This document shows, piece after piece, positions 1 through 64,000 of a stretch of 64,000 nucleotides of DNA (position 1 is the stretch's first letter; every line of letters begins with the position of its first letter). Source of the stretch: Elusimicrobiota bacterium. GTDB taxonomy: Bacteria; Elusimicrobiota; Elusimicrobia; UBA1565; UBA9628. The stretch is from assembly GCA_016218575.1 (NCBI GenBank), contig JACRDN010000020.1:62001-126000 (forward strand), given 5' to 3'. The notes beneath the pieces were generated by a model. That model saw nothing but the letters and a program-made list of their open reading frames with translations. It ran no database searches and was not told the origin of the DNA. The position numbers and the translations under genes are program-made.

Positions 1-2
1 TG

Positions 3-395
3 TCACGCTACTACGCCCCCGACTCGATGAGATGGCTCACCGTCGCTCGAGCCTATATGGGCCGCGGCGACCTCGACAAGGCCGTCCAAGTCCTGGCGGA
101 CTACGAGGCAAGACTGCCTCGAGAATCCCTCCTGCGTCACTCGGACGTCGACGCCATCAGATACGACATTATCGAAAAGCTATTGGCCGCGGATAAATTC
201 GACCAGGCCTATCTGCTCGCCCGCGCCATGGACGGCCGGGGCGATGGCACGATCAGCGGCGGCTCGGAGAGTTACACCGCCCATCCCCCGCACAAATCCC
301 TGGCCTACGCCAATCTGATCAAATATCTGATCGCCCACGGCCGCGCCAAAAAGGCCAACGATATCTGGGAAGAAGCCCAAAAGCCCCGGAGATAA
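3..395 (+). CDS. C-terminal end of a TPR-like protein (partial, 5' end outside window)
   Basis: The reading frame is open from the left edge of the window (first full codon at position 3), so the Met codon at 27 is probably internal. The visible 130 residues are helical, with a TPR-like stretch (WLTVARAYMGRGDLDKAVQVL) and a second possible repeat near the end (YLIAHGRAKKANDIWEEA). This suggests a protein-protein interaction scaffold, but no enzyme motif is visible. It is convergent with purA and the 47-base gap holds no clear terminator. The full protein cannot be judged from this fragment. Confidence 0.6.
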   Translation, partial: SRYYAPDSMRWLTVARAYMGRGDLDKAVQVLADYEARLPRESLLRHSDVDAIRYDIIEKLLAADKFDQAYLLARAMDGRGDGTISGGSESYTAHPPHKSLAYANLIKYLIAHGRAKKANDIWEEAQKPRR

Positions 396-442
396 GTCGT
401 CGGATATCGAAGCCGTCCCCTTGAGCGCCCTCCGATCAGGGT

Positions 443-1732
443 TTATTTGAACGACCCCAAAGCCGCGGAATTGCGCACTATGGTCTGCTCGCGGCTCTGG
501 CCCACCGAGACGATGGCCACGGGAACGCCGAGCCACTTCTCGATGCGCTGGACGTAGTCGCGGGCCGAGGGCGGCAGGACCCCGAAGCTTCGCGCGCGGG
601 AAACGTCACCGCTAAATCCCGGGAAGGTCTCGTAGACGGGCTCGACCTCGAGCTGGGCCCGGCGCGAGATCGGGAACTCCGCGAGGCGCTGACCGCGATA
701 GCGATAGGCCACGCAGACCTTCAGGGGATGGATGTTGGCCAAGGTGTCGAGCTTGGTCATGGCAAGACTCGTCATCCCGTTGACCCGGATGGCCGCGCGC
801 AGCTGGGGAATGTCGAGCCAGCCGATGCGCCGCGGACGTCCGGTCGTGGTTCCGTACTCCTTGCCGACCTCTCGGATGTAGGTCGCCACCCGCCCCTCCA
901 CCTCGGTGGGGAAGGGCCCGAGGCCCACGCGCGTGGTGTAGGCCTTGGTGACCCCCATCACGGCATCCACGGCCTGGGGGCCGATCCCGGCGCCCACGCA
1001 GGCCCCGCCGGCGATGGGATTCGATGAAGTCACGAATGGGTAGGTCCCAAAATCCAAGTCGAGCATCGCCCCCTGCGCGCTTTCAAGGAGCAGCCGCTTG
1101 CCGGCCTTCACGGCCTCGCTCAAAAGCTCGGAAGTGTCGCAGCAAAAGGGTGCTAGGTAGCGCCTGAGCTTGTCGTAGTCTCGGAAGACGTCCTCGCGGA
1201 TGGCGGCCAAGGGCTTGGCCCGCGAAAGCTCGGCCGCGCGCACCTTCAAATTCTGGCCGACCAAAGCCTTGAAGGTCTCCGGCTCCAGGAAATCGCAGAC
1301 CCTGATCCCGATGCGGGCGACCTTGTCCTCGTAGCAGGGCCCGATGCCCTTCTTGGTCGTGCCGATGCCCCGCCCCCCCTCCTCGCGCAAAGTGTCAAGG
1401 ATGATATGGTAGGGCAGGATCACATGCGCCGACAGGCTGAGGAAGAGCCTTCCGCGCACCGTGATGCCCCGGCTCTCCAGGAGGCGCACCTCGGAGGCGA
1501 AGGCCTGGGGGCTCACCACCAGGCCGTTCCCGATCACGTTGCGCGCGCGAGGCAGGAGAATGCCGGAGGGAATGAGGTGCAGGGCGAAGGATTTCCCGTC
1601 GAAGACCACGGTGTGCCCCGCGTTGTTGCCCCCCTGGTAACGCACCACGAAATCCGCCTTGCGGCTCAAATAATGGACGATTTTTCCCTTGCCCTCGTCG
1701 CCCCATTGGGCCCCGACCACCACTAGTGCCAT
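443..1732 (-). CDS. purA: adenylosuccinate synthetase
   Basis: Makes adenylosuccinate from IMP, aspartate and GTP, the first committed step from IMP to AMP, in the cytosol. The 429-residue protein has the usual family length. The N-terminal P-loop GDEGKGK (residues 11-17) holds the catalytic Asp12, followed by NNAGH with the catalytic His40, and later the GTTKKGIGP and TTTGRPRR loops that bind IMP and aspartate. I chose the ATG at 1732 because the family begins at MALVVVGAQWGDEGKGK and AAGGA lies about 8 bases upstream; the longer frame from 1765 would add 11 unconserved residues. It is the last gene of a minus-strand series after xerC and the unknown gene. Confidence 0.96.
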   Translation of the reverse strand: MALVVVGAQWGDEGKGKIVHYLSRKADFVVRYQGGNNAGHTVVFDGKSFALHLIPSGILLPRARNVIGNGLVVSPQAFASEVRLLESRGITVRGRLFLSLSAHVILPYHIILDTLREEGGRGIGTTKKGIGPCYEDKVARIGIRVCDFLEPETFKALVGQNLKVRAAELSRAKPLAAIREDVFRDYDKLRRYLAPFCCDTSELLSEAVKAGKRLLLESAQGAMLDLDFGTYPFVTSSNPIAGGACVGAGIGPQAVDAVMGVTKAYTTRVGLGPFPTEVEGRVATYIREVGKEYGTTTGRPRRIGWLDIPQLRAAIRVNGMTSLAMTKLDTLANIHPLKVCVAYRYRGQRLAEFPISRRAQLEVEPVYETFPGFSGDVSRARSFGVLPPSARDYVQRIEKWLGVPVAIVSVGQSREQTIVRNSAALGSFK

Positions 1733-1737
1733 GCCGT

Positions 1738-2685
1738 TTATCCTTGGAAGAATCTCCTCCACCAAGGGAGGGTGTCTGTCTTTTGCCTGTGCAAAGTGTT
1801 GTGGAGAACCTTGAGCCGGCAGTCACGCTTGAGCTCCACGTCGCCGCAAACACCAAGGGAGAAACGGACCCGCGCCAATATCCCCGCCTCCGTGGCCTCG
1901 AGGGCCTCCACCGGGACCAGAATGGGAATGGGCCCCTTCTCGGAAATGCCGCCAAAGAGCTTGCCCAGGTACTGCGCGATGTCGCGAGAGTCATCGATGC
2001 GGGCCATCACCGTATCCCCGGCGCGCAGGTCCGCCGCGGCCGTGCCCTGGCCGTCCTCCTCCAGGGCGATCTTGAGGATGAGAAGATACTCGGCCCTGGG
2101 CTGGGAGCGGGGCTGGGGCCGCCTCAGGCCTTCCGGGTCGTTGCGCAGGGACTGGAATTGGCCGAGGTTCAAGATTTCTCGCTTCATGGATAAGCGAAGG
2201 TCGGAGCTGCGGAAAAAAGACTGGAACACGGCCAAGACCTCGGCCTCGAGAGCGTCCTCGGCCGTCCAAGCGAGCTCCGCCCCGTGAATTTCCAGGGCCT
2301 TGCGGAAATAATGAGAAAGCCGCTGTTCCATCTCCAGGCTCTCGGCCGGCAGGCTCCCTTCCCAGAGGCGGCAGCCGTAGAGCTGCTTCTCGAACTCGAA
2401 CCAGTTTTGGCCGATGGAAGCGGTGTAGACCGCCGGGTTGAAGGACAGCACGGCGCGGCAGCGCATGAGGACGTTGGATTTCACGTTCAATATGCCCAGG
2501 ATCAGGCCGTACTGGCTCTCTCCGTGGTGGGCGAACTTGCCCTTGACCACGACGATGTTCTTGATCAGGCGCGGGATGGCCTTGATGGCCTCCTCCACGA
2601 CGTAGCCGCACATCTCCAAGGCCAGCTCGGCCTGGCCGCGGTCGCAGCCCGTCTCCTCCATCAGGAGGCTTATTTTCTCCTGCAT
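1738..2685 (-). CDS. conserved protein of unknown function with UBA-like N-terminus
   Basis: I do not recognise this 315-residue protein. Its first 45 residues (METGCDRGQAELAL-type helices followed by VEEAIKAIPRLI) resemble a UBA-like three-helix bundle such as the N-terminus of EF-Ts. The middle and C-terminal parts are mixed alpha/beta with no catalytic motif I can name, and the end is aromatic and basic (WWRRFF). No signal peptide or membrane segment is visible, so it is probably cytosolic. It sits between xerC (1-base gap) and purA (5-base gap), so the three are probably co-transcribed. It could be a translation or RNA-related factor, but that is only a guess from the UBA-like segment. 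Confidence 0.75.
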   Translation of the reverse strand: MQEKISLLMEETGCDRGQAELALEMCGYVVEEAIKAIPRLIKNIVVVKGKFAHHGESQYGLILGILNVKSNVLMRCRAVLSFNPAVYTASIGQNWFEFEKQLYGCRLWEGSLPAESLEMEQRLSHYFRKALEIHGAELAWTAEDALEAEVLAVFQSFFRSSDLRLSMKREILNLGQFQSLRNDPEGLRRPQPRSQPRAEYLLILKIALEEDGQGTAAADLRAGDTVMARIDDSRDIAQYLGKLFGGISEKGPIPILVPVEALEATEAGILARVRFSLGVCGDVELKRDCRLKVLHNTLHRQKTDTLPWWRRFFQG

Positions 2686-2686
2686 G

Positions 2687-3583
2687 CTAATCCTCTTCGG
2701 GCGCGACGGCGGGATGGGCCTCCTGGTAGACTTTCTTCAAGTGATCCAAGGAAATATGAGCATAAATTTGAGTGGTCGCCAAGCTCCTGTGTCCGAGCAT
2801 TTCCTGCACCGAGCGCAGGTCGCAGCCTCGGTTGAGAAGGTGGGTGGCAAAGCTATGGCGGAAGGCGTGCGGCGTGACGGACTTAAGCCACCTGGCGCCG
2901 CGCAGCCAGTTGCGCACGGCCAACGCCACGCCTTGGCCGCTCAGCCTCTCCCCGCGCGCGTTGACGAAGAGAGGCGCTGACCCGGACTCGGGGCGGCCTC
3001 TCGGGAGAGTCTTAAGGTAGTCCCTCAAGGCGCCCAAGGCGGACGTTCCCGCGGGAACTAGACGCTCGCGAGAGCCCTTGCCGAATACCCTGACGAAGCC
3101 CGCCATGAAGTCCACATCCCCCGCGTTGAGGGAGGAGAGCTCCGATCGCCGCAGGCCGCTCGAGTAGAGCAGCTCCACGATGGCCCGGTCCCGGGCGCGG
3201 GAAGGCGAGCGGGGATCCCCCCCCCGGGATAAGAGATCCTGCATCTCCCGCTCACTCAGGAACTTGGGCAAGCGACTCTCCTTCCTGGGCAAGGGAAGAT
3301 TAAGGAAGGGATCGCTCTTCAAGGCACTCTGCCGGCGCAAAAATTGACAGAAGCTGCGCAGGGCCGAAAGACGCCTTAAAAGAGAGTTGCGCCTGAGACC
3401 CTGGTCCTGCTGCAAGCGGGCCAGGTATCCCCGGACATGGGAGCGGTCCAGGCGCTCGGTCTTGAGCTCGGGATGAGCCGCCAGGAAATGCGCCAGATCG
3501 GATTCGTAAGCCCGCAAAGTGTGGGGGGAGTAATTGCGCGAGGCGCGCAGGTCCGTCAAGAACTTTTGCATCCAGACTTTCAC
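2687..3583 (-). CDS. xerC: tyrosine recombinase XerC/XerD
   Basis: Site-specific recombinase that resolves chromosome dimers at dif. The 298-residue length is typical. An N-terminal SAM-like core-binding domain (about 1-95) precedes the catalytic domain with Arg145 (SSGLRRSEL), Lys169 (FGKGSRER), His239 and Arg242 (TPHAFRHSF), His265 (MLGHRSL) and the nucleophile Tyr274 (TQIYAH), so the whole active set is present. XerC versus XerD cannot be settled by eye. The start is a GTG at 3583, with an ATG alternative at 3571. The inverted-repeat element at 3592-3859 lies only 8 bases upstream of the GTG, so any native promoter or leader shared with topA has been displaced; expression may now depend on read-through or on the element's AT-rich end. 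Confidence 0.92.
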   Translation of the reverse strand: MKVWMQKFLTDLRASRNYSPHTLRAYESDLAHFLAAHPELKTERLDRSHVRGYLARLQQDQGLRRNSLLRRLSALRSFCQFLRRQSALKSDPFLNLPLPRKESRLPKFLSEREMQDLLSRGGDPRSPSRARDRAIVELLYSSGLRRSELSSLNAGDVDFMAGFVRVFGKGSRERLVPAGTSALGALRDYLKTLPRGRPESGSAPLFVNARGERLSGQGVALAVRNWLRGARWLKSVTPHAFRHSFATHLLNRGCDLRSVQEMLGHRSLATTQIYAHISLDHLKKVYQEAHPAVAPEED

Positions 3584-3591
3584 GGGCCTTA

Positions 3592-3859
3592 GGCCCTGTC
3601 AAGTAATAATATGATCAATTTGGAGGCCCGAGCTTGAGGCGAGTTCGAGGCGCGACGAGGGAGCATGGCGGTAGCTATGTGACCGAGGAGCAACGAAGAA
3701 ATCGGCCAAGCTCGGGCCTCCCCGAAGGGGCCGAGCGCTTTTGGGCTGCGACCGCGTCGCTCGTCGCTCACATACCGCTGCGGGTATGCTCGCTCCTTGC
3801 TCCTTGTCTCGCTCCAAAATCGCTCGGCCAAATTGATCATATTATTACTTGACAGGGCC
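3592..3859. mobile_element. MITE-like element, 32-bp perfect terminal inverted repeats
   Basis: The two ends (3592-3623 and 3828-3859) are perfect 32-base inverted repeats, beginning GGCCCTGTCAAGTAATAATA. Both are flanked by TTA (3589-3591 and 3860-3862), which looks like a short target duplication; the right-hand TTA is the topA stop codon read on the minus strand. Inside are two more inverted pairs: 3622-3635 with 3708-3721 (14 of 14) and 3729-3744 with 3814-3829 (15 of 16). The single strand could therefore fold into two hairpins on one long terminal stem. No convincing coding sequence is present. It resembles a miniature inverted-repeat transposable element moved in trans; an IS630/Tc1-like target preference (TA) is possible but unproven. 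Confidence 0.85.
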
Positions 3860-6232
3860 TTAAGTGCTTCTTTGCGCCTTGAGCTGGGCCAGAAGCATCT
3901 CGGCCTCGGCGCGGAGCTTGCCGCCCTCTTCCTTGGAAACGGGCCTTAGATTGCGGCACTTGGGGAAGCCCGAGCAGGCCAGAAAATAGCCCCTCTTGCC
4001 TTGCCTGATCCAAAAGGGGCGCTGGCACTTGTTGCAGGGCCGGGACGTGGCCAAAGGCCGGGAGCTCTCGATTTTCTTGCCCTCCGCATCCAAGGAAAAC
4101 GTGGTCTTGCAGGCGGGATAGCCGGAGCAGGCCAGGAAGCGGCCCTTGCGGCCGGTCCGGATCACCAAGGGCTTGCCGCACATGTCGCAGAGCTCTCCGG
4201 TGGTCTCCAGCACGACTTTCTGGCCCTCGGCATTGAGCTGGATCTTGCCCTTGCATTTTGGGAAGGCCGAGCAAGAGAGATACTTGCCGAAGCGGCTCTC
4301 CCTGATGAGCATCATCTCCCCGCAAAGGGGGCACTTCTCGTCCGTCTTCTGAGGCTCCAGTTTTGAAACCTCCATCTCGCGCGACGCGGCCTCGAGCGAC
4401 TTAAGGAACGGGGCGTAGAACTCCCGGACCACGCGGTCCCACATCTCCCGACCCTCGGCGACCGAATCAAGCCTCTCCTCAACCTCGGCGGTGTAGGTGA
4501 GGCTCACGACTTCCGGGAAATATTTCTTGAGCTTTTCGGTGACCAGGATGCCTAGCTCCGAGGGGAGGAGTTTGCGGTCCTTTATCCCGCGCCGGACGTA
4601 GCCCCGATCGACGATGGTCTTTATAGTCGGCGCGTAAGTGGAGGGCCGGCCTATGCCGTGCTTTTCCATGGCCCGGATTAGGCTCGCCTCGTTGTAATGG
4701 GGCGGGGGACTCGACTGGTGCTCCTCGGGCTTGAAGGAAACGAGCGAAACCACGTCTCCCTGGACCAGGAGCGGCAGGCGCCCCTCCTCCTCCTCGGCGG
4801 CCTCGGACTCATCAGTCTCCTCCTGGGAAGAGAAGTTGCCCATGAAAACGCGCAAAAAGCCGTCAAATTTCAGGCTGCGGCCGGTGGCGTGGAACAGGGC
4901 CGGACCGCTCTCGATGTCCGCCGAAACCGTGTCATAAAGGGCCTCTGTCATTTGGCTGGCCGCGAAACGCTTCCATACAAGGTCGTAAAGCCGGCTTTGG
5001 TCATGATTAAGATAGGGCCGCACCTGGTCGGGGGTGCGCAGAATGCTGGTGGGACGGATGGCCTCATGGGCCTCCTGGGCGCGTTGGGCCTTGGTCTGAT
5101 AAACTGGAGGCTCCTTGGGCACGTAGGTTGGGCCGAACTTCTCGCGGAGGAAGCGGGCCGCCTCCTCCGCGGCCGATGTCGAGATCGAGAAGGAGTCCGT
5201 CCTCATGTAAGTGATAAGCCCGACCGGATCGGGAGTGCCCAAGTCCACGCCCTCATAAAGGGTTTGGGCCACGCGCATGGTGCGCTCGGCCGCGAATCCC
5301 AGCTTCTGGGAAGCGGCCTGCTGCAAGGTGCTGGTGGAGAATGGCGGCGAGGGTCGGCGGCGGACCTCTTTTTTCTCGACCTTGACGACCTTGAAGACGC
5401 CCTTGGAAATGACGTCCTGGATTTCCTGCAGCTGCGCTGGCTTCTGCAGCACGGTCAGGCGCACCCGGTATTGCTCCTCGAACAGGTCGAAGGTCTTTGT
5501 GACCTCGATTTTCTGTCCCTTCCAAAGGATGAGCTTGGCCTCGAAAGCGGGCGGGGTCCCCGCCTTCTCCAGAAGCGCGGCCAAGGTCCAGAATTTCTCG
5601 GAGGCGAAGTCCTTGATTTCCTTCTCGCGCTCGGTAAGCAGCCTCACGGCCACGGACTGGACTCTCCCTGCCGAAAGCCCGCTCTGGATCTTGGCCCAGA
5701 GAAGAGGGGAGAGCTTGTAGCCGACCAACCGGTCTATGACCCGCCGCGCCTGCTGGGCCTGGACCAGATGCTCATCAATGAGGCGTGGGCTCGACAAGGC
5801 CTCTGATATGGCCGCGGCCGTGATTTCATGGAAAGTAATGCGGCGTATCTGGTCCTCGTTTAAATGGAGCATTTCCACAAGATGCCAGGCGATGGACTCC
5901 CCTTCGCGGTCGGGGTCGGTGGCCAGATAGACGTACGGGGAGCGGCTGACCAAAGATTTGAGTTCGGAGAGGATTTTTTTGGCCCGGGGCAGGACCACGT
6001 ACTCCGGGGCAAAGCCCTGGTCCACCTTGACTCCGATCTTGCGCACCGGCAGATCGCGCACGTGTCCGAAGGAGCTCTTGACCACGTACTCTCCCTTGAG
6101 CAGGCGTGAAATGGTCCTCTCCTTGGCCGGAGACTCCACCACCACCAAAGCCGGGCCCACCTTTCCCTTGGAAGGGGAGGCTTTGGGCTTGGTCGAAGTC
6201 TTCTTAGAAGGCTTAGATTCCTTTTTTGGCAT
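3860..6232 (-). CDS. topA: DNA topoisomerase I (type IA) with three C4 zinc fingers
   Basis: Relaxes negatively supercoiled DNA by breaking one strand through a 5'-phosphotyrosine. The 790-residue protein has a Lys/Ser-rich start (about 1-26), a Toprim domain starting at ALVVVESPAKERTI with the acidic DPDREGE motif, and the catalytic tyrosine in GLITYMRTDS (around residue 340). The C-terminus has three zinc-ribbon units, each of the form CxxC...CSx(F/Y)PxC, as in many bacterial TopA proteins. It overlaps dprA by 20 bases, and topA next to dprA is a common arrangement. The stop codon at 3860-3862 is also the TTA duplicated by the adjacent inverted-repeat element, so the insertion left the protein intact. 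Confidence 0.97.
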   Translation of the reverse strand: MPKKESKPSKKTSTKPKASPSKGKVGPALVVVESPAKERTISRLLKGEYVVKSSFGHVRDLPVRKIGVKVDQGFAPEYVVLPRAKKILSELKSLVSRSPYVYLATDPDREGESIAWHLVEMLHLNEDQIRRITFHEITAAAISEALSSPRLIDEHLVQAQQARRVIDRLVGYKLSPLLWAKIQSGLSAGRVQSVAVRLLTEREKEIKDFASEKFWTLAALLEKAGTPPAFEAKLILWKGQKIEVTKTFDLFEEQYRVRLTVLQKPAQLQEIQDVISKGVFKVVKVEKKEVRRRPSPPFSTSTLQQAASQKLGFAAERTMRVAQTLYEGVDLGTPDPVGLITYMRTDSFSISTSAAEEAARFLREKFGPTYVPKEPPVYQTKAQRAQEAHEAIRPTSILRTPDQVRPYLNHDQSRLYDLVWKRFAASQMTEALYDTVSADIESGPALFHATGRSLKFDGFLRVFMGNFSSQEETDESEAAEEEEGRLPLLVQGDVVSLVSFKPEEHQSSPPPHYNEASLIRAMEKHGIGRPSTYAPTIKTIVDRGYVRRGIKDRKLLPSELGILVTEKLKKYFPEVVSLTYTAEVEERLDSVAEGREMWDRVVREFYAPFLKSLEAASREMEVSKLEPQKTDEKCPLCGEMMLIRESRFGKYLSCSAFPKCKGKIQLNAEGQKVVLETTGELCDMCGKPLVIRTGRKGRFLACSGYPACKTTFSLDAEGKKIESSRPLATSRPCNKCQRPFWIRQGKRGYFLACSGFPKCRNLRPVSKEEGGKLRAEAEMLLAQLKAQRST

Positions 6233-7322
6233 AGCGCTGTCCCGGAACAGAGGAAACCAAATCCGCCAATTCCAACTGGCAAATTATATGGGATAGCCGG
6301 GATAAGTCAATACCCGTGGCGTTGCCCAGCTCATCCAGGGTGTAGGCGTCAGGACCGAGATATTGTAGGATTTTTTGGTGTTCCGGAGCCAATTCCTCGT
6401 TGGAACGGTGCCCCTGAAAGACTCGGCGAAAGCCGGCCCGGGCGGCCGGAGGAAGCTCTTCTTGGATGTCGTCCAAGGACCGGGCAAGCCTAGCCCCCTG
6501 GGAGATCAAAAGGTGCGGGGCCTCGCTCAGGGGCGAGTCGGCCGGCCCCGGCACCGCGAAAACCTCTCGCCCCTGGCTAATCCCCAAGCGCGCCGTGATC
6601 AGAGAGCCGGAATGCTCCCGGCCCTCGATCACCACCACCGCCCAACTCAAGCCCGAGACGATCCTGTTCCTTCGGGGAAAATGAGCGCCTAGGGGCGGGG
6701 CATCGAGCGGGAATTCGCTGATCACCGCCCCGCCGGAGGCCTCTATGGACCTGGCCAAGGCCTTGTTCTCGGGCGGATAGACCCGGCCGAGCCCGGAGCC
6801 CAGGACCGCCCAGGTAACGCCGCTTTCCTTAATAGCCGACCGATGAGCTTCCGTGTCTATGCCCCGGGCAAGCCCACTGACCACCGTATGGCCGCTGGCC
6901 GCGGCCTGCCCCGCCAGCCTCTGGACCATGCGCCGGCCGTAAGGCGTGGGGGTTCGGCTTCCCACGAAAGCCACTGGGAAGCCCTTGGCGCAGTCGAGAT
7001 TCCCCCTCACGTAGAGGACAAGGGGGCTGTCCGCCGTGGATCGCAGGAGCTCCGGATACCCTGGCCGGCCGGAAACGAGGAGGCCAACGCCCTGCCGACG
7101 GCAGGCCTCGAACTCGGAGGCTGCGTCGAAGCCCCGAGCGCAATCCCGGAAACGCTCGATGGCATCCAATGAAAGCCCGGAAAGGCCCGCCAAATCCCGG
7201 GGCGGGACCCGAAAAATTTCCTCCATAGGCACGCGGCTCAGGAGCTCCCGGACATCGTCCGGGCCGAGTACGGGCTGGGCGTTGAGGCGCAGCCAGATTG
7301 CCAGCACCTCCTCCTCGGTCAC
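6213..7322 (-). CDS. dprA: DNA processing protein DprA/Smf
   Basis: DprA protects incoming single-stranded DNA and loads RecA during natural transformation. The 369-residue protein has a helical N-terminal domain (about 1-75), then the Rossmann-like DprA fold with the hallmark stretches VGSRTPTPYG, VSGLARGIDTEAH, VLGSGLGRVYPPEN, FPRRNRIVSGLS and SGSLITARLG. A C-terminal winged-helix-like tail (DAYTLDELGNATGIDLSRLSHIICQLE) is present. The GTG start at 7322 gives a GTGA overlap with the stop of the XRE gene, pointing to coupled translation. Together with comM nearby it suggests the host can take up DNA; no other competence machinery is seen in this window. Confidence 0.95.
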   Translation of the reverse strand: MTEEEVLAIWLRLNAQPVLGPDDVRELLSRVPMEEIFRVPPRDLAGLSGLSLDAIERFRDCARGFDAASEFEACRRQGVGLLVSGRPGYPELLRSTADSPLVLYVRGNLDCAKGFPVAFVGSRTPTPYGRRMVQRLAGQAAASGHTVVSGLARGIDTEAHRSAIKESGVTWAVLGSGLGRVYPPENKALARSIEASGGAVISEFPLDAPPLGAHFPRRNRIVSGLSWAVVVIEGREHSGSLITARLGISQGREVFAVPGPADSPLSEAPHLLISQGARLARSLDDIQEELPPAARAGFRRVFQGHRSNEELAPEHQKILQYLGPDAYTLDELGNATGIDLSRLSHIICQLELADLVSSVPGQRYAKKGI

Positions 7323-7630
7323 AGAAGCTCCTCGCCTATATCATCCCTCAGCAGCCGGCGAGCTTGGCTCAAAATCCTAGGATTTCCCAGCAAAACCCGC
7401 CATTCGCTCGGCAGGCGCCCCGTGGAGAGGATGAGCTCGACCGGGTCCAATTGGAGCACCTCGGCCAAGCGCCTCAGAACCGCCTCGTCCCAGGGCGGGC
7501 TACGCTTGCCGGCCAAGACCTTGGAAAAGAACGACGGATCGAGATCAGCGGCCCGGCAGAGGCCCCGCAAAGTGAGCCCCTGGAGCCCCATGGCTTGTCC
7601 GACCTTTCCTTCAAAAGTGTCCGCGTTCAT
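7319..7630 (-). CDS. small XRE-family helix-turn-helix protein
   Basis: This 103-residue protein has a Cro/C1-type helix-turn-helix at about residues 17-62: TLRGLCRAADLDPSFFSKVLAGKRSPPWDEAVLRRLAEVL, with the usual LS/PE-type spacing, followed by DPVELI and a short helical tail. No sensor domain is visible. It probably binds DNA as a dimer. It lies between the TPR gene and dprA with a GTGA overlap to dprA, so it is co-expressed with the DNA-processing genes and could control them. I cannot tell its operator from the sequence. The ATG at 7630 is the only sensible start. Confidence 0.82.
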   Translation of the reverse strand: MNADTFEGKVGQAMGLQGLTLRGLCRAADLDPSFFSKVLAGKRSPPWDEAVLRRLAEVLQLDPVELILSTGRLPSEWRVLLGNPRILSQARRLLRDDIGEELL

Positions 7631-7639
7631 GGCTAAGCC

Positions 7640-8035
7640 TCATGGGTGGTGGTATTTGATGAGTTCCAGCTTCTTCTTCATGGTCTCGGCCTTCGGGTTG
7701 TCGGGGTTCTTATCAATGAAGCGGGAGAGCGCGGCCTTGGCCGCCTCCCAGTCGCTGTTGCGCTCCGCCACCTCGGCCAAGTAAAGCAGGGCCTTGGGGG
7801 CGTACTGCGACGTCGGATAATCCGTCAAGAGCTGGGTGAAGGCCTCCTGGGCCTGAGGATATTCGCTGCGCTGGTAGTAGGCCATGCCCACGTAATAATC
7901 CAGGCTCGGCGCCCACTTGGCCTGGGGATTCTTCTTGGCGTACTCCAAGGAGTCGTGAAACTTGAACTGGACCTTCCGCGTCGCGTAGTAGTAAGCCCCC
8001 CACAAGGACAACACGATTAAAACGTAGATTCTCAT
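7640..8035 (-). CDS. membrane-anchored TPR protein
   Basis: A 131-residue protein with an N-terminal hydrophobic segment (YVLIVLSLWGAYYYA, residues 4-18) that serves as signal anchor, followed by about three TPR-like helix pairs: PSLDYYVGMAYYQRSEYPQAQEAFTQLL, APKALLYLAEVAERNSDWEAAKAAL and a shorter one at the end. The pattern resembles the YbgF/BamD type of periplasmic repeat. It overlaps the LysM gene by four bases (ATGA), suggesting that the two act together at the cell envelope. Partner and precise role cannot be read from the sequence. Confidence 0.75.
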   Translation of the reverse strand: MRIYVLIVLSLWGAYYYATRKVQFKFHDSLEYAKKNPQAKWAPSLDYYVGMAYYQRSEYPQAQEAFTQLLTDYPTSQYAPKALLYLAEVAERNSDWEAAKAALSRFIDKNPDNPKAETMKKKLELIKYHHP

Positions 8036-8724
8036 TCAAACCTCCGAAGCCAATCCCCAACCTGGACCGCGTCGCTGGACTTAAGTATGAGGAGCTTCCA
8101 ACGCCCCCCTCCCAAGTCCTCCCGAACCTCGACCCGTCCGACCCTTTGCAGATACAGGGCGTCCTGGTCCTCGTCGAGCTCCTGGGGAGCGTCCCGGCGG
8201 TACACCCCGAGCCGATGTCCCTTGGACACCCCGGCCTTGCCAAGTAGCTTGCCGGTCACCATGTCTCCCTCCGCCGACATGGCCTCGCGGCCCTCGAACT
8301 CGACCACTTCCCCATCCCGTGCCCAGCCCGCAGGAGCCTTGAAGCGGTCCAAGGAGGGGTACTGGCCGGCCATGGCCGGCGGCATTTCGCTGGAGATGTC
8401 GTCCGGCGCGGCGGCGGCCGCGCCGGACTGGGCAATAGTGTCATCCTCTTCCTGCGCAAATACGGAGGATGCTGAAGAGGGCCTTTTTTCTCCTTTTTCT
8501 TCCACTCCGGGAACTACCAACATCTGCCCGGGAAATATCAGCTCGGGATTCTTCACCGTGACGTCGTTGGCCCGGGCGATTTCCTCCCAGAGGAAAGGGT
8601 CTCCGTAGTATTTTTTAGCCAGGTTCCAAAGGCACTCATTTTTCTTGACGGTGTGCCGCTGCGCCGGCCAGGCGGGAAGCGCCAGCCCTCCGGATAATGC
8701 CGCCGCTAAAACTATTTTTTTCAT
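8032..8724 (-). CDS. secreted LysM-domain protein
   Basis: A 230-residue exported protein. The signal peptide MKKIVLAAALSGGLALPAWPA is followed directly by a LysM domain (RHTVKKNECLWNLAKKYY...LIFPGQMLVVP, about residues 22-72), which binds peptidoglycan. A low-complexity acidic and Ala-rich linker follows, then a C-terminal beta-rich domain (about 130-230) resembling the tail of other LysM proteins in which a GKLLGKAGVSKGHRLGVY-like stretch recurs. I chose the ATG at 8724 rather than longer frames because AGGAGG lies 6 bases upstream and the signal peptide starts there. It shares ATGA with the comM stop. Likely a periplasmic cell-wall binding scaffold; no hydrolase motif is visible. Confidence 0.82.
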   Translation of the reverse strand: MKKIVLAAALSGGLALPAWPAQRHTVKKNECLWNLAKKYYGDPFLWEEIARANDVTVKNPELIFPGQMLVVPGVEEKGEKRPSSASSVFAQEEDDTIAQSGAAAAAPDDISSEMPPAMAGQYPSLDRFKAPAGWARDGEVVEFEGREAMSAEGDMVTGKLLGKAGVSKGHRLGVYRRDAPQELDEDQDALYLQRVGRVEVREDLGGGRWKLLILKSSDAVQVGDWLRRFE

Positions 8725-10259
8725 ACCCCTCCTAACAGCCTTTCCAGACCCTTGAATTGCATGGCCTCGGCCAAATGACGGACCTCGATCCCGGGATTTC
8801 CCTCCAAGTCGGCGATGGTCCTGGAGACCTTGAGCAGGCGGTCGAGGCTGCGCGCGCTCAAATTCCACTTGCGGCTGGCCTTCTCCAGCAGGCCCAAGGC
8901 TTCGCCTTGCAGGCGACAGCGGCGCTGCAAGTCCTTGGCCGGAATGTAGGCGTTGAGGCCCCAGACGCCCGCGAGGCGCTCCCTTTGGATGTCCCGGGCC
9001 TTGGCCACGCGCAGGCGAACCTTCTTCGTGGTTTCACCTGCGGACGCCGTGGGCGATGAGGCCGCCCATTCCTCGAAGTCGAGAGGAGCCATCTCGACGT
9101 GCAAGTCGATGCGATCCAAAAGGGGGCCCGAGAATTTCGCCAGATACTTGCGCAGCATGGCCGGGGTACAGACGCATTCCTTCCTGGGATGGCCGCGCCA
9201 GCCGCAGGGGCAAGGGTTGGTGGCCGCGGCCAGCAGGAAGCGGGCCGGATAAATCAAGGCCTCCCTGGCCCGGGTCACGGTCACCTCGAAGCTCTCCAAG
9301 GGCTGGCGCAAGGCCTCCAGGGCCGGCCGGGAAAACTCGGCCAACTCATCGAGGAAGAGCACCCCGGCGTGAGCCAGGGAAGCCTCGCCTGGCCTGGAGG
9401 CCGGACCGCCCCCGGTCAAGGAAACCGCCGAGGACTGATGGTGCGGGGCCCGGAACGGCCTTTGACGGACAAGCCCCCCGCACGGGAGCTTGCCGCTGAC
9501 GGAATAGATCCTGGAAACCTCCAAGGACTCCTGCCGGCTTAAAGGCGGAAGCAAGCCGATGAGCCTGGAAGCGAGCATGGACTTGCCGATTCCCGGCGGG
9601 CCGATGAGAAGCAGATTATGCCCCCCGGCCGCCGCGATCTCGAGGGCTCTCTTGGCCAAGACCTGCCCTTTCACGTCGGCGAGGTCGCCGCAGGGGCTCG
9701 CGGAGTCCTCCAGGGCGTCCTCCTCGGAGACTTCCTCCTGGGCCGGGGAATCCCCGGTCATGCGCGCCACCGCCTCGCGTAAATGCCTTATTGCGTAAAC
9801 CTGGAGCCCGGAAGCGGAAGCTTCCCTCGCGTTCCCCAAGGGCACGACCAGGACCTTGAAGCCCTTGGCTTTGGCCTCCAGGGCCATGGCCAGCACACCC
9901 GGCACCGGCACCAAGGCCCCGTCCAAGCCGAGCTCTCCGATAAAGCAGTAGTCCTTGGAGCAAGGTCCCATCAAAATTTGACGCGAGGCGGACAGCAGGG
10001 CCAAGGCGATAGGGAGGTCGTAATGCGTACCTTCCTTGCGCGATTGGGCCGGAGCCAGATTCACGGTGATGCGCTTGGAAGGCATGCGGTAGCCGGAATT
10101 GCGCAAGGCGGAAACCACCCGCTCGCGAGACTCGCGCACCGCGTTGTCCGGCAGTCCGACCGTGGTGTAGCCCGGCAGGCCGTTGGCCAAGTCAAGCTGC
10201 ACGAGGACCGAATAGCCCTCGACTCCCTTGACCCCGGCGGAATGCACGCAAGACAGCAT
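8721..10259 (-). CDS. comM: Mg-chelatase-like AAA+ ATPase ComM (YifB)
   Basis: ComM is a hexameric helicase that promotes branch migration when transforming DNA is integrated. The 512-residue protein has the N-terminal ChlI-type domain (GLPDNAVRESRERV, NLAPAQSRKEG), the Walker A motif GPPGIGKS, a FRAPHH motif, Walker B (VLFLDELAEF) and a C-terminal Mg_chelatase_C region with ARSLDRLLKVSRTIADL. The start at 10259 (MLSCVHSAG) matches the family's usual beginning; the stop of the upstream lipoprotein gene overlaps it by one base. Together with dprA a few genes downstream it supports a capacity for natural transformation. Confidence 0.94.
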   Translation of the reverse strand: MLSCVHSAGVKGVEGYSVLVQLDLANGLPGYTTVGLPDNAVRESRERVVSALRNSGYRMPSKRITVNLAPAQSRKEGTHYDLPIALALLSASRQILMGPCSKDYCFIGELGLDGALVPVPGVLAMALEAKAKGFKVLVVPLGNAREASASGLQVYAIRHLREAVARMTGDSPAQEEVSEEDALEDSASPCGDLADVKGQVLAKRALEIAAAGGHNLLLIGPPGIGKSMLASRLIGLLPPLSRQESLEVSRIYSVSGKLPCGGLVRQRPFRAPHHQSSAVSLTGGGPASRPGEASLAHAGVLFLDELAEFSRPALEALRQPLESFEVTVTRAREALIYPARFLLAAATNPCPCGWRGHPRKECVCTPAMLRKYLAKFSGPLLDRIDLHVEMAPLDFEEWAASSPTASAGETTKKVRLRVAKARDIQRERLAGVWGLNAYIPAKDLQRRCRLQGEALGLLEKASRKWNLSARSLDRLLKVSRTIADLEGNPGIEVRHLAEAMQFKGLERLLGGV

Positions 10260-11254
10260 CAGTAATCCTCGGGTGAAAGCTCTAGAATTCGGTAATCTGA
10301 ATCCAAGGACCGCACGCTCCAATGGAACTGCCTGAGCTCCAGTATGGCGGCCGCAAGCTCATCGACGGACGCCCCGCCGGATAGAACCATGATCCTGGCC
10401 TGCCCGGCATCGCGCGATTCAAAGCGCGCCGAGGCCACCCGGGGCAGGGCTCGCAGAGCTTCCAAGAAGCGCCGTATCTTGTCGAGACTCGCCGGCCCCT
10501 GGACCACGACCGCCATGTCGCGCCGCTCCGGAACCTGCTCGGCCAGCAAAGCCGCGAGCTTGCCGCCCGCCAGCTCCCCGGCATTCGCCGCGGCCTTCTC
10601 CTGGGCCCCCTCCGCGGTGAGGTCCACGGCCGAGGCGGACTCGGTCCATTCCTTGAGGGGAACGGAAGGCTCAAGGCTCCGAACCTCGAGCCGAAGTCCG
10701 GCCTCCCATGAAAAATAGCCCTCGAGCCCATCCTTGCGGACGGATTCGGACTTGCCGGCCACGAGCCAACGCGCGCCGGCGCGCCGGGCCAGGGTCTCGG
10801 CCCCCTCTCGGCTGGACGCCCTGGCGGAGCCATCCGGGTCCTGCAGGTCCACGGCTTGATAGCCCCGCTCGAGCAGAGCCAGCCTCAAGGCCTCGCGCGC
10901 GCCGGGCTGCGCCCCTTGTATCCAAAGCGCGATCTTGGGCGAGCCCACGGCTCCGGCGCGCGCCAACACCCCCCAGCGCTCCAAGTCTCGCCCCAAACGG
11001 CCATAGGAGACCTCGAATATTCCCCCTCCGGCCTTTCGCGCGTAATCCCCGCAATGGGGATAAAGCTTCTCCTCCAAGGCCCGGGCCTCGGCGGGGCCGG
11101 GAACGGAAGGCAAATAAAGCTCGAGGGCGGGCTTTAAGGCCTGGCAGGGCTCTTGCGCTTTCACCATTTCCTTTTCGGGCCCGGCCTGCCCCCCGCCTCG
11201 CAGGCCCGCGCAGCCCGAAAGCTGGAGCAGGCACCAAAAACCGAGCAGGAGCAT
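10259..11254 (-). CDS. putative lipoprotein of unknown function
   Basis: A 331-residue protein that starts with a lipoprotein signal: MLLLGFWCLLQLSGC with a lipobox LSGC, so the mature protein would begin at a lipidated Cys. The rest is alternating alpha/beta. Two regions look like small repeated domains: a middle part (KIALWIQG, WLVAGKSES) and a C-terminal part (MAVVVQGPASLDKIRRFLEAL, ARIMVLSGGASVDELAAAIL), the latter resembling short ferredoxin-like modules found in LpoA/FlgT-type lipoproteins. I do not recognise the family. A GTG at 11299 would give a longer product, but the ATG at 11254 puts the hydrophobic core near the N-terminus. It overlaps the comM start. Confidence 0.7.
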   Translation of the reverse strand: MLLLGFWCLLQLSGCAGLRGGGQAGPEKEMVKAQEPCQALKPALELYLPSVPGPAEARALEEKLYPHCGDYARKAGGGIFEVSYGRLGRDLERWGVLARAGAVGSPKIALWIQGAQPGAREALRLALLERGYQAVDLQDPDGSARASSREGAETLARRAGARWLVAGKSESVRKDGLEGYFSWEAGLRLEVRSLEPSVPLKEWTESASAVDLTAEGAQEKAAANAGELAGGKLAALLAEQVPERRDMAVVVQGPASLDKIRRFLEALRALPRVASARFESRDAGQARIMVLSGGASVDELAAAILELRQFHWSVRSLDSDYRILELSPEDY

Positions 11255-11300
11255 AACCACATCCCTTCTTATACGACGATCCCCCCGAAAAAGTTCCACT

Positions 11301-12836
11301 TCAAAGAAGGGGACGAGACATGAAGTCCAAATGAAGGCGCAGAAAATTGCTCAAGGACATGGTGCCGCGATGCGGGATCCAGCCCGGCCGGACGCCGAAG
11401 CTCTCCAGGACGTGCCCGACCGCGTGGGAAAACTCGACCTCCTTGGCGGCCAGGCTCGACTCGCCCGCAGGGCCCATGATCAAAGCGGCCTGGGCGCCCG
11501 CCTGGCGGCATTTTTCCGCGATTTCAAACGGCGCCCCAAAAGGCTGCTCCGAGTCGTAAACGTCGCAGAGCACGGTATGATAGGAAACCTTGAGCCCGAA
11601 CTTCAGCGCGGACTCATGAAGGCGCTGGGCCAGCCACGGCCCCATCTCATCCTGGCCCTTGGGGAGCAGCCAGGCGAGCTTGACGCCCCCCCCTTGGGGC
11701 AGCGGCTCGTTTTGAGCCGCCGCGAGCTGAGCCTTGGAGGGCAGTTCCTGGTTGCCCTCGGCCAGGCCTAAATCGAAAAGGGGCGCGATGAGATCCTCGG
11801 GCCTCGGCGCTTGGGTGGCCGCGGCCAAGGCCACGAAGCGCGTCAGCCATTTCCGGATCTCCCCGAAATGGCCGCCCAGCTTGTCCTGGAAAACCTTGAT
11901 GGAATCGCTCGGCAGCTGAAAGGAATGCCGGTCCAAAAAACCCTGTATGATGTCCTCCTGCGCGGAGACGCCGGGCACCTTAAGATCCACAGACCAGCCC
12001 CGACCGAAGGATATCTTGAGCGCCTCCTCCAAGGCGCTTAAGGCCTTGGGGGGATAAATCGAGGTGAACACCACCTGGAGGTTTTTGCCGAAAAAATGGC
12101 CGAAGATCTTGTCGAGCGCCGGCTTGTTCTGGTCCGTGATGGAAAGAAGATGTATGTCGTCCACCAGCAGAGCCTGGGCCTTGCCGATCAGGGCCGCGAG
12201 CTCCTTGGGCCTGCCGCCGGCCGGGCCGGCCACTCTCGACAGGAGACAGGCCGAGGTGAGGACCACGGCTTGGGGATCGAGGGGCTGTCCGAGACCGATT
12301 CCAATGGCGTGCAGCATGTGGGTCTTGCCCACTCCGGGAGGCCCGTGGAGAAAAAGCGGGTTGTACATGGCTCCGGGCGAGCCGACCACGGAGGTGGCCG
12401 CGGCATGGGCGAAACGGTTGAAGGGCCCGACCCGGAGGGAATCGAAATTGAGGCGCGAGTCTATAGGGATCAGCACCCCGGCAGAGGTGCTGTCCTGAGG
12501 CCCTTCAGGAGATGCGTTGGGCCTCATGGGCTCGGGAATCGTAGGCGGCGGCTCAACCGGAGCCGGCTCTGGCTCCATGCGCGGCGTCCCGGCAGGAGCG
12601 CTAGGCCCCATCTTCTCAAGAAACTCCTTCACCCGACCCAAGGAGGCCTGGGTAAGATTATGCAGGGGAATACTGATGTTGTAGCCCGCGGGATCCTGGA
12701 CGGAGGCGGGGCGGCCGCACAAGGCCCCGAAAGTCTTCACCAGCCGCGCCACCTCCTTCTTGTCTCCCTGAAGGAGAAGGAGATGGCGGCGCGGGTCGAA
12801 TCGCGTCGGGGCGGGGCGTATCTCCCATTTTTCCAT
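11301..12836 (-). CDS. DnaA-like AAA+ ATPase lacking DnaA DNA-binding domain IV
   Basis: A 511-residue protein whose middle (about 128-350) closely follows DnaA domain III: LNFDSLRVGPFNRFAHAAA, YNPLFLHGPPGVGKTH (Walker A 165-172), LLVDDIHLL (Walker B 223-229) and a DnaA-like lid. The N-terminus (1-77) is a different alpha/beta domain, and a Pro-rich linker (80-125) joins them. The last 130 residues do not contain the DnaA helix-turn-helix signature; instead there is an alpha/beta region (VSYHTVLCDVYDSEQPFG, AALIMGPAGESSLAAKEVEF). It is therefore not the replication initiator. It begins 3 bases after the small BMC-operon gene, so it is translated from the microcompartment transcript. Its job is unknown; a remodelling or partner-recruiting ATPase is one possibility. 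Confidence 0.8.
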   Translation of the reverse strand: MEKWEIRPAPTRFDPRRHLLLLQGDKKEVARLVKTFGALCGRPASVQDPAGYNISIPLHNLTQASLGRVKEFLEKMGPSAPAGTPRMEPEPAPVEPPPTIPEPMRPNASPEGPQDSTSAGVLIPIDSRLNFDSLRVGPFNRFAHAAATSVVGSPGAMYNPLFLHGPPGVGKTHMLHAIGIGLGQPLDPQAVVLTSACLLSRVAGPAGGRPKELAALIGKAQALLVDDIHLLSITDQNKPALDKIFGHFFGKNLQVVFTSIYPPKALSALEEALKISFGRGWSVDLKVPGVSAQEDIIQGFLDRHSFQLPSDSIKVFQDKLGGHFGEIRKWLTRFVALAAATQAPRPEDLIAPLFDLGLAEGNQELPSKAQLAAAQNEPLPQGGGVKLAWLLPKGQDEMGPWLAQRLHESALKFGLKVSYHTVLCDVYDSEQPFGAPFEIAEKCRQAGAQAALIMGPAGESSLAAKEVEFSHAVGHVLESFGVRPGWIPHRGTMSLSNFLRLHLDFMSRPLL

Positions 12837-12839
12837 GGG

Positions 12840-13073
12840 TTAGGCCCTGTCAACAATCTTGACGCCTTTCAAGACGAGCCAGTCTTGGGCCAGCGGGCTG
12901 ATGATGGCTCCTCTCGGTATTTTAAGCTCCGTTCCCGCCGGCGTCAATCTCTTCTTAATTTCATGCTCGGAGAGAAACAGCCGTCCACGGGGCCCGCCGG
13001 CGGACGGGGCTCTAACCGGAAGCTCCCTCAAATGGCCCATGATGAGGTCAATGAGATCGTCCCGATTCAGCAT
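12840..13073 (-). CDS. small BMC-operon protein with EutT N-terminal-like motif
   Basis: A 77-residue protein. The first 15 residues (LNRDDLIDLIMGHLRELP) could form a short amphipathic helix like encapsulation peptides. The remainder (FLSEHEIKKR...LKIPRGAIISPLAQDWLVLKGVKIV) resembles the N-terminal segment found in EutT-type cobalamin adenosyltransferases and other microcompartment proteins, in which a polar helix is followed by a 'G-x-I-x-(T/S)-P-x-A' stretch. The cobalamin transferase domain itself is absent. It lies between a BMC-H gene (10-base gap) and the AAA+ gene (3-base gap), so it belongs to the BMC operon. It may be an adaptor between shell or cargo and another component; function unknown. 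Confidence 0.65.
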   Translation of the reverse strand: MLNRDDLIDLIMGHLRELPVRAPSAGGPRGRLFLSEHEIKKRLTPAGTELKIPRGAIISPLAQDWLVLKGVKIVDRA

Positions 13074-13083
13074 TAAGGCCCCT

Positions 13084-13383
13084 TCAGCGCGCCAGCTTGA
13101 TTGAGATCTGGTCGAGGTATTTCTCAAGGTCGTCATGAGGCCGCGGAATCACGTGCACGGCCACGAGCTCTCCCACCTTTTGAGCCGCGGCCGCGGCCGC
13201 GTCCACCGCCGCGCGCACGGCTCCGACCTCGCCCCGGCACAAAGTGGTCACTAGGCCGCTGCCCACCTTCTCGTAGCCCAAGAGCCTGACCTTGGCGGAT
13301 TTGGCCATGGCGTCCGAAGCCTCGATCATGCCCACAAAACCCTTGGTTTCCACAAGCCCCAACGCCTCGCGAATTTCAGCCAT
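13084..13383 (-). CDS. BMC-H microcompartment shell protein (PduA/EutM type)
   Basis: Hexamer-forming shell protein, 99 residues with a single BMC fold. Typical features are [18 protein letters not shown] at the start, the pore-lining stretch [14 protein letters not shown] (about 39-51), the Ala-rich helix [15 protein letters not shown], and the VHVIPRPH strand end. These hexamers tile the facets and conduct small metabolites. The ATG at 13383 starts at the family's normal beginning; the longer open frame upstream is unrelated. The pore loop is close to PduA/EutM. A second BMC-H at 18032-18328 differs at the pore (KVGTGLVTV), so mixed facets are likely. Confidence 0.95.
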
Positions 13384-13400
13384 ATCAGCCCCCGGAATAG

Positions 13401-13703
13401 TTAATTTTGGTACCCTCGCTCTTCGTAAAACTGGTTGTTGCCCTGGGCCTCGAGGACGGCGTTGCACGAGCCGCACCTCTTGGACGGGCTGTAGGTTCGC
13501 AAGCACTCGTCCTCCTCCGGCCACCATTCCTCGAAAAACATGTCGGCCTTCTTGTGGCAGATGAGGCAGAACCTTTCCATGGCCGCGCCGCAGCAGGCGC
13601 AGAACTTTGGGAAAGCCCCGGCGGCGTGGTGGGTCAAGGAACCGCAAATCCCGCACTGTATGTCTATTCTGACGTTGAACTTCACAGGCTTGTTCTTGGA
13701 CAT
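13401..13703 (-). CDS. small zinc-ribbon protein of the BMC operon
   Basis: A 100-residue protein with four CxxC pairs: CGIC (about 18-21), CACC and CLIC (middle), and CGSC (near residue 82). The pattern of paired knuckles suggests one or two bound zinc ions or other metals. The remainder is rich in aromatic and acidic residues ([11 protein letters not shown]). It is not a recognised enzyme. It lies 4 bases after deoC and 17 bases before the BMC-H gene, inside the operon, so a role in the compartment (metal storage, regulation or cargo assembly) is likely, but the sequence gives no proof. I do not recognise the family. Confidence 0.72.
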
Positions 13704-13707
13704 AGGC

Positions 13708-14712
13708 TCAGTACCCCTTTTTCTCCCCCGAGTCTGCGGCATCCGTGACGATGGCAACACTGGCGGAGGTGCCCAAACGGGTCGCCCCTGCCTCCAGCAT
13801 CGCCTGGGCCGCCTTGGCGTCGCGGATGCCTCCCGACGCCTTGACGCCCATCAAAGGCCCCACGGTCTGGCGCATGAGGCGCACGTCCTCCACGGAGGCG
13901 CCCCCGCCCCCGAAACCGGTGGATGTCTTCACGAAATCGGCTCCCGCCTTCTTGGCGAGAAGACAGGCCCTCGTCTTTTCATCTTGGGAAAGAAGGGCCG
14001 TTTCCAGGATCACCTTGAGCACGCGGCCCCGAGCGGCCTCGCGCACGGTCCGGATGTCCTCGAAAACCGCGGCGTCGTTGCCCGATTTCAAGGCCCCAAC
14101 GTTGATGACCATGTCTATTTCGTCGGCCCCGTTGGCCATGGCGTCGCGGGCCTCTACGGCCTTGACCGTGGAGGTGGTCGAGCCCAGGGGAAAGCCCACC
14201 ACCGTGCACACCTTCACCCCGCTGCCCCTCAGAAGCTGGGCCGCCAAGGGCACGTAGCTCGGGTTGACGCAGACCGAGGCAAAGCAGAATTCCTTGGCCT
14301 CGGCGCAGAGCTTGGCGATCTCCTCCTGGGTGGCGTTGGGCTTGAGCATGGTGTGGTCCACGCAGCGCGCCACCGAGGAGCAGGCCTTGGTCGGATGGCA
14401 GGCCGCCACGCGGTCGGCCCCCAAGGCCTTGAGGTCGCTCTCGCTGCAGCGGGCCAGGGGCTCGCAATGCGGGCAGCAGTCCTCGCGCTCGGCCGGTTTG
14501 GGCGCGAGGGAAGCGGGTTTACGTCCCATAGATGGCCATTCTTCGGAAAAAACCTTGCCGGAGGTGCCTACGGTCACCCGCACTTCCTTGGACGCATGGG
14601 CCTCTGCCCCGGCGTTGGAAGAGCAACAGCACCCATCCTCCTTTAGAAGCCCCTTTTCCGCCAAGACCTTCACGATTTCCTCGACCACTTTCCTGAGCGC
14701 TGCCTCACGCAT
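13708..14712 (-). CDS. deoC: deoxyribose-phosphate aldolase with encapsulation peptide and Cys-rich linker
   Basis: Cleaves 2-deoxyribose-5-phosphate to glyceraldehyde-3-phosphate and acetaldehyde. The aldolase barrel occupies about residues 115-330 and has the Schiff-base Lys262 (FVKTSTG), Lys291 (GVKASGGIR) and the catalytic Asp of the EIDMV motif near 200. The first 24 residues ([22 protein letters not shown]) form an amphipathic helix of the type that targets enzymes into microcompartments. Between them is a linker with many cysteines: CCC at 28-30, CC at 79-80, and Cys83, 89, 105, 111 and 117. The protein is some 80-110 residues longer than plain DeoC. It is the signature enzyme of the SPU-type compartment and overlaps the BMC-P gene by 8 bases. 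Confidence 0.93.
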
Positions 14713-15001
14713 AGCGTTTCACCCGCCCGCACGAGATCACCTGATCCACGATGGCGCAGATCACGGCCCGCACCGGGGCCTTGTCGTCCTTGATGATCGA
14801 ACGGGCCGATCCCCCCTCGTCAACGACCAAAACCACGCTGCCCGGGCCGGAGCCGACCCCGCCGTCCAAGGCAAGGATGGCCTCGCCCAGGGGCTCTTTG
14901 CTGACGGGGTCTATGGGCCTGACCAAAAGAAGCCGTCTGCCGGTCAATGACTTGTGCTTGCGCGTGCCCCAAACATTGCCGATGACCTCTGCGATGAACA
15001 T
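14705..15001 (-). CDS. BMC-P pentameric shell vertex protein (EutN/CcmL), copy 1
   Basis: Forms pentamers that cap the vertices of the icosahedral shell. The 98-residue protein begins [21 protein letters not shown], the usual EutN/CcmL start, followed by RLLLVRPID, then the conserved [25 protein letters not shown] turn and [10 protein letters not shown] at the end. It is one of three BMC-P paralogs in this operon. The sequence is clearly different from the copies at 15005-15289 and 17721-18035, so these are not recent duplicates; compartments often carry several vertex proteins. It overlaps the deoC start by 8 bases. Confidence 0.93.
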
Positions 15002-15004
15002 GAA

Positions 15005-15289
15005 TCAGCGCCTGGCGCGCGAGCCCTTGGTTTGATGGCCGTCCACGATCCCCACGACGGCCGCGTCCACGCAGGGCTCGTCGTCGAAGGCGACGACGGC
15101 CTCGCGGGCCGCTACCCAAAAAACGTTCTCGCTGGCTCCCGCCCCGACCGCGTCCGCGGCCACCAGGGGCGGCCCGGAAACCTGCCCGTCCTCCCAGCGC
15201 AGGGGCTCGATGAGAAGGAGTTTCTTTCCCTCTATCTTGGGCTCCTGCCGCGAGCAGAACACTCGGCCGACCACGCGGGCGAGCTTCAT
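15005..15289 (-). CDS. BMC-P pentameric shell vertex protein (EutN/CcmL), copy 2
   Basis: A 94-residue EutN/CcmL-family protein: MKLARVVGRVFCSRQEPKI, KLLLIEPL, AADAVGAGASENVFWVAARE, and VDAAVVGIVDGH near the end. The start at 15289 shares ATGA with the rpiB-like stop, so translation is coupled. The frame is open further upstream, but only within the rpiB-like gene. Among the three vertex proteins this one has AAREAVVAFDDEP in place of the usual short GSSAR loop, so it may occupy distinct vertices or interact with another partner. Function otherwise as for other vertex proteins. Confidence 0.92.
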   Translation of the reverse strand: MKLARVVGRVFCSRQEPKIEGKKLLLIEPLRWEDGQVSGPPLVAADAVGAGASENVFWVAAREAVVAFDDEPCVDAAVVGIVDGHQTKGSRARR

Positions 15290-15741
15290 CCGGCCCTCGC
15301 GTATTTTTTCTCGATCTCCGCGATCTTGGCCAGGCGCCTTTCGTGGCGGCCGCCCTCGAAGGGCGTGGAAAAGAAGACGTCGAGCATCTCCATGAGGGCC
15401 GCCTCCCCATGGGTTTTTCCCCCAAGACACAGGACGTTGGCGTCATCGTGGGCCGCGGCGAAGCGCGCCGAGACGGAGTTGTAGGCCGCCACCGCGCGAA
15501 CGCCCGGAATCTTGTTGGCGGCCAGGGCCACGGCCCCGCCGAAGCCGTCCAGGAGCACGGCCTTGTCGAAATCCCCGCGCGCCACGGCTTCGCCTGCAAG
15601 CAAAGCCACGTCGGGATAGTCCACGGCCTCCAGGGAATGGCAGCCGAAATCCGAGACCTCGTGGCCGGCCTTCTGCAGGCGCCTCTTGACGAGTTCCTTG
15701 GCCGAAAAGCCCCCGTGGTCCGAGCCCAAGACGATTTTCAC
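15286..15741 (-). CDS. RpiB-like sugar-phosphate isomerase of the BMC operon, catalytic Cys replaced
   Basis: A 151-residue protein of the RpiB/LacAB isomerase family: VKIVLGSDHGGFSAKE at the start, DYPDVALLAGEAV, then the phosphate-binding ANKIPGVRA and a DANVLCLGG stretch. In ordinary RpiB the active-site motif is (I/L)CGTG with a catalytic Cys; here it reads LLDGFGG with Asp65, so the base catalyst is changed. Some relatives use Glu or other residues for this step, so it may still isomerise a pentose phosphate, but with altered substrate or chemistry. The GTG start at 15741 overlaps the BMC-T stop (GTGA). RpiB homologs are typical of SPU compartments. Confidence 0.85.
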   Translation of the reverse strand: MKIVLGSDHGGFSAKELVKRRLQKAGHEVSDFGCHSLEAVDYPDVALLAGEAVARGDFDKAVLLDGFGGAVALAANKIPGVRAVAAYNSVSARFAAAHDDANVLCLGGKTHGEAALMEMLDVFFSTPFEGGRHERRLAKIAEIEKKYARAG

Positions 15742-16289
15742 TTGCCCACCGCCGCCAGCATCTGGGAGTCGGCCTGGGGGATCACCACATGGCCGATGAG
15801 CATCGCCGCGGGCACCGCCGAGACCCCGGCCGCCACGGCCGAGCGCACGGCCGCCGGCTCTCCGGCTAGGCTCACGTAGCCCTTGCCTCCCCCCACCACG
15901 GTCTTGACCTCGAGGACATGGACCGCGGCGGCCTTGGCCGCGGCGTCCGCCGCGCGGACCGCGGCGATGGAGTCCTTGGTTTCGATGATTCCGACGGCTT
16001 CCAGGGATTCCACCGCGATCCTCTTGTCGAGGGCGGCCAGGACGGCGGCGTGGATATTGCGGATGATCACCTCGTCGATCAAAGCGCCCCCCGCCACGGC
16101 GCGGCCGGCCCTCAAGGCCGACTCGACCTCTCCCACAGGGCCCGAAACGAGGATCACGTACTTGCCGCGGGCCAGGACCTGGGTCCTGACGAGCTTGATA
16201 GAGGCGGCCTTGCACATGGCGTCGGCCGCCTCCACGCCCTTGGCGATCGAGGAGGCTTCGATGAGTCCCACCGCGATATTGGCTTGCAT
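15738..16289 (-). CDS. BMC-T tandem-domain shell protein, PduT-like
   Basis: A 183-residue protein with two fused BMC domains (about 1-92 and 93-183) that forms trimers looking like hexamers. It begins ANIAVGLIEASSIAKGVEAADAM, close to PduT, and the second half opens with EAVGIIETKDSIAAVRAAD. In PduT the second domain has a pore cysteine that binds a 4Fe-4S cluster, in a GGKCY-like context; here the same place reads GGGKGY (Gly137), so this protein lacks that cysteine and probably does not hold an iron-sulfur cluster there. It shares GTGA with the rpiB-like gene and is 8 bases after the aldehyde dehydrogenase. Confidence 0.93.
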   Translation of the reverse strand: MQANIAVGLIEASSIAKGVEAADAMCKAASIKLVRTQVLARGKYVILVSGPVGEVESALRAGRAVAGGALIDEVIIRNIHAAVLAALDKRIAVESLEAVGIIETKDSIAAVRAADAAAKAAAVHVLEVKTVVGGGKGYVSLAGEPAAVRSAVAAGVSAVPAAMLIGHVVIPQADSQMLAAVGK

Positions 16290-16297
16290 GTCTCTCC

Positions 16298-17734
16298 TCA
16301 ACAGATGCGAAAGTAGCCGACCAGGCTGCAATGAAGCGGCCGGGCGAAATGGGAGGCCTTGGTGAGGCCGTCCCCCGTGGGCGTGCCTATGGACATGGAG
16401 GCGTAGCCCTCCCCCATGCCAAGCCCGTAAAAGGTCGGAGCGTTCTTGACGTAAATCGAGCACTGCATGCGCCGGCCCATGCGGGTCAAATGGTCCACGT
16501 TCATGGAGTGCATGGAGGCCGTATGGCGGTTGCCGCCCTCCGCCTCTCGGGCAAGCTCTATGGCCTTGTCCACGTCGGGGGCCGCGGTCACCGGCAGGAC
16601 GGGCATGAGCTGCTCGGTCCAAACCAGGGGATGGTCGTTGGGGACCTCGGCCCAAAGGATGCGCACGCTTTCCGGGACGTCGAGGCCCGCGGCCCGGGCG
16701 ATGACGCGGGCGTCACGACCCACGAACTCCCGGTTGAGCCTCGGCTCCTTGCAGCCGCGTCCTCCCTCCTGGATCACGAGGCGAGTCACGGCGTCCGCCT
16801 GGGAGGGCTTGAGCTCCCAGGCGCGTGAGTCCCGGCGCAGGGACTCGAGAAACCTCTCCCGCGCCGCGGCGGTCACGATCACTTCCTTCTCGGCCGTGCA
16901 GAGAACGTTATTGTCGAAGGAGGCGCCGGTCACGATGTCGGCGGCGCATTTCGGAAATTGAGCGGTCTCATCCACCACGGCGGGAGGATTTCCCGGGCCC
17001 GCGGCGATGGTCTTGCAGGCCTTCCCCGTGGTCATGGCGACCTTGACTATGGCCGGCCCCCCGGTCACGAGGTTGACGCTCACCGCGGGATGAGCCAAAA
17101 GGGCGCGGGTGAATTCCTGAGAGGCCGGGGCCACGGTCGAGATAAGCCCAGGGGGCGCCCCCGCCTCCACGGCGGCTTGGCTCAAGACCCTCATGGCCTC
17201 GGCCGAGCACTTGGCCGCGGCGGGATGGGGCGCGAACACCACGGCGTTGCCCGCCGAGAGGATGGAAATCGAGTTGTTGATCACCGTGGCCGCGGGGTTG
17301 GTCGAGGGGGTCACCGCGGCCACGACCCCGTAGGGCGCGTACTCGACCAAGGTCAGGCCCTTGTCTCCGGTGTAGGCCAGGGACTTCAAATCCTCCACGC
17401 CGGGGGTCCTCAGGGCGCAGACAAGGTTTTTCTGGACCTTGTCCGCCTCACGGCCCATTCCGGTTTCCTCTCGGGCAAGGCGGGCCAGGCGTTCGGCGGC
17501 GGCGACCGCGGCCTTTCTCATGGCCTCGATGACCTTTCGGCGGGCCTCCAAGCCCAGCTCTTGGAAGGCCTCCTGCGCCCTTTGCGCGGCGGCCACGGCC
17601 CCGTCCACGCTAGAGTGCGCCACGGGATCGCCGGCCGCGGCGGAAAGCACGGCCAAGGCTCCCCCGGAGGCGGAACCCGCCTCCAGACGCTTTAAGACCT
17701 CGCCCACGATGAGGGCTATCTCATCTGGCCGCAT
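16298..17734 (-). CDS. CoA-acylating aldehyde dehydrogenase, PduP/EutE type, with encapsulation helix
   Basis: Oxidises an aldehyde (here most likely acetaldehyde from DeoC) with NAD+ and CoA to acyl-CoA. The 478-residue length suits the family. The catalytic Cys279 is in FDNNVLCTAEKEV. Upstream are the cofactor-binding elements VAAVTPSTNPAATVINN and the LVTGGPAIVK loop. The first 20 residues ([19 protein letters not shown]) form an amphipathic helix joined by a Gly/Ala-rich linker, the normal arrangement for encapsulation. It overlaps the preceding BMC-P gene by 14 bases. No dedicated NADH-recycling alcohol dehydrogenase was found in the operon. Confidence 0.94.
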   Translation of the reverse strand: MRPDEIALIVGEVLKRLEAGSASGGALAVLSAAAGDPVAHSSVDGAVAAAQRAQEAFQELGLEARRKVIEAMRKAAVAAAERLARLAREETGMGREADKVQKNLVCALRTPGVEDLKSLAYTGDKGLTLVEYAPYGVVAAVTPSTNPAATVINNSISILSAGNAVVFAPHPAAAKCSAEAMRVLSQAAVEAGAPPGLISTVAPASQEFTRALLAHPAVSVNLVTGGPAIVKVAMTTGKACKTIAAGPGNPPAVVDETAQFPKCAADIVTGASFDNNVLCTAEKEVIVTAAARERFLESLRRDSRAWELKPSQADAVTRLVIQEGGRGCKEPRLNREFVGRDARVIARAAGLDVPESVRILWAEVPNDHPLVWTEQLMPVLPVTAAPDVDKAIELAREAEGGNRHTASMHSMNVDHLTRMGRRMQCSIYVKNAPTFYGLGMGEGYASMSIGTPTGDGLTKASHFARPLHCSLVGYFRIC

Positions 17735-18035
17735 GGACGGGGTCGCTTGATTTCCTGAAGACGATCTTGCCGCCTTGCTCCACCGAGTCCACGATGGCGA
17801 AGATCACGGCGTCCACGGGACTCCCGGAAGTCCGCGAGGTTTGGCGCGCGCTCGAGCCCTGGACGAGCAGCACGAGTTCACCCTCCCCCGCTCCCACGGA
17901 GTCCACCGCCACCAAGGGGTTCCCCTTGGGATTGTCGGATAGGTCGACGGGCTGCGCCAGCATGAGCTTGGACCCGATGAGCTTCGGGTCCTTCAGGGTG
18001 CAGACGACGTTGCCGGTGACTCGTGCGAAAATCAT
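17721..18035 (-). CDS. BMC-P pentameric shell vertex protein (EutN/CcmL), copy 3
   Basis: A 104-residue EutN/CcmL-family protein: [67 protein letters not shown]. This is the copy closest to canonical EutN, with the VGAG..E..L...GSSAR loop intact. The C-terminus has an added basic tail ([12 protein letters not shown]). Its start shares ATGA with the upstream BMC-H stop and its end overlaps the aldehyde dehydrogenase start. It is the first vertex gene of the operon and so probably the most strongly expressed of the three. Confidence 0.95.
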
Positions 18036-18328
18036 TTCCTGCGGCTCAGGTTCTCGGCCAAGGAGATGGGCATCTTCCCCTCCAAGTCCGGATGCGGCTG
18101 GGGAATCACGTGCACGGCGATGAGCTCCCCGACCTTCTGGGCCGCAGCGGCGCCGGCGTCGCAGGCGGCCTTGGCCGCGGCGACCTCTCCCCGGAACAGC
18201 ACGGTGACAAGCCCCGTTCCCACCTTCTCGTAGCCCACGATCCTAACGTCGGCGGCCTTCACGGCCGCATCCGCGGCCTCAATGCACGCCACCAATCCGC
18301 GCGTCTCGATCATTCCTAATGCAGTCAT
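18032..18328 (-). CDS. BMC-H microcompartment shell protein (first in operon)
   Basis: A 98-residue single BMC domain: [26 protein letters not shown], pore stretch [37 protein letters not shown], then a short polar tail. It forms hexamers for the shell facets. A strong ribosome-binding site (GGAGG, 5 bases before the ATG at 18328) suggests high translation, as expected of the major shell protein. Compared with the copy at 13084-13383 the pore has Thr instead of Ser and the C-terminal tail differs. It sits between pduL and the BMC-P gene. Confidence 0.95.
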
Positions 18329-18359
18329 GTTTCCTCCATGTAAGTGGCGGGGGTCTCTT

Positions 18360-18998
18360 TCATGCGATGTTGACCTTCTCTCCGTTCTTGATCCAGGCCG
18401 CGTTGGCCTCGTCCGTGTCCAAATGGAACTCGAGGCTGAATTGGTCCGAGATCCGGCACAGCACCTGCTCGAAAACGAGCTCCCGGGGCCCGCCCACGCC
18501 GGCTCGGACCCGCACGACCTCCCCGTCCTTGATGCCCATGGCCTGGGCCTCGAGCGGGTGAAAATGAATGTGCCGCCGGGCGATGATGAGGCCCTCTTTG
18601 ATCTCGAGCGTCCCTGCCGGGCCGATCACGCGCACCGGGGCCGAGCCCTCGAGTTTGCCCGAGTCGCGGATGGGAGGGCGCAGGCCCAAAGCCTGCGCGT
18701 CGGTCTGTGAAATCTCGATCTGGGTCTTGGGGCGGTGGGGGGCGATCAAGCGCACGTTCTCGATCTTGCCCTTGGGCCCCTCCACGGCCACTGTTTCGTA
18801 GCAGGCCCAGAACCCGGGCTGCTTGACCGAGCGGAATTTCCTAGGCTGGCGGGCCTTGCCGAAAAGCGCGTCCCAATGCTCCTGGGTGAAATGCGCGTGG
18901 CGGTTGGAGACCCCGACCGGTATCGGGCTCTTGGAGCGCTCCATGCGCGACACGATCTCGGCCGTGATCTTCTTGGCCAGCTCGGGATTCTGTTCCAT
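18360..18998 (-). CDS. pduL: phosphate acyltransferase PduL
   Basis: Converts acyl-CoA and phosphate to acyl phosphate and CoA, recycling CoA inside the compartment. The 212-residue protein has the metal-binding histidines of the two barrels: [10 protein letters not shown] (His34, His36, His41) and [12 protein letters not shown] (His143, His145, His147). The first 22 residues ([21 protein letters not shown]) form a typical encapsulation helix, followed by [12 protein letters not shown]. It is the second gene of the operon, 20 bases after tpiA. The acetyl phosphate could be used for ATP by an acetate kinase that lies outside this window. Confidence 0.94.
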
Positions 18999-19018
18999 AG
19001 TAATTCAGTGACAGTTAC

Positions 19019-19783
19019 TTAATTATTCCGAAAGTGAACGATGCGCAAAAACGAGATGGGCTTCAAGCTCTCTCCCCCGACCAAGGCCCCATCGATATCG
19101 GGCTGGGCCATCAAGGAATCCGCGTTCTCCGCCTTGACCGAGCCCCCATAGAGGATGCGCAGGCCCGATGCGAAGCCTTCTCCGTAAAGCTTGGCCGCGT
19201 TCTTGCGGATGAAAAGGTGGGCTTCCTGGGCCTGGGCCGGGGTGGCGGTGCGGCCCGTGCCGATGGCCCAGACCGGCTCGTAGGCGACTATGAGGCGCGA
19301 AATTTCCTGTGGGGCAAACCCTTCCAAAGCCTTCATCTGGGCCTCGAGCACGCGGAAGGTTTTCTGAGACTCTCGCTCCTCCAAGGTCTCGCCGACGCAG
19401 ACGATGGGGACAAGCCCCGCCGCCAAGGCGCTTTTAAGCTTCTTCTGCACGGCCTCGTTCGTGTCCCCAAAGAGCCTGCGGCGCTCGCTATGGCCTATGA
19501 GGACCATCTGGCAGCCGGCATCCACGAGCTGGGCAGGGGAAATCTCCCCGGTGAAGGCCCCCTGGCTTTCCCAAAAAACATCCTGGGCCCCCAGGCGCAC
19601 GGAGCCTCCCTCGAGCGTTTCGGCGACGACCGAAAGCGCGGTGAAGGGAACGCAAAGGGCGACCTCTCCGGGAGAGCCCGCCGCCCCCTCCTTGACCGCG
19701 CGCGCCAGCTCCACGGATTGGGCCAAGGTGAGGTGCATTTTCCAGTTTCCGGCGATGAGGGGTCGGCGCAAAGAAGAGGTCAT
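19019..19783 (-). CDS. tpiA: triosephosphate isomerase
   Basis: Interconverts glyceraldehyde-3-phosphate and dihydroxyacetone phosphate. The 254-residue protein has the normal family length and motifs: AGNWKMHLTL at the start (catalytic Lys), VLIGHSERRRLFGD (catalytic His), VAYEPVWAIGTGRTAT (catalytic Glu) and ILYGGSVKAENADSLM. It is the first gene of the microcompartment operon, which is unusual for tpiA and fits the DeoC reaction, whose product is glyceraldehyde-3-phosphate. No encapsulation helix is visible, so it should act in the cytosol. The start lies directly after a 25-bp palindrome, and no good Shine-Dalgarno sequence is present, so translation may be affected by that structure. Confidence 0.96.
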   Translation of the reverse strand: MTSSLRRPLIAGNWKMHLTLAQSVELARAVKEGAAGSPGEVALCVPFTALSVVAETLEGGSVRLGAQDVFWESQGAFTGEISPAQLVDAGCQMVLIGHSERRRLFGDTNEAVQKKLKSALAAGLVPIVCVGETLEERESQKTFRVLEAQMKALEGFAPQEISRLIVAYEPVWAIGTGRTATPAQAQEAHLFIRKNAAKLYGEGFASGLRILYGGSVKAENADSLMAQPDIDGALVGGESLKPISFLRIVHFRNN

Positions 19784-19792
19784 TTATTATCG

Positions 19793-19817
19793 GCTTGTGG
19801 CCAAAGTGGCCACAAGC
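19793..19817 (-). promoter_or_regulatory. 25-bp palindrome in the BMC operon leader, possible operator
   Basis: The sequence is a perfect inverted repeat with 11-base arms (GCTTGTGGCCA and its complement) around a 3-base centre. It lies between the predicted transcription start and the tpiA start codon, only 9 bases from the ATG. A symmetrical site of this size just downstream of a strong promoter is the usual arrangement for a dimeric repressor. It would also fold in RNA and could mask the tpiA start. No poly-U run follows, so it is not an intrinsic terminator. The regulator is not identified; no LacI, DeoR or GntR-type gene is seen next to it. Confidence 0.6.
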
Positions 19818-19850
19818 ATTCCGTCAGCGGGAGGTATTCTATCGGAATGC
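19816..19850 (-). promoter_or_regulatory. 8-bp inverted repeat straddling the -10 of the BMC promoter
   Basis: GCATTCCG at 19816-19823 is repeated in inverted form as CGGAATGC at 19843-19850 (8 of 8), with a 19-base interval that contains the -10 box at 19836-19841. One arm lies in the spacer of the promoter and the other just after the start point. A dimer bound here would occlude RNA polymerase. The two bases shared with the 25-bp palindrome mean both sites touch each other, so they could be alternatives or cooperate. Chance occurrence of an 8-bp pair is possible, so confidence is moderate. Confidence 0.45.
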
Positions 19851-19864
19851 CGGGGGCTTGTCAA
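19836..19864 (-). promoter_or_regulatory. sigma70-type promoter of the microcompartment operon
   Basis: On the minus strand the -35 box TTGACA (19859-19864) is followed by a 17-base spacer and the -10 box TAGAAT (19836-19841). This is close to consensus and has ideal spacing. It lies in the only sizeable gap upstream of tpiA (19784-19876) and points into the BMC operon. The start of transcription would be near 19829, giving a leader of about 45 bases that includes the 25-bp palindrome. Confidence 0.75.
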
Positions 19865-19876
19865 ATTATGCAACGA

Positions 19877-20755
19877 CTATTGGCGCCCGAGAGGAGCGGA
19901 AGCCGTGATCGCGCGGGAAAAGAATGTCGCGTTATAGCCTCGCGCAAGCTCGGGCTCCTTTAGGAAATAACTCGACCAGGGGACGGCTAAAGTGTAGCCG
20001 CTATCCTTTTGTTCAAGCGCGGTCTCTTTGCAGTCCGAGGCCGCGCCTCCCGAGCAAACCCAGGCGCTCCCTTTTTTATAGCGGTTGAGGACGGCCAAAA
20101 TCTCGTCTTGGGAGAAGATCGCGCCGGGCCCCGCGTGCAGCAGGTAGCCCATGGGTCGATAATTCTTATCCCAAGAAGTCCCCCTGCCGATCGAGGCGTG
20201 CACGTTGCCCGCCAGAACCACCGCATGATCCTTGCGCAGGCGCAGGAAGGCGTCCTTGATATTTCGCGCCATGCCGCTGTCGCGCTCCTGCGCTCCCGCG
20301 GAGATTCCGGGATCGAAGCAAACGACCTCGACTCCGGGAATGGACCGCACCGCCTCCAAAAGGCCCGCCATCGCCCGGCTGGAGCGGCCGTCCTGGAAAT
20401 CCCTGCTGAAAAAAGCCGTCTTTTTGAGAATATCAATTCGCCCGGTTTCAAGAAACGAATCAATCGCATGCTGCTCTCCGGCCGGAATCTCAACGGCCAA
20501 GAAAGCTGATCGGCCGTTTCTGGCGATCAATCTCAGAAGCCCCTGAACGAAAGCCGGGGCCTCGTTGGTCCCGTGCATTTCCCCCAAGATGATGACATCA
20601 TAACCCTTGAGCTCCGGGAACATCCGGTCGGGCAGCTCGACCGGGCTCTCAAGTTTGATCGCGTTGCGTATGATGAATTCGGGAGAAGGGGCCGCCGCGG
20701 CGAGCCCGGGCTGAATGGCGGCGAAAGTTATCAACAGAACTTCGCCGCGAAGCAT
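19877..20755 (-). CDS. secreted Tiki/ChaN-EreA-like protein
   Basis: A 292-residue protein with a signal peptide (LLITFAAIQPGLAAAA). The mature part has the ILGEMHGTNEAPAF motif, followed by a conserved EIPAGEQHAI stretch and a later VLAGNVHASIG. This pattern of GExH, an E...H pair and GNxH belongs to the Tiki/TraB/ChaN/erythromycin-esterase-like superfamily, which includes putative haem-binding and metallo-hydrolase proteins. A specific substrate cannot be named. The first codons lie inside an imperfect palindrome (20727-20765), which could affect translation. It is upstream of the BMC promoter and has no visible terminator. Confidence 0.72.
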   Translation of the reverse strand: MLRGEVLLITFAAIQPGLAAAAPSPEFIIRNAIKLESPVELPDRMFPELKGYDVIILGEMHGTNEAPAFVQGLLRLIARNGRSAFLAVEIPAGEQHAIDSFLETGRIDILKKTAFFSRDFQDGRSSRAMAGLLEAVRSIPGVEVVCFDPGISAGAQERDSGMARNIKDAFLRLRKDHAVVLAGNVHASIGRGTSWDKNYRPMGYLLHAGPGAIFSQDEILAVLNRYKKGSAWVCSGGAASDCKETALEQKDSGYTLAVPWSSYFLKEPELARGYNATFFSRAITASAPLGRQ

Positions 20756-20765
20756 TGTGGATAAC
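20727..20765. repeat. imperfect palindromic repeat, copy A (REP-like)
   Basis: Two 18-base arms (20727-20744 and 20748-20765) match at 14 positions around a CCG centre. The core AACTTCGCCGCGAAG is shared exactly with the perfect palindrome at 28206-28246, and both have outer ends of the type TTATC...GATAA. This copy spans the start codon and first codons of the Tiki-like gene, where it also contains TTATCCACA on the minus strand. The shared core and symmetry suggest a dispersed palindromic repeat family. Confidence 0.55.
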
Positions 20766-20770
20766 TTCCG

Positions 20771-21364
20771 CTAGTACTCCGAAAGCGGAATGACCAGTTC
20801 TCCCATGGTCCCGGGGTGGTAGTCGTCCTTGAACAGAGACTTGGGACTGCGCTTGACGCGGATGGCGAAGACCCTGGCCCGGCGGGCCTGCTGGATGTCG
20901 GAGTCGCTGTCGCCGAAAAAGAGGACGTAGTTGCCGCTTTGCAGGTATTGATGCTTGTTCTCGCGGCTCGTGAAATGGAACTGGCCGCGGCCGACCAGGT
21001 GCCGCCACTCCTTCTTCAAGGGCTCGGCATCCACCGCGGGGCGGGCGGTGAGGATGGCTACCCGGAAGCCGAAAACCCTGAACATCCAGGCCAGGACGTA
21101 GGGGATGAGCTTGGGCTTCTCCAAGTCGTAGGACTGGTTGACGACGGACCAGAAAGCCTCGGAGAAGGGCTGGGCCGTGTTGGCGAAGGCGCGGCTCAAG
21201 GCCGGGGTGGAGAAGACCAAGGTGTCGTCGTAGTCAAAGGCCACCCCCAGCCGGCAGATGGTGACCAGGCTAAAGACGAGGCCCCAGCAGCTCAGAGCCG
21301 CCAGGAACTTCTTGGTCCTCGTCCAGTAGGCGTCGGCTTTGGCTCGGACATTCTTAAGTACCAT
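20771..21364 (-). CDS. AphA-like class B acid phosphatase (HAD superfamily), membrane-anchored
   Basis: A 197-residue HAD-type phosphatase. An N-terminal hydrophobic stretch (FLAALSCWGLVFSLVTICRLGVA, about 19-41) acts as signal or anchor; immediately after comes motif I, FDYDDTLVFSTPAL, with two nucleophile and acid Asps as in class B phosphatases (AphA has DDTVLFSSP). Motif II is in ILTARPA and motif III/IV in FFGDSDSDIQQA. Such enzymes strip phosphate from nucleotides in the periplasm. It overlaps the 5'-nucleotidase gene by 11 bases, so the two are probably used together to scavenge nucleotides. Substrate is inferred from family only. Confidence 0.82.
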   Translation of the reverse strand: MVLKNVRAKADAYWTRTKKFLAALSCWGLVFSLVTICRLGVAFDYDDTLVFSTPALSRAFANTAQPFSEAFWSVVNQSYDLEKPKLIPYVLAWMFRVFGFRVAILTARPAVDAEPLKKEWRHLVGRGQFHFTSRENKHQYLQSGNYVLFFGDSDSDIQQARRARVFAIRVKRSPKSLFKDDYHPGTMGELVIPLSEY

Positions 21365-22901
21365 GGGAATCCCCCCGCCCCGGCCCCGAGCGCAGGCGTC
21401 CCCCGGAGGGGACGGCGATCAGGCCCTGTTTCCGGGCGCACTCGCGCAGCACGTCGCGCAAAAGCGTCTTGGTGTTCTCCTGCTTTTGGGCCAAGGCGAA
21501 GGGCGTGTAGCCGTCCCCCCCCTTGACCATGAAATCGATGGTGGCGACCTCGTAGGACGCCTCGTCGTCGAGGGGCCTGCCTCCCACCAGGACCGCGGCC
21601 GCGCGCCGGCCCTGGGCGCCGTCGCGGTCATAGGAAAATTCCACTCCGGACACCTGGAGCATGCCCTTGCTGCGCCCGACGCCGTAGTCGAGTATCTCCC
21701 GCACGAGGGCCCCCTTCATGGACAGCCTCACCACGTAGTTGTCGAAAGGCATGACGTTGAAGATGTCTCGCACCGTGACCGGACCGGCCTCGAGATCGGC
21801 GCGGATGCCGCCGCCGTTCTGGAAGGCGATGTCGGCCCGGGCCCAGGAGCGCTCGCAGTCCGTCATCCAGTCGCCCAAGGAGGATTCCCCCTCCCGATTG
21901 CGCGAGAGCCGGGCCGCGGCCGTGGCCACGACCACATCGAAGATCGCCTTGACCCGCGACTCGTATTTGCCGGAGAGCGCCAAGACCCCCGGGTCCTCGC
22001 CCCACTCGTCGGCCCACAGATCCAGGAGCTCCCCTCGGGAAGCCGCGACCTTCTTGGTCTTGGGGTCGATCTCGAGCGTTACCCGTCCCACCTGGCTCAA
22101 GGTGGAGCCCGCCTGGGTGATGAGGGTGCCGTAGGTCGCGTCGCGCACGGGGACCCTCAAAGGCGTATGGGTGTGCCCGCCCACGATCAAGTCGATGCCC
22201 TCGACCTGGGAGGCCACAGTCTGGTCTCCCTCGAAGGGACCCATGTCCGGACTCTCGAAGCCCACGTGGGTCGCGGCTATGATCACCGTGGCCCCCCGCG
22301 CCCGCAAAGCCTTGACCGCCTCGCGGGCGGCCTCGACCTCGCGGCGGAACTCCAGGCCAGCGAAGTTCTCCGGGAAGGTGAGCTGCCTCATGTGCGTGGT
22401 GGTCAGGCCGAATATCCCGACTTTCACCCCGGCTACTTCCTTGACGATCCAGGGCTTTAGGTAGGCGACGCGCTGGCCGTCCTTGCGGTAAATGTTGGCG
22501 GCCAGGACCGGGATCTTGGCCATGCCCGAGAGCTCCTTCAACCGAGCCTCGCCGAAATCGAAATCGTGGTTGCCCACGGCTACGGCGTCGTAGCCCAAGG
22601 CGTTGAATATCTCCACGGCGGACTCGCCCCGGCTCAAGCTTCCCTCGGGCGTGCCCTGGAACCAGTCGCCGGCGTCGATAAGAAGCTTGGGCCCGGCCTC
22701 TTTCTTCAGCACGTTCGAAAGGACCGCGGCGCCGCCGATGAGGCGGCTGGGGTCGGCCTGGTAAAAGGAGGCCGGGCGGGACCTGATCCAGCCGTGGATG
22801 TCGTTGGTGTGGTAAACGAAGATCTTGAGGCTCTCGGCCCCGGAGGCTCCCGCGAGAAGAAGCAGCCAGAGCGCCAGGAAGCGGATCGCCGATTTGCCCA
22901 T
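21354..22901 (-). CDS. secreted 5'-nucleotidase (UshA family)
   Basis: Periplasmic enzyme that removes 5'-phosphate from nucleotides. The 515-residue protein has a signal peptide (GKSAIRFLALWLLLLAGASGA), the metallophosphoesterase motifs TNDIHGW, DAGDWFQGTPEG, VGNHDFDFG, ATHVGFES and GGHTHTP, and the C-terminal nucleotide-binding domain with NGGGIRAD and the end motif FMVKGGDGYTPF. A GTG at 22919 would add 6 residues and overlap the previous gene by 7 bases; the ATG at 22901 puts the signal peptide at the N-terminus. With the neighbouring phosphatase and phosphoribosyltransferase it forms a nucleotide-salvage group upstream of the deoxyribose-phosphate compartment operon. Confidence 0.93.
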   Translation of the reverse strand: MGKSAIRFLALWLLLLAGASGAESLKIFVYHTNDIHGWIRSRPASFYQADPSRLIGGAAVLSNVLKKEAGPKLLIDAGDWFQGTPEGSLSRGESAVEIFNALGYDAVAVGNHDFDFGEARLKELSGMAKIPVLAANIYRKDGQRVAYLKPWIVKEVAGVKVGIFGLTTTHMRQLTFPENFAGLEFRREVEAAREAVKALRARGATVIIAATHVGFESPDMGPFEGDQTVASQVEGIDLIVGGHTHTPLRVPVRDATYGTLITQAGSTLSQVGRVTLEIDPKTKKVAASRGELLDLWADEWGEDPGVLALSGKYESRVKAIFDVVVATAAARLSRNREGESSLGDWMTDCERSWARADIAFQNGGGIRADLEAGPVTVRDIFNVMPFDNYVVRLSMKGALVREILDYGVGRSKGMLQVSGVEFSYDRDGAQGRRAAAVLVGGRPLDDEASYEVATIDFMVKGGDGYTPFALAQKQENTKTLLRDVLRECARKQGLIAVPSGGRLRSGPGRGDSHGT

Positions 22902-22912
22902 CGGGCGCAATT

Positions 22913-23557
22913 CTACCACTTTCCCCGGGCCGACTCCAGAATCTCGACGACCTCATCATCGGAAGTCTGCTCGAAATCCTGATACTGGTTTCCCACCGCG
23001 ATGAAGGGCTCCGGCTCGAACAGGCAGACGAAAGAGTCCATCTCGCGCCGGATCTCCGCGGCGACCTCGGCGCAGGCCACGGGAACGGCCAAAGTCACGG
23101 AGCTGGGGCCGCGGCTCCGCACGGCCAGAGCGGCGGCGCGGGCCGAGGCTCCCGTGGCCAGGCCGTCGTCCACGAGGAATACCTGCTTTCCCCGAAGCTG
23201 CGCCGCGGGCCGGCCGCCGCGATAAAGGTCCTGCCTGCGCCGGATCTCCGCGAGCTGGCGCCCGAGCTCCTCTTGAATATAATCCGGCCCGACCCCGAGC
23301 CGCGCTATGAGATCCTGGTTGAAGACAGGCCTTGGAATCTCCCACTCGGCCACGGCCCCGATGGCGAGCTCCGGATCGGCCGGAGCTCGAAGCTTGCGCG
23401 CCACCACGATGTCGAGGGGGATCTCGAGGGCCCTGGCCACCTCATAGCCCACCTCCACTCCGCCCCGGGGCAAGGCCAGGACGATAGCGGGACCGGCGCG
23501 CAAGGGCAGTAGCCTTTGCGCCAACTTCCGGCCCGCGGCCCGGCGGTCCCTAAACAT
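22913..23557 (-). CDS. phosphoribosyltransferase family protein
   Basis: A 214-residue type I phosphoribosyltransferase. The PRPP-binding loop is VFLVDDGLATGASARAA (two acidic residues followed by GxATGxS), preceded by the flexible loop around ALPRGGVEVGYEVA and an ARKLRAPADPELAIGAV stretch. The same architecture occurs in proteins of the DUF1269/erythronate-type PRT group that act on purine bases or unknown substrates. The start at 23557 (MFRDRRAAG) is at the family's usual beginning and overlaps asnB by 8 bases. Substrate uncertain. Confidence 0.85.
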   Translation of the reverse strand: MFRDRRAAGRKLAQRLLPLRAGPAIVLALPRGGVEVGYEVARALEIPLDIVVARKLRAPADPELAIGAVAEWEIPRPVFNQDLIARLGVGPDYIQEELGRQLAEIRRRQDLYRGGRPAAQLRGKQVFLVDDGLATGASARAAALAVRSRGPSSVTLAVPVACAEVAAEIRREMDSFVCLFEPEPFIAVGNQYQDFEQTSDDEVVEILESARGKW

Positions 23558-25388
23558 TTTCCAAGGAGTCAAGCCAAAGCCCGAGAACCGCGATCCGGAA
23601 AAATAGCCCGGCCTCCACGCGCCGGCTTCCCCGAGCGAGCTCCCCGTGCCCGCGCCGGACGGCGTCCTTGTTGAAGAACCAGGCGGCGCCCTCTCCACCC
23701 AAGCCGAACCCGCGAAGAGCGGGATTTCCGGGGTTTCTGACCCAGGATTCCCATGGAACGATGAAGCCGTGCTTGCTTCTCCAGGCGATCTCCAGAGGCA
23801 GGTATTTCTCGGCCAAGCGCCTCAGAATGTATTTGCCCCGGAATCGCCGGATCTTGAAGCTCGATGGGAGTTTCGCCGCGAACTCGACGACGGGAAGGTT
23901 CAGGAAAGGCACCCGGGCCTCGAGCGAGGCCTTCATCGTGGCCTTGTCCGCCTTCATGAGCAGTGAATCGCAGAGAACCGTCTTGAAGTCAAACCCCAAG
24001 GCGCTGTCGAGGCGCCTCATGGGGAGACCGTCGTAGACACTCCAGAGCGGGGTCCCGGAGGAGCACAAGGCCCAAAAGTCGGGGGCCAAGAACTCGCGCA
24101 GTTCGGCAAGGCTCGATGACGCCGAGGCCCGAGCCCAGTCCCCAACGGAGGCGTAGGGCAGCTCGGCGAAAATCCGGCCCTTGCCCAAGCGCCGGGCCAA
24201 AGGGGCGGCTGTCAAGCCCAGGCCCGCAGGACACCAGACAAGCTTCTCATTGAGCCACGCCGCCTTGTGGCGGTTGTAGCCCGCGAACAGCTCGTCGGCG
24301 CCCTCCCCGGTGAGGGCGACCTTGACCTTGCCGCGGGCAAATTGGGCCAAGAGATACGTGGGCAGAATGGCCGAGTCCGCGATGGGCTCATCCAAGAACT
24401 GGATGGAGCCCTCGAGGCCCTCCAAAACGCCGGCTTTGAGTATCAACTCGTGATGGTCGGTGCCCAGGTGCTTGGCCACCCGCCGGGCATGGTTCGATTC
24501 GTCCACACCCGAGGCGGCTCCGGAAAAGCCCACGGAGAAGGTGGACACCTTCCCGGGGGAGTGGCGCGCCATGTAGGCCGCGATGAGGCTTGAGTCCACC
24601 CCGCCGCTCAAGAACGCGCCCAAAGAGACGTCGCTCAGCATCGCGGCGCGCACGGCCTCGGAAAGAACGCGGTCCAAGACCTCAAGAGCCTCCTCGAAAT
24701 CGAGCTCGCTCTCGGCAGCCTCCCAAGGCCAGTCCCAGTAGCCTTCGAGGCGCGGCTCCCCCGCGCCGAGCTTGAGAGTGTGTCCGGGCGGGAGCTTCAA
24801 GACCCCCTCGATTATGGTCCGCGGGGCGTGGACTTTGCCGTAAAGAAGATACTCCAGAAGCCCCGAAGAGTTTACCCCCGCCTTGATCCCGCCTTTGAGA
24901 AGCGATCGGAGCTCCGAGGAGAAGAGAAGCCTCCTCCCGTCGAAATGGTAGTAGAGCGGCTTGATCCCGACCGGGTCCCGGGCCAGAAGAAGCTCTTTTG
25001 ATCGGCCGTCCCATAGGCCGACCGCGAACATGCCGTTGAGCCTCTTGAAGGCCGCCGCGCCCTCTTGGAGGTAGAGCTCCAGCAAGGTCTCGGTGTCCGA
25101 GCGGGTCCGAAAGCGGACCCCTCCCCGCTCGAGCTCCTCCCGGAGCTCCGGATGGTTGTATATCTCGCCGTTGAAGACCAAAGCGACCCGGCCATCGCGG
25201 CTCAAGAAGGGCTGATGCCCGCCTTCCAGGTCCAGAATGGAAAGCCTCTGGAAGCCCAGGGCCGCGGGCCCGTCGCGATGCTCTCCCTCGTCGTCGGGGC
25301 CCCGGTGGAGGAGGGCTCGGCGCATGTTCCCGAGGTCTCGGCGATCCGGCGCTCCGCCCAGGTCAAGGATTCCGCAAATGCCGCACAT
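23550..25388 (-). CDS. asnB: asparagine synthetase, glutamine-hydrolysing
   Basis: Makes asparagine from aspartate, glutamine and ATP. The 612-residue protein starts MCGICGILD with the Cys nucleophile of the class II glutaminase after removal of Met. The glutaminase domain (about 1-200) includes LSILDLEGGHQP and FNGEIYNH. The synthetase domain has the PP-loop LSGGVDSSLIAAY and TGEGADELFAGY. It ends with a long helical stretch (RGKYILRRLAEKYLPLEIAWRSKHGF). Some homologs act on cell-surface sugars or peptides rather than on free aspartate, but nothing here points to that. It is 5 bases after the small membrane protein gene. Confidence 0.93.
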   Translation of the reverse strand: MCGICGILDLGGAPDRRDLGNMRRALLHRGPDDEGEHRDGPAALGFQRLSILDLEGGHQPFLSRDGRVALVFNGEIYNHPELREELERGGVRFRTRSDTETLLELYLQEGAAAFKRLNGMFAVGLWDGRSKELLLARDPVGIKPLYYHFDGRRLLFSSELRSLLKGGIKAGVNSSGLLEYLLYGKVHAPRTIIEGVLKLPPGHTLKLGAGEPRLEGYWDWPWEAAESELDFEEALEVLDRVLSEAVRAAMLSDVSLGAFLSGGVDSSLIAAYMARHSPGKVSTFSVGFSGAASGVDESNHARRVAKHLGTDHHELILKAGVLEGLEGSIQFLDEPIADSAILPTYLLAQFARGKVKVALTGEGADELFAGYNRHKAAWLNEKLVWCPAGLGLTAAPLARRLGKGRIFAELPYASVGDWARASASSSLAELREFLAPDFWALCSSGTPLWSVYDGLPMRRLDSALGFDFKTVLCDSLLMKADKATMKASLEARVPFLNLPVVEFAAKLPSSFKIRRFRGKYILRRLAEKYLPLEIAWRSKHGFIVPWESWVRNPGNPALRGFGLGGEGAAWFFNKDAVRRGHGELARGSRRVEAGLFFRIAVLGLWLDSLENV

Positions 25389-25393
25389 GGCCC

Positions 25394-25705
25394 TTAGAAA
25401 AGGTCGAAGTCGGGCTCTCGGCGGGGCCTATCCATGGTTTCCGGCAGGAAGCGGGAGCAGCGGGCCAAGTAGAGGGCCAAAGCGAGGCAAGCCAGTCCAT
25501 AAGCCAGCTCGAAGCCGGAATAGCGCAGCCATTGCTCCTGGGTGACGAAGGCCCACTTCTCCGGGGCATAGAGGTTGGCCTCGGGCTCCCCAAGAAATAG
25601 GTCGTAGAGGGCCTTGAGGGAAACCACCGCGCCCCACAAGCAAAAAAAACCCGAGGCCAGGCGAGCCAGGCCTCGGATCTTGATCCTTTCGGTGATCGGC
25701 GCCAA
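25394..25705 (-). CDS. small membrane protein, two predicted transmembrane helices
   Basis: A 103-residue protein with two hydrophobic stretches: residues about 13-34 (LARLASGFFCLWGAVVSLKALY) and about 63-83 (FELAYGLACLALALYLARC). The N-terminus is basic and the C-terminus polar (DRPRREPDFDLF). No family is recognised. It starts right after the rpsI stop and ends 5 bases before asnB, so it is part of the same minus-strand run. It may be an accessory to a transporter or an envelope protein, but no evidence is visible. Confidence 0.7.
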   Translation of the reverse strand: MAPITERIKIRGLARLASGFFCLWGAVVSLKALYDLFLGEPEANLYAPEKWAFVTQEQWLRYSGFELAYGLACLALALYLARCSRFLPETMDRPRREPDFDLF

Positions 25706-26113
25706 TCAGCGCTTGGAGTACTGGAAGCGTTTTCGGGCTTTGGGCTGGCCGCTCTTCTTGCGCTCGACCATGCGCGGGTCCCGGGTGAGATATCCCTGAA
25801 CGCGCATGAGTTTGCGGCTCTTCTCGTCGAGTTTGGCCAAGGCCCTGGCGATGGCGTGGCGGACCGCGCCGGCCTGGCCGGTGATCCCGCCCCCGCCCAC
25901 CTTGAGGACGTAGTCGAATTTTTTGGCGGACTCCACGGCTTCTATCGGGGCGAGCACGCTCTGCACCTGGTGATCCAGGCCGTGGAAATAGGCCTCAACG
26001 GGCTTGGCGTTGACCATGACCTTGCCCTCCCCGTTGGGGACAAGCCGTATCTGGGCCACGGAAGTCTTGCGGCGGCCGGTCGCCAAAATGTGCTGTGGAT
26101 TCTTAGGACTCAT
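25706..26113 (-). CDS. rpsI: 30S ribosomal protein S9
   Basis: A 135-residue small-subunit protein that contacts P-site tRNA with its basic tail. Motifs are ATGRRKTSVAQIRLVP at the start, GGGITGQAGAVRHAIARAL in the middle and the end RKKSGQPKARKRFQYSKR, the classical S9 C-terminus. The start shares ATGA with rplM, giving the usual rplM-rpsI pair. The order and orientation are standard. Confidence 0.98.
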   Translation of the reverse strand: MSPKNPQHILATGRRKTSVAQIRLVPNGEGKVMVNAKPVEAYFHGLDHQVQSVLAPIEAVESAKKFDYVLKVGGGGITGQAGAVRHAIARALAKLDEKSRKLMRVQGYLTRDPRMVERKKSGQPKARKRFQYSKR

Positions 26114-26550
26114 GAGGACACCGCCTGGGAAGAGTGAAGGCCATGGGGCTGCTTGTCGCCCGGATAAATCCTGAGCCTGGTGAGCTGACGCCCGCTCAAG
26201 CGGTTCTTGCTGAGCATGCGCTTGACGGCGAGGTAAACGACCTTGCGGGGGTCCTTCGCCATCATCTGCTTGAAGGTCGTGACCTTGGCCCCGCCCGCGT
26301 AGCCCGAGTGGCTGAAATAGAACTTGTCCACGGCCTTCTGCCCCGTCAATCGGATGTGCGCCGCGTTGGTGATCACGACGTAGTCGCCGCAGTCCACGAA
26401 AGTCGTGTAGGTGGGCTTGTGCTTGCCGCGCAATAGATTGGCGGCCTCGGTGGCCATGCGGCCCAGGACACGCCCCTTGGCGTCTATGATGTGCCAGCGC
26501 CTATCGGCCCCGGCTTGTTCCGGCTTATGGATATACGTATTCTGTGACAT
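26110..26550 (-). CDS. rplM: 50S ribosomal protein L13
   Basis: A 146-residue early-assembly large-subunit protein. Visible motifs are WHIIDAKGRVLGRMATEAANLLRGKHKPTYT, VDCGDYVVITNAAHI and KDPRKVVYLAVKRMLSKNRLSG. I chose ATG 26550 (MSQNTYIHKPEQ) because it gives the family's length; a start six codons upstream is possible and no strong Shine-Dalgarno sequence separates them. It is followed directly by rpsI. The upstream gap to the next gene is only 38 bases. Confidence 0.97.
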   Translation of the reverse strand: MSQNTYIHKPEQAGADRRWHIIDAKGRVLGRMATEAANLLRGKHKPTYTTFVDCGDYVVITNAAHIRLTGQKAVDKFYFSHSGYAGGAKVTTFKQMMAKDPRKVVYLAVKRMLSKNRLSGRQLTRLRIYPGDKQPHGLHSSQAVSS

Positions 26551-26588
26551 GATGAAAGATGTTACCAATTTTTCGGCGGCGGTTCAAG

Positions 26589-27401
26589 CTAGAATTTATT
26601 GACGCGGCGAAGGCGGGCCGAAATTCGTTCAGCGACCGAACCCAGCCACAGAACGCGGGTGAATGCCCCTCCCGCGACGGCTCCCAACGCCAAGAAGGCG
26701 CCGGCGACAAGCGTCGTGGTCCAGGCCTCGGGAAAATAGAAAAGGTACCAAGCCGCGGCCAGGATACAGACGACGGTGGTAGCGCCCAGCCACGATGCGT
26801 CCCGGCGCAGAGCCGCGTTCACCTCGGCGATTCGCTCTCCCCAAAATCGAGCTAAATGCCATGGAGAGGGCACCCACTCCGGCCAGGAGCCCCCATCGAA
26901 ATGCTCTTTTAGAACCGCCAGATGCTCGGCCCCGCGGTCGGCGTCGGCCGCGCGGACAAGTCGGTCGTAATAGGCGGAAAGGACCGCGGCCGGCTTGATC
27001 AGGCCAAGGCCACGATTCTCCTCCAGATTCTCGGCCGCCGCCTGGATCCGGTCCAAGTCCCTGTCGGCCTTAGCTTGGGCTCGCCTCTCAAGACGCTCGA
27101 TCTTGTCCCGAAACATCTTGACCGACATCTCGAAATCCAAGAACTCTCTATTGCGCTGGTAGCGTAAATTGCCGGCCGAGATGTTCCGGCGGATCGCCTC
27201 CAGAAAAACATCAAGCTCGCTTCGGTAATAGCCGAATTTGAACTTCGTGTAAGGATCCAGGGGCGTTTTCGCGATCCGGTCGAGGCCGTCGTGGCGAATA
27301 GACGTTTTGAGATCCCGAAAGGCCTCGCCGGCATACACCAGGAACGCCCCGGGCTGGGGATGGGCCGCGGCCAGGCTCAGCCGCGGGCCGTATTTCTCCA
27401 A
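26589..27401 (-). CDS. unknown protein with coiled-coil middle and C-terminal membrane segments
   Basis: A 270-residue protein I do not recognise. The middle (about 85-130) is charged and helical (MFRDKIERLERRAQAKADRDLDRIQAAAENLEE), probably a coiled coil. Near the C-terminus are two hydrophobic stretches (TTVVCILAAAWYLFYF and TTLVAGAFLALGAVAGGAF, about 206-250) consistent with a two-helix membrane hairpin, then a basic end (ISARLRRVNKF). No signal peptide is visible at the N-terminus. Its start lies 25 bases inside the end of the preceding gene, so the two unknown genes are probably co-translated. It could be a tail-anchored envelope protein. Confidence 0.65.
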   Translation of the reverse strand: MEKYGPRLSLAAAHPQPGAFLVYAGEAFRDLKTSIRHDGLDRIAKTPLDPYTKFKFGYYRSELDVFLEAIRRNISAGNLRYQRNREFLDFEMSVKMFRDKIERLERRAQAKADRDLDRIQAAAENLEENRGLGLIKPAAVLSAYYDRLVRAADADRGAEHLAVLKEHFDGGSWPEWVPSPWHLARFWGERIAEVNAALRRDASWLGATTVVCILAAAWYLFYFPEAWTTTLVAGAFLALGAVAGGAFTRVLWLGSVAERISARLRRVNKF

Positions 27402-28129
27402 CGACTGTAGGGCCCCAGGGGGGCTTGGCTGCGAGCAAGCTTCTCATCCACGTCCGGAAGAGATTGATAGTTGAGGATCAATTTACCCGAAACCCCCTCT
27501 GTTCCCATTTTCTCCAGATCCCGCGTCGGAGCCTCAGGAGGCTTCGAGGAAGCGGCCAACCCCGCCAAGAGTTCCTCGCCGATCTCCTTGAGAAGCCTAT
27601 CGGCATTGGCCTCGTTTCTGCGTTTGAGTTCGGCAAGCTCCATATCCATCTGAGTCAGGACTTGCATGAACTCGGCCCTGATTGGACTCGCCTCCAGATA
27701 GGGCTGCCAACTCCTCAATTTATCCATGGATGATGCTAACGCAAGCCCGCTGACATCCTTATTCCGGAATCTCTCAATCTCGATCCGAACAAAACCCTCG
27801 GCCTCGGGAATCACCTGCTCGACCGCCGCGATGATCATCTCTTGCTTGCGCAAGTCGAGCTCGGCCTCGGGCGAGAACTCGGTGGGCTCGGGATTGCGCT
27901 GTAAAACGCTTGCCAGAACGCTGAATTTCACCTGATCCTTCTCATAATGGGGATTAAGACGGCTCAAGGCCAGAAGGGCCGGGGGCAGGGGAGCCTCCCG
28001 GTTGCGGGCCTCCCAGACGGGACGGGCGTGCACGATAGTCATGGCCAAGACTTGATGCGGGAGGTATTGAGGCTGCGTGGCCCAAGCCGTCGCAGCCGAC
28101 AGGAAGAGAGCGAGCCAATAAGCCATCAT
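27377..28129 (-). CDS. unknown secreted protein
   Basis: A 250-residue protein with a signal peptide (MMAYWLALFLSAATAWA). The mature part is helical and acidic, with a heptad-like stretch (MDMELAELKRRNEANADRLLKEIGEELLAGLA, about 165-195). No catalytic motif or known domain is seen. It overlaps the next gene by 25 bases. A perfect palindrome lies in the gap upstream (28206-28246). Probably a periplasmic protein of the lineage; function unknown. Confidence 0.65.
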   Translation of the reverse strand: MMAYWLALFLSAATAWATQPQYLPHQVLAMTIVHARPVWEARNREAPLPPALLALSRLNPHYEKDQVKFSVLASVLQRNPEPTEFSPEAELDLRKQEMIIAAVEQVIPEAEGFVRIEIERFRNKDVSGLALASSMDKLRSWQPYLEASPIRAEFMQVLTQMDMELAELKRRNEANADRLLKEIGEELLAGLAASSKPPEAPTRDLEKMGTEGVSGKLILNYQSLPDVDEKLARSQAPLGPYSRWRNTARG

Positions 28130-28205
28130 TTAATAGTAGAGGACTGGAACGAATCCTTCAGGGGTCTTAAGCCCCAACCCGGCATAGGCCGAAAGGCTCA
28201 CTCCC

Positions 28206-28246
28206 AATTATCCCCAAAACTTCGCCGCGAAGTTTTGGGGATAATT
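28206..28246. repeat. perfect palindromic repeat, copy B (REP-like)
   Basis: Two 19-base arms (28206-28224 and 28228-28246) are exact complements around a CCG centre: AATTATCCCCAAAACTTCG and its inverse. The core AACTTCGCCGCGAAG is identical to copy A at 20727-20765. It overlaps the stop codon of the upstream gene (28245-28247) and lies in an intergenic gap of 115 bases. There is no U-run on the minus strand, so it is not a simple terminator, although it could stabilise the 3' end of the upstream message. Confidence 0.7.
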
Positions 28247-28946
28247 ATTCCGCGGCTTCCTCGTCCTCGGGCGGGGGAGGAGCGGCCGGAGGGGCGCCTC
28301 CGGGATCAGGCTCGGCCGTGGAAAGGCCCAGGGGCGGCGGGGGAGGCCTATAAGAAGGCGCGCTCTGCGCGGGGGGCCTACGGTTGCCGCGAATTTCCCC
28401 CGAGGAAGTACGCCAAAAGGCCTCCTTGCCGGCCAGGACCCGGGCATACAGCTCCTCTCCGGCCTCGGTGAGAAGACCGCGGCCGTCGAACAGGAGCTTG
28501 CCCTGCATCGTCCTCTGTTGAAAAGCCCACTTCGCCTCCACATCCTTGGAGTCGAAATACGCCAAGGCATCCTGGGACTTTAGAAGAAGATAACGCTCGA
28601 AGCCCTCCTTGGTCAGGCGCAGGCCTGTCTGGGGGTTTGCGGCAAATCTGTAAGGCACGGCAAACCCCTGGGAGAGTTCCTTCTTCTTCCTTAAATAGGA
28701 CACGGCTCCAGACGCCTCGGCGTTGCGTATGCGCAAAAGCACCGCCATCTCGCTCGGGCTCCACTGGTTGGCCTCTGGAGGCAGGATGCGCCTCTGCCAC
28801 AGCTCGGCGAGGAGATTCTGCCTCTCCCGGACGCCCTCGGAAGGGCTCTCGGCCAGGCTCGGGGCCGGGGCGCGGTGGGGGGCGATCGGCTCACCGGACG
28901 CGGCAAGGGCGGTCAAAAGAACCGCTAAAAGCCAGGCTCGGGCCAT
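28245..28946 (-). CDS. unknown secreted protein with Pro-rich tail
   Basis: A 233-residue protein. The N-terminus is a signal peptide (ARAWLLAVLLTALAASG). The middle (about 40-175) is helical without a known motif. The last 60 residues are Pro/Ala-rich and acidic at the end (PPPPPLGLS, PPPPEDEEAAE), typical of an extended surface-exposed or periplasm-spanning tail. It is 4 bases after dcd and its stop codon is part of a perfect palindrome. The family is unknown to me. Confidence 0.62.
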   Translation of the reverse strand: MARAWLLAVLLTALAASGEPIAPHRAPAPSLAESPSEGVRERQNLLAELWQRRILPPEANQWSPSEMAVLLRIRNAEASGAVSYLRKKKELSQGFAVPYRFAANPQTGLRLTKEGFERYLLLKSQDALAYFDSKDVEAKWAFQQRTMQGKLLFDGRGLLTEAGEELYARVLAGKEAFWRTSSGEIRGNRRPPAQSAPSYRPPPPPLGLSTAEPDPGGAPPAAPPPPEDEEAAE

Positions 28947-28950
28947 CCGT

Positions 28951-29517
28951 CTATTTGCCGTTCTGAAGGATGCGCGGCCCGACCACGCCGACCTGGCTCT
29001 GGTATTTGCCCTTGCGGTCCGCGTAGCTCACCTGGCAGACCTCGTCGCTTTCCAGAAACAGGATCTGGGCGATGCCCTCCCCGGAGTAGACCTTGGCGGG
29101 CAGCGGCGTGGTGTTGGAGATTTCGATGGTGAGATACCCCGTCCAAGTGGGCTCCAGGGGCGTCACGTTCACGATGATGCCGCAGCGGGCGAAGGTGCTT
29201 TTGCCCAGGCAAATGGCCAAGACATTGCGCGGAACATTAAAATGCTCGACAGAACGGGCCAAAGCGAAGGAGTTGGGCGGCACCACGCAGAAGGGGCCTT
29301 TGTAGTCCACGAAGGCCTTGGGATCGAAGGCCTTGGGATCCACGACCGCGCCATAGACGTTCGTGAAGATCTTGTATTCGTCGGCCAGGCGGATGTCGTA
29401 GCCGTACGACGACAAGCCGTAGGAGATCTTGCCCTCCCCATCCTGCCGATCCACGAAGGGATCTATCATCTTGCGCTCCTGGCACATTTGGCGTATCCAA
29501 CGGTCCGATTTCAGCAT
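28951..29517 (-). CDS. dcd: dCTP deaminase
   Basis: Deaminates dCTP to dUTP, the route to dTMP in organisms with this gene. The 188-residue trimeric enzyme has the family motifs [61 protein letters not shown] (catalytic Glu) and [13 protein letters not shown]. The start at 29517 ([11 protein letters not shown]) overlaps hpnE by 7 bases. With thyX, tmk and nrdJ elsewhere in the window it completes part of the DNA-precursor set. Confidence 0.96.
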
Positions 29518-30851
29518 GGCGGCTCCTCCAGTATTTTCTCGGCGGCCCTGTGCCCGCTGGCCACCGCGCTCTCGATGGTGGCGGGGAGATTGGTGCGCGT
29601 CCAATCCCCGGCGAAATAAAAACCGGGCAGCGGCGAGAGCGCGTCAGGCCTGGCCTGTTCCGAGCCTGGCGTGGGCGAAAGGGTGGCGAAAGGCTCCTTG
29701 ATCACTTTCCAGGATTGTATTCTAGCTTTTTCAAAACCGTGAAAACAGTGGCCCAGGTCCCTCCGGACCAAGGCGAGCAGGGCCTTGGGCTCCCAGGGCA
29801 GGTGGCGGTGGGCGCCGCTCAAGACCAAGGAAAGATACTGCCCCGCCTGGTCCCCCAGCCCGAGAATTTTCGTCTTATTGAACACCCACTGGACCTCGGT
29901 CCCTATCATGCCCAAAAACGGCTCCGCCAGCACCGGGCGGTCGAGCCAGAGCGAAATGCCGATGATGGGGGCGGGCTTGAGCCCCTGCCAGGGCCCGCGC
30001 AAAACCGCGGGAAGCTCCAATGCCTTGAGATCCCAGGAAGGCAAGGTCGAGACCACGGCGCGGGCCGAGAATTTCTCTCCGGACTCGGAGACGGCGCCGG
30101 CCGCGCGGCCCCCTTCCTCGATAAGACCGGATATCCTGCGCGAGAGAAGAACCTCCCCCCCGCGGGCCTCGAGGTAGGAGCGGGAAGCCCCCGTGTAAAG
30201 CTCGCTCAAGCCGACGCTCGAAAGGCCGAGCTTGGTTCCCTCGACGCCGCGAAAGAAAATCTCCCGGAGCACCTGGACAAACCCCAGGGCGGAGGCGCGC
30301 TCCGGATCCTCGTTCAAGGCCCCCAGGGCGATGGGGTCGAAAACGCGCTCCTGAAGGCGCGCGGAAAGCCCCAGGCCCGACATCCATTCGCGAACCGTGC
30401 GTCTCTCGACCTCCGCGGGAACGGCGCCGCGCAGTCTCGCCATGCCGCGCCCGAGGCGCCAAAGTCCGGCCTTGTCCCGCAGGGAGAGCCCGCGCAGGCC
30501 CAGGACTCCCCAGGCCAAATGCCAGGGGCTTGCCAGGAACGCGGGGCAGCGCAGGACGTCTCTTTCGGCCTCGACATCGACGAAATCCACGCGGACTTCG
30601 TTCGGAAAGCGCAAGAGGGCCTCGGAGCCGATCGTCCTCAAGAACTTGCGGGTGTGGCGGTAGCAGCCCATGAACAAATGCTGCCCGTTGTCCACGGGGT
30701 GCCCGGTCTTGGGATCGATGAAGGAATAGGCGCGCCCGCCCAGGTGGCCTTTCTTCTCGACCACCAGGACTTTTTTTCCGGCCTGCGCCAGGGCCGCGGC
30801 GCAGGAAAGCCCCGCGAAACCCCCGCCCAGGATCAGGGCATCAAACGCCAT
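29511..30851 (-). CDS. hpnE: hydroxysqualene dehydroxylase
   Basis: FAD-dependent enzyme that turns hydroxysqualene into squalene. The 446-residue protein starts with the dinucleotide-binding motif [20 protein letters not shown], followed by [15 protein letters not shown] and later the amine-oxidase-like [19 protein letters not shown] near the C-terminus, all typical of HpnE/phytoene-desaturase-like proteins. It follows hpnD with an 11-base overlap, and hpnC-hpnD-hpnE in this order is the standard squalene route. The cyclase gene (shc) is not in this window. Confidence 0.92.
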
Positions 30852-31695
30852 ACAAGCCGCGGCAGTACAGCCAGGCCTTGAAAGCCAGCCCGAGCTTGCG
30901 CCACGGCGGCAGGGATGCCTTCTGGAAAAGCACCCTGAATCCGCCTCTTTCGATCTCCTCCAAAACTCCCTCGTAGACATGGGCCATCATTTCAGCGGCC
31001 AAAAGCCCGGGCCGGTCCCGAAAATCCACCCGGCCGCGCGCGCTCCGGTAGAAGTCCCTGGCCCTGCGGCATTCGAGAGCCATCAGGCGCTCGAACGCGG
31101 CGTCATGGGCCCGTCCGAGCAGGCGCTCCCGGCTGTAGCCGACCTCCCGCATGTCTTCCTCGGGAATGTAGACGCGGCCCAGTTCCAAGTCGGACCCGAC
31201 GTCCCGAATGATGTTGGTGAGCTGGAAAGCGTAGCCGAAATCAAGCGCGAACCGGCTCATGTCCTCCCGCGAGGAATGACGGTAGCCAAAAATTTCCACG
31301 GCAAGCGCGCCCACCGAGCAGGCCACTCCCCGCATGTAGGACTTTAGCTCCTCGAAAGTCCCATAGGGCGCGGGCTCCACGTCCATCTCGCAGCCCCGGA
31401 TCATTTCGAGGAAGGGCTCCTTGGGAAGTCTAAAGCGCTCCACGTGCGCCGCGAGCTCCAAGGAAACCGAATGAGTAGGCGTCCCGGCGTAGAGGCGCTC
31501 GATCTCCTCTCGCCAAAAACCGAGCAGGCGGAGGGCCTCGTCACTGCGAAGGCTGCCAGAGTCCACGACGTCGTCGATGAGGCGGCAATAGCGGTACACC
31601 GCCCTCAAGGCCTCTCTCTTGGCCTTGGGCAGAACCCAGAAGCCTACGGCGAAATTGGAGCCTTTCTCGGCAGGCGGGGCCATAGCCGGGCTCAT
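30841..31695 (-). CDS. hpnD: presqualene diphosphate synthase
   Basis: Head-to-head condensation of two farnesyl diphosphates to presqualene diphosphate. The 284-residue protein belongs to the squalene/phytoene synthase family with two Asp-rich motifs: YCRLIDDVVD (about 50) and LTNIIRDVGSDL, which coordinate magnesium. The GRVYIPEEDM stretch is characteristic. The ATG at 31695 shares ATGA with hpnC and is preferred to the longer frame. It works with HpnC and HpnE. Confidence 0.92.
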   Translation of the reverse strand: MSPAMAPPAEKGSNFAVGFWVLPKAKREALRAVYRYCRLIDDVVDSGSLRSDEALRLLGFWREEIERLYAGTPTHSVSLELAAHVERFRLPKEPFLEMIRGCEMDVEPAPYGTFEELKSYMRGVACSVGALAVEIFGYRHSSREDMSRFALDFGYAFQLTNIIRDVGSDLELGRVYIPEEDMREVGYSRERLLGRAHDAAFERLMALECRRARDFYRSARGRVDFRDRPGLLAAEMMAHVYEGVLEEIERGGFRVLFQKASLPPWRKLGLAFKAWLYCRGLYGV

Positions 31696-32576
31696 GTCTT
31701 GAGGAGAGCCCGCGCGACCAGGGGGATCCAGTCCCATTTGGAAAGCGCCGGACGGGACGTGATGGTATCAAAGCCGGCGCGCTGGATCTTGCGCAATATC
31801 TCCCGGCCGCCGAGCCAAGTCAGGCGTATCTCCCAGGACAGGGGCCAGCCGAGCTCCCTCGAAAGGCCGCGGCCTTCCTCGAAAAGAGCCCTGGTGCGCC
31901 CAATCTGGAACTTCATGAGGCCGCGGAAGCGCTCGTTGACCACACCCATGCGCAGGTCGGCCTCCGAATACCCGAAGGCCTTGAAATCCTCCTCGGGGAT
32001 GTAAATCCTGTCCTTGCGCAGGTCCACGGAGAGATCCTGCCAGAAATTGGCGAGCTGGAGAGCGGTGCAGATGGAGTCGGAGGCCTTGAAGAAGTCATCG
32101 CGGCGGTATCCGTTGATCATGAGCACGATCCGGCCCACGGGGTTGGCCGAGCGGCGGCAATAATCCAGGAGCTCGGCGAAGGTGGCGTAGCGCTTCTTCT
32201 CGACGTCCTGGAGAAACGCGCTCAAGAGGTCGTCAAACGGCTCCACGGGAAGATCGAGGGTCCTGGCGCAGTGGCCCAAGGCGATGAAGACCGGATGGTC
32301 GGTGCTGCCGCCGAGCCAGGCCTCGTGCAGGCGGCGGCGCCAGTCCGAGAGGCGTTCTTGGCGCTCGCCCTCGTATTCTGGCTCGTCGGCGAAATCGTCG
32401 GCGATCCGAGCGAAGGAGTAGAGGGCCGCGGTGGGCCGCCGCAAGGCCTTGGGCAAGAGACGCGAGGCCACGGGAAAATTCTCATAATGCGAGGCGGCAA
32501 GGTTCTGGCAGAAGGCATAGGCCGCGGCGACGCTGGGAGCCTTCAACCGGGCCTCGCATGTCCTCTTGGTGTTCAT
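31692..32576 (-). CDS. hpnC: hydroxysqualene synthase
   Basis: Converts presqualene diphosphate to hydroxysqualene. The 294-residue protein has FARIADDFADE and FWQDLSVDLRKDRIYIPEEDF, the two Asp-rich motifs of the squalene/phytoene synthase family. The N-terminus has the FCQNLAASHYENFPVAS signature of HpnC, which has lost the double-Asp pattern of true squalene synthases. Its start at 32576 shares ATGA with obg. hpnD follows. Confidence 0.92.
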   Translation of the reverse strand: MNTKRTCEARLKAPSVAAAYAFCQNLAASHYENFPVASRLLPKALRRPTAALYSFARIADDFADEPEYEGERQERLSDWRRRLHEAWLGGSTDHPVFIALGHCARTLDLPVEPFDDLLSAFLQDVEKKRYATFAELLDYCRRSANPVGRIVLMINGYRRDDFFKASDSICTALQLANFWQDLSVDLRKDRIYIPEEDFKAFGYSEADLRMGVVNERFRGLMKFQIGRTRALFEEGRGLSRELGWPLSWEIRLTWLGGREILRKIQRAGFDTITSRPALSKWDWIPLVARALLKT

Positions 32577-33898
32577 CGCGCCCGCTTGCCGACTCCGATG
32601 CGGGTCCTGCGGCTGCGGATGCGGGGAAGCGCCCGAGCCGGGGCGTCCGACCATTCGAACTCGAAGCCCCCGCAGCGCACGCTGTCGCCTTCTTGGATGC
32701 CGGCCTTTCGCAGGGCCTTGTCCACGCCGATGCGCTTGAGCGTACCTTGAAAGCGCGCCACGGCCTCGGGAAGGCTCGCGTCGAGCATGGCCGCGGTTCG
32801 CTCCACGTAGGCCCCGGAAAGCTGGTAGACTCCCCCGCCCAAGGGCCTGACCCGGAAGCCGGCCTCCACACTCAAGGAACGGGAGGCTTCAAGCCTCGGC
32901 TCGAGGGATTCGCCACGGGGATGGCGCGAGAGCTCGAGGATCAAGCGGTCGAGCAAAACGTCCACCCCTTGGCCGGTGGCCGCGGAAATGCCCAAGACCC
33001 GGCCCCGATAGCGGGAGCGGACTCTCTTGAGGACGGCCTGAGCCTCGGGAAGATCCATTTTATTTACGACCAATATCTTCGGCTTCCGGGAAAGCCTGGA
33101 ACTGAAAGCCTTGAGCTCCGCCTCGATGGCCTCGATTCCCTCGAGGGCGTCGCGCGCGTCGTAGCCCTGGGGATCGATCAAATGGACCAGCACTCGAGTG
33201 CGCTCGACGTGGCGCAGGAAATCCACGCCCAGCCCCTTGCCAGAGTGGGCGCCCTCGATCAAGCCGGGGATATCGGCGACCACGAAATGGACGGCCTTGT
33301 GGGAGGCCACCCCTAGTTGGGGGGCGAGGGTCGTAAAGGGGTAATCGGCGATCTTGGGGCGGGCCCTTGAGATGCGGGAAAGGAGGCTCGATTTTCCGGC
33401 GTTCGGGAAACCCGTCAGCCCCACGTCGGCCAGGAGCTTGAGCTCGAGGTCCAAGGTCGCGCGCTCGCCCGGCTCCCCCTTCTCGTAGAGGCGGGGTGCC
33501 GTATTGAAGCGGGTTTTGAAGGAGAGGTTGCCCCGCCCGCCCCTTCCGCCTCGCGCGGCGAGAAAGCGCTGGCCGGGCCGGGAAAGGTCCGCCAACAGGA
33601 CCGTCTTATAGACGATCGTGCCGACCGGGACCTGGATCACGACGTCGACGCCGGACTCGCCGGTTTTGCCCCCGCCCTTGCCGTGGGAACCCGAGCGGCC
33701 CTCGATGTGCGGGCGGTGGGCCAAGTCGAGGAGAGTGGTCAGGCGGGTAGTGGCCTCCAAATAAACATCCCCGCCTTTCCCGCCGTCGGCCCCGTCCGGG
33801 CCGCCGAACTGGATGAACTTCTCCCTATGGAAGGAAAGACAGCCGTTGCCCCCATCGCCCGCCTTGATGAAAACGCGGACTTTATCGATGAAGTTCAA
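32573..33898 (-). CDS. obg: GTPase Obg/CgtA
   Basis: Ribosome-associated GTPase needed for 50S assembly and stress control. The 441-residue protein has the Gly-rich Obg domain (1-158: GDGGNGCLSFHREKF, PDGADGGKGGDV), the G domain with G1 GFPNAGKSSLL, G3 DIPGL and G4 NKMD, and the OCT domain at the C-terminus (from about 345: EAGFRVRPLGGGVYQLSG). It lies 18 bases after rpmA, the common rplU-rpmA-obg order. Coupled translation with hpnC links isoprenoid genes to this transcript. Confidence 0.96.
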   Translation of the reverse strand: MNFIDKVRVFIKAGDGGNGCLSFHREKFIQFGGPDGADGGKGGDVYLEATTRLTTLLDLAHRPHIEGRSGSHGKGGGKTGESGVDVVIQVPVGTIVYKTVLLADLSRPGQRFLAARGGRGGRGNLSFKTRFNTAPRLYEKGEPGERATLDLELKLLADVGLTGFPNAGKSSLLSRISRARPKIADYPFTTLAPQLGVASHKAVHFVVADIPGLIEGAHSGKGLGVDFLRHVERTRVLVHLIDPQGYDARDALEGIEAIEAELKAFSSRLSRKPKILVVNKMDLPEAQAVLKRVRSRYRGRVLGISAATGQGVDVLLDRLILELSRHPRGESLEPRLEASRSLSVEAGFRVRPLGGGVYQLSGAYVERTAAMLDASLPEAVARFQGTLKRIGVDKALRKAGIQEGDSVRCGGFEFEWSDAPARALPRIRSRRTRIGVGKRAR

Positions 33899-33916
33899 GC
33901 AAGGGGGCGGGTTCGG

Positions 33917-34177
33917 CTAAGCGGCCGCGGGATAAATGCTGATGCGCTTCTTATCCTTGCGTGCCCACTCGAAGGTCACGACGCCGGAGGCCTTGGCGAA
34001 AAGCGTGTCGTCCTTGGCGCGTCCGACGTTGAGGCCCGGCAGGAATTTCGTGCCACGCTGGCGCACGATCACCATGCCGGCGAGGACCTTCTGCCCCCCG
34101 TAGCGCTTGACTCCGAGTCGCTGCCCGTGGCTGTCTCGGCCGTTGCTGGAAGAACCTTGAGCTTTTGTGTGTGCCAT
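33917..34177 (-). CDS. rpmA: 50S ribosomal protein L27
   Basis: An 86-residue protein whose N-terminus reaches the peptidyl-transferase centre. Motifs: [28 protein letters not shown] and [12 protein letters not shown]-like stretch ([13 protein letters not shown]). There is no Firmicute-type N-terminal extension that needs cleavage. It starts 2 bases after the rplU stop. Standard gene order. Confidence 0.98.
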
Positions 34178-34179
34178 GG

Positions 34180-34491
34180 CTAGTTGAGGGAAATGGACTT
34201 AATAAGGATATCGGTCAGGCTCTGGCGATGACCCTGCAGCTTACGGTACGCCTTCTTGGGCCGCCTCTTAAATACCAGTATCTTCGGGCCGCGCTTTTGG
34301 CGCACGACCTCCGCGGTGACTCGCGCCTTCTGGGAAATCGCGGGATCCTTGCCCTGCTCCGGGTCGGCCACCGCCCATAACGCGTCAAAGGCGAGCTCCT
34401 TGCCCGCCTCGGCCTCGATCTTTTCCACCTGGATGGTCTTGCCGGGAGTCACCCAGTACTGCCTTCCGCCTGTTTCGATGATAGCGTACAT
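34180..34491 (-). CDS. rplU: 50S ribosomal protein L21
   Basis: A 103-residue large-subunit protein. Motifs: [37 protein letters not shown] and the C-terminal [30 protein letters not shown]. It is the first gene of the rplU-rpmA-obg run. The region before it has a 7-bp hairpin (34538-34560) and a direct repeat (34565-34605) that could be a leader. A TTGCAT-17-TATCTT match just upstream would give an almost leaderless transcript and is weak. Confidence 0.98.
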
Positions 34492-34737
34492 GAGCCTAAG
34501 ATAGCAAATTGAGGTGAAAAATGCAAATCAATGACCGGGGAGCCCTCCAAAAAGGCTCCCTGGTGATGTAGGTCCTAAGTCCCATATTGATGTAGGACTT
34601 AAGGGTAATTGTCGTTGCCTCTCAAAAACAATTTCTCAACCATTTAATGTTATTAGTTATTATTTATTATATATTTTGTGTCATATTTAAGCTCTTACTG
34701 TCTTTAATTCAGCCCCACGGATTTTTCGACGGGAAAT
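34492..34737. other. intergenic region between divergent rplU and nrdJ: hairpins, short repeat, AT-rich tract
   Basis: No coding sequence is seen. Reading from rplU: a hairpin GGGAGCC...GGCTCCC at 34538-34560; a direct repeat GATGTAGGTCCTAAG / GATGTAGGACTTAAG (34565-34579 and 34589-34603) whose second half also forms an imperfect hairpin; then a strongly AT-rich stretch (about 34619-34720) in an otherwise GC-rich window. The hairpin and repeat could be an L21-type ribosomal leader that controls rplU. The AT tract is probably the upstream element of the nrdJ promoter at 34738-34766. Confidence 0.6.
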
Positions 34738-34766
34738 TTGACAAAAGAATCGAAGGCTGTTACACT
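34738..34766 (+). promoter_or_regulatory. sigma70-type promoter of nrdJ
   Basis: -35 box TTGACA (34738-34743), a 17-base spacer and -10 box TACACT (34761-34766). Transcription would begin near 34773, giving a leader of about 48 bases. The leader contains a hairpin GAAGGA-GCGAG-TCCTTC (34776-34792) whose arm includes an AAGGAG sequence, so that sequence is probably not free as a ribosome site. The AT-rich tract directly upstream could act as an UP element. Confidence 0.75.
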
Positions 34767-34821
34767 ACTAGCTGCGAAGGAGCGAGTCCTTCCATAATTG
34801 AACGCAGGCGGGAGAGTCACA

Positions 34822-37350
34822 GTGAAATCAAAATCAACCGACACGGCCACCATCCACCGGAAGCTGCCCAAAATCAGCGTGACCGAGAACCAGGCCAAGG
34901 TCATCAAGGATAAATACCTTCGCGACGCGCCGAGCATCGAGACCTGGCTGGACGGAGTGGCCCACAACATCGCCCTGGCGGAAATCCTATTCCACTCAGA
35001 CGCCGAGAAGTGGGGCGTTTTCGAGGGCGTCGACCACAAAGTCCACGTTGCCGCCGGCCAAGCCGCGGCAGCCCCGTCGCGCATGATCCTTTTCCACGAG
35101 GGCAGCTCCGAATCCGGGCAGCGCGAGGCCAATTTCCTGCGCCTGGTCAAGAACCTCGAGACGGTCTATTCCAAAGTGCCGGAGGCCCGCAAACTCGCCG
35201 ATGCCGCCGGCGCCAAGTTCTTCGAGATGCTCTCCAATTGGGACTTCCTGCCCAACTCCCCCACCTTAATGAACGCGGGCCGGGAGCTGCAGCAGCTTTC
35301 CGCCTGCTACGTCCTGCCCGTGCCGGACTCCATGGAGGCGATCACCAAGGCCCTCTCGGCCCAGTCCCTGATCCAGAAATCCGGGGGAGGGACGGGTTTC
35401 GCCTTCAGCCGTCTGCGCCCGAAAGGCGACATCGTCAAGAAAACCCAGGGCGTGGCCTCCGGCGCCGTCTCCTTCATGCAGATCTTCGACAAGCTGACCG
35501 ACGTGGTCAAGCAGGGCGGAACCAGGCGCGGGGCTAACATGGGCATCCTCCACTATACCCATCCAGAGATCAAGGAGTTCATCACCATGAAGTCCCAGCC
35601 GGGAGTCATGGAGAATTTCAATGTATCGGTCGCGGTGGATGAAAAATTCATGAAGGCCGTGGCCGCCGACGCCGAGTACGACCTCGTCAACCCCCACAGC
35701 AAGGAGCCGATGGGCAAGGCGCGCGCCAAGGAGATTTTCGACCTCATGGTGGACTACGCCTGGAAGACCGGAGACCCCGGCTTCATCGTGATCGACCGCA
35801 TCAACAACTCTGGCTCCAACCCCACACCCGCTATCGGGCAAATCGAGAGCACCAATCCCTGCGGCGAGCAGCCGCTGCTTCCTTGGGAGCCCTGCAACCT
35901 GGGCTCCATCAACCTCGCGAACTTCGTGGAAGGCGAGCTCATGAGGGGAAAGTTCAATTTCAAGCGCCTGGCCGCCACGGTGCACACGGCCGTGCGCTTC
36001 CTCGATGACGTGATAGAGGTCAACAACTACCCCCTGCCGGAGATCGAGCAGTTGGCCAAGGGCAACCGCCGCATCGGGCTCGGGGTCATGGGCTACGCAG
36101 AGGCCCTGGTCAAGATGGGGATCGCCTTCGACTCTCCGGCGTCCCTCGACTTCGCGACCAAGCTCATGCGCTTCATCAACGACACGGCCATGGCCGCCTC
36201 GGAGGCCCTGGCCAAGGACCGCGGGACTTTCCCCAATTGGAAGAACTCGATCTACGACCCAGAGAGCATCCACTACCGCAACGAAAACCGCGCCCCGCGC
36301 CACTGCGCGCGCACGACCATCGCGCCCACCGGCACGATCGCCATCGCTGCCGGGCTCCAGGGAAGCGGCATCGAGCCGTTCTTCGCCATCGCCTACACTC
36401 GCTACAACGCCAAGGCCTTGGACGCCATCAAGAAGGGCGAGACCCCGGCGCCCCAGGACGTGTTCTTCGAGGTCAACCCTCTCTTTAAGGAAGTGGCCGA
36501 GCGCAACAACTTCTTTGGGCTGGCAGAGGGTGAGCTTTGGAACCGCATAAACGAGAATCACAAGGCCGTGCGGGGCATCCCCGAGATCCCCGCTCCCATC
36601 CAAAAGCTCTTCGCCACGGCCCACGACGTGTCCGTGGACTTCCACGTCAAGATCCAGGCAGCTTTCCAAGAGCACACCGACAACGGAGTCTCCAAGACCA
36701 TCAACCTGCCCAACTCGGCCACGGCCGAGGACGTGCGAAGCGCCTACCTCATGGCCTACAAGCTCGGCTGCAAGGGGATCACCATTTACCGCGACGGCTC
36801 CAAGACCCAGCAGGTCTTGAACCTCGCATCCACCCCGACCAAGAGCCGGCGGCGGGACCTCTCGCAGACTTTCGGGGTCTCCTCCGAGTACTACTTCATC
36901 AAGACCGGCTACGGCCCCCTCCACATCCACATCAACTACGATGAGCGCGGGCCTTACCAGGTCTTCACGAACATCCCGCCGCTGGGGACCGAGATCGCGG
37001 CCTTGACCTCTCTGGTCGGCATCCTCCTCTCCAAGTACCTGGCGGAGGGAGGCGACCCCTTGAGGATCCTCAAGCACCTGAACTCGGTCAAGGGAGACAA
37101 GACCATCGGCTTCGGGGACAGCCGGGTCAACTCCATCGCCCACGCGATCTCGATTGCTCTGCGCCAGCACTTGAAGAAGACCGGCTGGCTCACCGAATCC
37201 GAGGACGCGGCCCAGCAGAAGGACAGCTCGGAGATGGCGGCCCTGCCTCTGGCGGAGTTCTGCCCCAAGTGCTATTCCTCCAACGTGGCCCACGAGTCGG
37301 GCTGCTCAGGCCCCACCTGCCACGACTGCGGCTATTCGGAGTGCTCGTAA
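34822..37350 (+). CDS. nrdJ: adenosylcobalamin-dependent (class II) ribonucleotide reductase
   Basis: Reduces ribonucleotides to deoxyribonucleotides using a cobalamin radical, independent of oxygen. The 842-residue protein has NSPTLMNAGRELQQLSACYVLPV, the GGTGFAFSRLRP loop, the active-site NPCGEQPLLPWEPCNLGSINL and the C-terminal redox region CPKCYSSNV...CSGPTCHDCGYSEC, which recycles the active-site disulfide. No ATP-cone or intein is seen. The GTG at 34822 is preferred because GGGAG lies 8 bases upstream and the predicted start point leaves it a clean leader; a TTG at 34798 would add 8 residues. A strong terminator follows. The enzyme needs B12, whose synthesis genes are not in this window. 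Confidence 0.94.
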   Translation: MKSKSTDTATIHRKLPKISVTENQAKVIKDKYLRDAPSIETWLDGVAHNIALAEILFHSDAEKWGVFEGVDHKVHVAAGQAAAAPSRMILFHEGSSESGQREANFLRLVKNLETVYSKVPEARKLADAAGAKFFEMLSNWDFLPNSPTLMNAGRELQQLSACYVLPVPDSMEAITKALSAQSLIQKSGGGTGFAFSRLRPKGDIVKKTQGVASGAVSFMQIFDKLTDVVKQGGTRRGANMGILHYTHPEIKEFITMKSQPGVMENFNVSVAVDEKFMKAVAADAEYDLVNPHSKEPMGKARAKEIFDLMVDYAWKTGDPGFIVIDRINNSGSNPTPAIGQIESTNPCGEQPLLPWEPCNLGSINLANFVEGELMRGKFNFKRLAATVHTAVRFLDDVIEVNNYPLPEIEQLAKGNRRIGLGVMGYAEALVKMGIAFDSPASLDFATKLMRFINDTAMAASEALAKDRGTFPNWKNSIYDPESIHYRNENRAPRHCARTTIAPTGTIAIAAGLQGSGIEPFFAIAYTRYNAKALDAIKKGETPAPQDVFFEVNPLFKEVAERNNFFGLAEGELWNRINENHKAVRGIPEIPAPIQKLFATAHDVSVDFHVKIQAAFQEHTDNGVSKTINLPNSATAEDVRSAYLMAYKLGCKGITIYRDGSKTQQVLNLASTPTKSRRRDLSQTFGVSSEYYFIKTGYGPLHIHINYDERGPYQVFTNIPPLGTEIAALTSLVGILLSKYLAEGGDPLRILKHLNSVKGDKTIGFGDSRVNSIAHAISIALRQHLKKTGWLTESEDAAQQKDSSEMAALPLAEFCPKCYSSNVAHESGCSGPTCHDCGYSECS

Positions 37351-37374
37351 GGCCGCTTTCGATAGGGAATTCAT

Positions 37375-37413
37375 AAAAAGAGCCGCCGCCCCAAAAAGGC
37401 GGCGGCTCTTTTT
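37375..37413 (+). terminator. intrinsic terminator after nrdJ
   Basis: A perfect 16-bp hairpin (AAAAAGAGCCGCCGCC and its complement) around a CCAAAAA loop, ending in a run of T. It lies 25 bases after the nrdJ stop. The flanking A and T runs make it able to work in both directions. Confidence 0.92.
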
Positions 37414-37451
37414 CTACTTTCCGATGTGATTTGGGTCACAATGTCATTTCC

Positions 37452-37480
37452 TTGATTTTACCTCTTAAACGACCTATACT
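37452..37480 (+). promoter_or_regulatory. sigma70-type promoter of the prepilin gene cluster
   Basis: -35 box TTGATT (37452-37457), 17-base spacer, -10 box TATACT (37475-37480). It lies between the nrdJ terminator and the prepilin gene at 37517, leaving a leader of about 30 bases. No strong Shine-Dalgarno sequence precedes the ATG. Confidence 0.7.
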
Positions 37481-37516
37481 TGCCGAGAGGCCGAGAATCG
37501 CTCTCCAACAACCGCC

Positions 37517-40072
37517 ATGAGCCACTGCAAGCGCGGCATGACTTTGGTCGAAATTCTGGTGGCCATCAGTATTTTGACCGTCGGAGTGATCGGCTTCATG
37601 GGCGCCTTCAAGTACATCAGCAAGTCCATCCACCTTTCCCGGACCACGACCTTGGCGAGCAACCTCGCCCAGGAGAAGGTGGAGACCCTGAAGAACCTCA
37701 GCTATTACAAGCTTCTCATCTCCACGTCCTCGAGCGTGGACACTGACTTCAGCCCGGGCCTCACCTACGACAATTCGAACTACCCTCCAGAGACGATCTC
37801 GATCGGTGGGATCACCTTCACCCGCTACACCTACGTAGCCCTGGCCCAAATAGACAGCGACATCATCTCGACGGTCACCTACACCTACCCGGACACGGGG
37901 ATGAAGCAGATCACGGTGCACGTCAAATGGAGGGAAGGGGCCGTCAACAAGAAAGTTTACCTCACCAACCTCCTAGAGAATCCCAATGTCAGCCCCTTGG
38001 ACACCAGCATCTCGGGAACCATCAGCAAAACGGGAGGCGGAGCCCTCGCCGGAGCCGTGGTCCGCGCCGAGCAAAATCCCGACTACAACGCCGTGTCCGA
38101 TGCCTCGGGAGGCTATTCCTTCCAAGTCTACCACGGCTCCTACACGGTGAGGGCCTCATCGGCGGGGTACTACGACGCGGTCTCGCCCCAGGTTTACGCC
38201 GCGCGGGGGACCCCGGCCTCGGCCAGCCTCACCCTCACGGCCATCGGCACCGGAACCGTGGCCGGCAACGCCTGGATCAGCTCCAACGTGGTGATAAGCC
38301 AGATAGTGGCCGGAACCAACACCGTGGTCGGCGACGGCTCGACTCAGGGGGTCGAGTACGTGGAGCTCTTCAACCCCACGACCCACTCCATCAACATCGG
38401 CTCGGGCGCCAGCTACAACCTCTACGTCGGCTACAAACGGCACGCGGCCGACGGGGGCAGTAACTTTTGCGGGACCGATGAGCCGATGACCTTTGTCTCG
38501 ACGTATGTCGCCTCGGGAAAGTATTACCTCATCGCCAACGCGACCTCCTTCTACGTCGCGGGAGTCCAGGTCGCGGCCGACGCATATTGGGACAGCAGTC
38601 TCTACGACGACCGCATCAGGAGCGCGCAGAGCGGCTGCCTTTACCTGACGCTCGACTGCAGCGATTCGGCAAGCCGCATCGACTCGGTGGGCTGGACCAA
38701 CAACGGGGGCTCCTCCCCTCCCTCCGACTGCACCGAGGGGACAGCCATCAGCCTGGCGGGCCAGGGGGGCCTGGCCACCGCAAATCAACTGGTGCGCATC
38801 TCGAGCCCTCTTCTGGTGAGCGACGACTACGGCAAGGCCTACGACTCCAACAACAACCTCACCGACTTCCTATACCCCTACGCAGGATTCTCCGGCATCA
38901 GCTATCGGCCCTACACCATGTCGAACTCCTCGCAAACCGTCATCTCCGGCATTCCCGCGGTCGGGGCCTCGATCGCGGCCAGCGACCCCTACTCGGGCTC
39001 GGCCATCGCCACGGCCGCCTACGTTTCGAGCGGCACCTTGAGCATCCTCTACGCCCCCTTCAGCTTCGTGGGAGTCACCACCGGGACCTGGAACGTGGTC
39101 ATCGCCAGCGGCAGCTTCTACGCCGACGTCGCCACCGTGACCGTCGTCCAGAACAGCACCACGAGCATCCCGAACGCCGCCACCGTCAACCCCTGGCGGG
39201 TGAGCAACGTCTACGCCGTCATGATGGACACTTCGAGCTTGAATGGTTTCGTGAGGGGGCTTGTCACCGACGTCAACAACAATAAGCTCAGCGGCATCCA
39301 GGTCCTGGCCGGCGGGGTGACCAAGACCACTGGCGCCAACGGAACCTATTTCGCCTCGGTAGCAAGCGGCACCGTCATCGTCATCGCCAATCCCAACAAT
39401 ACCGACCCGGCCTACGTCCAGGTGATCGCCATGCCGACGGTCAACACCGGGCAAATCACGGACCAGGACTTCATCCTCACCAAGGGCGGGGCTTTGCAGG
39501 GCTACCTCACCTCAGGAACTTCGCCGCTCCCCAATTTCGTGGTCACGGCCAACATCTCGGGCAGCCAGTACGGCTCCGGGACGTCCAACACCTCGGGATA
39601 CTTCACCATCCGCAACCTTTCCACGGCCACCTACACGGTCCAGCCGGTCCTGGAGGCGGGCCAGGACTCCAGCCCCAACACCATCACGGCCACGGTGAGC
39701 TCCACGGCCACGGTGTTCATAGGGACGTTCACCGTCTCCGGGGCCTTCGGAAATATCATCGGCTCGGTGACGGTGAACGGCTCGATTCTCACCTCGGGCT
39801 CGCTCGTCCTGGCCTCGACTGCGGCCCTGGCGAGCTCTCCGCCGCCCATCGTCGCCTCCTCGGCCCCGGCCCAAGCCCCGGTTTACGCGGTCTCGAGCCT
39901 GGCCGATGGGACCTTCGAGCTGCCGGTGCGCGGCAACTCCACGTATTTTCTGAGCGTGTACGTCCCCGTGGTGGCCACCAACGGAACTACCGTTACCATC
40001 ACCACCAAGACCTACTCCACTATTTTCGTCAGCCCCAGCGCCGACAAGACCCAGAACATCTCCGTGCCATGA
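37517..40072 (+). CDS. very large prepilin-like surface protein with lamin-tail and regulatory-like domains
   Basis: An 851-residue protein with a type IV prepilin start: CKRG followed by MTLVEILVAISILTVGVIGFM, cut after Gly by a PilD-type peptidase, Glu at +5 conserved. After about 150 residues of pilin-like sequence come a carboxypeptidase-regulatory-like beta domain (GALAGAVVRAEQNP...YSFQVYHGSYTVRASSAGYYD), a lamin-tail-like domain (GVEYVELFNPTTHSINIGS, about 275-390), and three or more further regulatory-like units (GFVRGLVTDVNNNKLSGIQVL, GALQGYLTSG, GNIIGSVTVNG). Pilins are normally 120-200 residues, so this is a minor pilin or pseudopilin carrying an adhesin. Its stop overlaps the next gene by 4 bases. 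Confidence 0.85.
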   Translation: MSHCKRGMTLVEILVAISILTVGVIGFMGAFKYISKSIHLSRTTTLASNLAQEKVETLKNLSYYKLLISTSSSVDTDFSPGLTYDNSNYPPETISIGGITFTRYTYVALAQIDSDIISTVTYTYPDTGMKQITVHVKWREGAVNKKVYLTNLLENPNVSPLDTSISGTISKTGGGALAGAVVRAEQNPDYNAVSDASGGYSFQVYHGSYTVRASSAGYYDAVSPQVYAARGTPASASLTLTAIGTGTVAGNAWISSNVVISQIVAGTNTVVGDGSTQGVEYVELFNPTTHSINIGSGASYNLYVGYKRHAADGGSNFCGTDEPMTFVSTYVASGKYYLIANATSFYVAGVQVAADAYWDSSLYDDRIRSAQSGCLYLTLDCSDSASRIDSVGWTNNGGSSPPSDCTEGTAISLAGQGGLATANQLVRISSPLLVSDDYGKAYDSNNNLTDFLYPYAGFSGISYRPYTMSNSSQTVISGIPAVGASIAASDPYSGSAIATAAYVSSGTLSILYAPFSFVGVTTGTWNVVIASGSFYADVATVTVVQNSTTSIPNAATVNPWRVSNVYAVMMDTSSLNGFVRGLVTDVNNNKLSGIQVLAGGVTKTTGANGTYFASVASGTVIVIANPNNTDPAYVQVIAMPTVNTGQITDQDFILTKGGALQGYLTSGTSPLPNFVVTANISGSQYGSGTSNTSGYFTIRNLSTATYTVQPVLEAGQDSSPNTITATVSSTATVFIGTFTVSGAFGNIIGSVTVNGSILTSGSLVLASTAALASSPPPIVASSAPAQAPVYAVSSLADGTFELPVRGNSTYFLSVYVPVVATNGTTVTITTKTYSTIFVSPSADKTQNISVP

Positions 40073-40566
40073 GAATGATGAGAGCCAGTCGCGGCTATAC
40101 CTTGACCGAGCTCATGATGGTCGTGGGCATCGTGGGAATCGTGGCCAGCACCGGCCCGACCTTGATGACCAAGCTCGAGGATTTCTACCTCATGAGCACG
40201 GCCCGCAGCGAGATCCAGCGCGACGCCCGAGCCAGTCTCGATACCATCAACCGGTATCTGCGCCAGGCCGTCAACGGCACGATCGTGATCGACGCCGACT
40301 CAAGCCAGGGACCGTACTCGCGCATTCGCTTTAAGCACGTGGACGGGCGCTACATGGAGTTCCGGCAGAGCGGCAACCAGCTGATACAGGTGATAGACTC
40401 CAATTCGTCGGTGATCAGCAAGAATCTAACCTACATCGCCTTCAGTTTCCCGAGAACCGACGACCCCACCATCATCAGCGTCTCATTGACCATGAGCAAG
40501 GCCATCCAGCTCAGCCGCACCAAGGTCCTGGAGCTAACCATCGAAAAGGTCCGGGTGATGAATTGA
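40069..40566 (+). CDS. prepilin-like protein (PilW/GspJ type)
   Basis: A 165-residue protein with the prepilin motif SRG followed by YTLTELMMVVGIVGIVAST, with Glu at position +5. The remainder has the alpha-helix followed by beta-rich head expected of minor pseudopilins (RFKHVDGRYMEFRQSGNQLIQVI). It overlaps the preceding large prepilin-like gene by 4 bases and precedes the PilX-like gene by 1 base, so the three are probably a minor-pilin set that starts assembly or tips the pilus. Confidence 0.85.
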   Translation: MRMMRASRGYTLTELMMVVGIVGIVASTGPTLMTKLEDFYLMSTARSEIQRDARASLDTINRYLRQAVNGTIVIDADSSQGPYSRIRFKHVDGRYMEFRQSGNQLIQVIDSNSSVISKNLTYIAFSFPRTDDPTIISVSLTMSKAIQLSRTKVLELTIEKVRVMN

Positions 40567-40567
40567 C

Positions 40568-41914
40568 ATGAAAAAGAAACCTCTCTCCAGGCAGATCGCG
40601 AAGGGGCAGGCCGCGGAGCGGCCAGTCCTGGGACCCGTCAGGAATTGCGTTGGGTCCCAGGGACAGGCGCTGGCCATCGTGGTGATCATTCTCCTCGTCA
40701 CCTCGATCATGGTGCCCTTGATGGTCTTCTATACCCAGAGAGAGGCCCTGTGGACGGCCAAGCAGTCCGCCAACACCTCGGCCTTCCACATGGCCGAGGC
40801 CGGGATCGAGAAAGGGTACCTGGCGGTCACCCAATCCACGGTCACCTGGGCCAATCTCCAGAACGGGACCTTGATCAGCAACTACAAATTCGACAAGGCC
40901 TTCACGGACTTGGGCGGCGGCTCCTACGCCATCTCGATCACAAGCGGCCCCGCCGTCCAGCAATGCACCATCATCAGCATCGGCCGGGATACCCGCGGCC
41001 GGGAGGTGCGGGCCATCAAGGCCGTCTACAGCAACTCCCCCCTGGGGGGCTTTGCCGTTTACTCCGGAGCCGGGCTCAAGGTGGATAATAAGGTCACGGT
41101 GGAGTGGGGAGCCGCGGTGAGCCCGCAAAGCATCACGCTCACGGGGGCCAACACCACGACTTACCCCCAATTCTGGTCCGCGGGGTCTATCGACGTTTTC
41201 GACACCAACCCCAATCCCCCCAATTGCGACGGCCCAAGCTGCTGCCAATGGCACACCTATTCCACCAACATCCCGCCCGCCCCCACCATTGACCTGGATT
41301 TCTACAAATCCTCGGCCACGGCCCAGACCGGCTGCCCCGCCGGCGGAAGCCCATCAGGAAGCTGCTACTATTCGGGCAATACGAGCTTCTCGGGAGTCAC
41401 GGACACGGGAGGCAAGACCCTTTACATAGACGGCAATCTCACCGTGGGCTCCCCCGGCATAGACATCATCGGCAACCTCATCGTCATGGGCACTTTTTCA
41501 ACAGGCAACGGCGTCTGGGGCAATGGCAACCACAGCATGGCGGTACCGCAAACCGCATGGAAGCAGTACTGCAAGAACTGGGCCCACTACCAGACCTTCG
41601 ACGGCTCCGCCCCTTCGGCGTTCCCGGGGCTCAACTCAAGCTACACCTCGGCCGCGAGCCTCACCTCCTCGAGCAACAAGCTGGCGGTCAAGGGACTGCT
41701 CTACGTCCAGGAAAACCTCTCGGTCGGCACCGGGAACGGGAACACGGACGTCAACGGGGTCATGTACATCCTAGGGTCGAGCACCATGTCCGCCAATTCC
41801 AGCGTCACCTTGTACTATGACGAGGAAACGGGCAGGAACATGAAGACCACCAACGTCCTCTTGACGCGGCAATCCTGGCAGGATGTGCTCTACAGCTGGC
41901 CGTCGGCCCTCTAA
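40568..41914 (+). CDS. PilX-like minor pilin / pilus-associated protein, polymer head
   Basis: A 448-residue protein. An unusually long basic leader (about 32 residues) precedes GQALAIVVIILLVTSIMVPLMVFY, a hydrophobic helix like the N-terminus of PilX-type proteins, which often lack the usual Glu5. The large remainder has Gly/Ser-rich beta sequence and a Cys-rich stretch (CDGPSCCQW, GCPAGGSPSGSCYY, about 215-265), and probably carries parallel beta-helix-like repeats toward the C-terminus (DGNLTVGSPGIDIIGNLIVMG, KGLLYVQENLSVGTGNG). It completes the prepilin cluster. Confidence 0.78.
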   Translation: MKKKPLSRQIAKGQAAERPVLGPVRNCVGSQGQALAIVVIILLVTSIMVPLMVFYTQREALWTAKQSANTSAFHMAEAGIEKGYLAVTQSTVTWANLQNGTLISNYKFDKAFTDLGGGSYAISITSGPAVQQCTIISIGRDTRGREVRAIKAVYSNSPLGGFAVYSGAGLKVDNKVTVEWGAAVSPQSITLTGANTTTYPQFWSAGSIDVFDTNPNPPNCDGPSCCQWHTYSTNIPPAPTIDLDFYKSSATAQTGCPAGGSPSGSCYYSGNTSFSGVTDTGGKTLYIDGNLTVGSPGIDIIGNLIVMGTFSTGNGVWGNGNHSMAVPQTAWKQYCKNWAHYQTFDGSAPSAFPGLNSSYTSAASLTSSSNKLAVKGLLYVQENLSVGTGNGNTDVNGVMYILGSSTMSANSSVTLYYDEETGRNMKTTNVLLTRQSWQDVLYSWPSAL

Positions 41915-41934
41915 AAGCGCTAGAATCTTCGGTC

Positions 41935-42549
41935 ATGAAGAGAGGCGCTTTCATCGTCCTGGAAGGGCCCGACAAAAGCGGGAAATCAACCCAAGCGACG
42001 ATGCTGGCCAGGCATCTACGCCGGGCGGGCATCCCCTTCGTCCATACCCGAGAGCCGGGGGGAACCTCCTTCGCCGAGGCCGTGCGCCGCGTGCTCCTCG
42101 ACCCCAAGCATAAGGTAGCGCCCCTGGCCGAGCTCCTTTTATACGAGGCGGCCCGGGCCCAGCACACCGAGGAGAAGCTCCGTCCGGCCTTGGAGCGCGG
42201 CGAGCTCGTGCTTTGCGAGCGTTACACCTTGGCAACCTTAGCTTACCAGGGCTTCGCTCGGGGCCTTCCCATGGGCCTGGTGCGGGGCTTGAACCGGACG
42301 GCTACGGGGGGGCTCAAGCCGGATCTGACCATCGTCCTCGACATCCCCGAAGCCCAGTTCGCCAAGCGCGACAAGGACAGGAGGCACGACCGCCTGGAAC
42401 GGGAATCCTCGCTTTTCAGAAAGAAGGTCCGCCAAGGCTACCGGGCCCTGGCGCGGCGCGAGCCGGGAGTGGTCCTTTTAAACGGCAGGCGGATCCTCGA
42501 AAGCGTCCACCAGGACATCCTGCGCCGGATCGCGAGGTTCCTGCCGTGA
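41935..42549 (+). CDS. tmk: thymidylate kinase
   Basis: Phosphorylates dTMP to dTDP. The 204-residue protein has the P-loop GPDKSGKST (residues 10-18), the DR(Y/F)-type CERYTLATLAYQGFARG and the lid around RRHDRLERESSLFRKKV. It is 20 bases after the pilus gene and its stop overlaps holB (GTGA), the common tmk-holB order. With thyX and dcd it supplies dTTP. Confidence 0.96.
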   Translation: MKRGAFIVLEGPDKSGKSTQATMLARHLRRAGIPFVHTREPGGTSFAEAVRRVLLDPKHKVAPLAELLLYEAARAQHTEEKLRPALERGELVLCERYTLATLAYQGFARGLPMGLVRGLNRTATGGLKPDLTIVLDIPEAQFAKRDKDRRHDRLERESSLFRKKVRQGYRALARREPGVVLLNGRRILESVHQDILRRIARFLP

Positions 42550-43472
42550 TTTTTTCCGCGATAAAGGGGCAGGAGCGCGCGGCTCGCCTCCTCGAGGGCT
42601 TCCTCAAGAACCGAAGGCTCCCTTCGGCCCTCCTCCTGGCCGGTCTCGATGGCGTGGGCAAGGCCCTCATGGCCCGGGAGCTGGCCAAGGCCCTGGTCTG
42701 CGCCGAGCCCAAGGGCATGGAGCCCTGCGGCGCGTGCCCCGACTGCCTCATGGCGGACAAGGGAGTCCATCCCGACATCAAGTCGGTCAACGCCGCCTAT
42801 CAAGCGAGCCTGCGTCAGGAGGAGGCCGGCAAGCAAAGGACTCTCCGCGTAGAGACGGTCCGGCACCTGCGCCGGGATATGGAAATGGAATCCATGAGCG
42901 GCGGCTGGAAAACGGCCATAATGGAGGAGGCCCACTCCCTCGAGATCGAGGCGGCCAACGCCCTTCTGAAAATACTGGAGGAGCCGCCGCGCAAAACCCT
43001 TTGGATATTGACCACTTCCCAAAAAGAAAGGCTTCCCAAGACCGTCCTCTCTCGTTGCTTCTGCGTGCGCTTGGCGCCGCTGAAGGAATCCGTCATAGAG
43101 AAAATCCTAATGGAGAGAGGGTTAGACTCCGACCGGGCCAAGAGCTCGGCCCGGTCATCCGAAGGCTCGGCCAGCCGCGCGATAGAGCTTTGCCAAGCCC
43201 AGCTCCCGACGCTGGAGGACCCTCTGGCGGCTTTCGCGGCGGCCGAGAGCCTGCCCAAGGAGCTTTACCAGGCCCGGACCTCGGCCGAACTCGCCCTGTT
43301 CGCCCTCGGCCAAAATCTTCGCCTGAAGATATTGAGCGGCCGAGCCCCTTTCTCCAAGGTGGAGAACGCCCTGCGCCGGATCCAGACCCTGCGCTCGGCC
43401 CTGCGCTCCAACGCCGACCCGAAAGCGGTCCTGGCCCTGGCCTGCCTGGAAGCCCAAGGATGCCTCTCATGA
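42546..43472 (+). CDS. holB: DNA polymerase III delta-prime subunit
   Basis: Clamp-loader subunit. The 308-residue protein has GLDGVGKALMARELAKAL, the degenerate Walker A of delta-prime, a zinc site (CGACPDCLM), KTAIMEEAHSLEIEAANALLKILEEPP and an SRC motif (LSRCFCVRL). The start is a GTG at 42546 overlapping the tmk stop; it gives the family start VIFSAIKGQERA. The stop shares ATGA with metG. Standard clamp-loader gene of the chromosome replicase. Confidence 0.94.
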   Translation: MIFSAIKGQERAARLLEGFLKNRRLPSALLLAGLDGVGKALMARELAKALVCAEPKGMEPCGACPDCLMADKGVHPDIKSVNAAYQASLRQEEAGKQRTLRVETVRHLRRDMEMESMSGGWKTAIMEEAHSLEIEAANALLKILEEPPRKTLWILTTSQKERLPKTVLSRCFCVRLAPLKESVIEKILMERGLDSDRAKSSARSSEGSASRAIELCQAQLPTLEDPLAAFAAAESLPKELYQARTSAELALFALGQNLRLKILSGRAPFSKVENALRRIQTLRSALRSNADPKAVLALACLEAQGCLS

Positions 43473-45004
43473 AAAAGTTTTACATCACCACTCCCATCTA
43501 CTACATCAACGCAGCACCCCACATCGGCCACGCCTATACCACGGTCGCGGCGGACGCCTTGAGCCGATTCCTCAGGAGCAGGGGCCAACCTTGCCATCTC
43601 CTGACTGGGACCGACGAGCACGGAGCCAAGATCGAGCAGGCGGCCAAGGATTCGGGCACGACCCCCCAAGCCTACGCGGACCGGATTTCCGAGAAATTCC
43701 GGGAGCTCTGGCGCCACCTCGACGTGCATTATGACGATTTCATCCGCACCACGGAGCCGAGGCACGAGAAAAGGGTCCAGGAGGTATTCGCGACCCTGTT
43801 GAAGTCCGGCGACATCTACGCCGGGCATTACCGCGGCTATTACTGCATCGCCTGCGAGACGTATTGGACCAAGGAGCAGGCCGCGCAGCCACCCAAGGGC
43901 AAGGAGGGGCTTTTCTGCCCCAATCAGGACTGCGGTCGCGCCCTCCAGCTGGTGGAGGAGGACAGCTACTTCTTCCGCTTGTCCCGGTACCAGGAAAGGC
44001 TCCTGAAACATTACGCCGAGCATCCCGAGTTCCTGCGTCCCGCCCACCGAGGCAACGAGATACTGAGTTTCGTGCGTTCGGGCCTCCAGGACATTTCGGT
44101 TTCGCGGGCCAAGGTCAAATGGGGCATCCCGGTGCCGGGTGATCCCGGGCAGACGGTCTACGTCTGGTTCGACGCGCTTCTCAACTACGCCTCGGCCTGC
44201 GGGGAAGGGGCGACATTCCAGGAGCTTTGGCCCGCCGACGTCCACATCGTGGGCAAGGAGATTTACCGTTTCCACGCCGTGATCTGGCCGGCCATGCTCA
44301 TGGCCTTGGGGCTTCCCCTACCGTCCCAAGTCTTCGCCCATGGCTGGTGGACGGTGGACGGCGAGAAAATGTCCAAATCCAAGGGGAACTTCGTCGACCC
44401 CTACGAACTCACCAGAGAGTTCGGGGTGGACGCTTTCCGCTATTTCCTCCTGCGCGAGATACCCTTCGGCCACGACGGGGATTTTTCCCGGGAGGCCCTG
44501 CGCAAGCGCTACAACGCCGATCTTGCCAATGACCTTGGGAACCTGGTGTCCCGGGTCGTGGAGATGGTGGACAAGTTCCTGGGCGGGACTTTGCCCAAGC
44601 GCCCCAACCCCGAGAAGGATTTTTTCCCCCGCTCCGTGGCCCAAAAAACAAAGGAGATCGAGGCCCGCATGAACGAACTCGACTTCAGCCAGGCCTTGAG
44701 CCTCATCTGGAGCGTGATCGGGGAGCTCAACCAAAGGATCAACGAGCAGGCTCCCTGGAAGGTCTACAAGACCGACCCAGAGAAGGTCAAGGTGATCCTC
44801 TTCGACTTGGTATGGTCCTTGCGCATCGTGGCGGGGTGGATCGAGCCCTTCATGCCCCAGACCGCGGCCAAGATCCAGGCTCAGCTCGGGGTGCGGCAGT
44901 TCCCGAGCCCGTTCACAGCCGATAAGATCCTGGCCGGAGAGACCTTCAGCTCCGGAAAAATCACTAAGGGCCCGGTTCTTTTCCCCCGGAAACAAGGGAC
45001 CTGA
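43469..45004 (+). CDS. metG: methionyl-tRNA synthetase
   Basis: Charges tRNA-Met. The 511-residue protein is class I: ITTPIYYINAAPHIGHAY has the HIGH motif, and EKMSKSKGNFV has KMSKS. A zinc-binding insertion is present (CIACETYWTKEQ...CPNQDCG). There is no C-terminal dimer/tRNA-binding EMAP domain, as in other short MetG forms. The ATG at 43469 is preferred because AAGGA lies 9 bases upstream; an ATG at 43460 also fits. The 3' end overlaps the convergent pssA by 41 bases. Confidence 0.96.
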   Translation: MKKFYITTPIYYINAAPHIGHAYTTVAADALSRFLRSRGQPCHLLTGTDEHGAKIEQAAKDSGTTPQAYADRISEKFRELWRHLDVHYDDFIRTTEPRHEKRVQEVFATLLKSGDIYAGHYRGYYCIACETYWTKEQAAQPPKGKEGLFCPNQDCGRALQLVEEDSYFFRLSRYQERLLKHYAEHPEFLRPAHRGNEILSFVRSGLQDISVSRAKVKWGIPVPGDPGQTVYVWFDALLNYASACGEGATFQELWPADVHIVGKEIYRFHAVIWPAMLMALGLPLPSQVFAHGWWTVDGEKMSKSKGNFVDPYELTREFGVDAFRYFLLREIPFGHDGDFSREALRKRYNADLANDLGNLVSRVVEMVDKFLGGTLPKRPNPEKDFFPRSVAQKTKEIEARMNELDFSQALSLIWSVIGELNQRINEQAPWKVYKTDPEKVKVILFDLVWSLRIVAGWIEPFMPQTAAKIQAQLGVRQFPSPFTADKILAGETFSSGKITKGPVLFPRKQGT

Positions 45005-45752
45005 GAAGCCCGACCAGCCAGCCCACCGGCCCCAGAAGGACATAAACCAAGGCCAGCAGGAACAAAGTGTTCTGCGGGTAGATGAATATAAGCCACGCCC
45101 CCAGAACGAAGCCCACCACGCCCACAACCGAGCGGAACTGGAAGAGATTGGGCTGCTTGAAGGCCGGGTAAGGAATGGTCGAGATCATCAAGAGCCCTAT
45201 CAGCACGACCATGGCCGGGCCCAAGCCGTAAAGGAACGGAATCTGGTCCATGAGGAACTTCCAGGTCTGGGTGGGGCGTCCCTCCTCGACGATCTGGTAA
45301 AGGAGGACGAAGGCGGCCAGGAACCCGGCGCCCCCGGGAATGGGCAGGCCGGTAAAATGGGATTTGCTGCCGCCGCTGTCATGGGCCACGGCGTTAAAGC
45401 GGGCCAGCCTCAAGCCGCCGCAGAGGGCGAAGAAGAACGCCATGGGGTAGCCCCAGGCGCCGTAGTCCTTGAGAATGAAGGCGTACATCATGTGGGCCGG
45501 CGCGATGCCGAAGGTCAGGAAATCAGAAAGGGAGTCGAATTCGATGCCGAACTGCGACTCGCCATGAACCAGCCGCGCCACGCGCCCGTCCAGCGAGTCG
45601 AAGAATATGCCAAGGATGATGGCCGTGGCCGCGGGGACGAATTCCCCCCTTTGGGAGGCAAGCAGGGAGTAAAAGCCGCAGGCCATGTTCCCCACGGTGA
45701 AAAGGGAGGGAGCCAGGACCTGGCCGCCCCGCTTCAAGGTTATCTTGTCCAT
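44964..45752 (-). CDS. pssA: CDP-diacylglycerol-serine O-phosphatidyltransferase
   Basis: Makes phosphatidylserine from CDP-diacylglycerol and serine, in the membrane. The 262-residue protein has the CDP-alcohol motif DGRVARLVHGESQFGIEFDSLSD (D-G-x2-A-R-x8-G-x3-D-x3-D) and several hydrophobic helices. The start at 45752 (MDKITLKRGG) follows the family. It overlaps psd by 13 bases upstream. Its C-terminus is encoded by the antisense of the last 41 bases of metG, a tail-to-tail overlap. Confidence 0.93.
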   Translation of the reverse strand: MDKITLKRGGQVLAPSLFTVGNMACGFYSLLASQRGEFVPAATAIILGIFFDSLDGRVARLVHGESQFGIEFDSLSDFLTFGIAPAHMMYAFILKDYGAWGYPMAFFFALCGGLRLARFNAVAHDSGGSKSHFTGLPIPGGAGFLAAFVLLYQIVEEGRPTQTWKFLMDQIPFLYGLGPAMVVLIGLLMISTIPYPAFKQPNLFQFRSVVGVVGFVLGAWLIFIYPQNTLFLLALVYVLLGPVGWLVGLLRSLVSGGKEPGP

Positions 45753-46381
45753 TCGCCGATCGGGGTAAGCCCCGCCCAGACCCGCTCCCCGGGCTTGACC
45801 GAGGCCCGCGCCGAGGCCGGCAGATGCACGGCCACCTGGGAGCCGAAATAGATGATCCCGTAGCGGGCCCCAGCACCCAGGCGTTCGCCGGGTTTTGGCC
45901 AGCACTCGATGCGCCGCGCGACAAGGCCCGCGATCTGCTCGGCAACCAGCGGCTCCTGGCGGCCATCCGGCCTCAAGGTCATGACGCAGCGCTCATTGAC
46001 CTTGGCCTCGTCCCGCATCGCGGCCGCGAAGCTCCCCGGTTGGCTGTGGACCTTCTCCACGACGCCGGAGCAAGGCGCGCGCTGGACGTGCACGTCGAAA
46101 ATAGAGAGGAACACCCGCACCGTGGTCACGTCTCCGGGCCCCTCCTGGGTCACGCTCAGGACCACGCCGTCGCCGGGGGAATAAATCTTGGATGGGTCAG
46201 CCGGGCAGTCGCGATCCGGGTCGCGGAAGAAATAGGCGCAAAAGGAAGAGAAGACCAGCCCCAGCCCGGCCAGAAGCAGCCCCGGCGCGCGCCAGCCTCC
46301 GGCACCGGCGAGAAGCACCCCCGCCAAAACCGCCACCATCCCGCACGCAATAAAGCCCCATCCCTGCCTGGCTATGCTCAT
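45740..46381 (-). CDS. psd: phosphatidylserine decarboxylase, short form
   Basis: Converts phosphatidylserine to phosphatidylethanolamine. The 213-residue protein has an N-terminal membrane region (GWGFIACGMVAVLAGVLLAGAG and a second helix), then YSPGDGVVLSV, FLSIFDVHVQRAP, a KVNER stretch and the self-processing site YFGS (near residue 180), where Ser becomes the pyruvoyl group. It is the short, archaeal/bacterial type of Psd. The start at 46381 gives a clean start before the hydrophobic segment. The product works directly after PssA, with which it overlaps. Confidence 0.93.
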   Translation of the reverse strand: MSIARQGWGFIACGMVAVLAGVLLAGAGGWRAPGLLLAGLGLVFSSFCAYFFRDPDRDCPADPSKIYSPGDGVVLSVTQEGPGDVTTVRVFLSIFDVHVQRAPCSGVVEKVHSQPGSFAAAMRDEAKVNERCVMTLRPDGRQEPLVAEQIAGLVARRIECWPKPGERLGAGARYGIIYFGSQVAVHLPASARASVKPGERVWAGLTPIGEWTR

Positions 46382-46420
46382 CTTGGCTCCAAATAACAAA
46401 ACACGGGCTAAGGACTCGAT

Positions 46421-46708
46421 TGGGCAGGGCGGGACTCGAACCCACATGGCCTTGCGGCCGACGGATTTTACACGATACCCCCATATTTCCATGGGGCGTG
46501 GACTATCCCTTTCCGCCAGAGGCGGATCCCCCGTCTAGTCTCTACACCTTCCCGCTTCGCTCGAAGCGGGCTTGGCTCGGGATTAGCATGGCTTCCTAGT
46601 CTTAGGAAGATTTAGCCTTCCCCGAGTTTGAGGGATTTATTACCCTGAGGTTGCCCCCAAGGAGACCCTAATTGAGTCCGTTGCGTCTGCCAATTCCGCC
46701 ACCTGCCC
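46421..46708 (-). tRNA. tRNA-Leu (anticodon UAA) interrupted by a group I intron
   Basis: On the minus strand, exon 1 (46708 to 46675, 34 bases) begins GGGCAGGTGGCGGAATTGGC and ends in ...ACGGACT; exon 2 (46470 to 46421, 50 bases) begins TAAAATCCGT and ends with a GTTCGAG T loop and the acceptor strand CCTGCCC plus A73. The acceptor (GGGCAGG/CCTGCCC) pairs fully, a long variable arm (GGCC GCAA GGCC) fits Leu, and joining the exons gives anticodon loop CUUAAAA, i.e. anticodon UAA. CCA is not encoded. The intron splits the anticodon loop. The exon joint could be off by a base, which would alter the anticodon assignment. Confidence 0.88.
46471..46674 (-). other. group I intron within tRNA-Leu
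   Basis: A 204-nt intron. The 5' splice site lies after a U that pairs with G in P1 (exon GACUC with intron GGGUC), and the last intron base is G, as required. P7 can be drawn as GACTA/TAGTC (46536-46540 with 46501-46505), enclosing a P8-like hairpin CCGCC-AGA-GGCGG (46513-46525); a P9-like hairpin CCCCAT...ATGGGG lies next to the 3' end. A further perfect hairpin CCCGCTTCG...CGAAGCGGG lies at about 46551-46570. It is short and contains no open reading frame. Such introns are known in tRNA-Leu(UAA) of cyanobacteria and in a few other bacteria. Confidence 0.85.
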
Positions 46709-47228
46709 AATAGTGTTGCTGACAGCCCATCCATTCAAGGCGTCAACGCAGAGCCGTGCCAATTTCTGTTTTCTTTCCAGACTGAGGCAAGCGTCATAAT
46801 AGCATTGCCTCAAGATTTGCTGTGCAGCCAGCTTGCCATATTTAAGTATGAAAAGTCTCCTATTTTTATGAATTCGACCTCTAGCAAGCATATGCCTTTC
46901 GGTTTCCTTGCTAAGCCAAAAAAGAAATTCGCGGGAGGCCGAATAAATCCTTAACGACCATTGAACATTTCATTAAACCAATTGAAAGCAAGTAGCTATA
47001 AAATTCAACCCCACCAGTTTGTATATGATAGCAAACCATGCCCTTACCATTGCGTTTGATGGATATTTTATTGGAAATTTTGAGCTCTCGCCTGATATTC
47101 GCGAGGAATCCCCGACCCTTGGAAGTAATGTCAATATGTCGGCCATCGGAACTGAGATTCCCATCGGTCGCGATAAGACCGATCAGATACCATAACTTTT
47201 CAGGAGAAATTGACCGATAATCAATCAT
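46709..47228 (-). pseudogene. degenerate LAGLIDADG homing endonuclease
   Basis: The N-terminal part (47228 to 46911) has a good first LAGLIDADG helix (KLWYLIGLIATDGN) and the following fold (IDITSKGRGFLANIRRELKI, FYSYLLSIGLMKCSM). The frame then stops at 46911-46913. In another frame, the C-terminal part continues (WLSKETERHMLARGRIHKN...KYGKLAAQQILRQCYYDACLSLERKQK), which looks like the end of the same protein family. The second LAGLIDADG motif, normally in between (a DGDG stretch), is missing, so besides a frameshift at a run of T there is an internal deletion. The remnant ends right at the tRNA 5' end. It lies outside the intron, on the same strand. Confidence 0.75.
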
Positions 47229-47242
47229 ATGCCCCTACAAAT

Positions 47243-47273
47243 TATACGAGCAAACCCGCTAAAAAGTTCCATA
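47243..47273. repeat. 31-bp dispersed repeat, copy 1
   Basis: TATACGAGCAAACCCGCTAA... at 47243-47273 matches 29 of 31 bases with 51072-51102. In both places it lies just upstream, on the minus strand, of a mobile-type gene (endonuclease remnant here, ORF6N protein at 51065). On the minus strand it reads ATGGAACTTTTT, giving a short frame MELFSGFARIICRGI that stops within the endonuclease start codon (ATGA). Confidence 0.7.
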
Positions 47274-47299
47274 GGGCCTATACGTGGTTAGGCCCTATG
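47270..47299. repeat. 11-bp perfect inverted repeat (hairpin)
   Basis: CATAGGGCCTA (47270-47280) and TAGGCCCTATG (47289-47299) are exact complements with an 8-base loop. It lies between the broken endonuclease (minus) and the next gene (plus) and overlaps the end of the 31-bp repeat. No T-run follows on either strand, so it may be part of the mobile boundary or a regulator site rather than a terminator. Confidence 0.6.
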
Positions 47300-47389
47300 T
47301 CCAATCTCTTGTGGGCCTTAAAGCCCAAGGAAGGCCCTGAAGTTAAGAAATATAATTGCGCTCAAAGTATTCAAGAGAAGCTATCCCCC

Positions 47390-48046
47390 ATGACATTTCT
47401 ACCGTTGCTCCTGGCTCTAAGCTTCAGCGCCGTGCCCGTTTGCTCCAAAGACGGTCTCGAAGCCGTGAAGGCCGCTTCCGGGCTTTCGCGGCTTGGCGCA
47501 TTCCCAACAAGCTCTGCCGGCCCGACGCGATTGGCGCTCGGCGACAAAAACAAAGACGCGGTCACGGTCCGCTGCGAGCCGGAGGTCACCGAGAATCAGA
47601 GGCTTGGGCCCGAGGGCACGTTTTATCCTGTCCTCGAAATAAAGATGGATGCCCTGCGGAGCGAAAGGGCCTCTTGGATAGCAACCGGCGATTTCAAAAG
47701 CGCCCGCTATATGGCGTCTTTCTCCGTTTATTTAGCCGAACCATGTTCCGGGCGCGGTTGCGAGGGAAACCCCGATGAGTACGAGGCTGAAACCCGTGTC
47801 GTCCTGCGCAGGCTCTCGAGCGGGAAGGTCGTCGGGATTGGAAGGCGCCGGGAATTCGGGACAAACAAAAGCCTTCCGGTCATTTCAGCCGAAGCCTACA
47901 ACACGGAAGTGGCTCAAGCCATTTTAGACAGCGGGAAATCGCCTGAAAGCCAACTCCTGAACTGGGGCGATGAGAACGGATGGCAACTCGTTCCAAATGG
48001 GACCGTTTCCGTCGTTGAGTTAAGGTGCGAATTCGTTAAGCGCTGA
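47390..48046 (+). CDS. unknown secreted protein
   Basis: A 218-residue protein with a signal peptide (TFLPLLLALSFSAVPVCS). The mature part is mostly beta (VTVRCEPEV, FYPVLEIKMDAL, RYMASFSVYLAEPC, ETRVVLRRLSSGKVVGIG), with a short Cys pair (CSGRGC). No known motif is recognised. The ATG at 47390 begins the signal peptide; a longer frame from 47210 crosses the hairpin and repeat and is unlikely. A TATAAT at 47351-47356 could be the -10 but no clear -35 is present. It is the first gene of four secreted-protein genes on the plus strand. Confidence 0.65.
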   Translation: MTFLPLLLALSFSAVPVCSKDGLEAVKAASGLSRLGAFPTSSAGPTRLALGDKNKDAVTVRCEPEVTENQRLGPEGTFYPVLEIKMDALRSERASWIATGDFKSARYMASFSVYLAEPCSGRGCEGNPDEYEAETRVVLRRLSSGKVVGIGRRREFGTNKSLPVISAEAYNTEVAQAILDSGKSPESQLLNWGDENGWQLVPNGTVSVVELRCEFVKR

Positions 48047-48067
48047 CCAATTCCATCGAGGATAAAA

Positions 48068-48949
48068 ATGCCCAAATTCCATAGAAAGGCCGTCGCGTTG
48101 CTGGCTTTAATGGCGGCGATTCCGGCGACAGCCGAAAGCAGAACCGCCGGCAAGGTGCTGGTCGTCTTGTCCAGCGAGGACAAAATCACGCTGAAGAATG
48201 AGTTGGTTCACCCGACGGGATTCTTCCTGCCCGAGCTCATGGTTCCTTTGAAGAAATTGCTGGACGCCGGCTACGAGCCGGTATTCGCCAATCCCCATGG
48301 AAGCAAGCCTGTCATGGACAAGATCAGCGACACGCCTTTTTGGCTGGGCGACGCTCCCGGAGCGAGCCCTGAAGTCCGAGGCAGGGCCGGAGAAGAGTAC
48401 CGCAATTTAAGACGGCTCTGCGAAAAGCTAGGGATCTGCGGCGAGGGTTTGGTCGGAACAAAAAACGCCAAGAGCTTCTCCCAAGTCATCTCCGAGGGCC
48501 TGGATATATACGCCGCGGTCCTGGTTCCCGGAGGCCACGCTCCCATGGAAGATCTATGGAAAGACAGGGAGCTGGGCCAAATCCTGCGCTATTTCCATCT
48601 CAACCGCAAACCAACCGCCTTGATTTGCCACGGCCCGATAGCGCTGCTCTCTACTCTGGATGAGGCTGAGGGCAAGGAAGGCTGGATTTACAAGGGCTAC
48701 TCCCTCGCGGTCTTCACGACCGCCGAGGAACAGCAAGAAGAGCCCGGCCAGGACAACGCCCTCGGGGGCTACGTGAAATTTTATCCCGACCAGGCCTTGG
48801 AGACGGCGGGCGCCTCTGTCAAGAGAGCCCCGAAATGGACCTCCAACGTGGTGGTTGACCGGGAACTTATCACCGGCCAGAACCCGATGTCTGAAGAGGC
48901 CTTCGCAAACGCTCTGGTTCAATCCCTGGAAAACTATCGCCATAAATAA
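48068..48949 (+). CDS. secreted DJ-1/PfpI-family protein
   Basis: A 293-residue protein with an N-terminal signal peptide (RKAVALLALMAAIPATA). The DJ-1/PfpI/glutamine-amidotransferase-like fold has VPGGHAPMEDLW and the nucleophile elbow ALICHGPIAL (Cys187), followed by an FTTAEEQQEE stretch. The size and insertions are closest to the Hsp31/chaperone-glyoxalase type. Its likely role is repair of glycated or damaged components in the periplasm, by family inference. It is 21 bases after the unknown gene and 6 bases before the DUF481 gene. Confidence 0.86.
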   Translation: MPKFHRKAVALLALMAAIPATAESRTAGKVLVVLSSEDKITLKNELVHPTGFFLPELMVPLKKLLDAGYEPVFANPHGSKPVMDKISDTPFWLGDAPGASPEVRGRAGEEYRNLRRLCEKLGICGEGLVGTKNAKSFSQVISEGLDIYAAVLVPGGHAPMEDLWKDRELGQILRYFHLNRKPTALICHGPIALLSTLDEAEGKEGWIYKGYSLAVFTTAEEQQEEPGQDNALGGYVKFYPDQALETAGASVKRAPKWTSNVVVDRELITGQNPMSEEAFANALVQSLENYRHK

Positions 48950-48955
48950 GCCTCC

Positions 48956-49735
48956 ATGAAATCAGCTCTGCTGTTGTGCGCGCTGACGGCCCTCATCCAT
49001 CAAACCGCTTGGGCGCAATTCCCCTCGCTGAGGGCCACGGACACCCGGACCTCGACCCCGGAAGCCGTGATGCAGGACCGCAAGGACTGGGGCTTGGACC
49101 TGGCCTTCGGCGGCAACTTCAACCGCGGCAACACCGACGTAGACTACATCAGCGGCGGGTTCTCGGCGTTCAAGGCCTGGTCGGACTCCAGCGCCTATCT
49201 CAACGGCTCGATGATTTACAACACCTTCGGGTCCCGGAAAATTCTAAACCAGGGAAGCCTCACGGCGCGCTACGACCGCGAAATCCAGCGGCCCTGGAAA
49301 ATTTTCGCTTTCAACACAAATGCCTACAATGAATTCATCCGCCTGGACTACCGGAGCACCACCGGAGTCGGCCCTTGGTACGACGCCCAATGGGGAGAAG
49401 TAAAACACGGCTTGAGCCTGGCCATCACCCATGAGTACGAGAATTTCAAGGGAGGCCTGGCGGAGAGCGCCGCCCGGCTGTCCCTGCGCGACGTCCTGCG
49501 CCTGCCCCTCTCGCAGGCCGCCGAGCTCCGAGCGGACTTCTTTTACCGCCCCAAGATGGATGCGATCGGCGATTACCACCTTTTCGCCGAGATCGGCCTC
49601 GAGACGATTATTTGGAAGCGGAACCTTGGGCTCAAGCTCGCCTGGATCGACGAATACGACAGCCGGCCCCAGCCGGGCGTCAAGCCCAACGACGCCCTGT
49701 GGCTGAGCGCCGTCACCTTGCATTTTGGAGAATAA
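48956..49735 (+). CDS. outer-membrane protein, DUF481 type
   Basis: A 259-residue protein with a signal peptide (KSALLLCALTALIHQTAWA) and a chain of short amphipathic beta strands with alternating aromatic residues (DLAFGGNFNRGNTDVDYISGGFSAF, WKIFAFNTNAYNEFIRLDYRSTTGVG, YHLFAEIGLETIIWKRNLGLKLAW), ending in a strand with terminal hydrophobics. This is the pattern of DUF481, a family of putative outer-membrane beta-barrels. It supports a Gram-negative envelope. Substrate unknown. Coupled with the DJ-1 and 49738 genes. Confidence 0.8.
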   Translation: MKSALLLCALTALIHQTAWAQFPSLRATDTRTSTPEAVMQDRKDWGLDLAFGGNFNRGNTDVDYISGGFSAFKAWSDSSAYLNGSMIYNTFGSRKILNQGSLTARYDREIQRPWKIFAFNTNAYNEFIRLDYRSTTGVGPWYDAQWGEVKHGLSLAITHEYENFKGGLAESAARLSLRDVLRLPLSQAAELRADFFYRPKMDAIGDYHLFAEIGLETIIWKRNLGLKLAWIDEYDSRPQPGVKPNDALWLSAVTLHFGE

Positions 49736-49737
49736 AA

Positions 49738-50535
49738 ATGAACAAATTGTTCGTTCTGACGCGTATCTTTCTGTTAGTTCTCGGCGCGCGCCTGGCTGGA
49801 GCGGCCGAAGCGCCCTACTACCGCGTTTTCCGTGGAGTGAAGCGCCCCGATGTCACCCAAGAGTATTTCGCCCGGCAGTTAACCACGGTATTCATTCCAG
49901 CCTTGCCGGCCGCCCATGCCAAGAACGGGGCCGCGGCCTACCTTCCCGCCCTGCCGCCGGAGGGTCATCCGGCCTCCATCGTTGATGAATACGCTTTGGT
50001 CGCTTACGAGTCCGAGCCGGTCTATCAGGCGGCGAGGCGAACTCCCGAAGGCCAAGCCTACAGCGATCTCCACTGGACTATTTTTGACCGAGAGAAGTCC
50101 CGGAGCGACGGAGCCGTCCCTCTTCACGGCACCCTGGCTGAGGAAACGCCCTACGACGTTACGGGAAGGCCGGTGGACTGGCAATCGGGGCATTCCACTT
50201 TCTTCATCGGAACCAGGCACCCCAATCTTGAGCCCGCCGCCTTCAGCGAGAAGCTCCTCCGGCACGTCCAGGACGTCGAACAGGCCTTCCGGGTCTACGG
50301 CTTGGACGGCTACGTCATCATCGTCACCAAAGACAAATACGAGGCGGCGTTCCAGCATTGGCCCAATCCCGAGGCGGCCGGCGCGGCCTTCGCCTCCGCG
50401 CCAGGTCAAGCCATCATCGCGGGAGCCCGGGAGATACTGGTCCCTGTGCAATGGTCGGTAGTGGAACCCTTCAATGGGGAAATCAGGCCGGGGCAGGCCG
50501 TCAACGTCCTGTTCGAGCGAAGATCTGTCCCTTAA
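49738..50535 (+). CDS. unknown secreted protein
   Basis: A 265-residue protein with a signal peptide (NKLFVLTRIFLLVLGARLAGA). The mature part has a YYRVFRGVKRPDVTQEYFARQL start and later beta/alpha units (DGYVIIVTKDKYEAAFQHW, EILVPVQWSVVEPF). I see no catalytic pattern. The gene starts 2 bases after the DUF481 stop, so it belongs to the same transcript. Its stop overlaps the convergent ORF6N gene's stop by 4 bases (TTAA). Confidence 0.65.
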   Translation: MNKLFVLTRIFLLVLGARLAGAAEAPYYRVFRGVKRPDVTQEYFARQLTTVFIPALPAAHAKNGAAAYLPALPPEGHPASIVDEYALVAYESEPVYQAARRTPEGQAYSDLHWTIFDREKSRSDGAVPLHGTLAEETPYDVTGRPVDWQSGHSTFFIGTRHPNLEPAAFSEKLLRHVQDVEQAFRVYGLDGYVIIVTKDKYEAAFQHWPNPEAAGAAFASAPGQAIIAGAREILVPVQWSVVEPFNGEIRPGQAVNVLFERRSVP

Positions 50536-51065
50536 GACTTATTCTGTCTTTTCTTAATCTCGAATCCGATTCTACGCCGAGGCACCTCCGGCGGATCCAT
50601 AAGATTACGGATTGCGTCAAAGACAATTCGGAACCTTCGGTTGTATTTCTTTTCAAGCCCATCAAGCCGCCGAGCCAAATCCTGATTAGAGGAAATCATC
50701 TCGCGCAGCCGCACGAAAGCCCGCATGATGGCCACATTGACCTGGATGGCGCGGTTGCCGCGCAGAACACTAGACAACATGGCTACGCCCTGTTCAGTAA
50801 AGGCATAAGGGGGATTCTTAATATGTTGTCCTCTCTTTAAGATCACAGTTTGTGATCTTAAAGAATTAGCTTCGCTGAGTGTCAGCCTGAACATAAAATC
50901 ATCGGGGAAACGTTTAATATTACGTTTAACGGCCTGGACAAGCGCACGGGGTTCCACGCGGTAAAGCTTGGCCAACTCCGTGCTCAACATGACCTTATGG
51001 CCACGAACCAGATAAATGCGCCGCTCAATATGATCAATAGGCTGAAGCTGGGAATAATCCTGCAT
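50532..51065 (-). CDS. ORF6N-domain protein (phage/mobile type)
   Basis: A 177-residue protein with an N-terminal ORF6N domain (about 5-95): IERRIYLVRGHKVMLSTELAKLYRVEPRALVQAVKRNIKRFPDDFMFRLTLSEANSLRSQ, followed by PPYAFTEQGVAMLSSVLRGNRA and a helical tail. ORF6N proteins are DNA-binding antirepressor-like proteins spread by phages and mobile elements. The start at 51065 follows a 31-bp repeat that is shared with the endonuclease remnant at 47228; a start in that repeat (MELFGGFARIVG) is in frame and possible. Its base composition appears more AT-rich than its neighbours, which fits transfer. Confidence 0.85.
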   Translation of the reverse strand: MQDYSQLQPIDHIERRIYLVRGHKVMLSTELAKLYRVEPRALVQAVKRNIKRFPDDFMFRLTLSEANSLRSQTVILKRGQHIKNPPYAFTEQGVAMLSSVLRGNRAIQVNVAIMRAFVRLREMISSNQDLARRLDGLEKKYNRRFRIVFDAIRNLMDPPEVPRRRIGFEIKKRQNKS

Positions 51066-51071
51066 ACCAAC

Positions 51072-51102
51072 TATACGAGCGAACCCGCCAAAAAGTTCCA
51101 TA
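51072..51102. repeat. 31-bp dispersed repeat, copy 2
   Basis: TATACGAGCGAACCCGCCAA... at 51072-51102, 29 of 31 bases identical to copy 1 at 47243-47273. Read on the minus strand it begins ATGGAACTTTTTGGCGGGTT and lies 7 bases upstream of the ORF6N start. Two copies near two mobile-type genes suggest a transferred unit or a shared leader. Confidence 0.7.
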
Positions 51103-51115
51103 CGACCCGCTGGTA

Positions 51116-51143
51116 TTGACAAAACAAGGGCATCTGTTATGCT
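51116..51143 (+). promoter_or_regulatory. candidate sigma70-type promoter
   Basis: -35 TTGACA (51116-51121), 16-base spacer, -10 TATGCT (51138-51143) on the plus strand. It points towards the histidine kinase gene at 51384 with a leader of over 200 bases that runs antisense to the small membrane protein gene at 51165-51341. Confidence 0.5.
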
Positions 51144-51164
51144 TGAATCCGGCGCCAAGACGGA

Positions 51165-51341
51165 TTATTTAGGGGAAGGAGAGTCGAGCTCGCGGGTCTT
51201 GAGCCAGGTGAGGCCATACCAGGCGCCGCCGCAGACAAAGAAGCCTCCGATGGAGACCCAACTGGACTCGCGGAACAGGGACCAAGCAAGAAACAGGATG
51301 GACAGGAAAAACAGCGTCCAGCGAAAGGCCCTGCTTTTCAT
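51165..51341 (-). CDS. very small membrane protein
   Basis: A 58-residue frame with two hydrophobic segments: [18 protein letters not shown] (about 6-23) and [20 protein letters not shown] (about 28-47), plus basic ends. The frame starts at an ATG 43 bases before the divergent histidine-kinase gene. It is short and unknown, but the two well-formed helices and flanking charges (MKSRAFR, KTRELD) make it believable. Confidence 0.5.
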
Positions 51342-51383
51342 GGCTTCAGGCCCAATGATACAACAATTTCCCCGCAGCCACGA

Positions 51384-53405
51384 GTGAAAGCGCCCAAGCC
51401 CAAGAGCGCTGTCCTGTCCAAGGTCGGGCTTCTCAAGCGCCTGGGGCGCGAGCTCGAGGCCGGCAGGCAGGCAAGCCTCATCGTTTTCCACCCCTACGAG
51501 CTCTCTGGCAACGCCAATAAGGAGCTCTCTCCGGCGGCGCGGCGGATTCTGCGCAAAATCTGCGACTTCCTGGAGCCGGAGCTGCGCTCTAGCGACCGCC
51601 TGGCGGCACTCCCTCCCGACAAGATCGGCCTCCTGGTCCCGGCCGGGCTGCCGGGGGCCCAGGAGGCGGCCCTGCGTTTGCACCAAATGATTCAAGAGAA
51701 TTTGAAGATCAGCCTCGGCACCGGCATCTGCAATTCCGCGAATATTTCCGGCGGGGCCGCAGCACTCTGCCAAGCCGCTTGCCAGGCCGCCGAGGCCAGC
51801 CGAAACACGGCGGGCCTCAATATCTCCACTTGGGAAACAAACAGGATCATCCCCCTCCTAGAAACCCTGTCGGAGCCTCCCGTTTCCGATCCCTCGAGCT
51901 CGACTCTCTCGGCGCGCTACCATCGGCTCATGCTCCTCAACCGGATGTCGCTCGAGCTGTTCTCGGACAAGCCCTTCGCGGAAGCCTTGGTCTCGGCCGG
52001 GAAGCTCCTCCTCGCCCTGATGCAGGCCAAACATGTCTCCGTTTTCTTCTGCGACGACTTCGGGCTTCCCGTGGCGGCCCACCGGGACGGGGACAAGCGC
52101 TTCGAAAGCCCGGACGCCGCCCAGGAGGAGGCCGAGCTCGTGGCCCAGGCCCTGGAGGAGAGGCGCATCATCACGGCCGGTCGCTGGATGGCGGCTCCTC
52201 TGTTGTACTACCGTCGGATCGAGGCCACCGAGGACGGAGTGCTCCTGGTGGGTTGGCCAGAGGCGCAAAAGCACAGCGCCGAGCGCGACCAGACAATGCT
52301 CGAGATCACCCGGCTCCTGCGCAACGCCCGGCTCAACCAGAAAAATCTGCAGCAGCAGAAAACCATGGCCGCGGTGACCGACCAGGCGGCTGACGCCATC
52401 TTCATCACGGACCTCGACTCCCGGATACTCAGCTGGAATTCGAGCGCCTCGGAGCTTTTCCAATACGCCCGCGAGGAAATCATGGGCTGGCCCGCGAATC
52501 TCCTCACCCCCAAGGACAAGCTCGACGAGATCAAGGGAATCGAGGACCGGGTCCTGCGGGAGGGAAGCCTGCGCAACATCGAGACGGTGCGCAAGCGCAA
52601 GGACGAGAGCCTGGTCCCGGTGGAGGGAACCTTCACTTTGCTCAAGGACGAGTCGGGCGCCCCCTTCGGCATGGTCTGCTCCTACCGGGACATCACCCGC
52701 AGAAAGGAGATCGAGCGCATGAAGTCCGAGTTCGTCTCCTTGGTCAGCCACGAGCTGCGCACGCCGCTCACCGCAATCCGCGGGTTCGCCGAAACCATTT
52801 TCGACTTCTGGGATGAGGTCACCCTGGAGCAGAGGCGCTATTACCTCGGAATCATCCTCGAGGAGTCCAAGAGGCTCGGGGACCTGGTCACCGACTTCCT
52901 GGACCTCTCGCGCCTGGAGCAGGGCGGGGTCCCACTCAAGCCCAAGTCCCTGGACTTGAAGGCCCTGGCCCAGCGCCTCACGGCTCTTTTCCACGAGCAT
53001 CCCTCCGGCGCCCAGTTCAAGACCTTTTTCGCTCCCGGAGGCGACCACGCCTGGGCCGACGAGGAGCAGGCCTACCGGGTCCTGGTCAACCTCTGCGGCA
53101 ACGCCCTGAAATACTCCCCATCGGGCGGGACCATCACGATCTCGGCGCGCCCCGAGGGATCGTGGGTCGAGCTCTTCGTCCAGGACGAGGGTCCGGGAAT
53201 CTCGCGGGAGCACCAGCAGAGGATATTCGAGAAGTTCTACCGCGTTCCGGACCCCGTCTCCAAGAAGACGGCCGGCACGGGCCTAGGCCTGGCCATATGC
53301 AAGAACATCGTGGAAAGCCATGGAGGCCGCATCTGGGTCGAGAGCGAGCTTGGCCGGGGTACCCGCTTCAAATTCACCTTGCCCCTCCTCAAGCCCGAGG
53401 CATGA
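51384..53405 (+). CDS. sensor histidine kinase with PAS domain and degenerate GGDEF-like N-terminus
   Basis: A 673-residue cytosolic kinase. The N-terminal part (about 15-150) has the layout of a GGDEF domain but with [11 protein letters not shown] in place of the catalytic GGDEF motif, so it should be inactive as a cyclase. A GAF-like region follows (about 185-320), then a PAS domain (about 330-440), HisKA with H456 ([13 protein letters not shown]) and a HATPase with NALKYSP, DEGPGIS and [20 protein letters not shown]. No membrane segment is seen. The GTG start is at 51384, and its stop shares ATGA with the response regulator gene. It probably senses an intracellular signal and phosphorylates that partner. 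Confidence 0.88.
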
Positions 53406-53773
53406 CGAAACCCAAACGCGTGCTCATAGTTGACGATGAGCATGCCACCAACGCCTTGGCCTCGGAATACCTGAGACTCGCCGGCTTCGAAGTGGCGTCC
53501 TGCTACGACGCCGAAAGCGCCCTGAAGGCCCTGGAGGCGGACTCCGCCTTCGACGCCGTGGTCTTGGACAAGCGCCTGCCGGGCATGGATGGCTTCGAGG
53601 CGGGCAGGAGGATAAAAGCCGACCCCCGCACGGCGGGCATCCCCATCCTGGCCCTCTCCGCCAGCTTCCATCCCCAACAGGAGCCGTCTCCCGCCTTCGA
53701 CGCCTTCCTGGGCAAGCCCTTCAGCCCGCGGGACCTCTTGGTCGCCCTCAATAAAATAACCCAAAGGTCCTAA
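53402..53773 (+). CDS. single-domain response regulator
   Basis: A 123-residue receiver with the acid pocket DDE at 11-13, phosphorylation site Asp56 ([12 protein letters not shown]) and Lys of the conserved KPF motif (GKPFSP) near the end. No output domain, so it acts by protein contact or passes phosphate on. It is coupled to the histidine kinase by ATGA. The stop codon is part of a hairpin that leads into the subtilase leader. Confidence 0.9.
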
Positions 53774-53846
53774 AACATATTTAGGACTTTCGGTCCATAA
53801 ATATGCTAATAGGAGAGATTGGCGCGCCGTGGCGCCGGACCTAAAT
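53768..53846 (+). promoter_or_regulatory. structured leader of the subtilase gene with alternative pairings
   Basis: TCCTAAA (53768-53774) pairs with TTTAGGA (53780-53786), while ATTTAGG (53779-53785) can instead pair with CCTAAAT (53840-53846), enclosing a GGAC-TTTCG-GTCC hairpin and a GGCGC...GCGCC hairpin (53821-53836). The two pairings are mutually exclusive. The ribosome-binding site GGGAGG lies just after the last arm. This is the form of a regulatory switch, but I cannot match it to a known riboswitch class, and chance is not excluded. Confidence 0.4.
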
Positions 53847-53861
53847 CGTGGGGAGGTGGCT

Positions 53862-55082
53862 ATGAGAAAGTGGCTCTGGTTCTTAGGGTTATTGGCCTTG
53901 GCTTGGCCGGTTCGGGGCGACGCAGCCTTGACGGCGGAGGGCGCCCAGGACCGGCTCATCGTCGCGTTCAAGCCGGCAGTGGGCTTCTTGGAAAAGCAGA
54001 GAATCCTTGAAGCGGAGGGCCTCGAGATCGTGGACGAGATTCCGGCCCTGGGCCTGATCCTGGCCCAAGCTCCGGAAGGCAGGTCCTTCGCCATAAAGTC
54101 CAGGCTTTTTGCCGACCCGCGGATCGCGGCCGTGGAGCGCGACGTCTGGCGCAAATGGATCGAGGCTCAGCCCGCTTCCTTCCAGGAAATCGCCATGCCC
54201 AGCGTCGAGTCCGTGCTTGGACAGCTTCCCCCCCGCAAGATGCGCGCCTCCGATAGCGACGAAGTCCAGTGGGGCGTCAGACGAGTCAACGCCCCCGCCG
54301 CCTGGGCCTCGAACAGAGGCGACGGAGTCCGGGTGGCCATCGTCGACACGGGAATCGACCCGGAACACCCGGAACTCAAGGATAAGATCGCGGGCGGCTA
54401 CAACGCCTTGGACAAAAGCGCGCCCTGGGCCGACGATCATTTTCACGGCACTCACGTGGCGGGAATCGTGGCCGCCAAGCTCGACGGCCAAGGGGTGGTG
54501 GGTGTGGCGCCCAAGGCCTCTCTTTACGCCGTCAAGGTGCTCAACAAGGAGGGCTCCGGCTCTCTTTTCGGCATCATAGGCGGTATTATGTGGTGCGCCC
54601 AGAACAATATCCAGGTGATCAACATGAGTCTGGGGGCTCCCCAGGAGATGCCTTTCATGCAGCAAGTCCTGCAGTTCGCCCAGCGGGCCGGCGTGACCAT
54701 AGTGGCCGCGGCGGGCAACGACAGCAAGGCAGTGAATTACCCGGCCGCCTACCCTGAGGCCATCGCGGTCTCGGCCCTCGACCAGGAGGACAAGATCGCG
54801 ACCTTCTCGAGCCGCGGGCCCGAGGTCGCCTTCATCGCTCCGGGCGTGAAGGTCCCCTCCTCGGTGCCGCGCTGGCATGAGGCCAGCGGGATAAAGGCCT
54901 ACTCGGGCACTTCCATGGCCACCCCGCACGTGACGGGCCTGGCCGCTCTGGCAGTCGCCAAGGGAGCCTCGACTCCGGAAGCCGTGCGGGCCATGTTGAA
55001 AGCCTCAGCCTTGAGGATTCCCAACTTGGGCGACAGCGAGCAGGGAGCGGGAGTCATCGACGGGGGCCGTCTGGCGAGATAA
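53862..55082 (+). CDS. subtilisin-like serine protease (S8)
   Basis: A 406-residue secreted protease. A signal peptide (KWLWFLGLLALAWPVRG) is followed by an inhibitor-I9-like propeptide (about 25-100: RLIVAFKPAVGFLEKQRIL) and the catalytic domain with Asp162 (IVDTGIDPEHPE), His195 (HGTHVAGI), oxyanion Asn (AAAGND) and Ser351 (SGTSMATPHV). Good Shine-Dalgarno GGGAGG lies 5 bases upstream of the ATG at 53862. A strong terminator follows. It is probably active in the periplasm or outside the cell. Confidence 0.93.
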   Translation: MRKWLWFLGLLALAWPVRGDAALTAEGAQDRLIVAFKPAVGFLEKQRILEAEGLEIVDEIPALGLILAQAPEGRSFAIKSRLFADPRIAAVERDVWRKWIEAQPASFQEIAMPSVESVLGQLPPRKMRASDSDEVQWGVRRVNAPAAWASNRGDGVRVAIVDTGIDPEHPELKDKIAGGYNALDKSAPWADDHFHGTHVAGIVAAKLDGQGVVGVAPKASLYAVKVLNKEGSGSLFGIIGGIMWCAQNNIQVINMSLGAPQEMPFMQQVLQFAQRAGVTIVAAAGNDSKAVNYPAAYPEAIAVSALDQEDKIATFSSRGPEVAFIAPGVKVPSSVPRWHEASGIKAYSGTSMATPHVTGLAALAVAKGASTPEAVRAMLKASALRIPNLGDSEQGAGVIDGGRLAR

Positions 55083-55118
55083 AACAAGCGCCGATTCACG
55101 ACAGACACCGTCAAAGAA

Positions 55119-55154
55119 AAGAGCCCAGTCCGCATTCGCGGACTGGGCTCTTTC
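55119..55154. terminator. bidirectional intrinsic terminator
   Basis: AAAGAGCCCAGTCCGC and its exact complement around an ATTC loop, with A and T runs at the two ends. It sits between the subtilase gene and the convergent small protein gene at 55161, so it can stop transcription from both sides. Confidence 0.92.
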
Positions 55155-55160
55155 TACTAC

Positions 55161-55391
55161 TTACTGTTTAGCGGCGGCGGCAGGGACGGCTGCCTTCTTC
55201 TTGCCCTTCTTGGGCATCTTGGCCACTTTCTTGGCCGGCTTGGCGGAGACATGCTCCATCGGGACCGGGGTTGCGGCGGGCTGGGCCGCGGGAGCGGCGA
55301 CGGCCGGCTTCTGGTCCTTGTCGGACGGCATCTGGGCGGACGCCACTCCGGCGGCCGCGACTAGCAACGCGAACATCATGAGCTTACGCAT
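55161..55391 (-). CDS. small secreted Lys/Ala/Pro-rich protein
   Basis: A 76-residue product with a signal peptide (RKLMMFALLVAAAGVASA) and a mature part made almost entirely of Ala, Pro, Lys and Val (PAAQPAATPVPMEH, KPAKKVAKMPKKGKKKAA). It is highly basic and probably disordered, and could bind acidic polymers or nucleic acid outside the cytosol. It ends next to a terminator. No family is recognised; low complexity is shared with the protein at 55810. Confidence 0.65.
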   Translation of the reverse strand: MRKLMMFALLVAAAGVASAQMPSDKDQKPAVAAPAAQPAATPVPMEHVSAKPAKKVAKMPKKGKKKAAVPAAAAKQ

Positions 55392-55474
55392 TGGGTTATT
55401 TCTCCTTTTATTTGCTGCATTGATTTCTCGATCGCCGCGCGATCGCGGAACGGTGCGTCTGTTTTAGGGGAAGA

Positions 55475-55753
55475 TCAGCGCCGGGGAGGCGACAAGGAGC
55501 GCGGCTCGGGAGGAAGCGCGCTGGAAAGGCGAACTCTCGCTTCAAGAGGAAGCCGGACGAAAGAAGAGGGAGCACCCGGAAGGACCGGCGGAACGGAAGA
55601 AACGGCGAAAACCGGGGGATGATCCGCGCGGCCGCCCTCGTCCAGGATGCTGACGGCGGAATCATCCCCCAGGTCGAGGAGAACGGGCATGTCCAGCCGC
55701 AAAGAGCCCCAAGCCAGGACGATCGTGACTAGGGAGCAGAACAAACGGCTCAT
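55475..55753 (-). CDS. small secreted protein of unknown function
   Basis: A 92-residue frame with an N-terminal hydrophobic segment (SRLFCSLVTIVLAWGSL) likely to be a signal peptide, and a mature part rich in Pro, Ser and Arg with no motif. The ATG at 55753 starts the hydrophobic segment. It is one of a group of four small exported proteins on the minus strand between 55161 and 56682. The coding nature is supported mainly by the signal peptide. Confidence 0.5.
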   Translation of the reverse strand: MSRLFCSLVTIVLAWGSLRLDMPVLLDLGDDSAVSILDEGGRADHPPVFAVSSVPPVLPGAPSSFVRLPLEARVRLSSALPPEPRSLSPPRR

Positions 55754-55809
55754 AAGCGCTAATCTACAAAAATACAGAAGCCTGGCGCAACGGCTCGGGA
55801 CGAGCTCGC

Positions 55810-56109
55810 TCATTGAGGACTTTGGCAGGCCTCACCCTCCGAACATCGGGGAGGTTCCTTCTTCGGCGCGGCGCCGGCTTTTTTCGCCGCTTTTTTCTTG
55901 GGCGTCCGGTCCACCGGGCGCCCCTGGGCGTCGAAGCGGTACTGGCCCTGGGTCAGGACCTGGTAATCCTTGTACTTCGACTTCTCGTAATCCGGGCCCT
56001 TTTTAGCCGCCTTGGCCTTGGGGCGAGCCTGGGCGGCGCAAGCCCGGCCACGGAGGCCGGCGCCCGACAACGCCGCGAGAATGCCGACGGCCAATGCCAA
56101 TCGCCGCAT
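55810..56109 (-). CDS. small secreted basic protein
   Basis: A 99-residue protein with a signal peptide (RRLALAVGILAALSGAGLRGRACA). The mature part is Lys/Ala-rich (KAKAAKKGPDYEKSKYKDYQVLTQGQYRFDAQGRPVDRTPKKKAAKKAG) and ends with a Cys pair (CSEGEAC). It resembles the 55161 protein in composition but also has a short structured segment (YQVLTQGQYRFD). It is 3 bases after the 56113 gene. Confidence 0.6.
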   Translation of the reverse strand: MRRLALAVGILAALSGAGLRGRACAAQARPKAKAAKKGPDYEKSKYKDYQVLTQGQYRFDAQGRPVDRTPKKKAAKKAGAAPKKEPPRCSEGEACQSPQ

Positions 56110-56112
56110 CTT

Positions 56113-56682
56113 CTAAGGAAGAACTCCGGACACCTTGGCGTTGCCCTGCACATTGCCGACCCAGTGTCCCCCTACGAAGGGAACCCTAACCCAATACGCC
56201 TGGCCCTCGACGCAAACCGGGCCCGACACCGAGGCCTGTCCGGCCGGCAGTCCCTTGGCGTCCTTGAGGCTCACCGAACCGATAACTTGACCGCAGCCCT
56301 TGAGCCGGTCCGGATTGATCGGCCAGTCGCCGCGGACTGGGATCGCCCCGCTGACGTCGCCTTCCCCATAAACCCCCATTCCCTGCACGCTGACCCGGCC
56401 CGCGACCGTCAAGGTCCCCTGCGGCTCGTCAAAAAACCCCTTTAAGAGAACGCCACCGCCCTTGACCAAGCCCCCGCCCTCTATCCGGATTTCATCCCGC
56501 GCCGCCCGCGGGAAGGCCTCGATCGAGGGAAGCTCCACGGAATGAACTGAAATTTTTTCAATGAGGCGTGCACCCCCGTCCCGCGACGAGCCGTTCCAGT
56601 CGACGGCTGGAGCGGCGGCTTGCGCGCCGACAGCAAAGGCCTCGGCTAAGGCCAAAAACAATCCCGCTTTTCTCATGGTCAT
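56113..56682 (-). CDS. secreted Gly-rich beta protein of unknown function
   Basis: A 189-residue protein with a signal peptide (RKAGLFLALAEAFAVGAQAAA). The mature part has repeated short Gly-containing strands (EGGGLVKGGGVLLKGFF, LTVAGRVSVQGMGVYGEGDVSGAIPVRG, SVSLKDAKGLPAGQASVSGPVCVEG), like a small beta-helix or bactofilin-like fold. No enzyme motif is seen. The N-terminus is MTMRKAG; either Met may be the start. It is the first gene of the small exported group. Confidence 0.6.
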   Translation of the reverse strand: MTMRKAGLFLALAEAFAVGAQAAAPAVDWNGSSRDGGARLIEKISVHSVELPSIEAFPRAARDEIRIEGGGLVKGGGVLLKGFFDEPQGTLTVAGRVSVQGMGVYGEGDVSGAIPVRGDWPINPDRLKGCGQVIGSVSLKDAKGLPAGQASVSGPVCVEGQAYWVRVPFVGGHWVGNVQGNAKVSGVLP

Positions 56683-56734
56683 GCCTCCTTGAGCGTTCTA
56701 ACGGCAGGGACAGGCAAATATACCAAAACCAGGC

Positions 56735-57634
56735 TCAGTAAAGAAACATCTTCATGCAATAGACGCTGCCACCGGACTTGATGAACTCCGAAGTGTCCGC
56801 CTCGATGACCTGGAGGCCCACCACCTGCATGTGGCGGGCCACCGAGGTCGTCCCCTTTTGGACGATGGCGGTCCTGGAGTCCACGATGGCGGCGTTGCAG
56901 GCCAGGCTCCGGGAGGCCTCGGATTCGCTCGCGGTGAGCACGACGGGAAATATCTTGAGGATGACTTCCAGACTCGCCGAATCGAAAGCCGCGGGATAGA
57001 TGAGCACGGCCTCCTGGTTGAGCGGGCAGAAGCAGGTGTCCAGGTGATAGAATTTCTCATTGACGAGCTTGAGAAGGATCACCGGGGCCTTGAATATCTC
57101 GGAGAGCTCCCCGTAAACCTCCGGCTCGGAACGGAATCCATGCCCGCCCCAGATCAGGCGCTTGCCGGGATGCCAGATCGCGTCGCCGGATCCCTCGAAC
57201 GAGAAGGATGAATCCTTGAGGCGGGCCACCCGGTATCCTTCTTTTTTGAACCACTCCTCGAAGGCCGGGACCTCCCTCTTGCGGGAGGAATGCCTCATCT
57301 GGCCGAGCAGGCAGACCTTCTCACCCTCCGGAGTCAGGCCCGCGAAGGTTTGGTTGGAGCAGAAAACCATGTCCTCCAAGCCTCGGATGGGCTCTATCCG
57401 GCGCACGGACTTGCCGGCCCGCTCGAAAGCCGCGCAAACGTCCTCCCACTGCCGATGGGCCAAGGACTTGTTCACGGTTCCCACTTTGCCCGCCATGAGG
57501 GGGTTCTTCACGTCCACGACGTCGTAATAGTCCGGAGGGCACATGAGCACCGCCGCGGGCTCGGGCATGGCCGGGCAGCTCTTGAGGGAAAATCCCTTCA
57601 AGTCGCGCACGCCGCGGTAAATAGTGGTATTCAT
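56735..57634 (-). CDS. arginine deiminase / amidinotransferase-family enzyme
   Basis: A 299-residue protein of the guanidino-group modifying (pentein) family. The catalytic set is present: Glu147 and Asp151 in SFSFEGSGDAIW, His197 in FYHLDTC, and the nucleophile Cys293 in GGSVYCM near the C-terminus. The pattern is closest to dimethylarginine dimethylaminohydrolase and related arginine/ornithine enzymes, so it acts on a guanidino or amidino substrate; the exact one is open. The start at 57634 shares ATGA with the upstream unknown gene, so the two are translated together. Confidence 0.88.
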   Translation of the reverse strand: MNTTIYRGVRDLKGFSLKSCPAMPEPAAVLMCPPDYYDVVDVKNPLMAGKVGTVNKSLAHRQWEDVCAAFERAGKSVRRIEPIRGLEDMVFCSNQTFAGLTPEGEKVCLLGQMRHSSRKREVPAFEEWFKKEGYRVARLKDSSFSFEGSGDAIWHPGKRLIWGGHGFRSEPEVYGELSEIFKAPVILLKLVNEKFYHLDTCFCPLNQEAVLIYPAAFDSASLEVILKIFPVVLTASESEASRSLACNAAIVDSRTAIVQKGTTSVARHMQVVGLQVIEADTSEFIKSGGSVYCMKMFLY

Positions 57635-58941
57635 TTGAAATTCTCCTCTCCGAAGCTCCTGGCGAACGCCTCGGCTGTCAGCGACTCCGGCCCGCGGCCG
57701 GGCCTCAGGACTTGGACGCCCCCGAGCCCGCCCTCGGCCCAGCCCCAGGCGTTCCGGATTTCGACTCCCAATGGCTCGACGCCTCCCCCGCGATGAACCA
57801 CGGGTAGAAATAGGATGGGCCGGCCTTTGGCGAGAACCCGGCCGGCCAGCAAGCGAAAGAAGCGCTCGCGGTAAGGCGTTTCCCGCGCCCACTCCCGCTC
57901 CAGATCGGCCAGGGCCCGACCAGCCTCCGGCTCATCCAAGGCCAGGGCTGCGAGGCAGGCTCTTAGCGCCTCTTCTCCCCCCGGCTCCAGGCGCCCATCG
58001 GCCGCCGAGCCCGCCAAGACTCCCAAGCACCAGGCCTCGAGCAGCCTCCAAGAGCTGCGCCAGGGCAGGGGCGCGCAACGCTCAAAGAAGAGGCGGAAAT
58101 CGGCGTTCTTCTTGAGCTCCGACAGGACCTCGCCCGGCCTGCTCCGGCGGGGGCTTAAGCGCAGTTGGCGGCCCAGCCATTCCCTGAAAGCGTAAAGAGA
58201 GCGAGCCGTGGAAGGAACCCCTCCCGCCAAGACCATCCCTACCGCCTCTCCTTGGGAAAGCGCTCCCAACAAGCGATGGGGCATCGTAAACCACGCGGTT
58301 TTCCTCAAGAGCCGACGGCCGATTCCCTTGCGAAGGCGGATCATCCTGTCCAGGCCCAGGTGATAGCGGGCCATGAAGCCGGCGTAAAGCCCTTCCTGCC
58401 AAAGGGGCACGCTGTCCAAGGCGAAAGGATCCACGGCCACCACCAAGCGCGGCCGGCAGGGCCGCCGGCGCAGGCAGCACAGGGCCGAAACGCCGTGGCG
58501 CATCAACTCGAAATTGAGGTGCACGGCCTCTCCCAGCACGGGAGGATGGGAGATCACGGCTAGAAGCGCGGGCTCCTTGCCGCCGCGCGAGAGCTCATCC
58601 AGCAGTTGTCCGGCTCCGCGAAGAGCCGGAGAGGAGGCTGCGAAGGGGTAGCTGTTCGGGGAGGAGAGCTTTTCCAGGACGCATTCGTGGACGCGCAAGG
58701 CCCGGCCCTCCGGCATCTTCTCCAGCAGGGCGGCCGCGAGCATTCCCAAGGCGATTCCCAGGGGCTCGAGGCAGGCCCTTTGACGACGGGATTTGGCGGG
58801 CAGGGTAATCCCCCGCGCCTTGATGTCCTGCCCATAGGCTTGGGCGACTATGGACATCAAGTCCTGGGCCGTGGATGTGTCGAAACGGGGATAGATGTTT
58901 TCCATGAGGAGGAGCCCTGGGCGCGTGGCGCATTTTAACAT
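57631..58941 (-). CDS. unknown protein coupled to the amidinotransferase
   Basis: A 436-residue protein I do not recognise. It is mostly helical with several Leu/Arg-rich stretches (LCCLRRRPCRPRLVVAVDPFAL, RMIRLRKGIGRRLLRK) and a possible hydrophobic face (LGIALGMLAAALLEKM), but no clear signal peptide. The DNA has two candidate starts, 58941 and 58905; the first has GAGAGG 11 bases upstream. It ends in an ATGA overlap with the amidinotransferase gene, so it may be its partner or a biosynthetic step. It is divergent from the FG-GAP gene. Confidence 0.7.
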   Translation of the reverse strand: MLKCATRPGLLLMENIYPRFDTSTAQDLMSIVAQAYGQDIKARGITLPAKSRRQRACLEPLGIALGMLAAALLEKMPEGRALRVHECVLEKLSSPNSYPFAASSPALRGAGQLLDELSRGGKEPALLAVISHPPVLGEAVHLNFELMRHGVSALCCLRRRPCRPRLVVAVDPFALDSVPLWQEGLYAGFMARYHLGLDRMIRLRKGIGRRLLRKTAWFTMPHRLLGALSQGEAVGMVLAGGVPSTARSLYAFREWLGRQLRLSPRRSRPGEVLSELKKNADFRLFFERCAPLPWRSSWRLLEAWCLGVLAGSAADGRLEPGGEEALRACLAALALDEPEAGRALADLEREWARETPYRERFFRLLAGRVLAKGRPILFLPVVHRGGGVEPLGVEIRNAWGWAEGGLGGVQVLRPGRGPESLTAEAFARSFGEENFK

Positions 58942-58964
58942 AAAAATGGTAACCTCTCATTTGC

Positions 58965-60305
58965 TTGAGATTCCTTTCTATTCGCTCGTGGATTTTGGCC
59001 CTGGCGGCAAGCATGGCGGCTTGCGTCCTGGGGCAGGCGCAGGATCTGGAAGGCTACGTAGTGCGCGTGGAATCCTCCACCGTGTACCTCGATTTCGGCG
59101 AGGAAAGCGGAGCCTTCCCCTCCCAGCCCCTCGAAATTTACGCGTTGGGAGAAGAACTGCTTCATCCAATTACAAAAAAATCCCTTGGCAGGATGGAAGA
59201 GTGGGTCGCCCGCGGAACGATAAAAGAAGTCCGCTCCCAATATTCCGCGGGAGAAATATCCCAGGCCTCGGCCGCCGTGAAAGCGGGAATGCGCGTCCGA
59301 CTGAAGGGCAAAGCCTCACCCGAGAAAATCGCGGCCCGGAACCAGCCCGCGCCGAGCCCGGCCGGACGCCAGCCGCGCTGGAAGGCGGAGCCCTTCCCAT
59401 ATCAAGCCGCTGGCATGGCCGTCGCGGACTTCCGGGGCGATGGGCGCCTGGGACTGGTCCTGGCGCAAAATCGCTCCGTGGCCCTCTACGACTATCCCCC
59501 CAAGGACGCCAAGCCCCTGGCCCTGTGGGAGCACCCAGGACTCAATCCCAGGATTCTCTCCCTCGAGGCCGCGGATCTCAACGGAAACGGCCGAGCCGAG
59601 CTTTTCGCCACGCTTTACAACGAAACCTTCTCCCGGGTGGAGACCGTCGTCTTGGAGCTCGAGGCGGGGCAATGGAAAAAAACCGCCGAGCTTGCCTGGG
59701 CCGTGCGGCGCTACCAAAACGAGAAGGGCCGGACTGCTCTGGCTATGCAGAAGCTGCTGAGCGACCGCACCTTCCCTTTCTCCAGCCTCTACCCTCTCTC
59801 CTATAAAGACGGCCGCTACATCCCCAGTGAGGAACCGCTGCGCCCCAGGCGCGTGGAGTGGCTGTACAGCTTCACTCTGGCTTCCCTGGGCGGCGGAACA
59901 GCCTCCGTCTTCGTGACCCCGAACCATCGGATCCGAGTCCAATTCGAGAAGGGCTACTGGAAGAGCGACGAGTCCTACGGCCAGACGCCCTTGAGGGTCC
60001 GCTGGATGGACCGCCTCCTGGAGTTTAATCCCCCCATGCCCGTCAAAGCCGGCGGCCAAACGCTCTATCTGGTGCGCAACACCTCCATGCTTGGGAGCCT
60101 CTCCGAGCCCTTCGGGCTCTTCAACAACGGGGAAATCCACAGGAAATCCTGGGACGGCCTGAGCCTGGTCACCGATTGGACCTCCGAGCTCGGAGGCTAC
60201 TCCCCGGCCATCACCTTGGTGGACGGGCCGGATGGGGGGCAGGAGCTGGCCGTCCTGGTGGTCAGCCGCGCGGGCCAATCCTCCCTGTGGATTTACGATC
60301 CATGA
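58965..60305 (+). CDS. secreted FG-GAP/VCBS-like repeat protein
   Basis: A 446-residue protein with a TTG start and a signal peptide (RFLSIRSWILALAASMAACVLG). After a beta domain (about 30-120) come FG-GAP-like repeats with the calcium-type D-x-N/R-G-D/N-G pattern: VADFRGDGRLGLVLAQ and AADLNGNGRAELFATL, and further beta blades to the C-terminus. Such repeats form beta-propellers that bind ligands or partners. The stop shares ATGA with the response regulator gene. No enzymatic motif is seen. Confidence 0.78.
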   Translation: MRFLSIRSWILALAASMAACVLGQAQDLEGYVVRVESSTVYLDFGEESGAFPSQPLEIYALGEELLHPITKKSLGRMEEWVARGTIKEVRSQYSAGEISQASAAVKAGMRVRLKGKASPEKIAARNQPAPSPAGRQPRWKAEPFPYQAAGMAVADFRGDGRLGLVLAQNRSVALYDYPPKDAKPLALWEHPGLNPRILSLEAADLNGNGRAELFATLYNETFSRVETVVLELEAGQWKKTAELAWAVRRYQNEKGRTALAMQKLLSDRTFPFSSLYPLSYKDGRYIPSEEPLRPRRVEWLYSFTLASLGGGTASVFVTPNHRIRVQFEKGYWKSDESYGQTPLRVRWMDRLLEFNPPMPVKAGGQTLYLVRNTSMLGSLSEPFGLFNNGEIHRKSWDGLSLVTDWTSELGGYSPAITLVDGPDGGQELAVLVVSRAGQSSLWIYDP

Positions 60306-60694
60306 CGACCCAGAAAAAAATTCTGGTGGTGGACGACGACCCCGCGATCAGGGAGGTGCTCTCCACCCAGCTGGCCCGGCTGCATTACGACACAGTCTCC
60401 GCGGCAGACGGCCAGGAGGCAGTGGCCCTATTCAAGTCCGAGAAGCCGGACCTGGTGCTCATGGATCTGATGATGCCCAGCATGGACGGCCTGGCGGCCT
60501 GCCAAAAGATGCGTGCCCTGGAGAAACAAGGGCGGCGCACCCCCATTCTATTTCTCACCGCGCGCGAAAGCCACCAGGACAAGCTGAGCTCCGCCCTGAG
60601 CGGCGGAGACGACTTCATCTCGAAGCCCGTCAGCCTGCAGGAGCTGCGCGAGCACGTGGAGTCCGCCCTCCAGCAGTCGAAAAACAGAAGGTGA
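60302..60694 (+). CDS. single-domain response regulator
   Basis: A 130-residue receiver: DDD at 11-13, phospho-acceptor Asp55 (LVLMDLMMPSMDG), T in LFLTARE and the conserved Lys in FISKPVSLQEL. There is no output domain and no kinase gene next to it. It is coupled to the FG-GAP gene and to the CbiX-like gene by ATGA and GTGA overlaps. It may receive phosphate from a distant kinase such as that at 51384. Confidence 0.9.
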   Translation: MTTQKKILVVDDDPAIREVLSTQLARLHYDTVSAADGQEAVALFKSEKPDLVLMDLMMPSMDGLAACQKMRALEKQGRRTPILFLTARESHQDKLSSALSGGDDFISKPVSLQELREHVESALQQSKNRR

Positions 60695-61608
60695 GGCTTT
60701 CCGGAATATTCGCCGCCGCCTCCCTGCTCCCGGCCCTTGCCGCGGGGACAGCCCCCCGCGACCAAGCCCGGCATCCCTTCGGAGTACTGCTCCTGGGGGA
60801 AGGAGGCAGCCGAGATTGGACCCAAGCCGTGGACTCGCTCAAGGAGGAGCTCGGCGCCAAGTTCCCGCTGGAGTTCGCTCCGGGGCTCGCGGAGGAGCCT
60901 TCCCTGCAAAGGGCCGCGCGCAAGCTCGAGGCCCGTTCCGTGAAAAAAATCGTGGCGATCCCCCTTTTCGCCTCGTCGTTCTCCGAGGTGATGGACCAGA
61001 ACCGCTTCCTCCTGGGAATCCGGGAAAAACCCTCCTTGGAATTTCTGGGAATTTCCCCATCCCGGAAGTCCATCGGCCGCCAACCGCGGGTTCTCTTCAA
61101 GGTCCCGGTGGTGCTGTCCAAGGCATTGGACGACCATCCCCTGGCCGTGGAGATCCTCGCCTCCCGAGCCAAGGCATTAAGCCGTAAGCCCGCCGAGGAA
61201 GCCCTCCTCCTCATAGGGCAAAGCCCGTTTTCGTCGCAAGCCTCCCGGGACTGGAGCGATAGTTTGAGCGCCGTGGCCGAGAAAGTCCGCCAGAAGGCGG
61301 GCCTGCGCGCGGCCGGGGCCTTCATCTGGAGATCCGGTTCAGCGGCCGGAGAGCGCCAGTCGGAGGCGGAGCTGCGCTCAGCACTCAAGGCCCTGCGCCG
61401 GCGCGGCCAGGTCCTGGCCGTCCTCGTGGAGATGTCGCCCGCGGAAACCCCGCGCCGAATCGCCGGGATCCTGAAGGAGCATTTCGCGCGCTTCAACGCG
61501 AAAACCATCCTCCCGGATCCCCTGCTCGCGCGCTGGGTCGAGGAGTCGGCGCGCGAGTCAGCCAAGCTCCCGGACATGAGGATTTTTCATGGCGGTGGAA
61601 GACAATAA
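60691..61608 (+). CDS. secreted CbiX/SirB-like protein lacking the active-site histidine
   Basis: A 305-residue protein with a GTG start and a signal peptide (LSGIFAAASLLPALAAGTA). Residues about 28-130 resemble a CbiX/SirB chelatase half (GVLLLGEGGSRDWTQAVDSLKEEL, AEEPSLQRAARKLEARSVKKIVAIPLFASS). In the true enzymes the first motif is GHGSR with a metal-binding His; here it is GEGGSR, so chelatase activity is unlikely. A second, similar unit is possible in the C-terminal half (LLLIGQSPFSSQASRDW). It may be a metal- or tetrapyrrole-binding periplasmic protein. It is coupled to the response regulator by GTGA. Confidence 0.65.
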   Translation: MRLSGIFAAASLLPALAAGTAPRDQARHPFGVLLLGEGGSRDWTQAVDSLKEELGAKFPLEFAPGLAEEPSLQRAARKLEARSVKKIVAIPLFASSFSEVMDQNRFLLGIREKPSLEFLGISPSRKSIGRQPRVLFKVPVVLSKALDDHPLAVEILASRAKALSRKPAEEALLLIGQSPFSSQASRDWSDSLSAVAEKVRQKAGLRAAGAFIWRSGSAAGERQSEAELRSALKALRRRGQVLAVLVEMSPAETPRRIAGILKEHFARFNAKTILPDPLLARWVEESARESAKLPDMRIFHGGGRQ

Positions 61609-61619
61609 TTGGAGGTTGC

Positions 61620-62348
61620 ATGACTAACCTAGAGCGGCTTCAAGTGCTGGACAAGGGCTTCGTCAGGCTCATTGATTTCATGGGAGGGGATTCCGGGATC
61701 GTTGACGCGGCCCGGGTCTCCTACGGCGGGAAATCCAAGGGCGAGGAGGCGGACCGCAAGCTCATCTCCTATCTCCTTCAGCACTCCCACATGACCCCCT
61801 TCGAACACTCCGTGTTCAAGTTCCACGTGAGCTGCCCCATCTTCGTGGCCCGGCAATGGTTCCGGCACCGCTTCGCGGCCTACAACGAGATCTCGTACCG
61901 CTATACCGAGGTCAAGGACGACTTCTACATTCCCGCGGCCTGGAGGGCCCAGGACCGCAAGAACAAGCAGGGCTCTGTCGCGGCTTGCGAGCTCGACCAG
62001 GGGGCGCTCAAGGCCATGTTCTCAAAACAGGTCGAGGCGGCCCTTGAGACCTACCGCTCCATGGTGGCGGCCGGAGTGGCGCGGGAAATGGCCCGGATGG
62101 TCCTGCCGGTAAACCTCTACACGGAGTTCTACTGGACCGTCAACGCCAGGAGCCTCATGAATTTTCTCTCCCTGCGCGCCGACGCCCATGCCCAGTGGGA
62201 GATACAGCAGTACGCCGAGGCCATGGCCAGCGTCTTCAAGGACAAGATGCCTTGGACCTGGGCCGCCTTCCTGTCCCATGTCTGGAAAGGGATCAACCCG
62301 GAGATCAACGCCCAGCGCGGGGCGTTGATCTCGACCCCGGCCAAATAA
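61620..62348 (+). CDS. thyX: flavin-dependent thymidylate synthase
   Basis: Methylates dUMP to dTMP using FAD and methylenetetrahydrofolate. The 242-residue protein has the ThyX signature RHRx7S: Arg82-His83-Arg84 and Ser92 in QWFRHRFAAYNEIS, preceded by HSHMTPFEHSVFKFH and followed by FYWTVNARSLMNFLSLR. It stands in for ThyA, which is not in this window, and joins tmk, dcd and nrdJ as DNA-precursor genes. Confidence 0.96.
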   Translation: MTNLERLQVLDKGFVRLIDFMGGDSGIVDAARVSYGGKSKGEEADRKLISYLLQHSHMTPFEHSVFKFHVSCPIFVARQWFRHRFAAYNEISYRYTEVKDDFYIPAAWRAQDRKNKQGSVAACELDQGALKAMFSKQVEAALETYRSMVAAGVAREMARMVLPVNLYTEFYWTVNARSLMNFLSLRADAHAQWEIQQYAEAMASVFKDKMPWTWAAFLSHVWKGINPEINAQRGALISTPAK

Positions 62349-62351
62349 GCC

Positions 62352-63293
62352 ATGCACGTCCTGGCGGCCCTGATCGCGGTCCTGGGCTTGGGCCGCGCGG
62401 GCCTGGCCCAGCAGGCGGCACGGGCCCAGCGCGCCGACCTTAAGATCGTGGTGCCGGCCGAGGGCGCGGTCGAGGCCCGGGAAGTATTGAGGCTGCGCGC
62501 CAGCATGGAGGGGCGGGCCGAGGAGGTCACGGCCTCGCCCGGCTCCTGGGTCCTCTCCGGCAAAAGCCTCGGGAGCCTGGCCAACAAGGAGATGGCCGAC
62601 CTCTTCGACTCCCGGACCAACGCCAAGGGAGAGCTCGAGAAGCGCTGGAAATCCGTCTATAAGCCCACTCCCATCCATTGCCCCGGGGACTGCTTTGTTC
62701 TTAGAGTCTTCATCAGCCCCAAGGAGTGGCTCAAGCCCAAGGCCCTCCTCTTCGAGGTGGCCCAAAAGCTCACCTTGACGGGGAAGGCCGCCGCTCAGGA
62801 CGCGGCCTGGGTCAAGGACGGCCAAATTTTGGAATTTTGGCCCGCCGCCGAGCCCAATCGCAGGTTCAAGCTGCCCCTGCGCGGCTGCTCCGGAGGAACA
62901 TTCGCCATGGATTTATCCCCCTCAAATTACCTGGAGCCGGGGACCGCTTGGAAGGGCGAGATCGTCCCGGCGCGCCGCAAAAATGTCTTGGCCGTGCCGA
63001 CCCAAGCTTTGATCCGCCACGGCTCGGAGGTCTACCTGCCGGTGAAGGTCTCCGCGGGCCTCTCCACGGAGTCTTTGACCGAGATCACCTCAGGGCTCGA
63101 GGACAAGAGACAAATACTGGTTCTAGGCGACGTTCAGCTCGGCAAGGCCTCGCGGCACAAGCCCGGGCCGGAACGGGAGGAGCCCGTCCAAGTCATCGAA
63201 TCCAGGCAAGACAAGGCCGCGGGCCCCCGGGGCGGTTTTTTGAGCCCGGTGCCCGAGGCGGACTCCTCCGAAGAGGATACTAATGCCCAATGA
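62352..63293 (+). CDS. secreted HlyD/RND adaptor-like protein
   Basis: A 313-residue protein with a signal peptide (HVLAALIAVLGLGRAGLAQQA). It begins with a beta-rich section (LKIVVPAEGAVEAREVLRLRASMEGRAEEVTASPGSWVLSGKSLGSL) typical of the lipoyl-like half of membrane-fusion adaptor proteins, then helical and beta parts including TLTGKAAAQDAAWVKDGQILEF and a region VPTQALIRHGSEVYLPVKV that matches the beta-barrel of such adaptors. The C-terminal 40 residues are polar. No inner-membrane transporter gene is adjacent, so its partner is unknown. The stop overlaps the glgC start by 11 bases. Confidence 0.6.
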   Translation: MHVLAALIAVLGLGRAGLAQQAARAQRADLKIVVPAEGAVEAREVLRLRASMEGRAEEVTASPGSWVLSGKSLGSLANKEMADLFDSRTNAKGELEKRWKSVYKPTPIHCPGDCFVLRVFISPKEWLKPKALLFEVAQKLTLTGKAAAQDAAWVKDGQILEFWPAAEPNRRFKLPLRGCSGGTFAMDLSPSNYLEPGTAWKGEIVPARRKNVLAVPTQALIRHGSEVYLPVKVSAGLSTESLTEITSGLEDKRQILVLGDVQLGKASRHKPGPEREEPVQVIESRQDKAAGPRGGFLSPVPEADSSEEDTNAQ

Positions 63294-64000
63294 CATCGCC
63301 CGCACGCGCCGAGTCCTCGCCATCATCCTGGCCGGAGGCAAGGGCGAGCGCCTGCATCCCCTGACCCACGAGCGCTCCAAGCCCGCCGTCCCTTTCGGCG
63401 GGAAATACCGGGTCATAGATTTCGTCCTCTCGAACTTCGTCAATTCGGGGATGCACTCGATTTACGTCCTGGTCCAATACCTCTCCCAAAGCCTCATCGA
63501 GTACCTGCGCACGAGTTGGCGCACCACGGGGCTCACCCGCGACCAATTCATCACCGTGGTCCCCCCGCAAATGCGCATCGGGACCGTCTGGTACCGGGGG
63601 ACCGCCGACGCCGTGCGCCAGAACATGAACCTCATCCGGGACTTCGACCCGGACATCATCGCCGTATTCGGGGCTGACCACGTCTACCGCATGGACGTGG
63701 GCCAGATGATGCATTTTCACCTCGAGAAAGGCGCGGACATGACCGTGGCCACCCTCCCCGTCCCCATCCGGAGCGCACCCGCCTTCGGGATCGTGGAGAC
63801 CGACGCCAAGGGGCGCATCACCGCCTTCGAGGAGAAGCCCGCCGCGGCCAAGCCCATGCCCAAGGATCCGGGCCGCGCCCTCTCCTCCATGGGCAACTAC
63901 TTTTTCAACGCGGACGTGCTCATGAGCATCCTCGAGGACGAGGCCTTCCAGGCCCCGGACCTGGACTTCGGCAAATCCATCCTCCCCATCATTCCCAAGA
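63283..64000 (+). CDS. glgC: glucose-1-phosphate adenylyltransferase (partial, 3' end outside window)
   Basis: Makes ADP-glucose from glucose-1-phosphate and ATP for glycogen synthesis. The visible 239 residues have the nucleotide-binding motif LAGGKGERLHPLTHERSKPAVPFGG, YRVIDFVLSNFVNSG and the site FGADHVYRMD, all typical of GlgC. The ATG at 63283 is preferred because it lies at the family's usual start. The gene is open to the right edge of the window, so the C-terminal beta-helix is not seen. Confidence 0.93.
   Translation, partial: MPNDIARTRRVLAIILAGGKGERLHPLTHERSKPAVPFGGKYRVIDFVLSNFVNSGMHSIYVLVQYLSQSLIEYLRTSWRTTGLTRDQFITVVPPQMRIGTVWYRGTADAVRQNMNLIRDFDPDIIAVFGADHVYRMDVGQMMHFHLEKGADMTVATLPVPIRSAPAFGIVETDAKGRITAFEEKPAAAKPMPKDPGRALSSMGNYFFNADVLMSILEDEAFQAPDLDFGKSILPIIPK

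Follow-up and report, generated by a model that had tools for sequence, protein, structure and literature searches.

The window, by which we mean the whole 64,000-nt stretch of Elusimicrobiota DNA analyzed here, contains at positions 3592–3859 a non-coding element of 268 bp, situated between topA and a xerC-like gene and found among dispersed copies of the same family. The features of the locus are:

2687–3583, minus strand: xerC-like tyrosine recombinase, the host gene downstream of the insertion, which adjoins topA in relatives
3589–3591, no strand: left copy of the target duplication (TTA), one of two equal 3-bp flanks
3592–3623, plus strand: left terminal inverted repeat of 32 bp, made up of the tip GGCCCTGTCAAG and TAATAATATGATCAATTTGG; the tips of the family resemble ISAzo13 ends
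3622–3721, plus strand: arm 1, a hairpin of ~100 nt with tandem G-A internal loops, in which the plus strand folds (model R2, 92.1 bits)
3722–3728, no strand: short linker between the arms, delimited by the arm positions of model R2
3729–3830, minus strand: arm 2, inverted and of a different arm type, in which the minus strand folds (model R2, 100.4 bits)
3828–3859, minus strand: right terminal inverted repeat, identical to the left end at 32/32 positions
3860–3862, no strand: right copy of the target duplication, which doubles as the stop codon of topA (TAA, read on the minus strand)
3860–6232, minus strand: topA (DNA topoisomerase I), the host gene upstream of the insertion

The original prediction described perfect 32-bp inverted ends between two TTA triplets, the right-hand one being the stop codon of topA, and a xerC start (at 3583) located 8 bases from the left end of the element; all of this agrees with the coordinates above. 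Its second internal inverted pair was given correctly as 15/16 (3729–3744 with 3814–3829), whereas the first, given as 14/14, was slightly low and is in fact 15/15 (3622–3636 with 3707–3721). The predicted fold of the element is very stable in comparison with shuffled sequences (z = -13.6 for the plus strand and -10.0 for the minus strand), with 0/200 shuffles reaching the same stability.

At the topA–xerC junction the element is absent from 27 of the 29 relatives examined, the remaining two being unreadable (L191 ends too early and L206 is not cleanly readable). The gap between the two genes in relatives is mostly -3 to 43 nt, with extremes of -27 and 71 nt, versus 277 nt here. Joined without the element, the flanks read AGAAGCACT-TAA-GGCCC-GTG, which corresponds to the topA stop codon, five bases and the xerC start; the insertion shifts xerC from 5 nt to approximately 276 nt past the topA stop, and it is possible that the element supplies xerC with a new leader. 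Insertion exactly in the stop codon is harmless to TopA, the last 298 amino acids of which are 78% identical to the homologue in a relative.

In the genome that contains the window (2.82 Mb in 23 contigs), the 25-bp end occurs 23 times at ≤3 mismatches, and a reversed control pattern 0 times. These copies of the end lie in approximately 15 places, several of them cut off by contig ends, and about a dozen contig ends of the assembly lie within such elements. Three further full-length copies without inserts are 97–99% identical to the element. Most copies have ISAzo13-type ends (GG..., with a TAA/TTA duplication), and tips of type B (GGGGTCGCGTCA) and type C (GGGCTCGCAATG) enclose the same interior. 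In one copy the left arm is inverted, and others lack one or both arms. A perfect palindrome of 46 bp (L042 1501–1546, G000 C22:40090–40135) has lost both arms and has kept the ends and the TTA duplication.

Among relatives the elements differ in their tips but retain AATAATATGA and the interior; within most elements the left and right tips are the same or nearly the same. One element (L128 1501–1769) has left and right tips of two different types and the flanks CTA/TTA, and is perhaps recombinant. Equal 3-bp flanks were present at 32 of 43 distinct insertion sites, all 32 being TAA or TTA. The flanking triplet is the exact stop codon of an open reading frame of ≥80 codons at 22/43 sites, compared to 9.4% of nearby TAA sites. 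This exact-stop criterion provides the main figure, as versions that depend on a gene caller are weaker: a stricter gene call gave 13/23 non-disruptive sites versus 28/406, with an imperfect caller that placed many sites inside spurious open reading frames. A preference for stop codons, or survival there, is therefore general to the family, and the data fit both. Insertion into stop codons suggests a way for such elements to spread while leaving genes intact.

Transposases of the ISAzo13 family (PF07592, NF033519) were identified in 8/117 relatives and in 8/295 genomes of the phylum, and a search for this family in the genome of the window found none. Copies with intact ends are L163 (1203 bp) and L169 (1288 bp), and partial ends were obtained from G037 and G002. 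Beyond the GG, the ISAzo13 ends match the ends of the element family at 16–19 of 24 positions, whereas most T(A/T)A-GG sites elsewhere in the genomes score 6–13; the higher-scoring of these control sites probably include unlisted element ends. The flanks of the two intact copies are TTA/TAA (L163) and TAA/TTA (L169), neither being identical over 3 bp, and the single right flanks of the G037 and G002 ends are TTA. A PF01609 (IS4/IS5-type) transposase was considered as partner, and none was found in the genome of the window. When long elements bearing the AATAATATGA end were sought by pattern, short pairs alone were recognized, and plasmid and phage collections contained no DNA similar to the element. 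A contig of 10.8 kb from the viral collection IMG/VR (L160) carries the end-plus-arm pattern, and the genome of the window holds an IS630-like transposase fragment with an internal stop (G000 C14:76322–76537; L268, L279).

Because many copies are present in the genome, most of them with ISAzo13-type ends, and because ISAzo13-family transposases with matching ends occur in relatives, the element is a MITE. The non-autonomous transposon originally proposed is thus borne out by dispersed copies, TAA/TTA duplications, empty sites and, in relatives, transposase elements with similar ends. The check originally proposed, a search of this and related genomes with the end, returned dispersed copies; transposase-bearing elements with similar ends were encountered in relatives but not in the genome of the window itself. 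We infer that the copy in the window was most likely mobilized in trans by a transposase of the ISAzo13 family.

Complete elements each contain two arms of ~100 nt, belonging to two different types. In an alignment of 126 distinct arms, 92.6% of the cells are paired, versus 67.6% after shuffling, with two-sided changes at 28 of 29 pairs and a covariation score of 0.570 (0.161 when shuffled, ≤0.103 for slid structures). This alignment was fitted to the model, and for this reason each arm type was also tested on an alignment made from sequence alone; 95.3% and 92.1% of the cells are paired there, with repeated two-sided changes at 22/30 and 21/25 pairs. The first 11 arms alone show two-sided changes at 20/29 pairs. 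Tandem GA/GA is retained in 92/126 and 89/126 arms at two 2x2 loops, and another 2x2 loop has a coordinated GC/AA alternative to tandem GA/GA. In most arms the G-A mismatches keep their positions, while the neighboring pairs flip. At well-paired positions G-U was counted 98 times versus 46 times for A-C, a modest excess in cells that are not independent and with G-T wobbles occurring in DNA too, and one position is G-U in 109/119 arms. The excess and the fixed G-U somewhat favor folding of the arm strand as RNA more than as DNA. For arm 1 the fold is strand-specific, scoring 92 bits on one strand and 32 on the other. The fold itself is probably what evolution preserves, and its covariation makes an RNA function of the element plausible. 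Searches of Rfam returned chance-level matches alone, none of them above the gathering cut-off of a family. Some elements (L127, L143, L212) contain extra nested hairpins of the GTCCCGAAC...GTTCGGGAC type or long inserts within the arms.

The two arms behave as a unit. They face inward in 64/64 two-arm elements of an enlarged set, and by Ward clustering the two arms of each element fall in different clusters in 64/64. With average linkage, the arm types were different in 63/64 elements of an earlier set; in the enlarged set the two-way split by this method separated one outlier, and three clusters gave 53 elements with different and 11 with the same type. Arms are not required for persistence, as copies with one arm or none exist (L028, L080, L042). 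Of 295 Elusimicrobiota genomes, 87 have a match to the arm model at E ≤ 0.001, approximately 54 of them at E ≤ 1e-12, and families outside the class are included; weak hits in small genomes could be fortuitous. The exact end-plus-arm pattern had 15 matches in GTDB genomes, titled Elusimicrobia or merely 'bacterium'. The symmetry that was at first regarded as unusual is instead the rule across a phylum-wide family, and not peculiar to the copy in the window.

The same arm pair was found between ISAzo13-type ends, between two kinds of IS630-type ends at CTAG (CTAGTGTAGTGT... and CTAGTGCTCCGACC...) and with a TACTGAGC end, and possibly still other end types carry it. IS630-family elements with matching tips are present in G012 C132 and G047 C10. 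A tree was built for each arm type, both of them rough as the arms are short; they require at least 12 and at least 7 changes of end class, and a single clade of IS630-ended arms is rejected on both (p 0.009 and 0.015). Since the same arm pair occurs on several end types, these trees indicate that the module, and not one transposon lineage, is conserved. ISAzo13 and IS630 transposases are distantly similar to each other, a likeness that may ease the exchange of ends. At one locus (L249, G016 C78) an IS630-type transposase (PF13358) with a frameshift lies between two arms, next to a small Cro/C1-type helix-turn-helix gene (1597–1950); of the IS630-type ends that enclose them, one is degraded and one good. 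Other IS630-ended MITEs (L092, L106, L111, L090) lack these arms and contain another interior hairpin pair, of the CCGGCGAAAGCCGG type.

We consider it quite probable that the locus is explained by an ISAzo13-ended MITE carrying a conserved two-arm folded module that recurs on different ends. An ISAzo13-family transposase acting in trans would have moved the element, duplicating the 3-bp target TTA and hitting the topA stop codon. Each arm is predicted to fold on the strand reading into the element, as a stem broken by regularly spaced tandem G-A pairs, and RNA polymerase or a replication fork arriving from either flank would make a G-A arm first. As the arms face inward, the folded product would be the same in both insertion orientations. 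The fold may then act at the RNA level, in transcripts that read through from the flanking gene, and we infer that the arms most likely persist through a function of the fold. As a more tentative extension, which we hold to be possible though not probable, the two-arm module could be a folded nucleic acid in its own right, RNA or single-stranded DNA, that extends across the phylum and has a protein partner dedicated to it; transposons would be its vehicle and not its origin.

It is somewhat unlikely that the arms act instead as single-stranded DNA, in which case the displaced or the lagging strand would fold and be read by a host or mobile enzyme, aiding mobilization. The two imperfect hairpins, inverted to each other, are REPIN-like and comparable to REPIN/RAYT systems or to the end hairpins of IS200/IS605, a third factor reading the arms would ease their sharing among the ends of different DDE transposons, and the strand specificity of the fold in arm 1 is in line with such a role; however, inverted ends and target duplications indicate DDE transposases rather than HUH enzymes, and the excess of G-U over A-C also argues against DNA. 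We regard it as unlikely that a single autonomous IS630-like transposon had the arms as its subterminal repeats and gave rise to all the MITEs by internal deletion. Such an arrangement is seen in L249, where the arms flank a transposase, but this is one degenerate locus only, the other IS630 and ISAzo13 loci searched contained no arms, and the arm trees mix end classes. Palindromes self-correct, and the tips are equal left and right yet differ between copies, so that covariation might be a neutral by-product of hairpin-templated repair acting on functionless old passengers; this is quite improbable, as repair should turn G-A mismatches into Watson-Crick pairs, yet the mismatches stay while their neighbors flip, and both arm types are kept across end classes. 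A fixed structural RNA or terminator of a topA–xerC operon, suggested by a very stable fold between two co-directional genes, is refuted by the empty sites and the copy number, as many dispersed copies were found in place of a single one, the element is absent at this junction in relatives and no Rfam family is significant.

The conserved module on changing ends sets the family apart from bacterial MITEs as they are usually viewed, namely as deletion products with conserved ends and a dispensable inside: here the interior is conserved phylum-wide down to non-canonical base pairs, and the ends change. REPINs, which are RAYT-linked, likewise combine two imperfect hairpins in inverted orientation across a short linker and occur in many intergenic copies, but their REP units measure 20–40 bp, versus ~100 nt for the arms described here, and they are not known to have terminal inverted repeats and a target duplication of the kind seen in the present element. 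ISAzo13-family insertion sequences share the end sequence and the TA-rich target, and differ in being 1.2–1.3 kb long, in encoding a transposase and in that no arms were found in them.

Folded transcripts are well known from bacterial MITEs such as RUP, Correia/NEMIS, BOX and CIR (PMC2229807, PMC3049150). RUP of Streptococcus pneumoniae, a MITE of IS630-Spn1, is similarly non-autonomous and highly base-paired, with ends matching an insertion sequence and a TA-containing target; it is 107 bp long, and a conserved pair of non-identical arms does not form part of its description in the relevant sections of these papers (PMC2229807, PMC3049150). CIR of Caulobacter and Brucella resembles the element in having two long inverted repeats, that is two arms and a linker, with a structure conserved between species, but is only partly MITE-like and contains a GANTC motif; the passages describing it mention neither a G-A ladder, end switching nor ISAzo13/IS630 ends (PMC2229807). 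Correia/NEMIS and BOX, as portrayed in sections of both papers, are small dispersed repeats of which the folded transcripts can act on adjacent mRNA, and BOX often overlaps the 3' ends of genes (PMC2229807, PMC3049150). Correia/NEMIS differs in folding end-to-end without arms, according to its section in PMC2229807, and BOX in its modular A-B-C organization. No literature on MITEs of Elusimicrobia, on ISAzo13 MITEs or on this family was found in a search that lay mostly within openly accessible publications.

With this family, the function of folded MITE interiors becomes directly testable. The family also provides a marker for Elusimicrobiota, a phylum in which assemblies are interrupted at these repeats.

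Beside the topA–xerC region, the window holds a separate cluster of open reading frames on the minus strand (13084–18998), which we take to be a microcompartment-like operon. Recognized by eye from their translations, its members presumably comprise a DeoC-like aldolase, an RpiB-like isomerase, shell-like proteins, an aldehyde dehydrogenase and a PduL-like phosphotransacylase.
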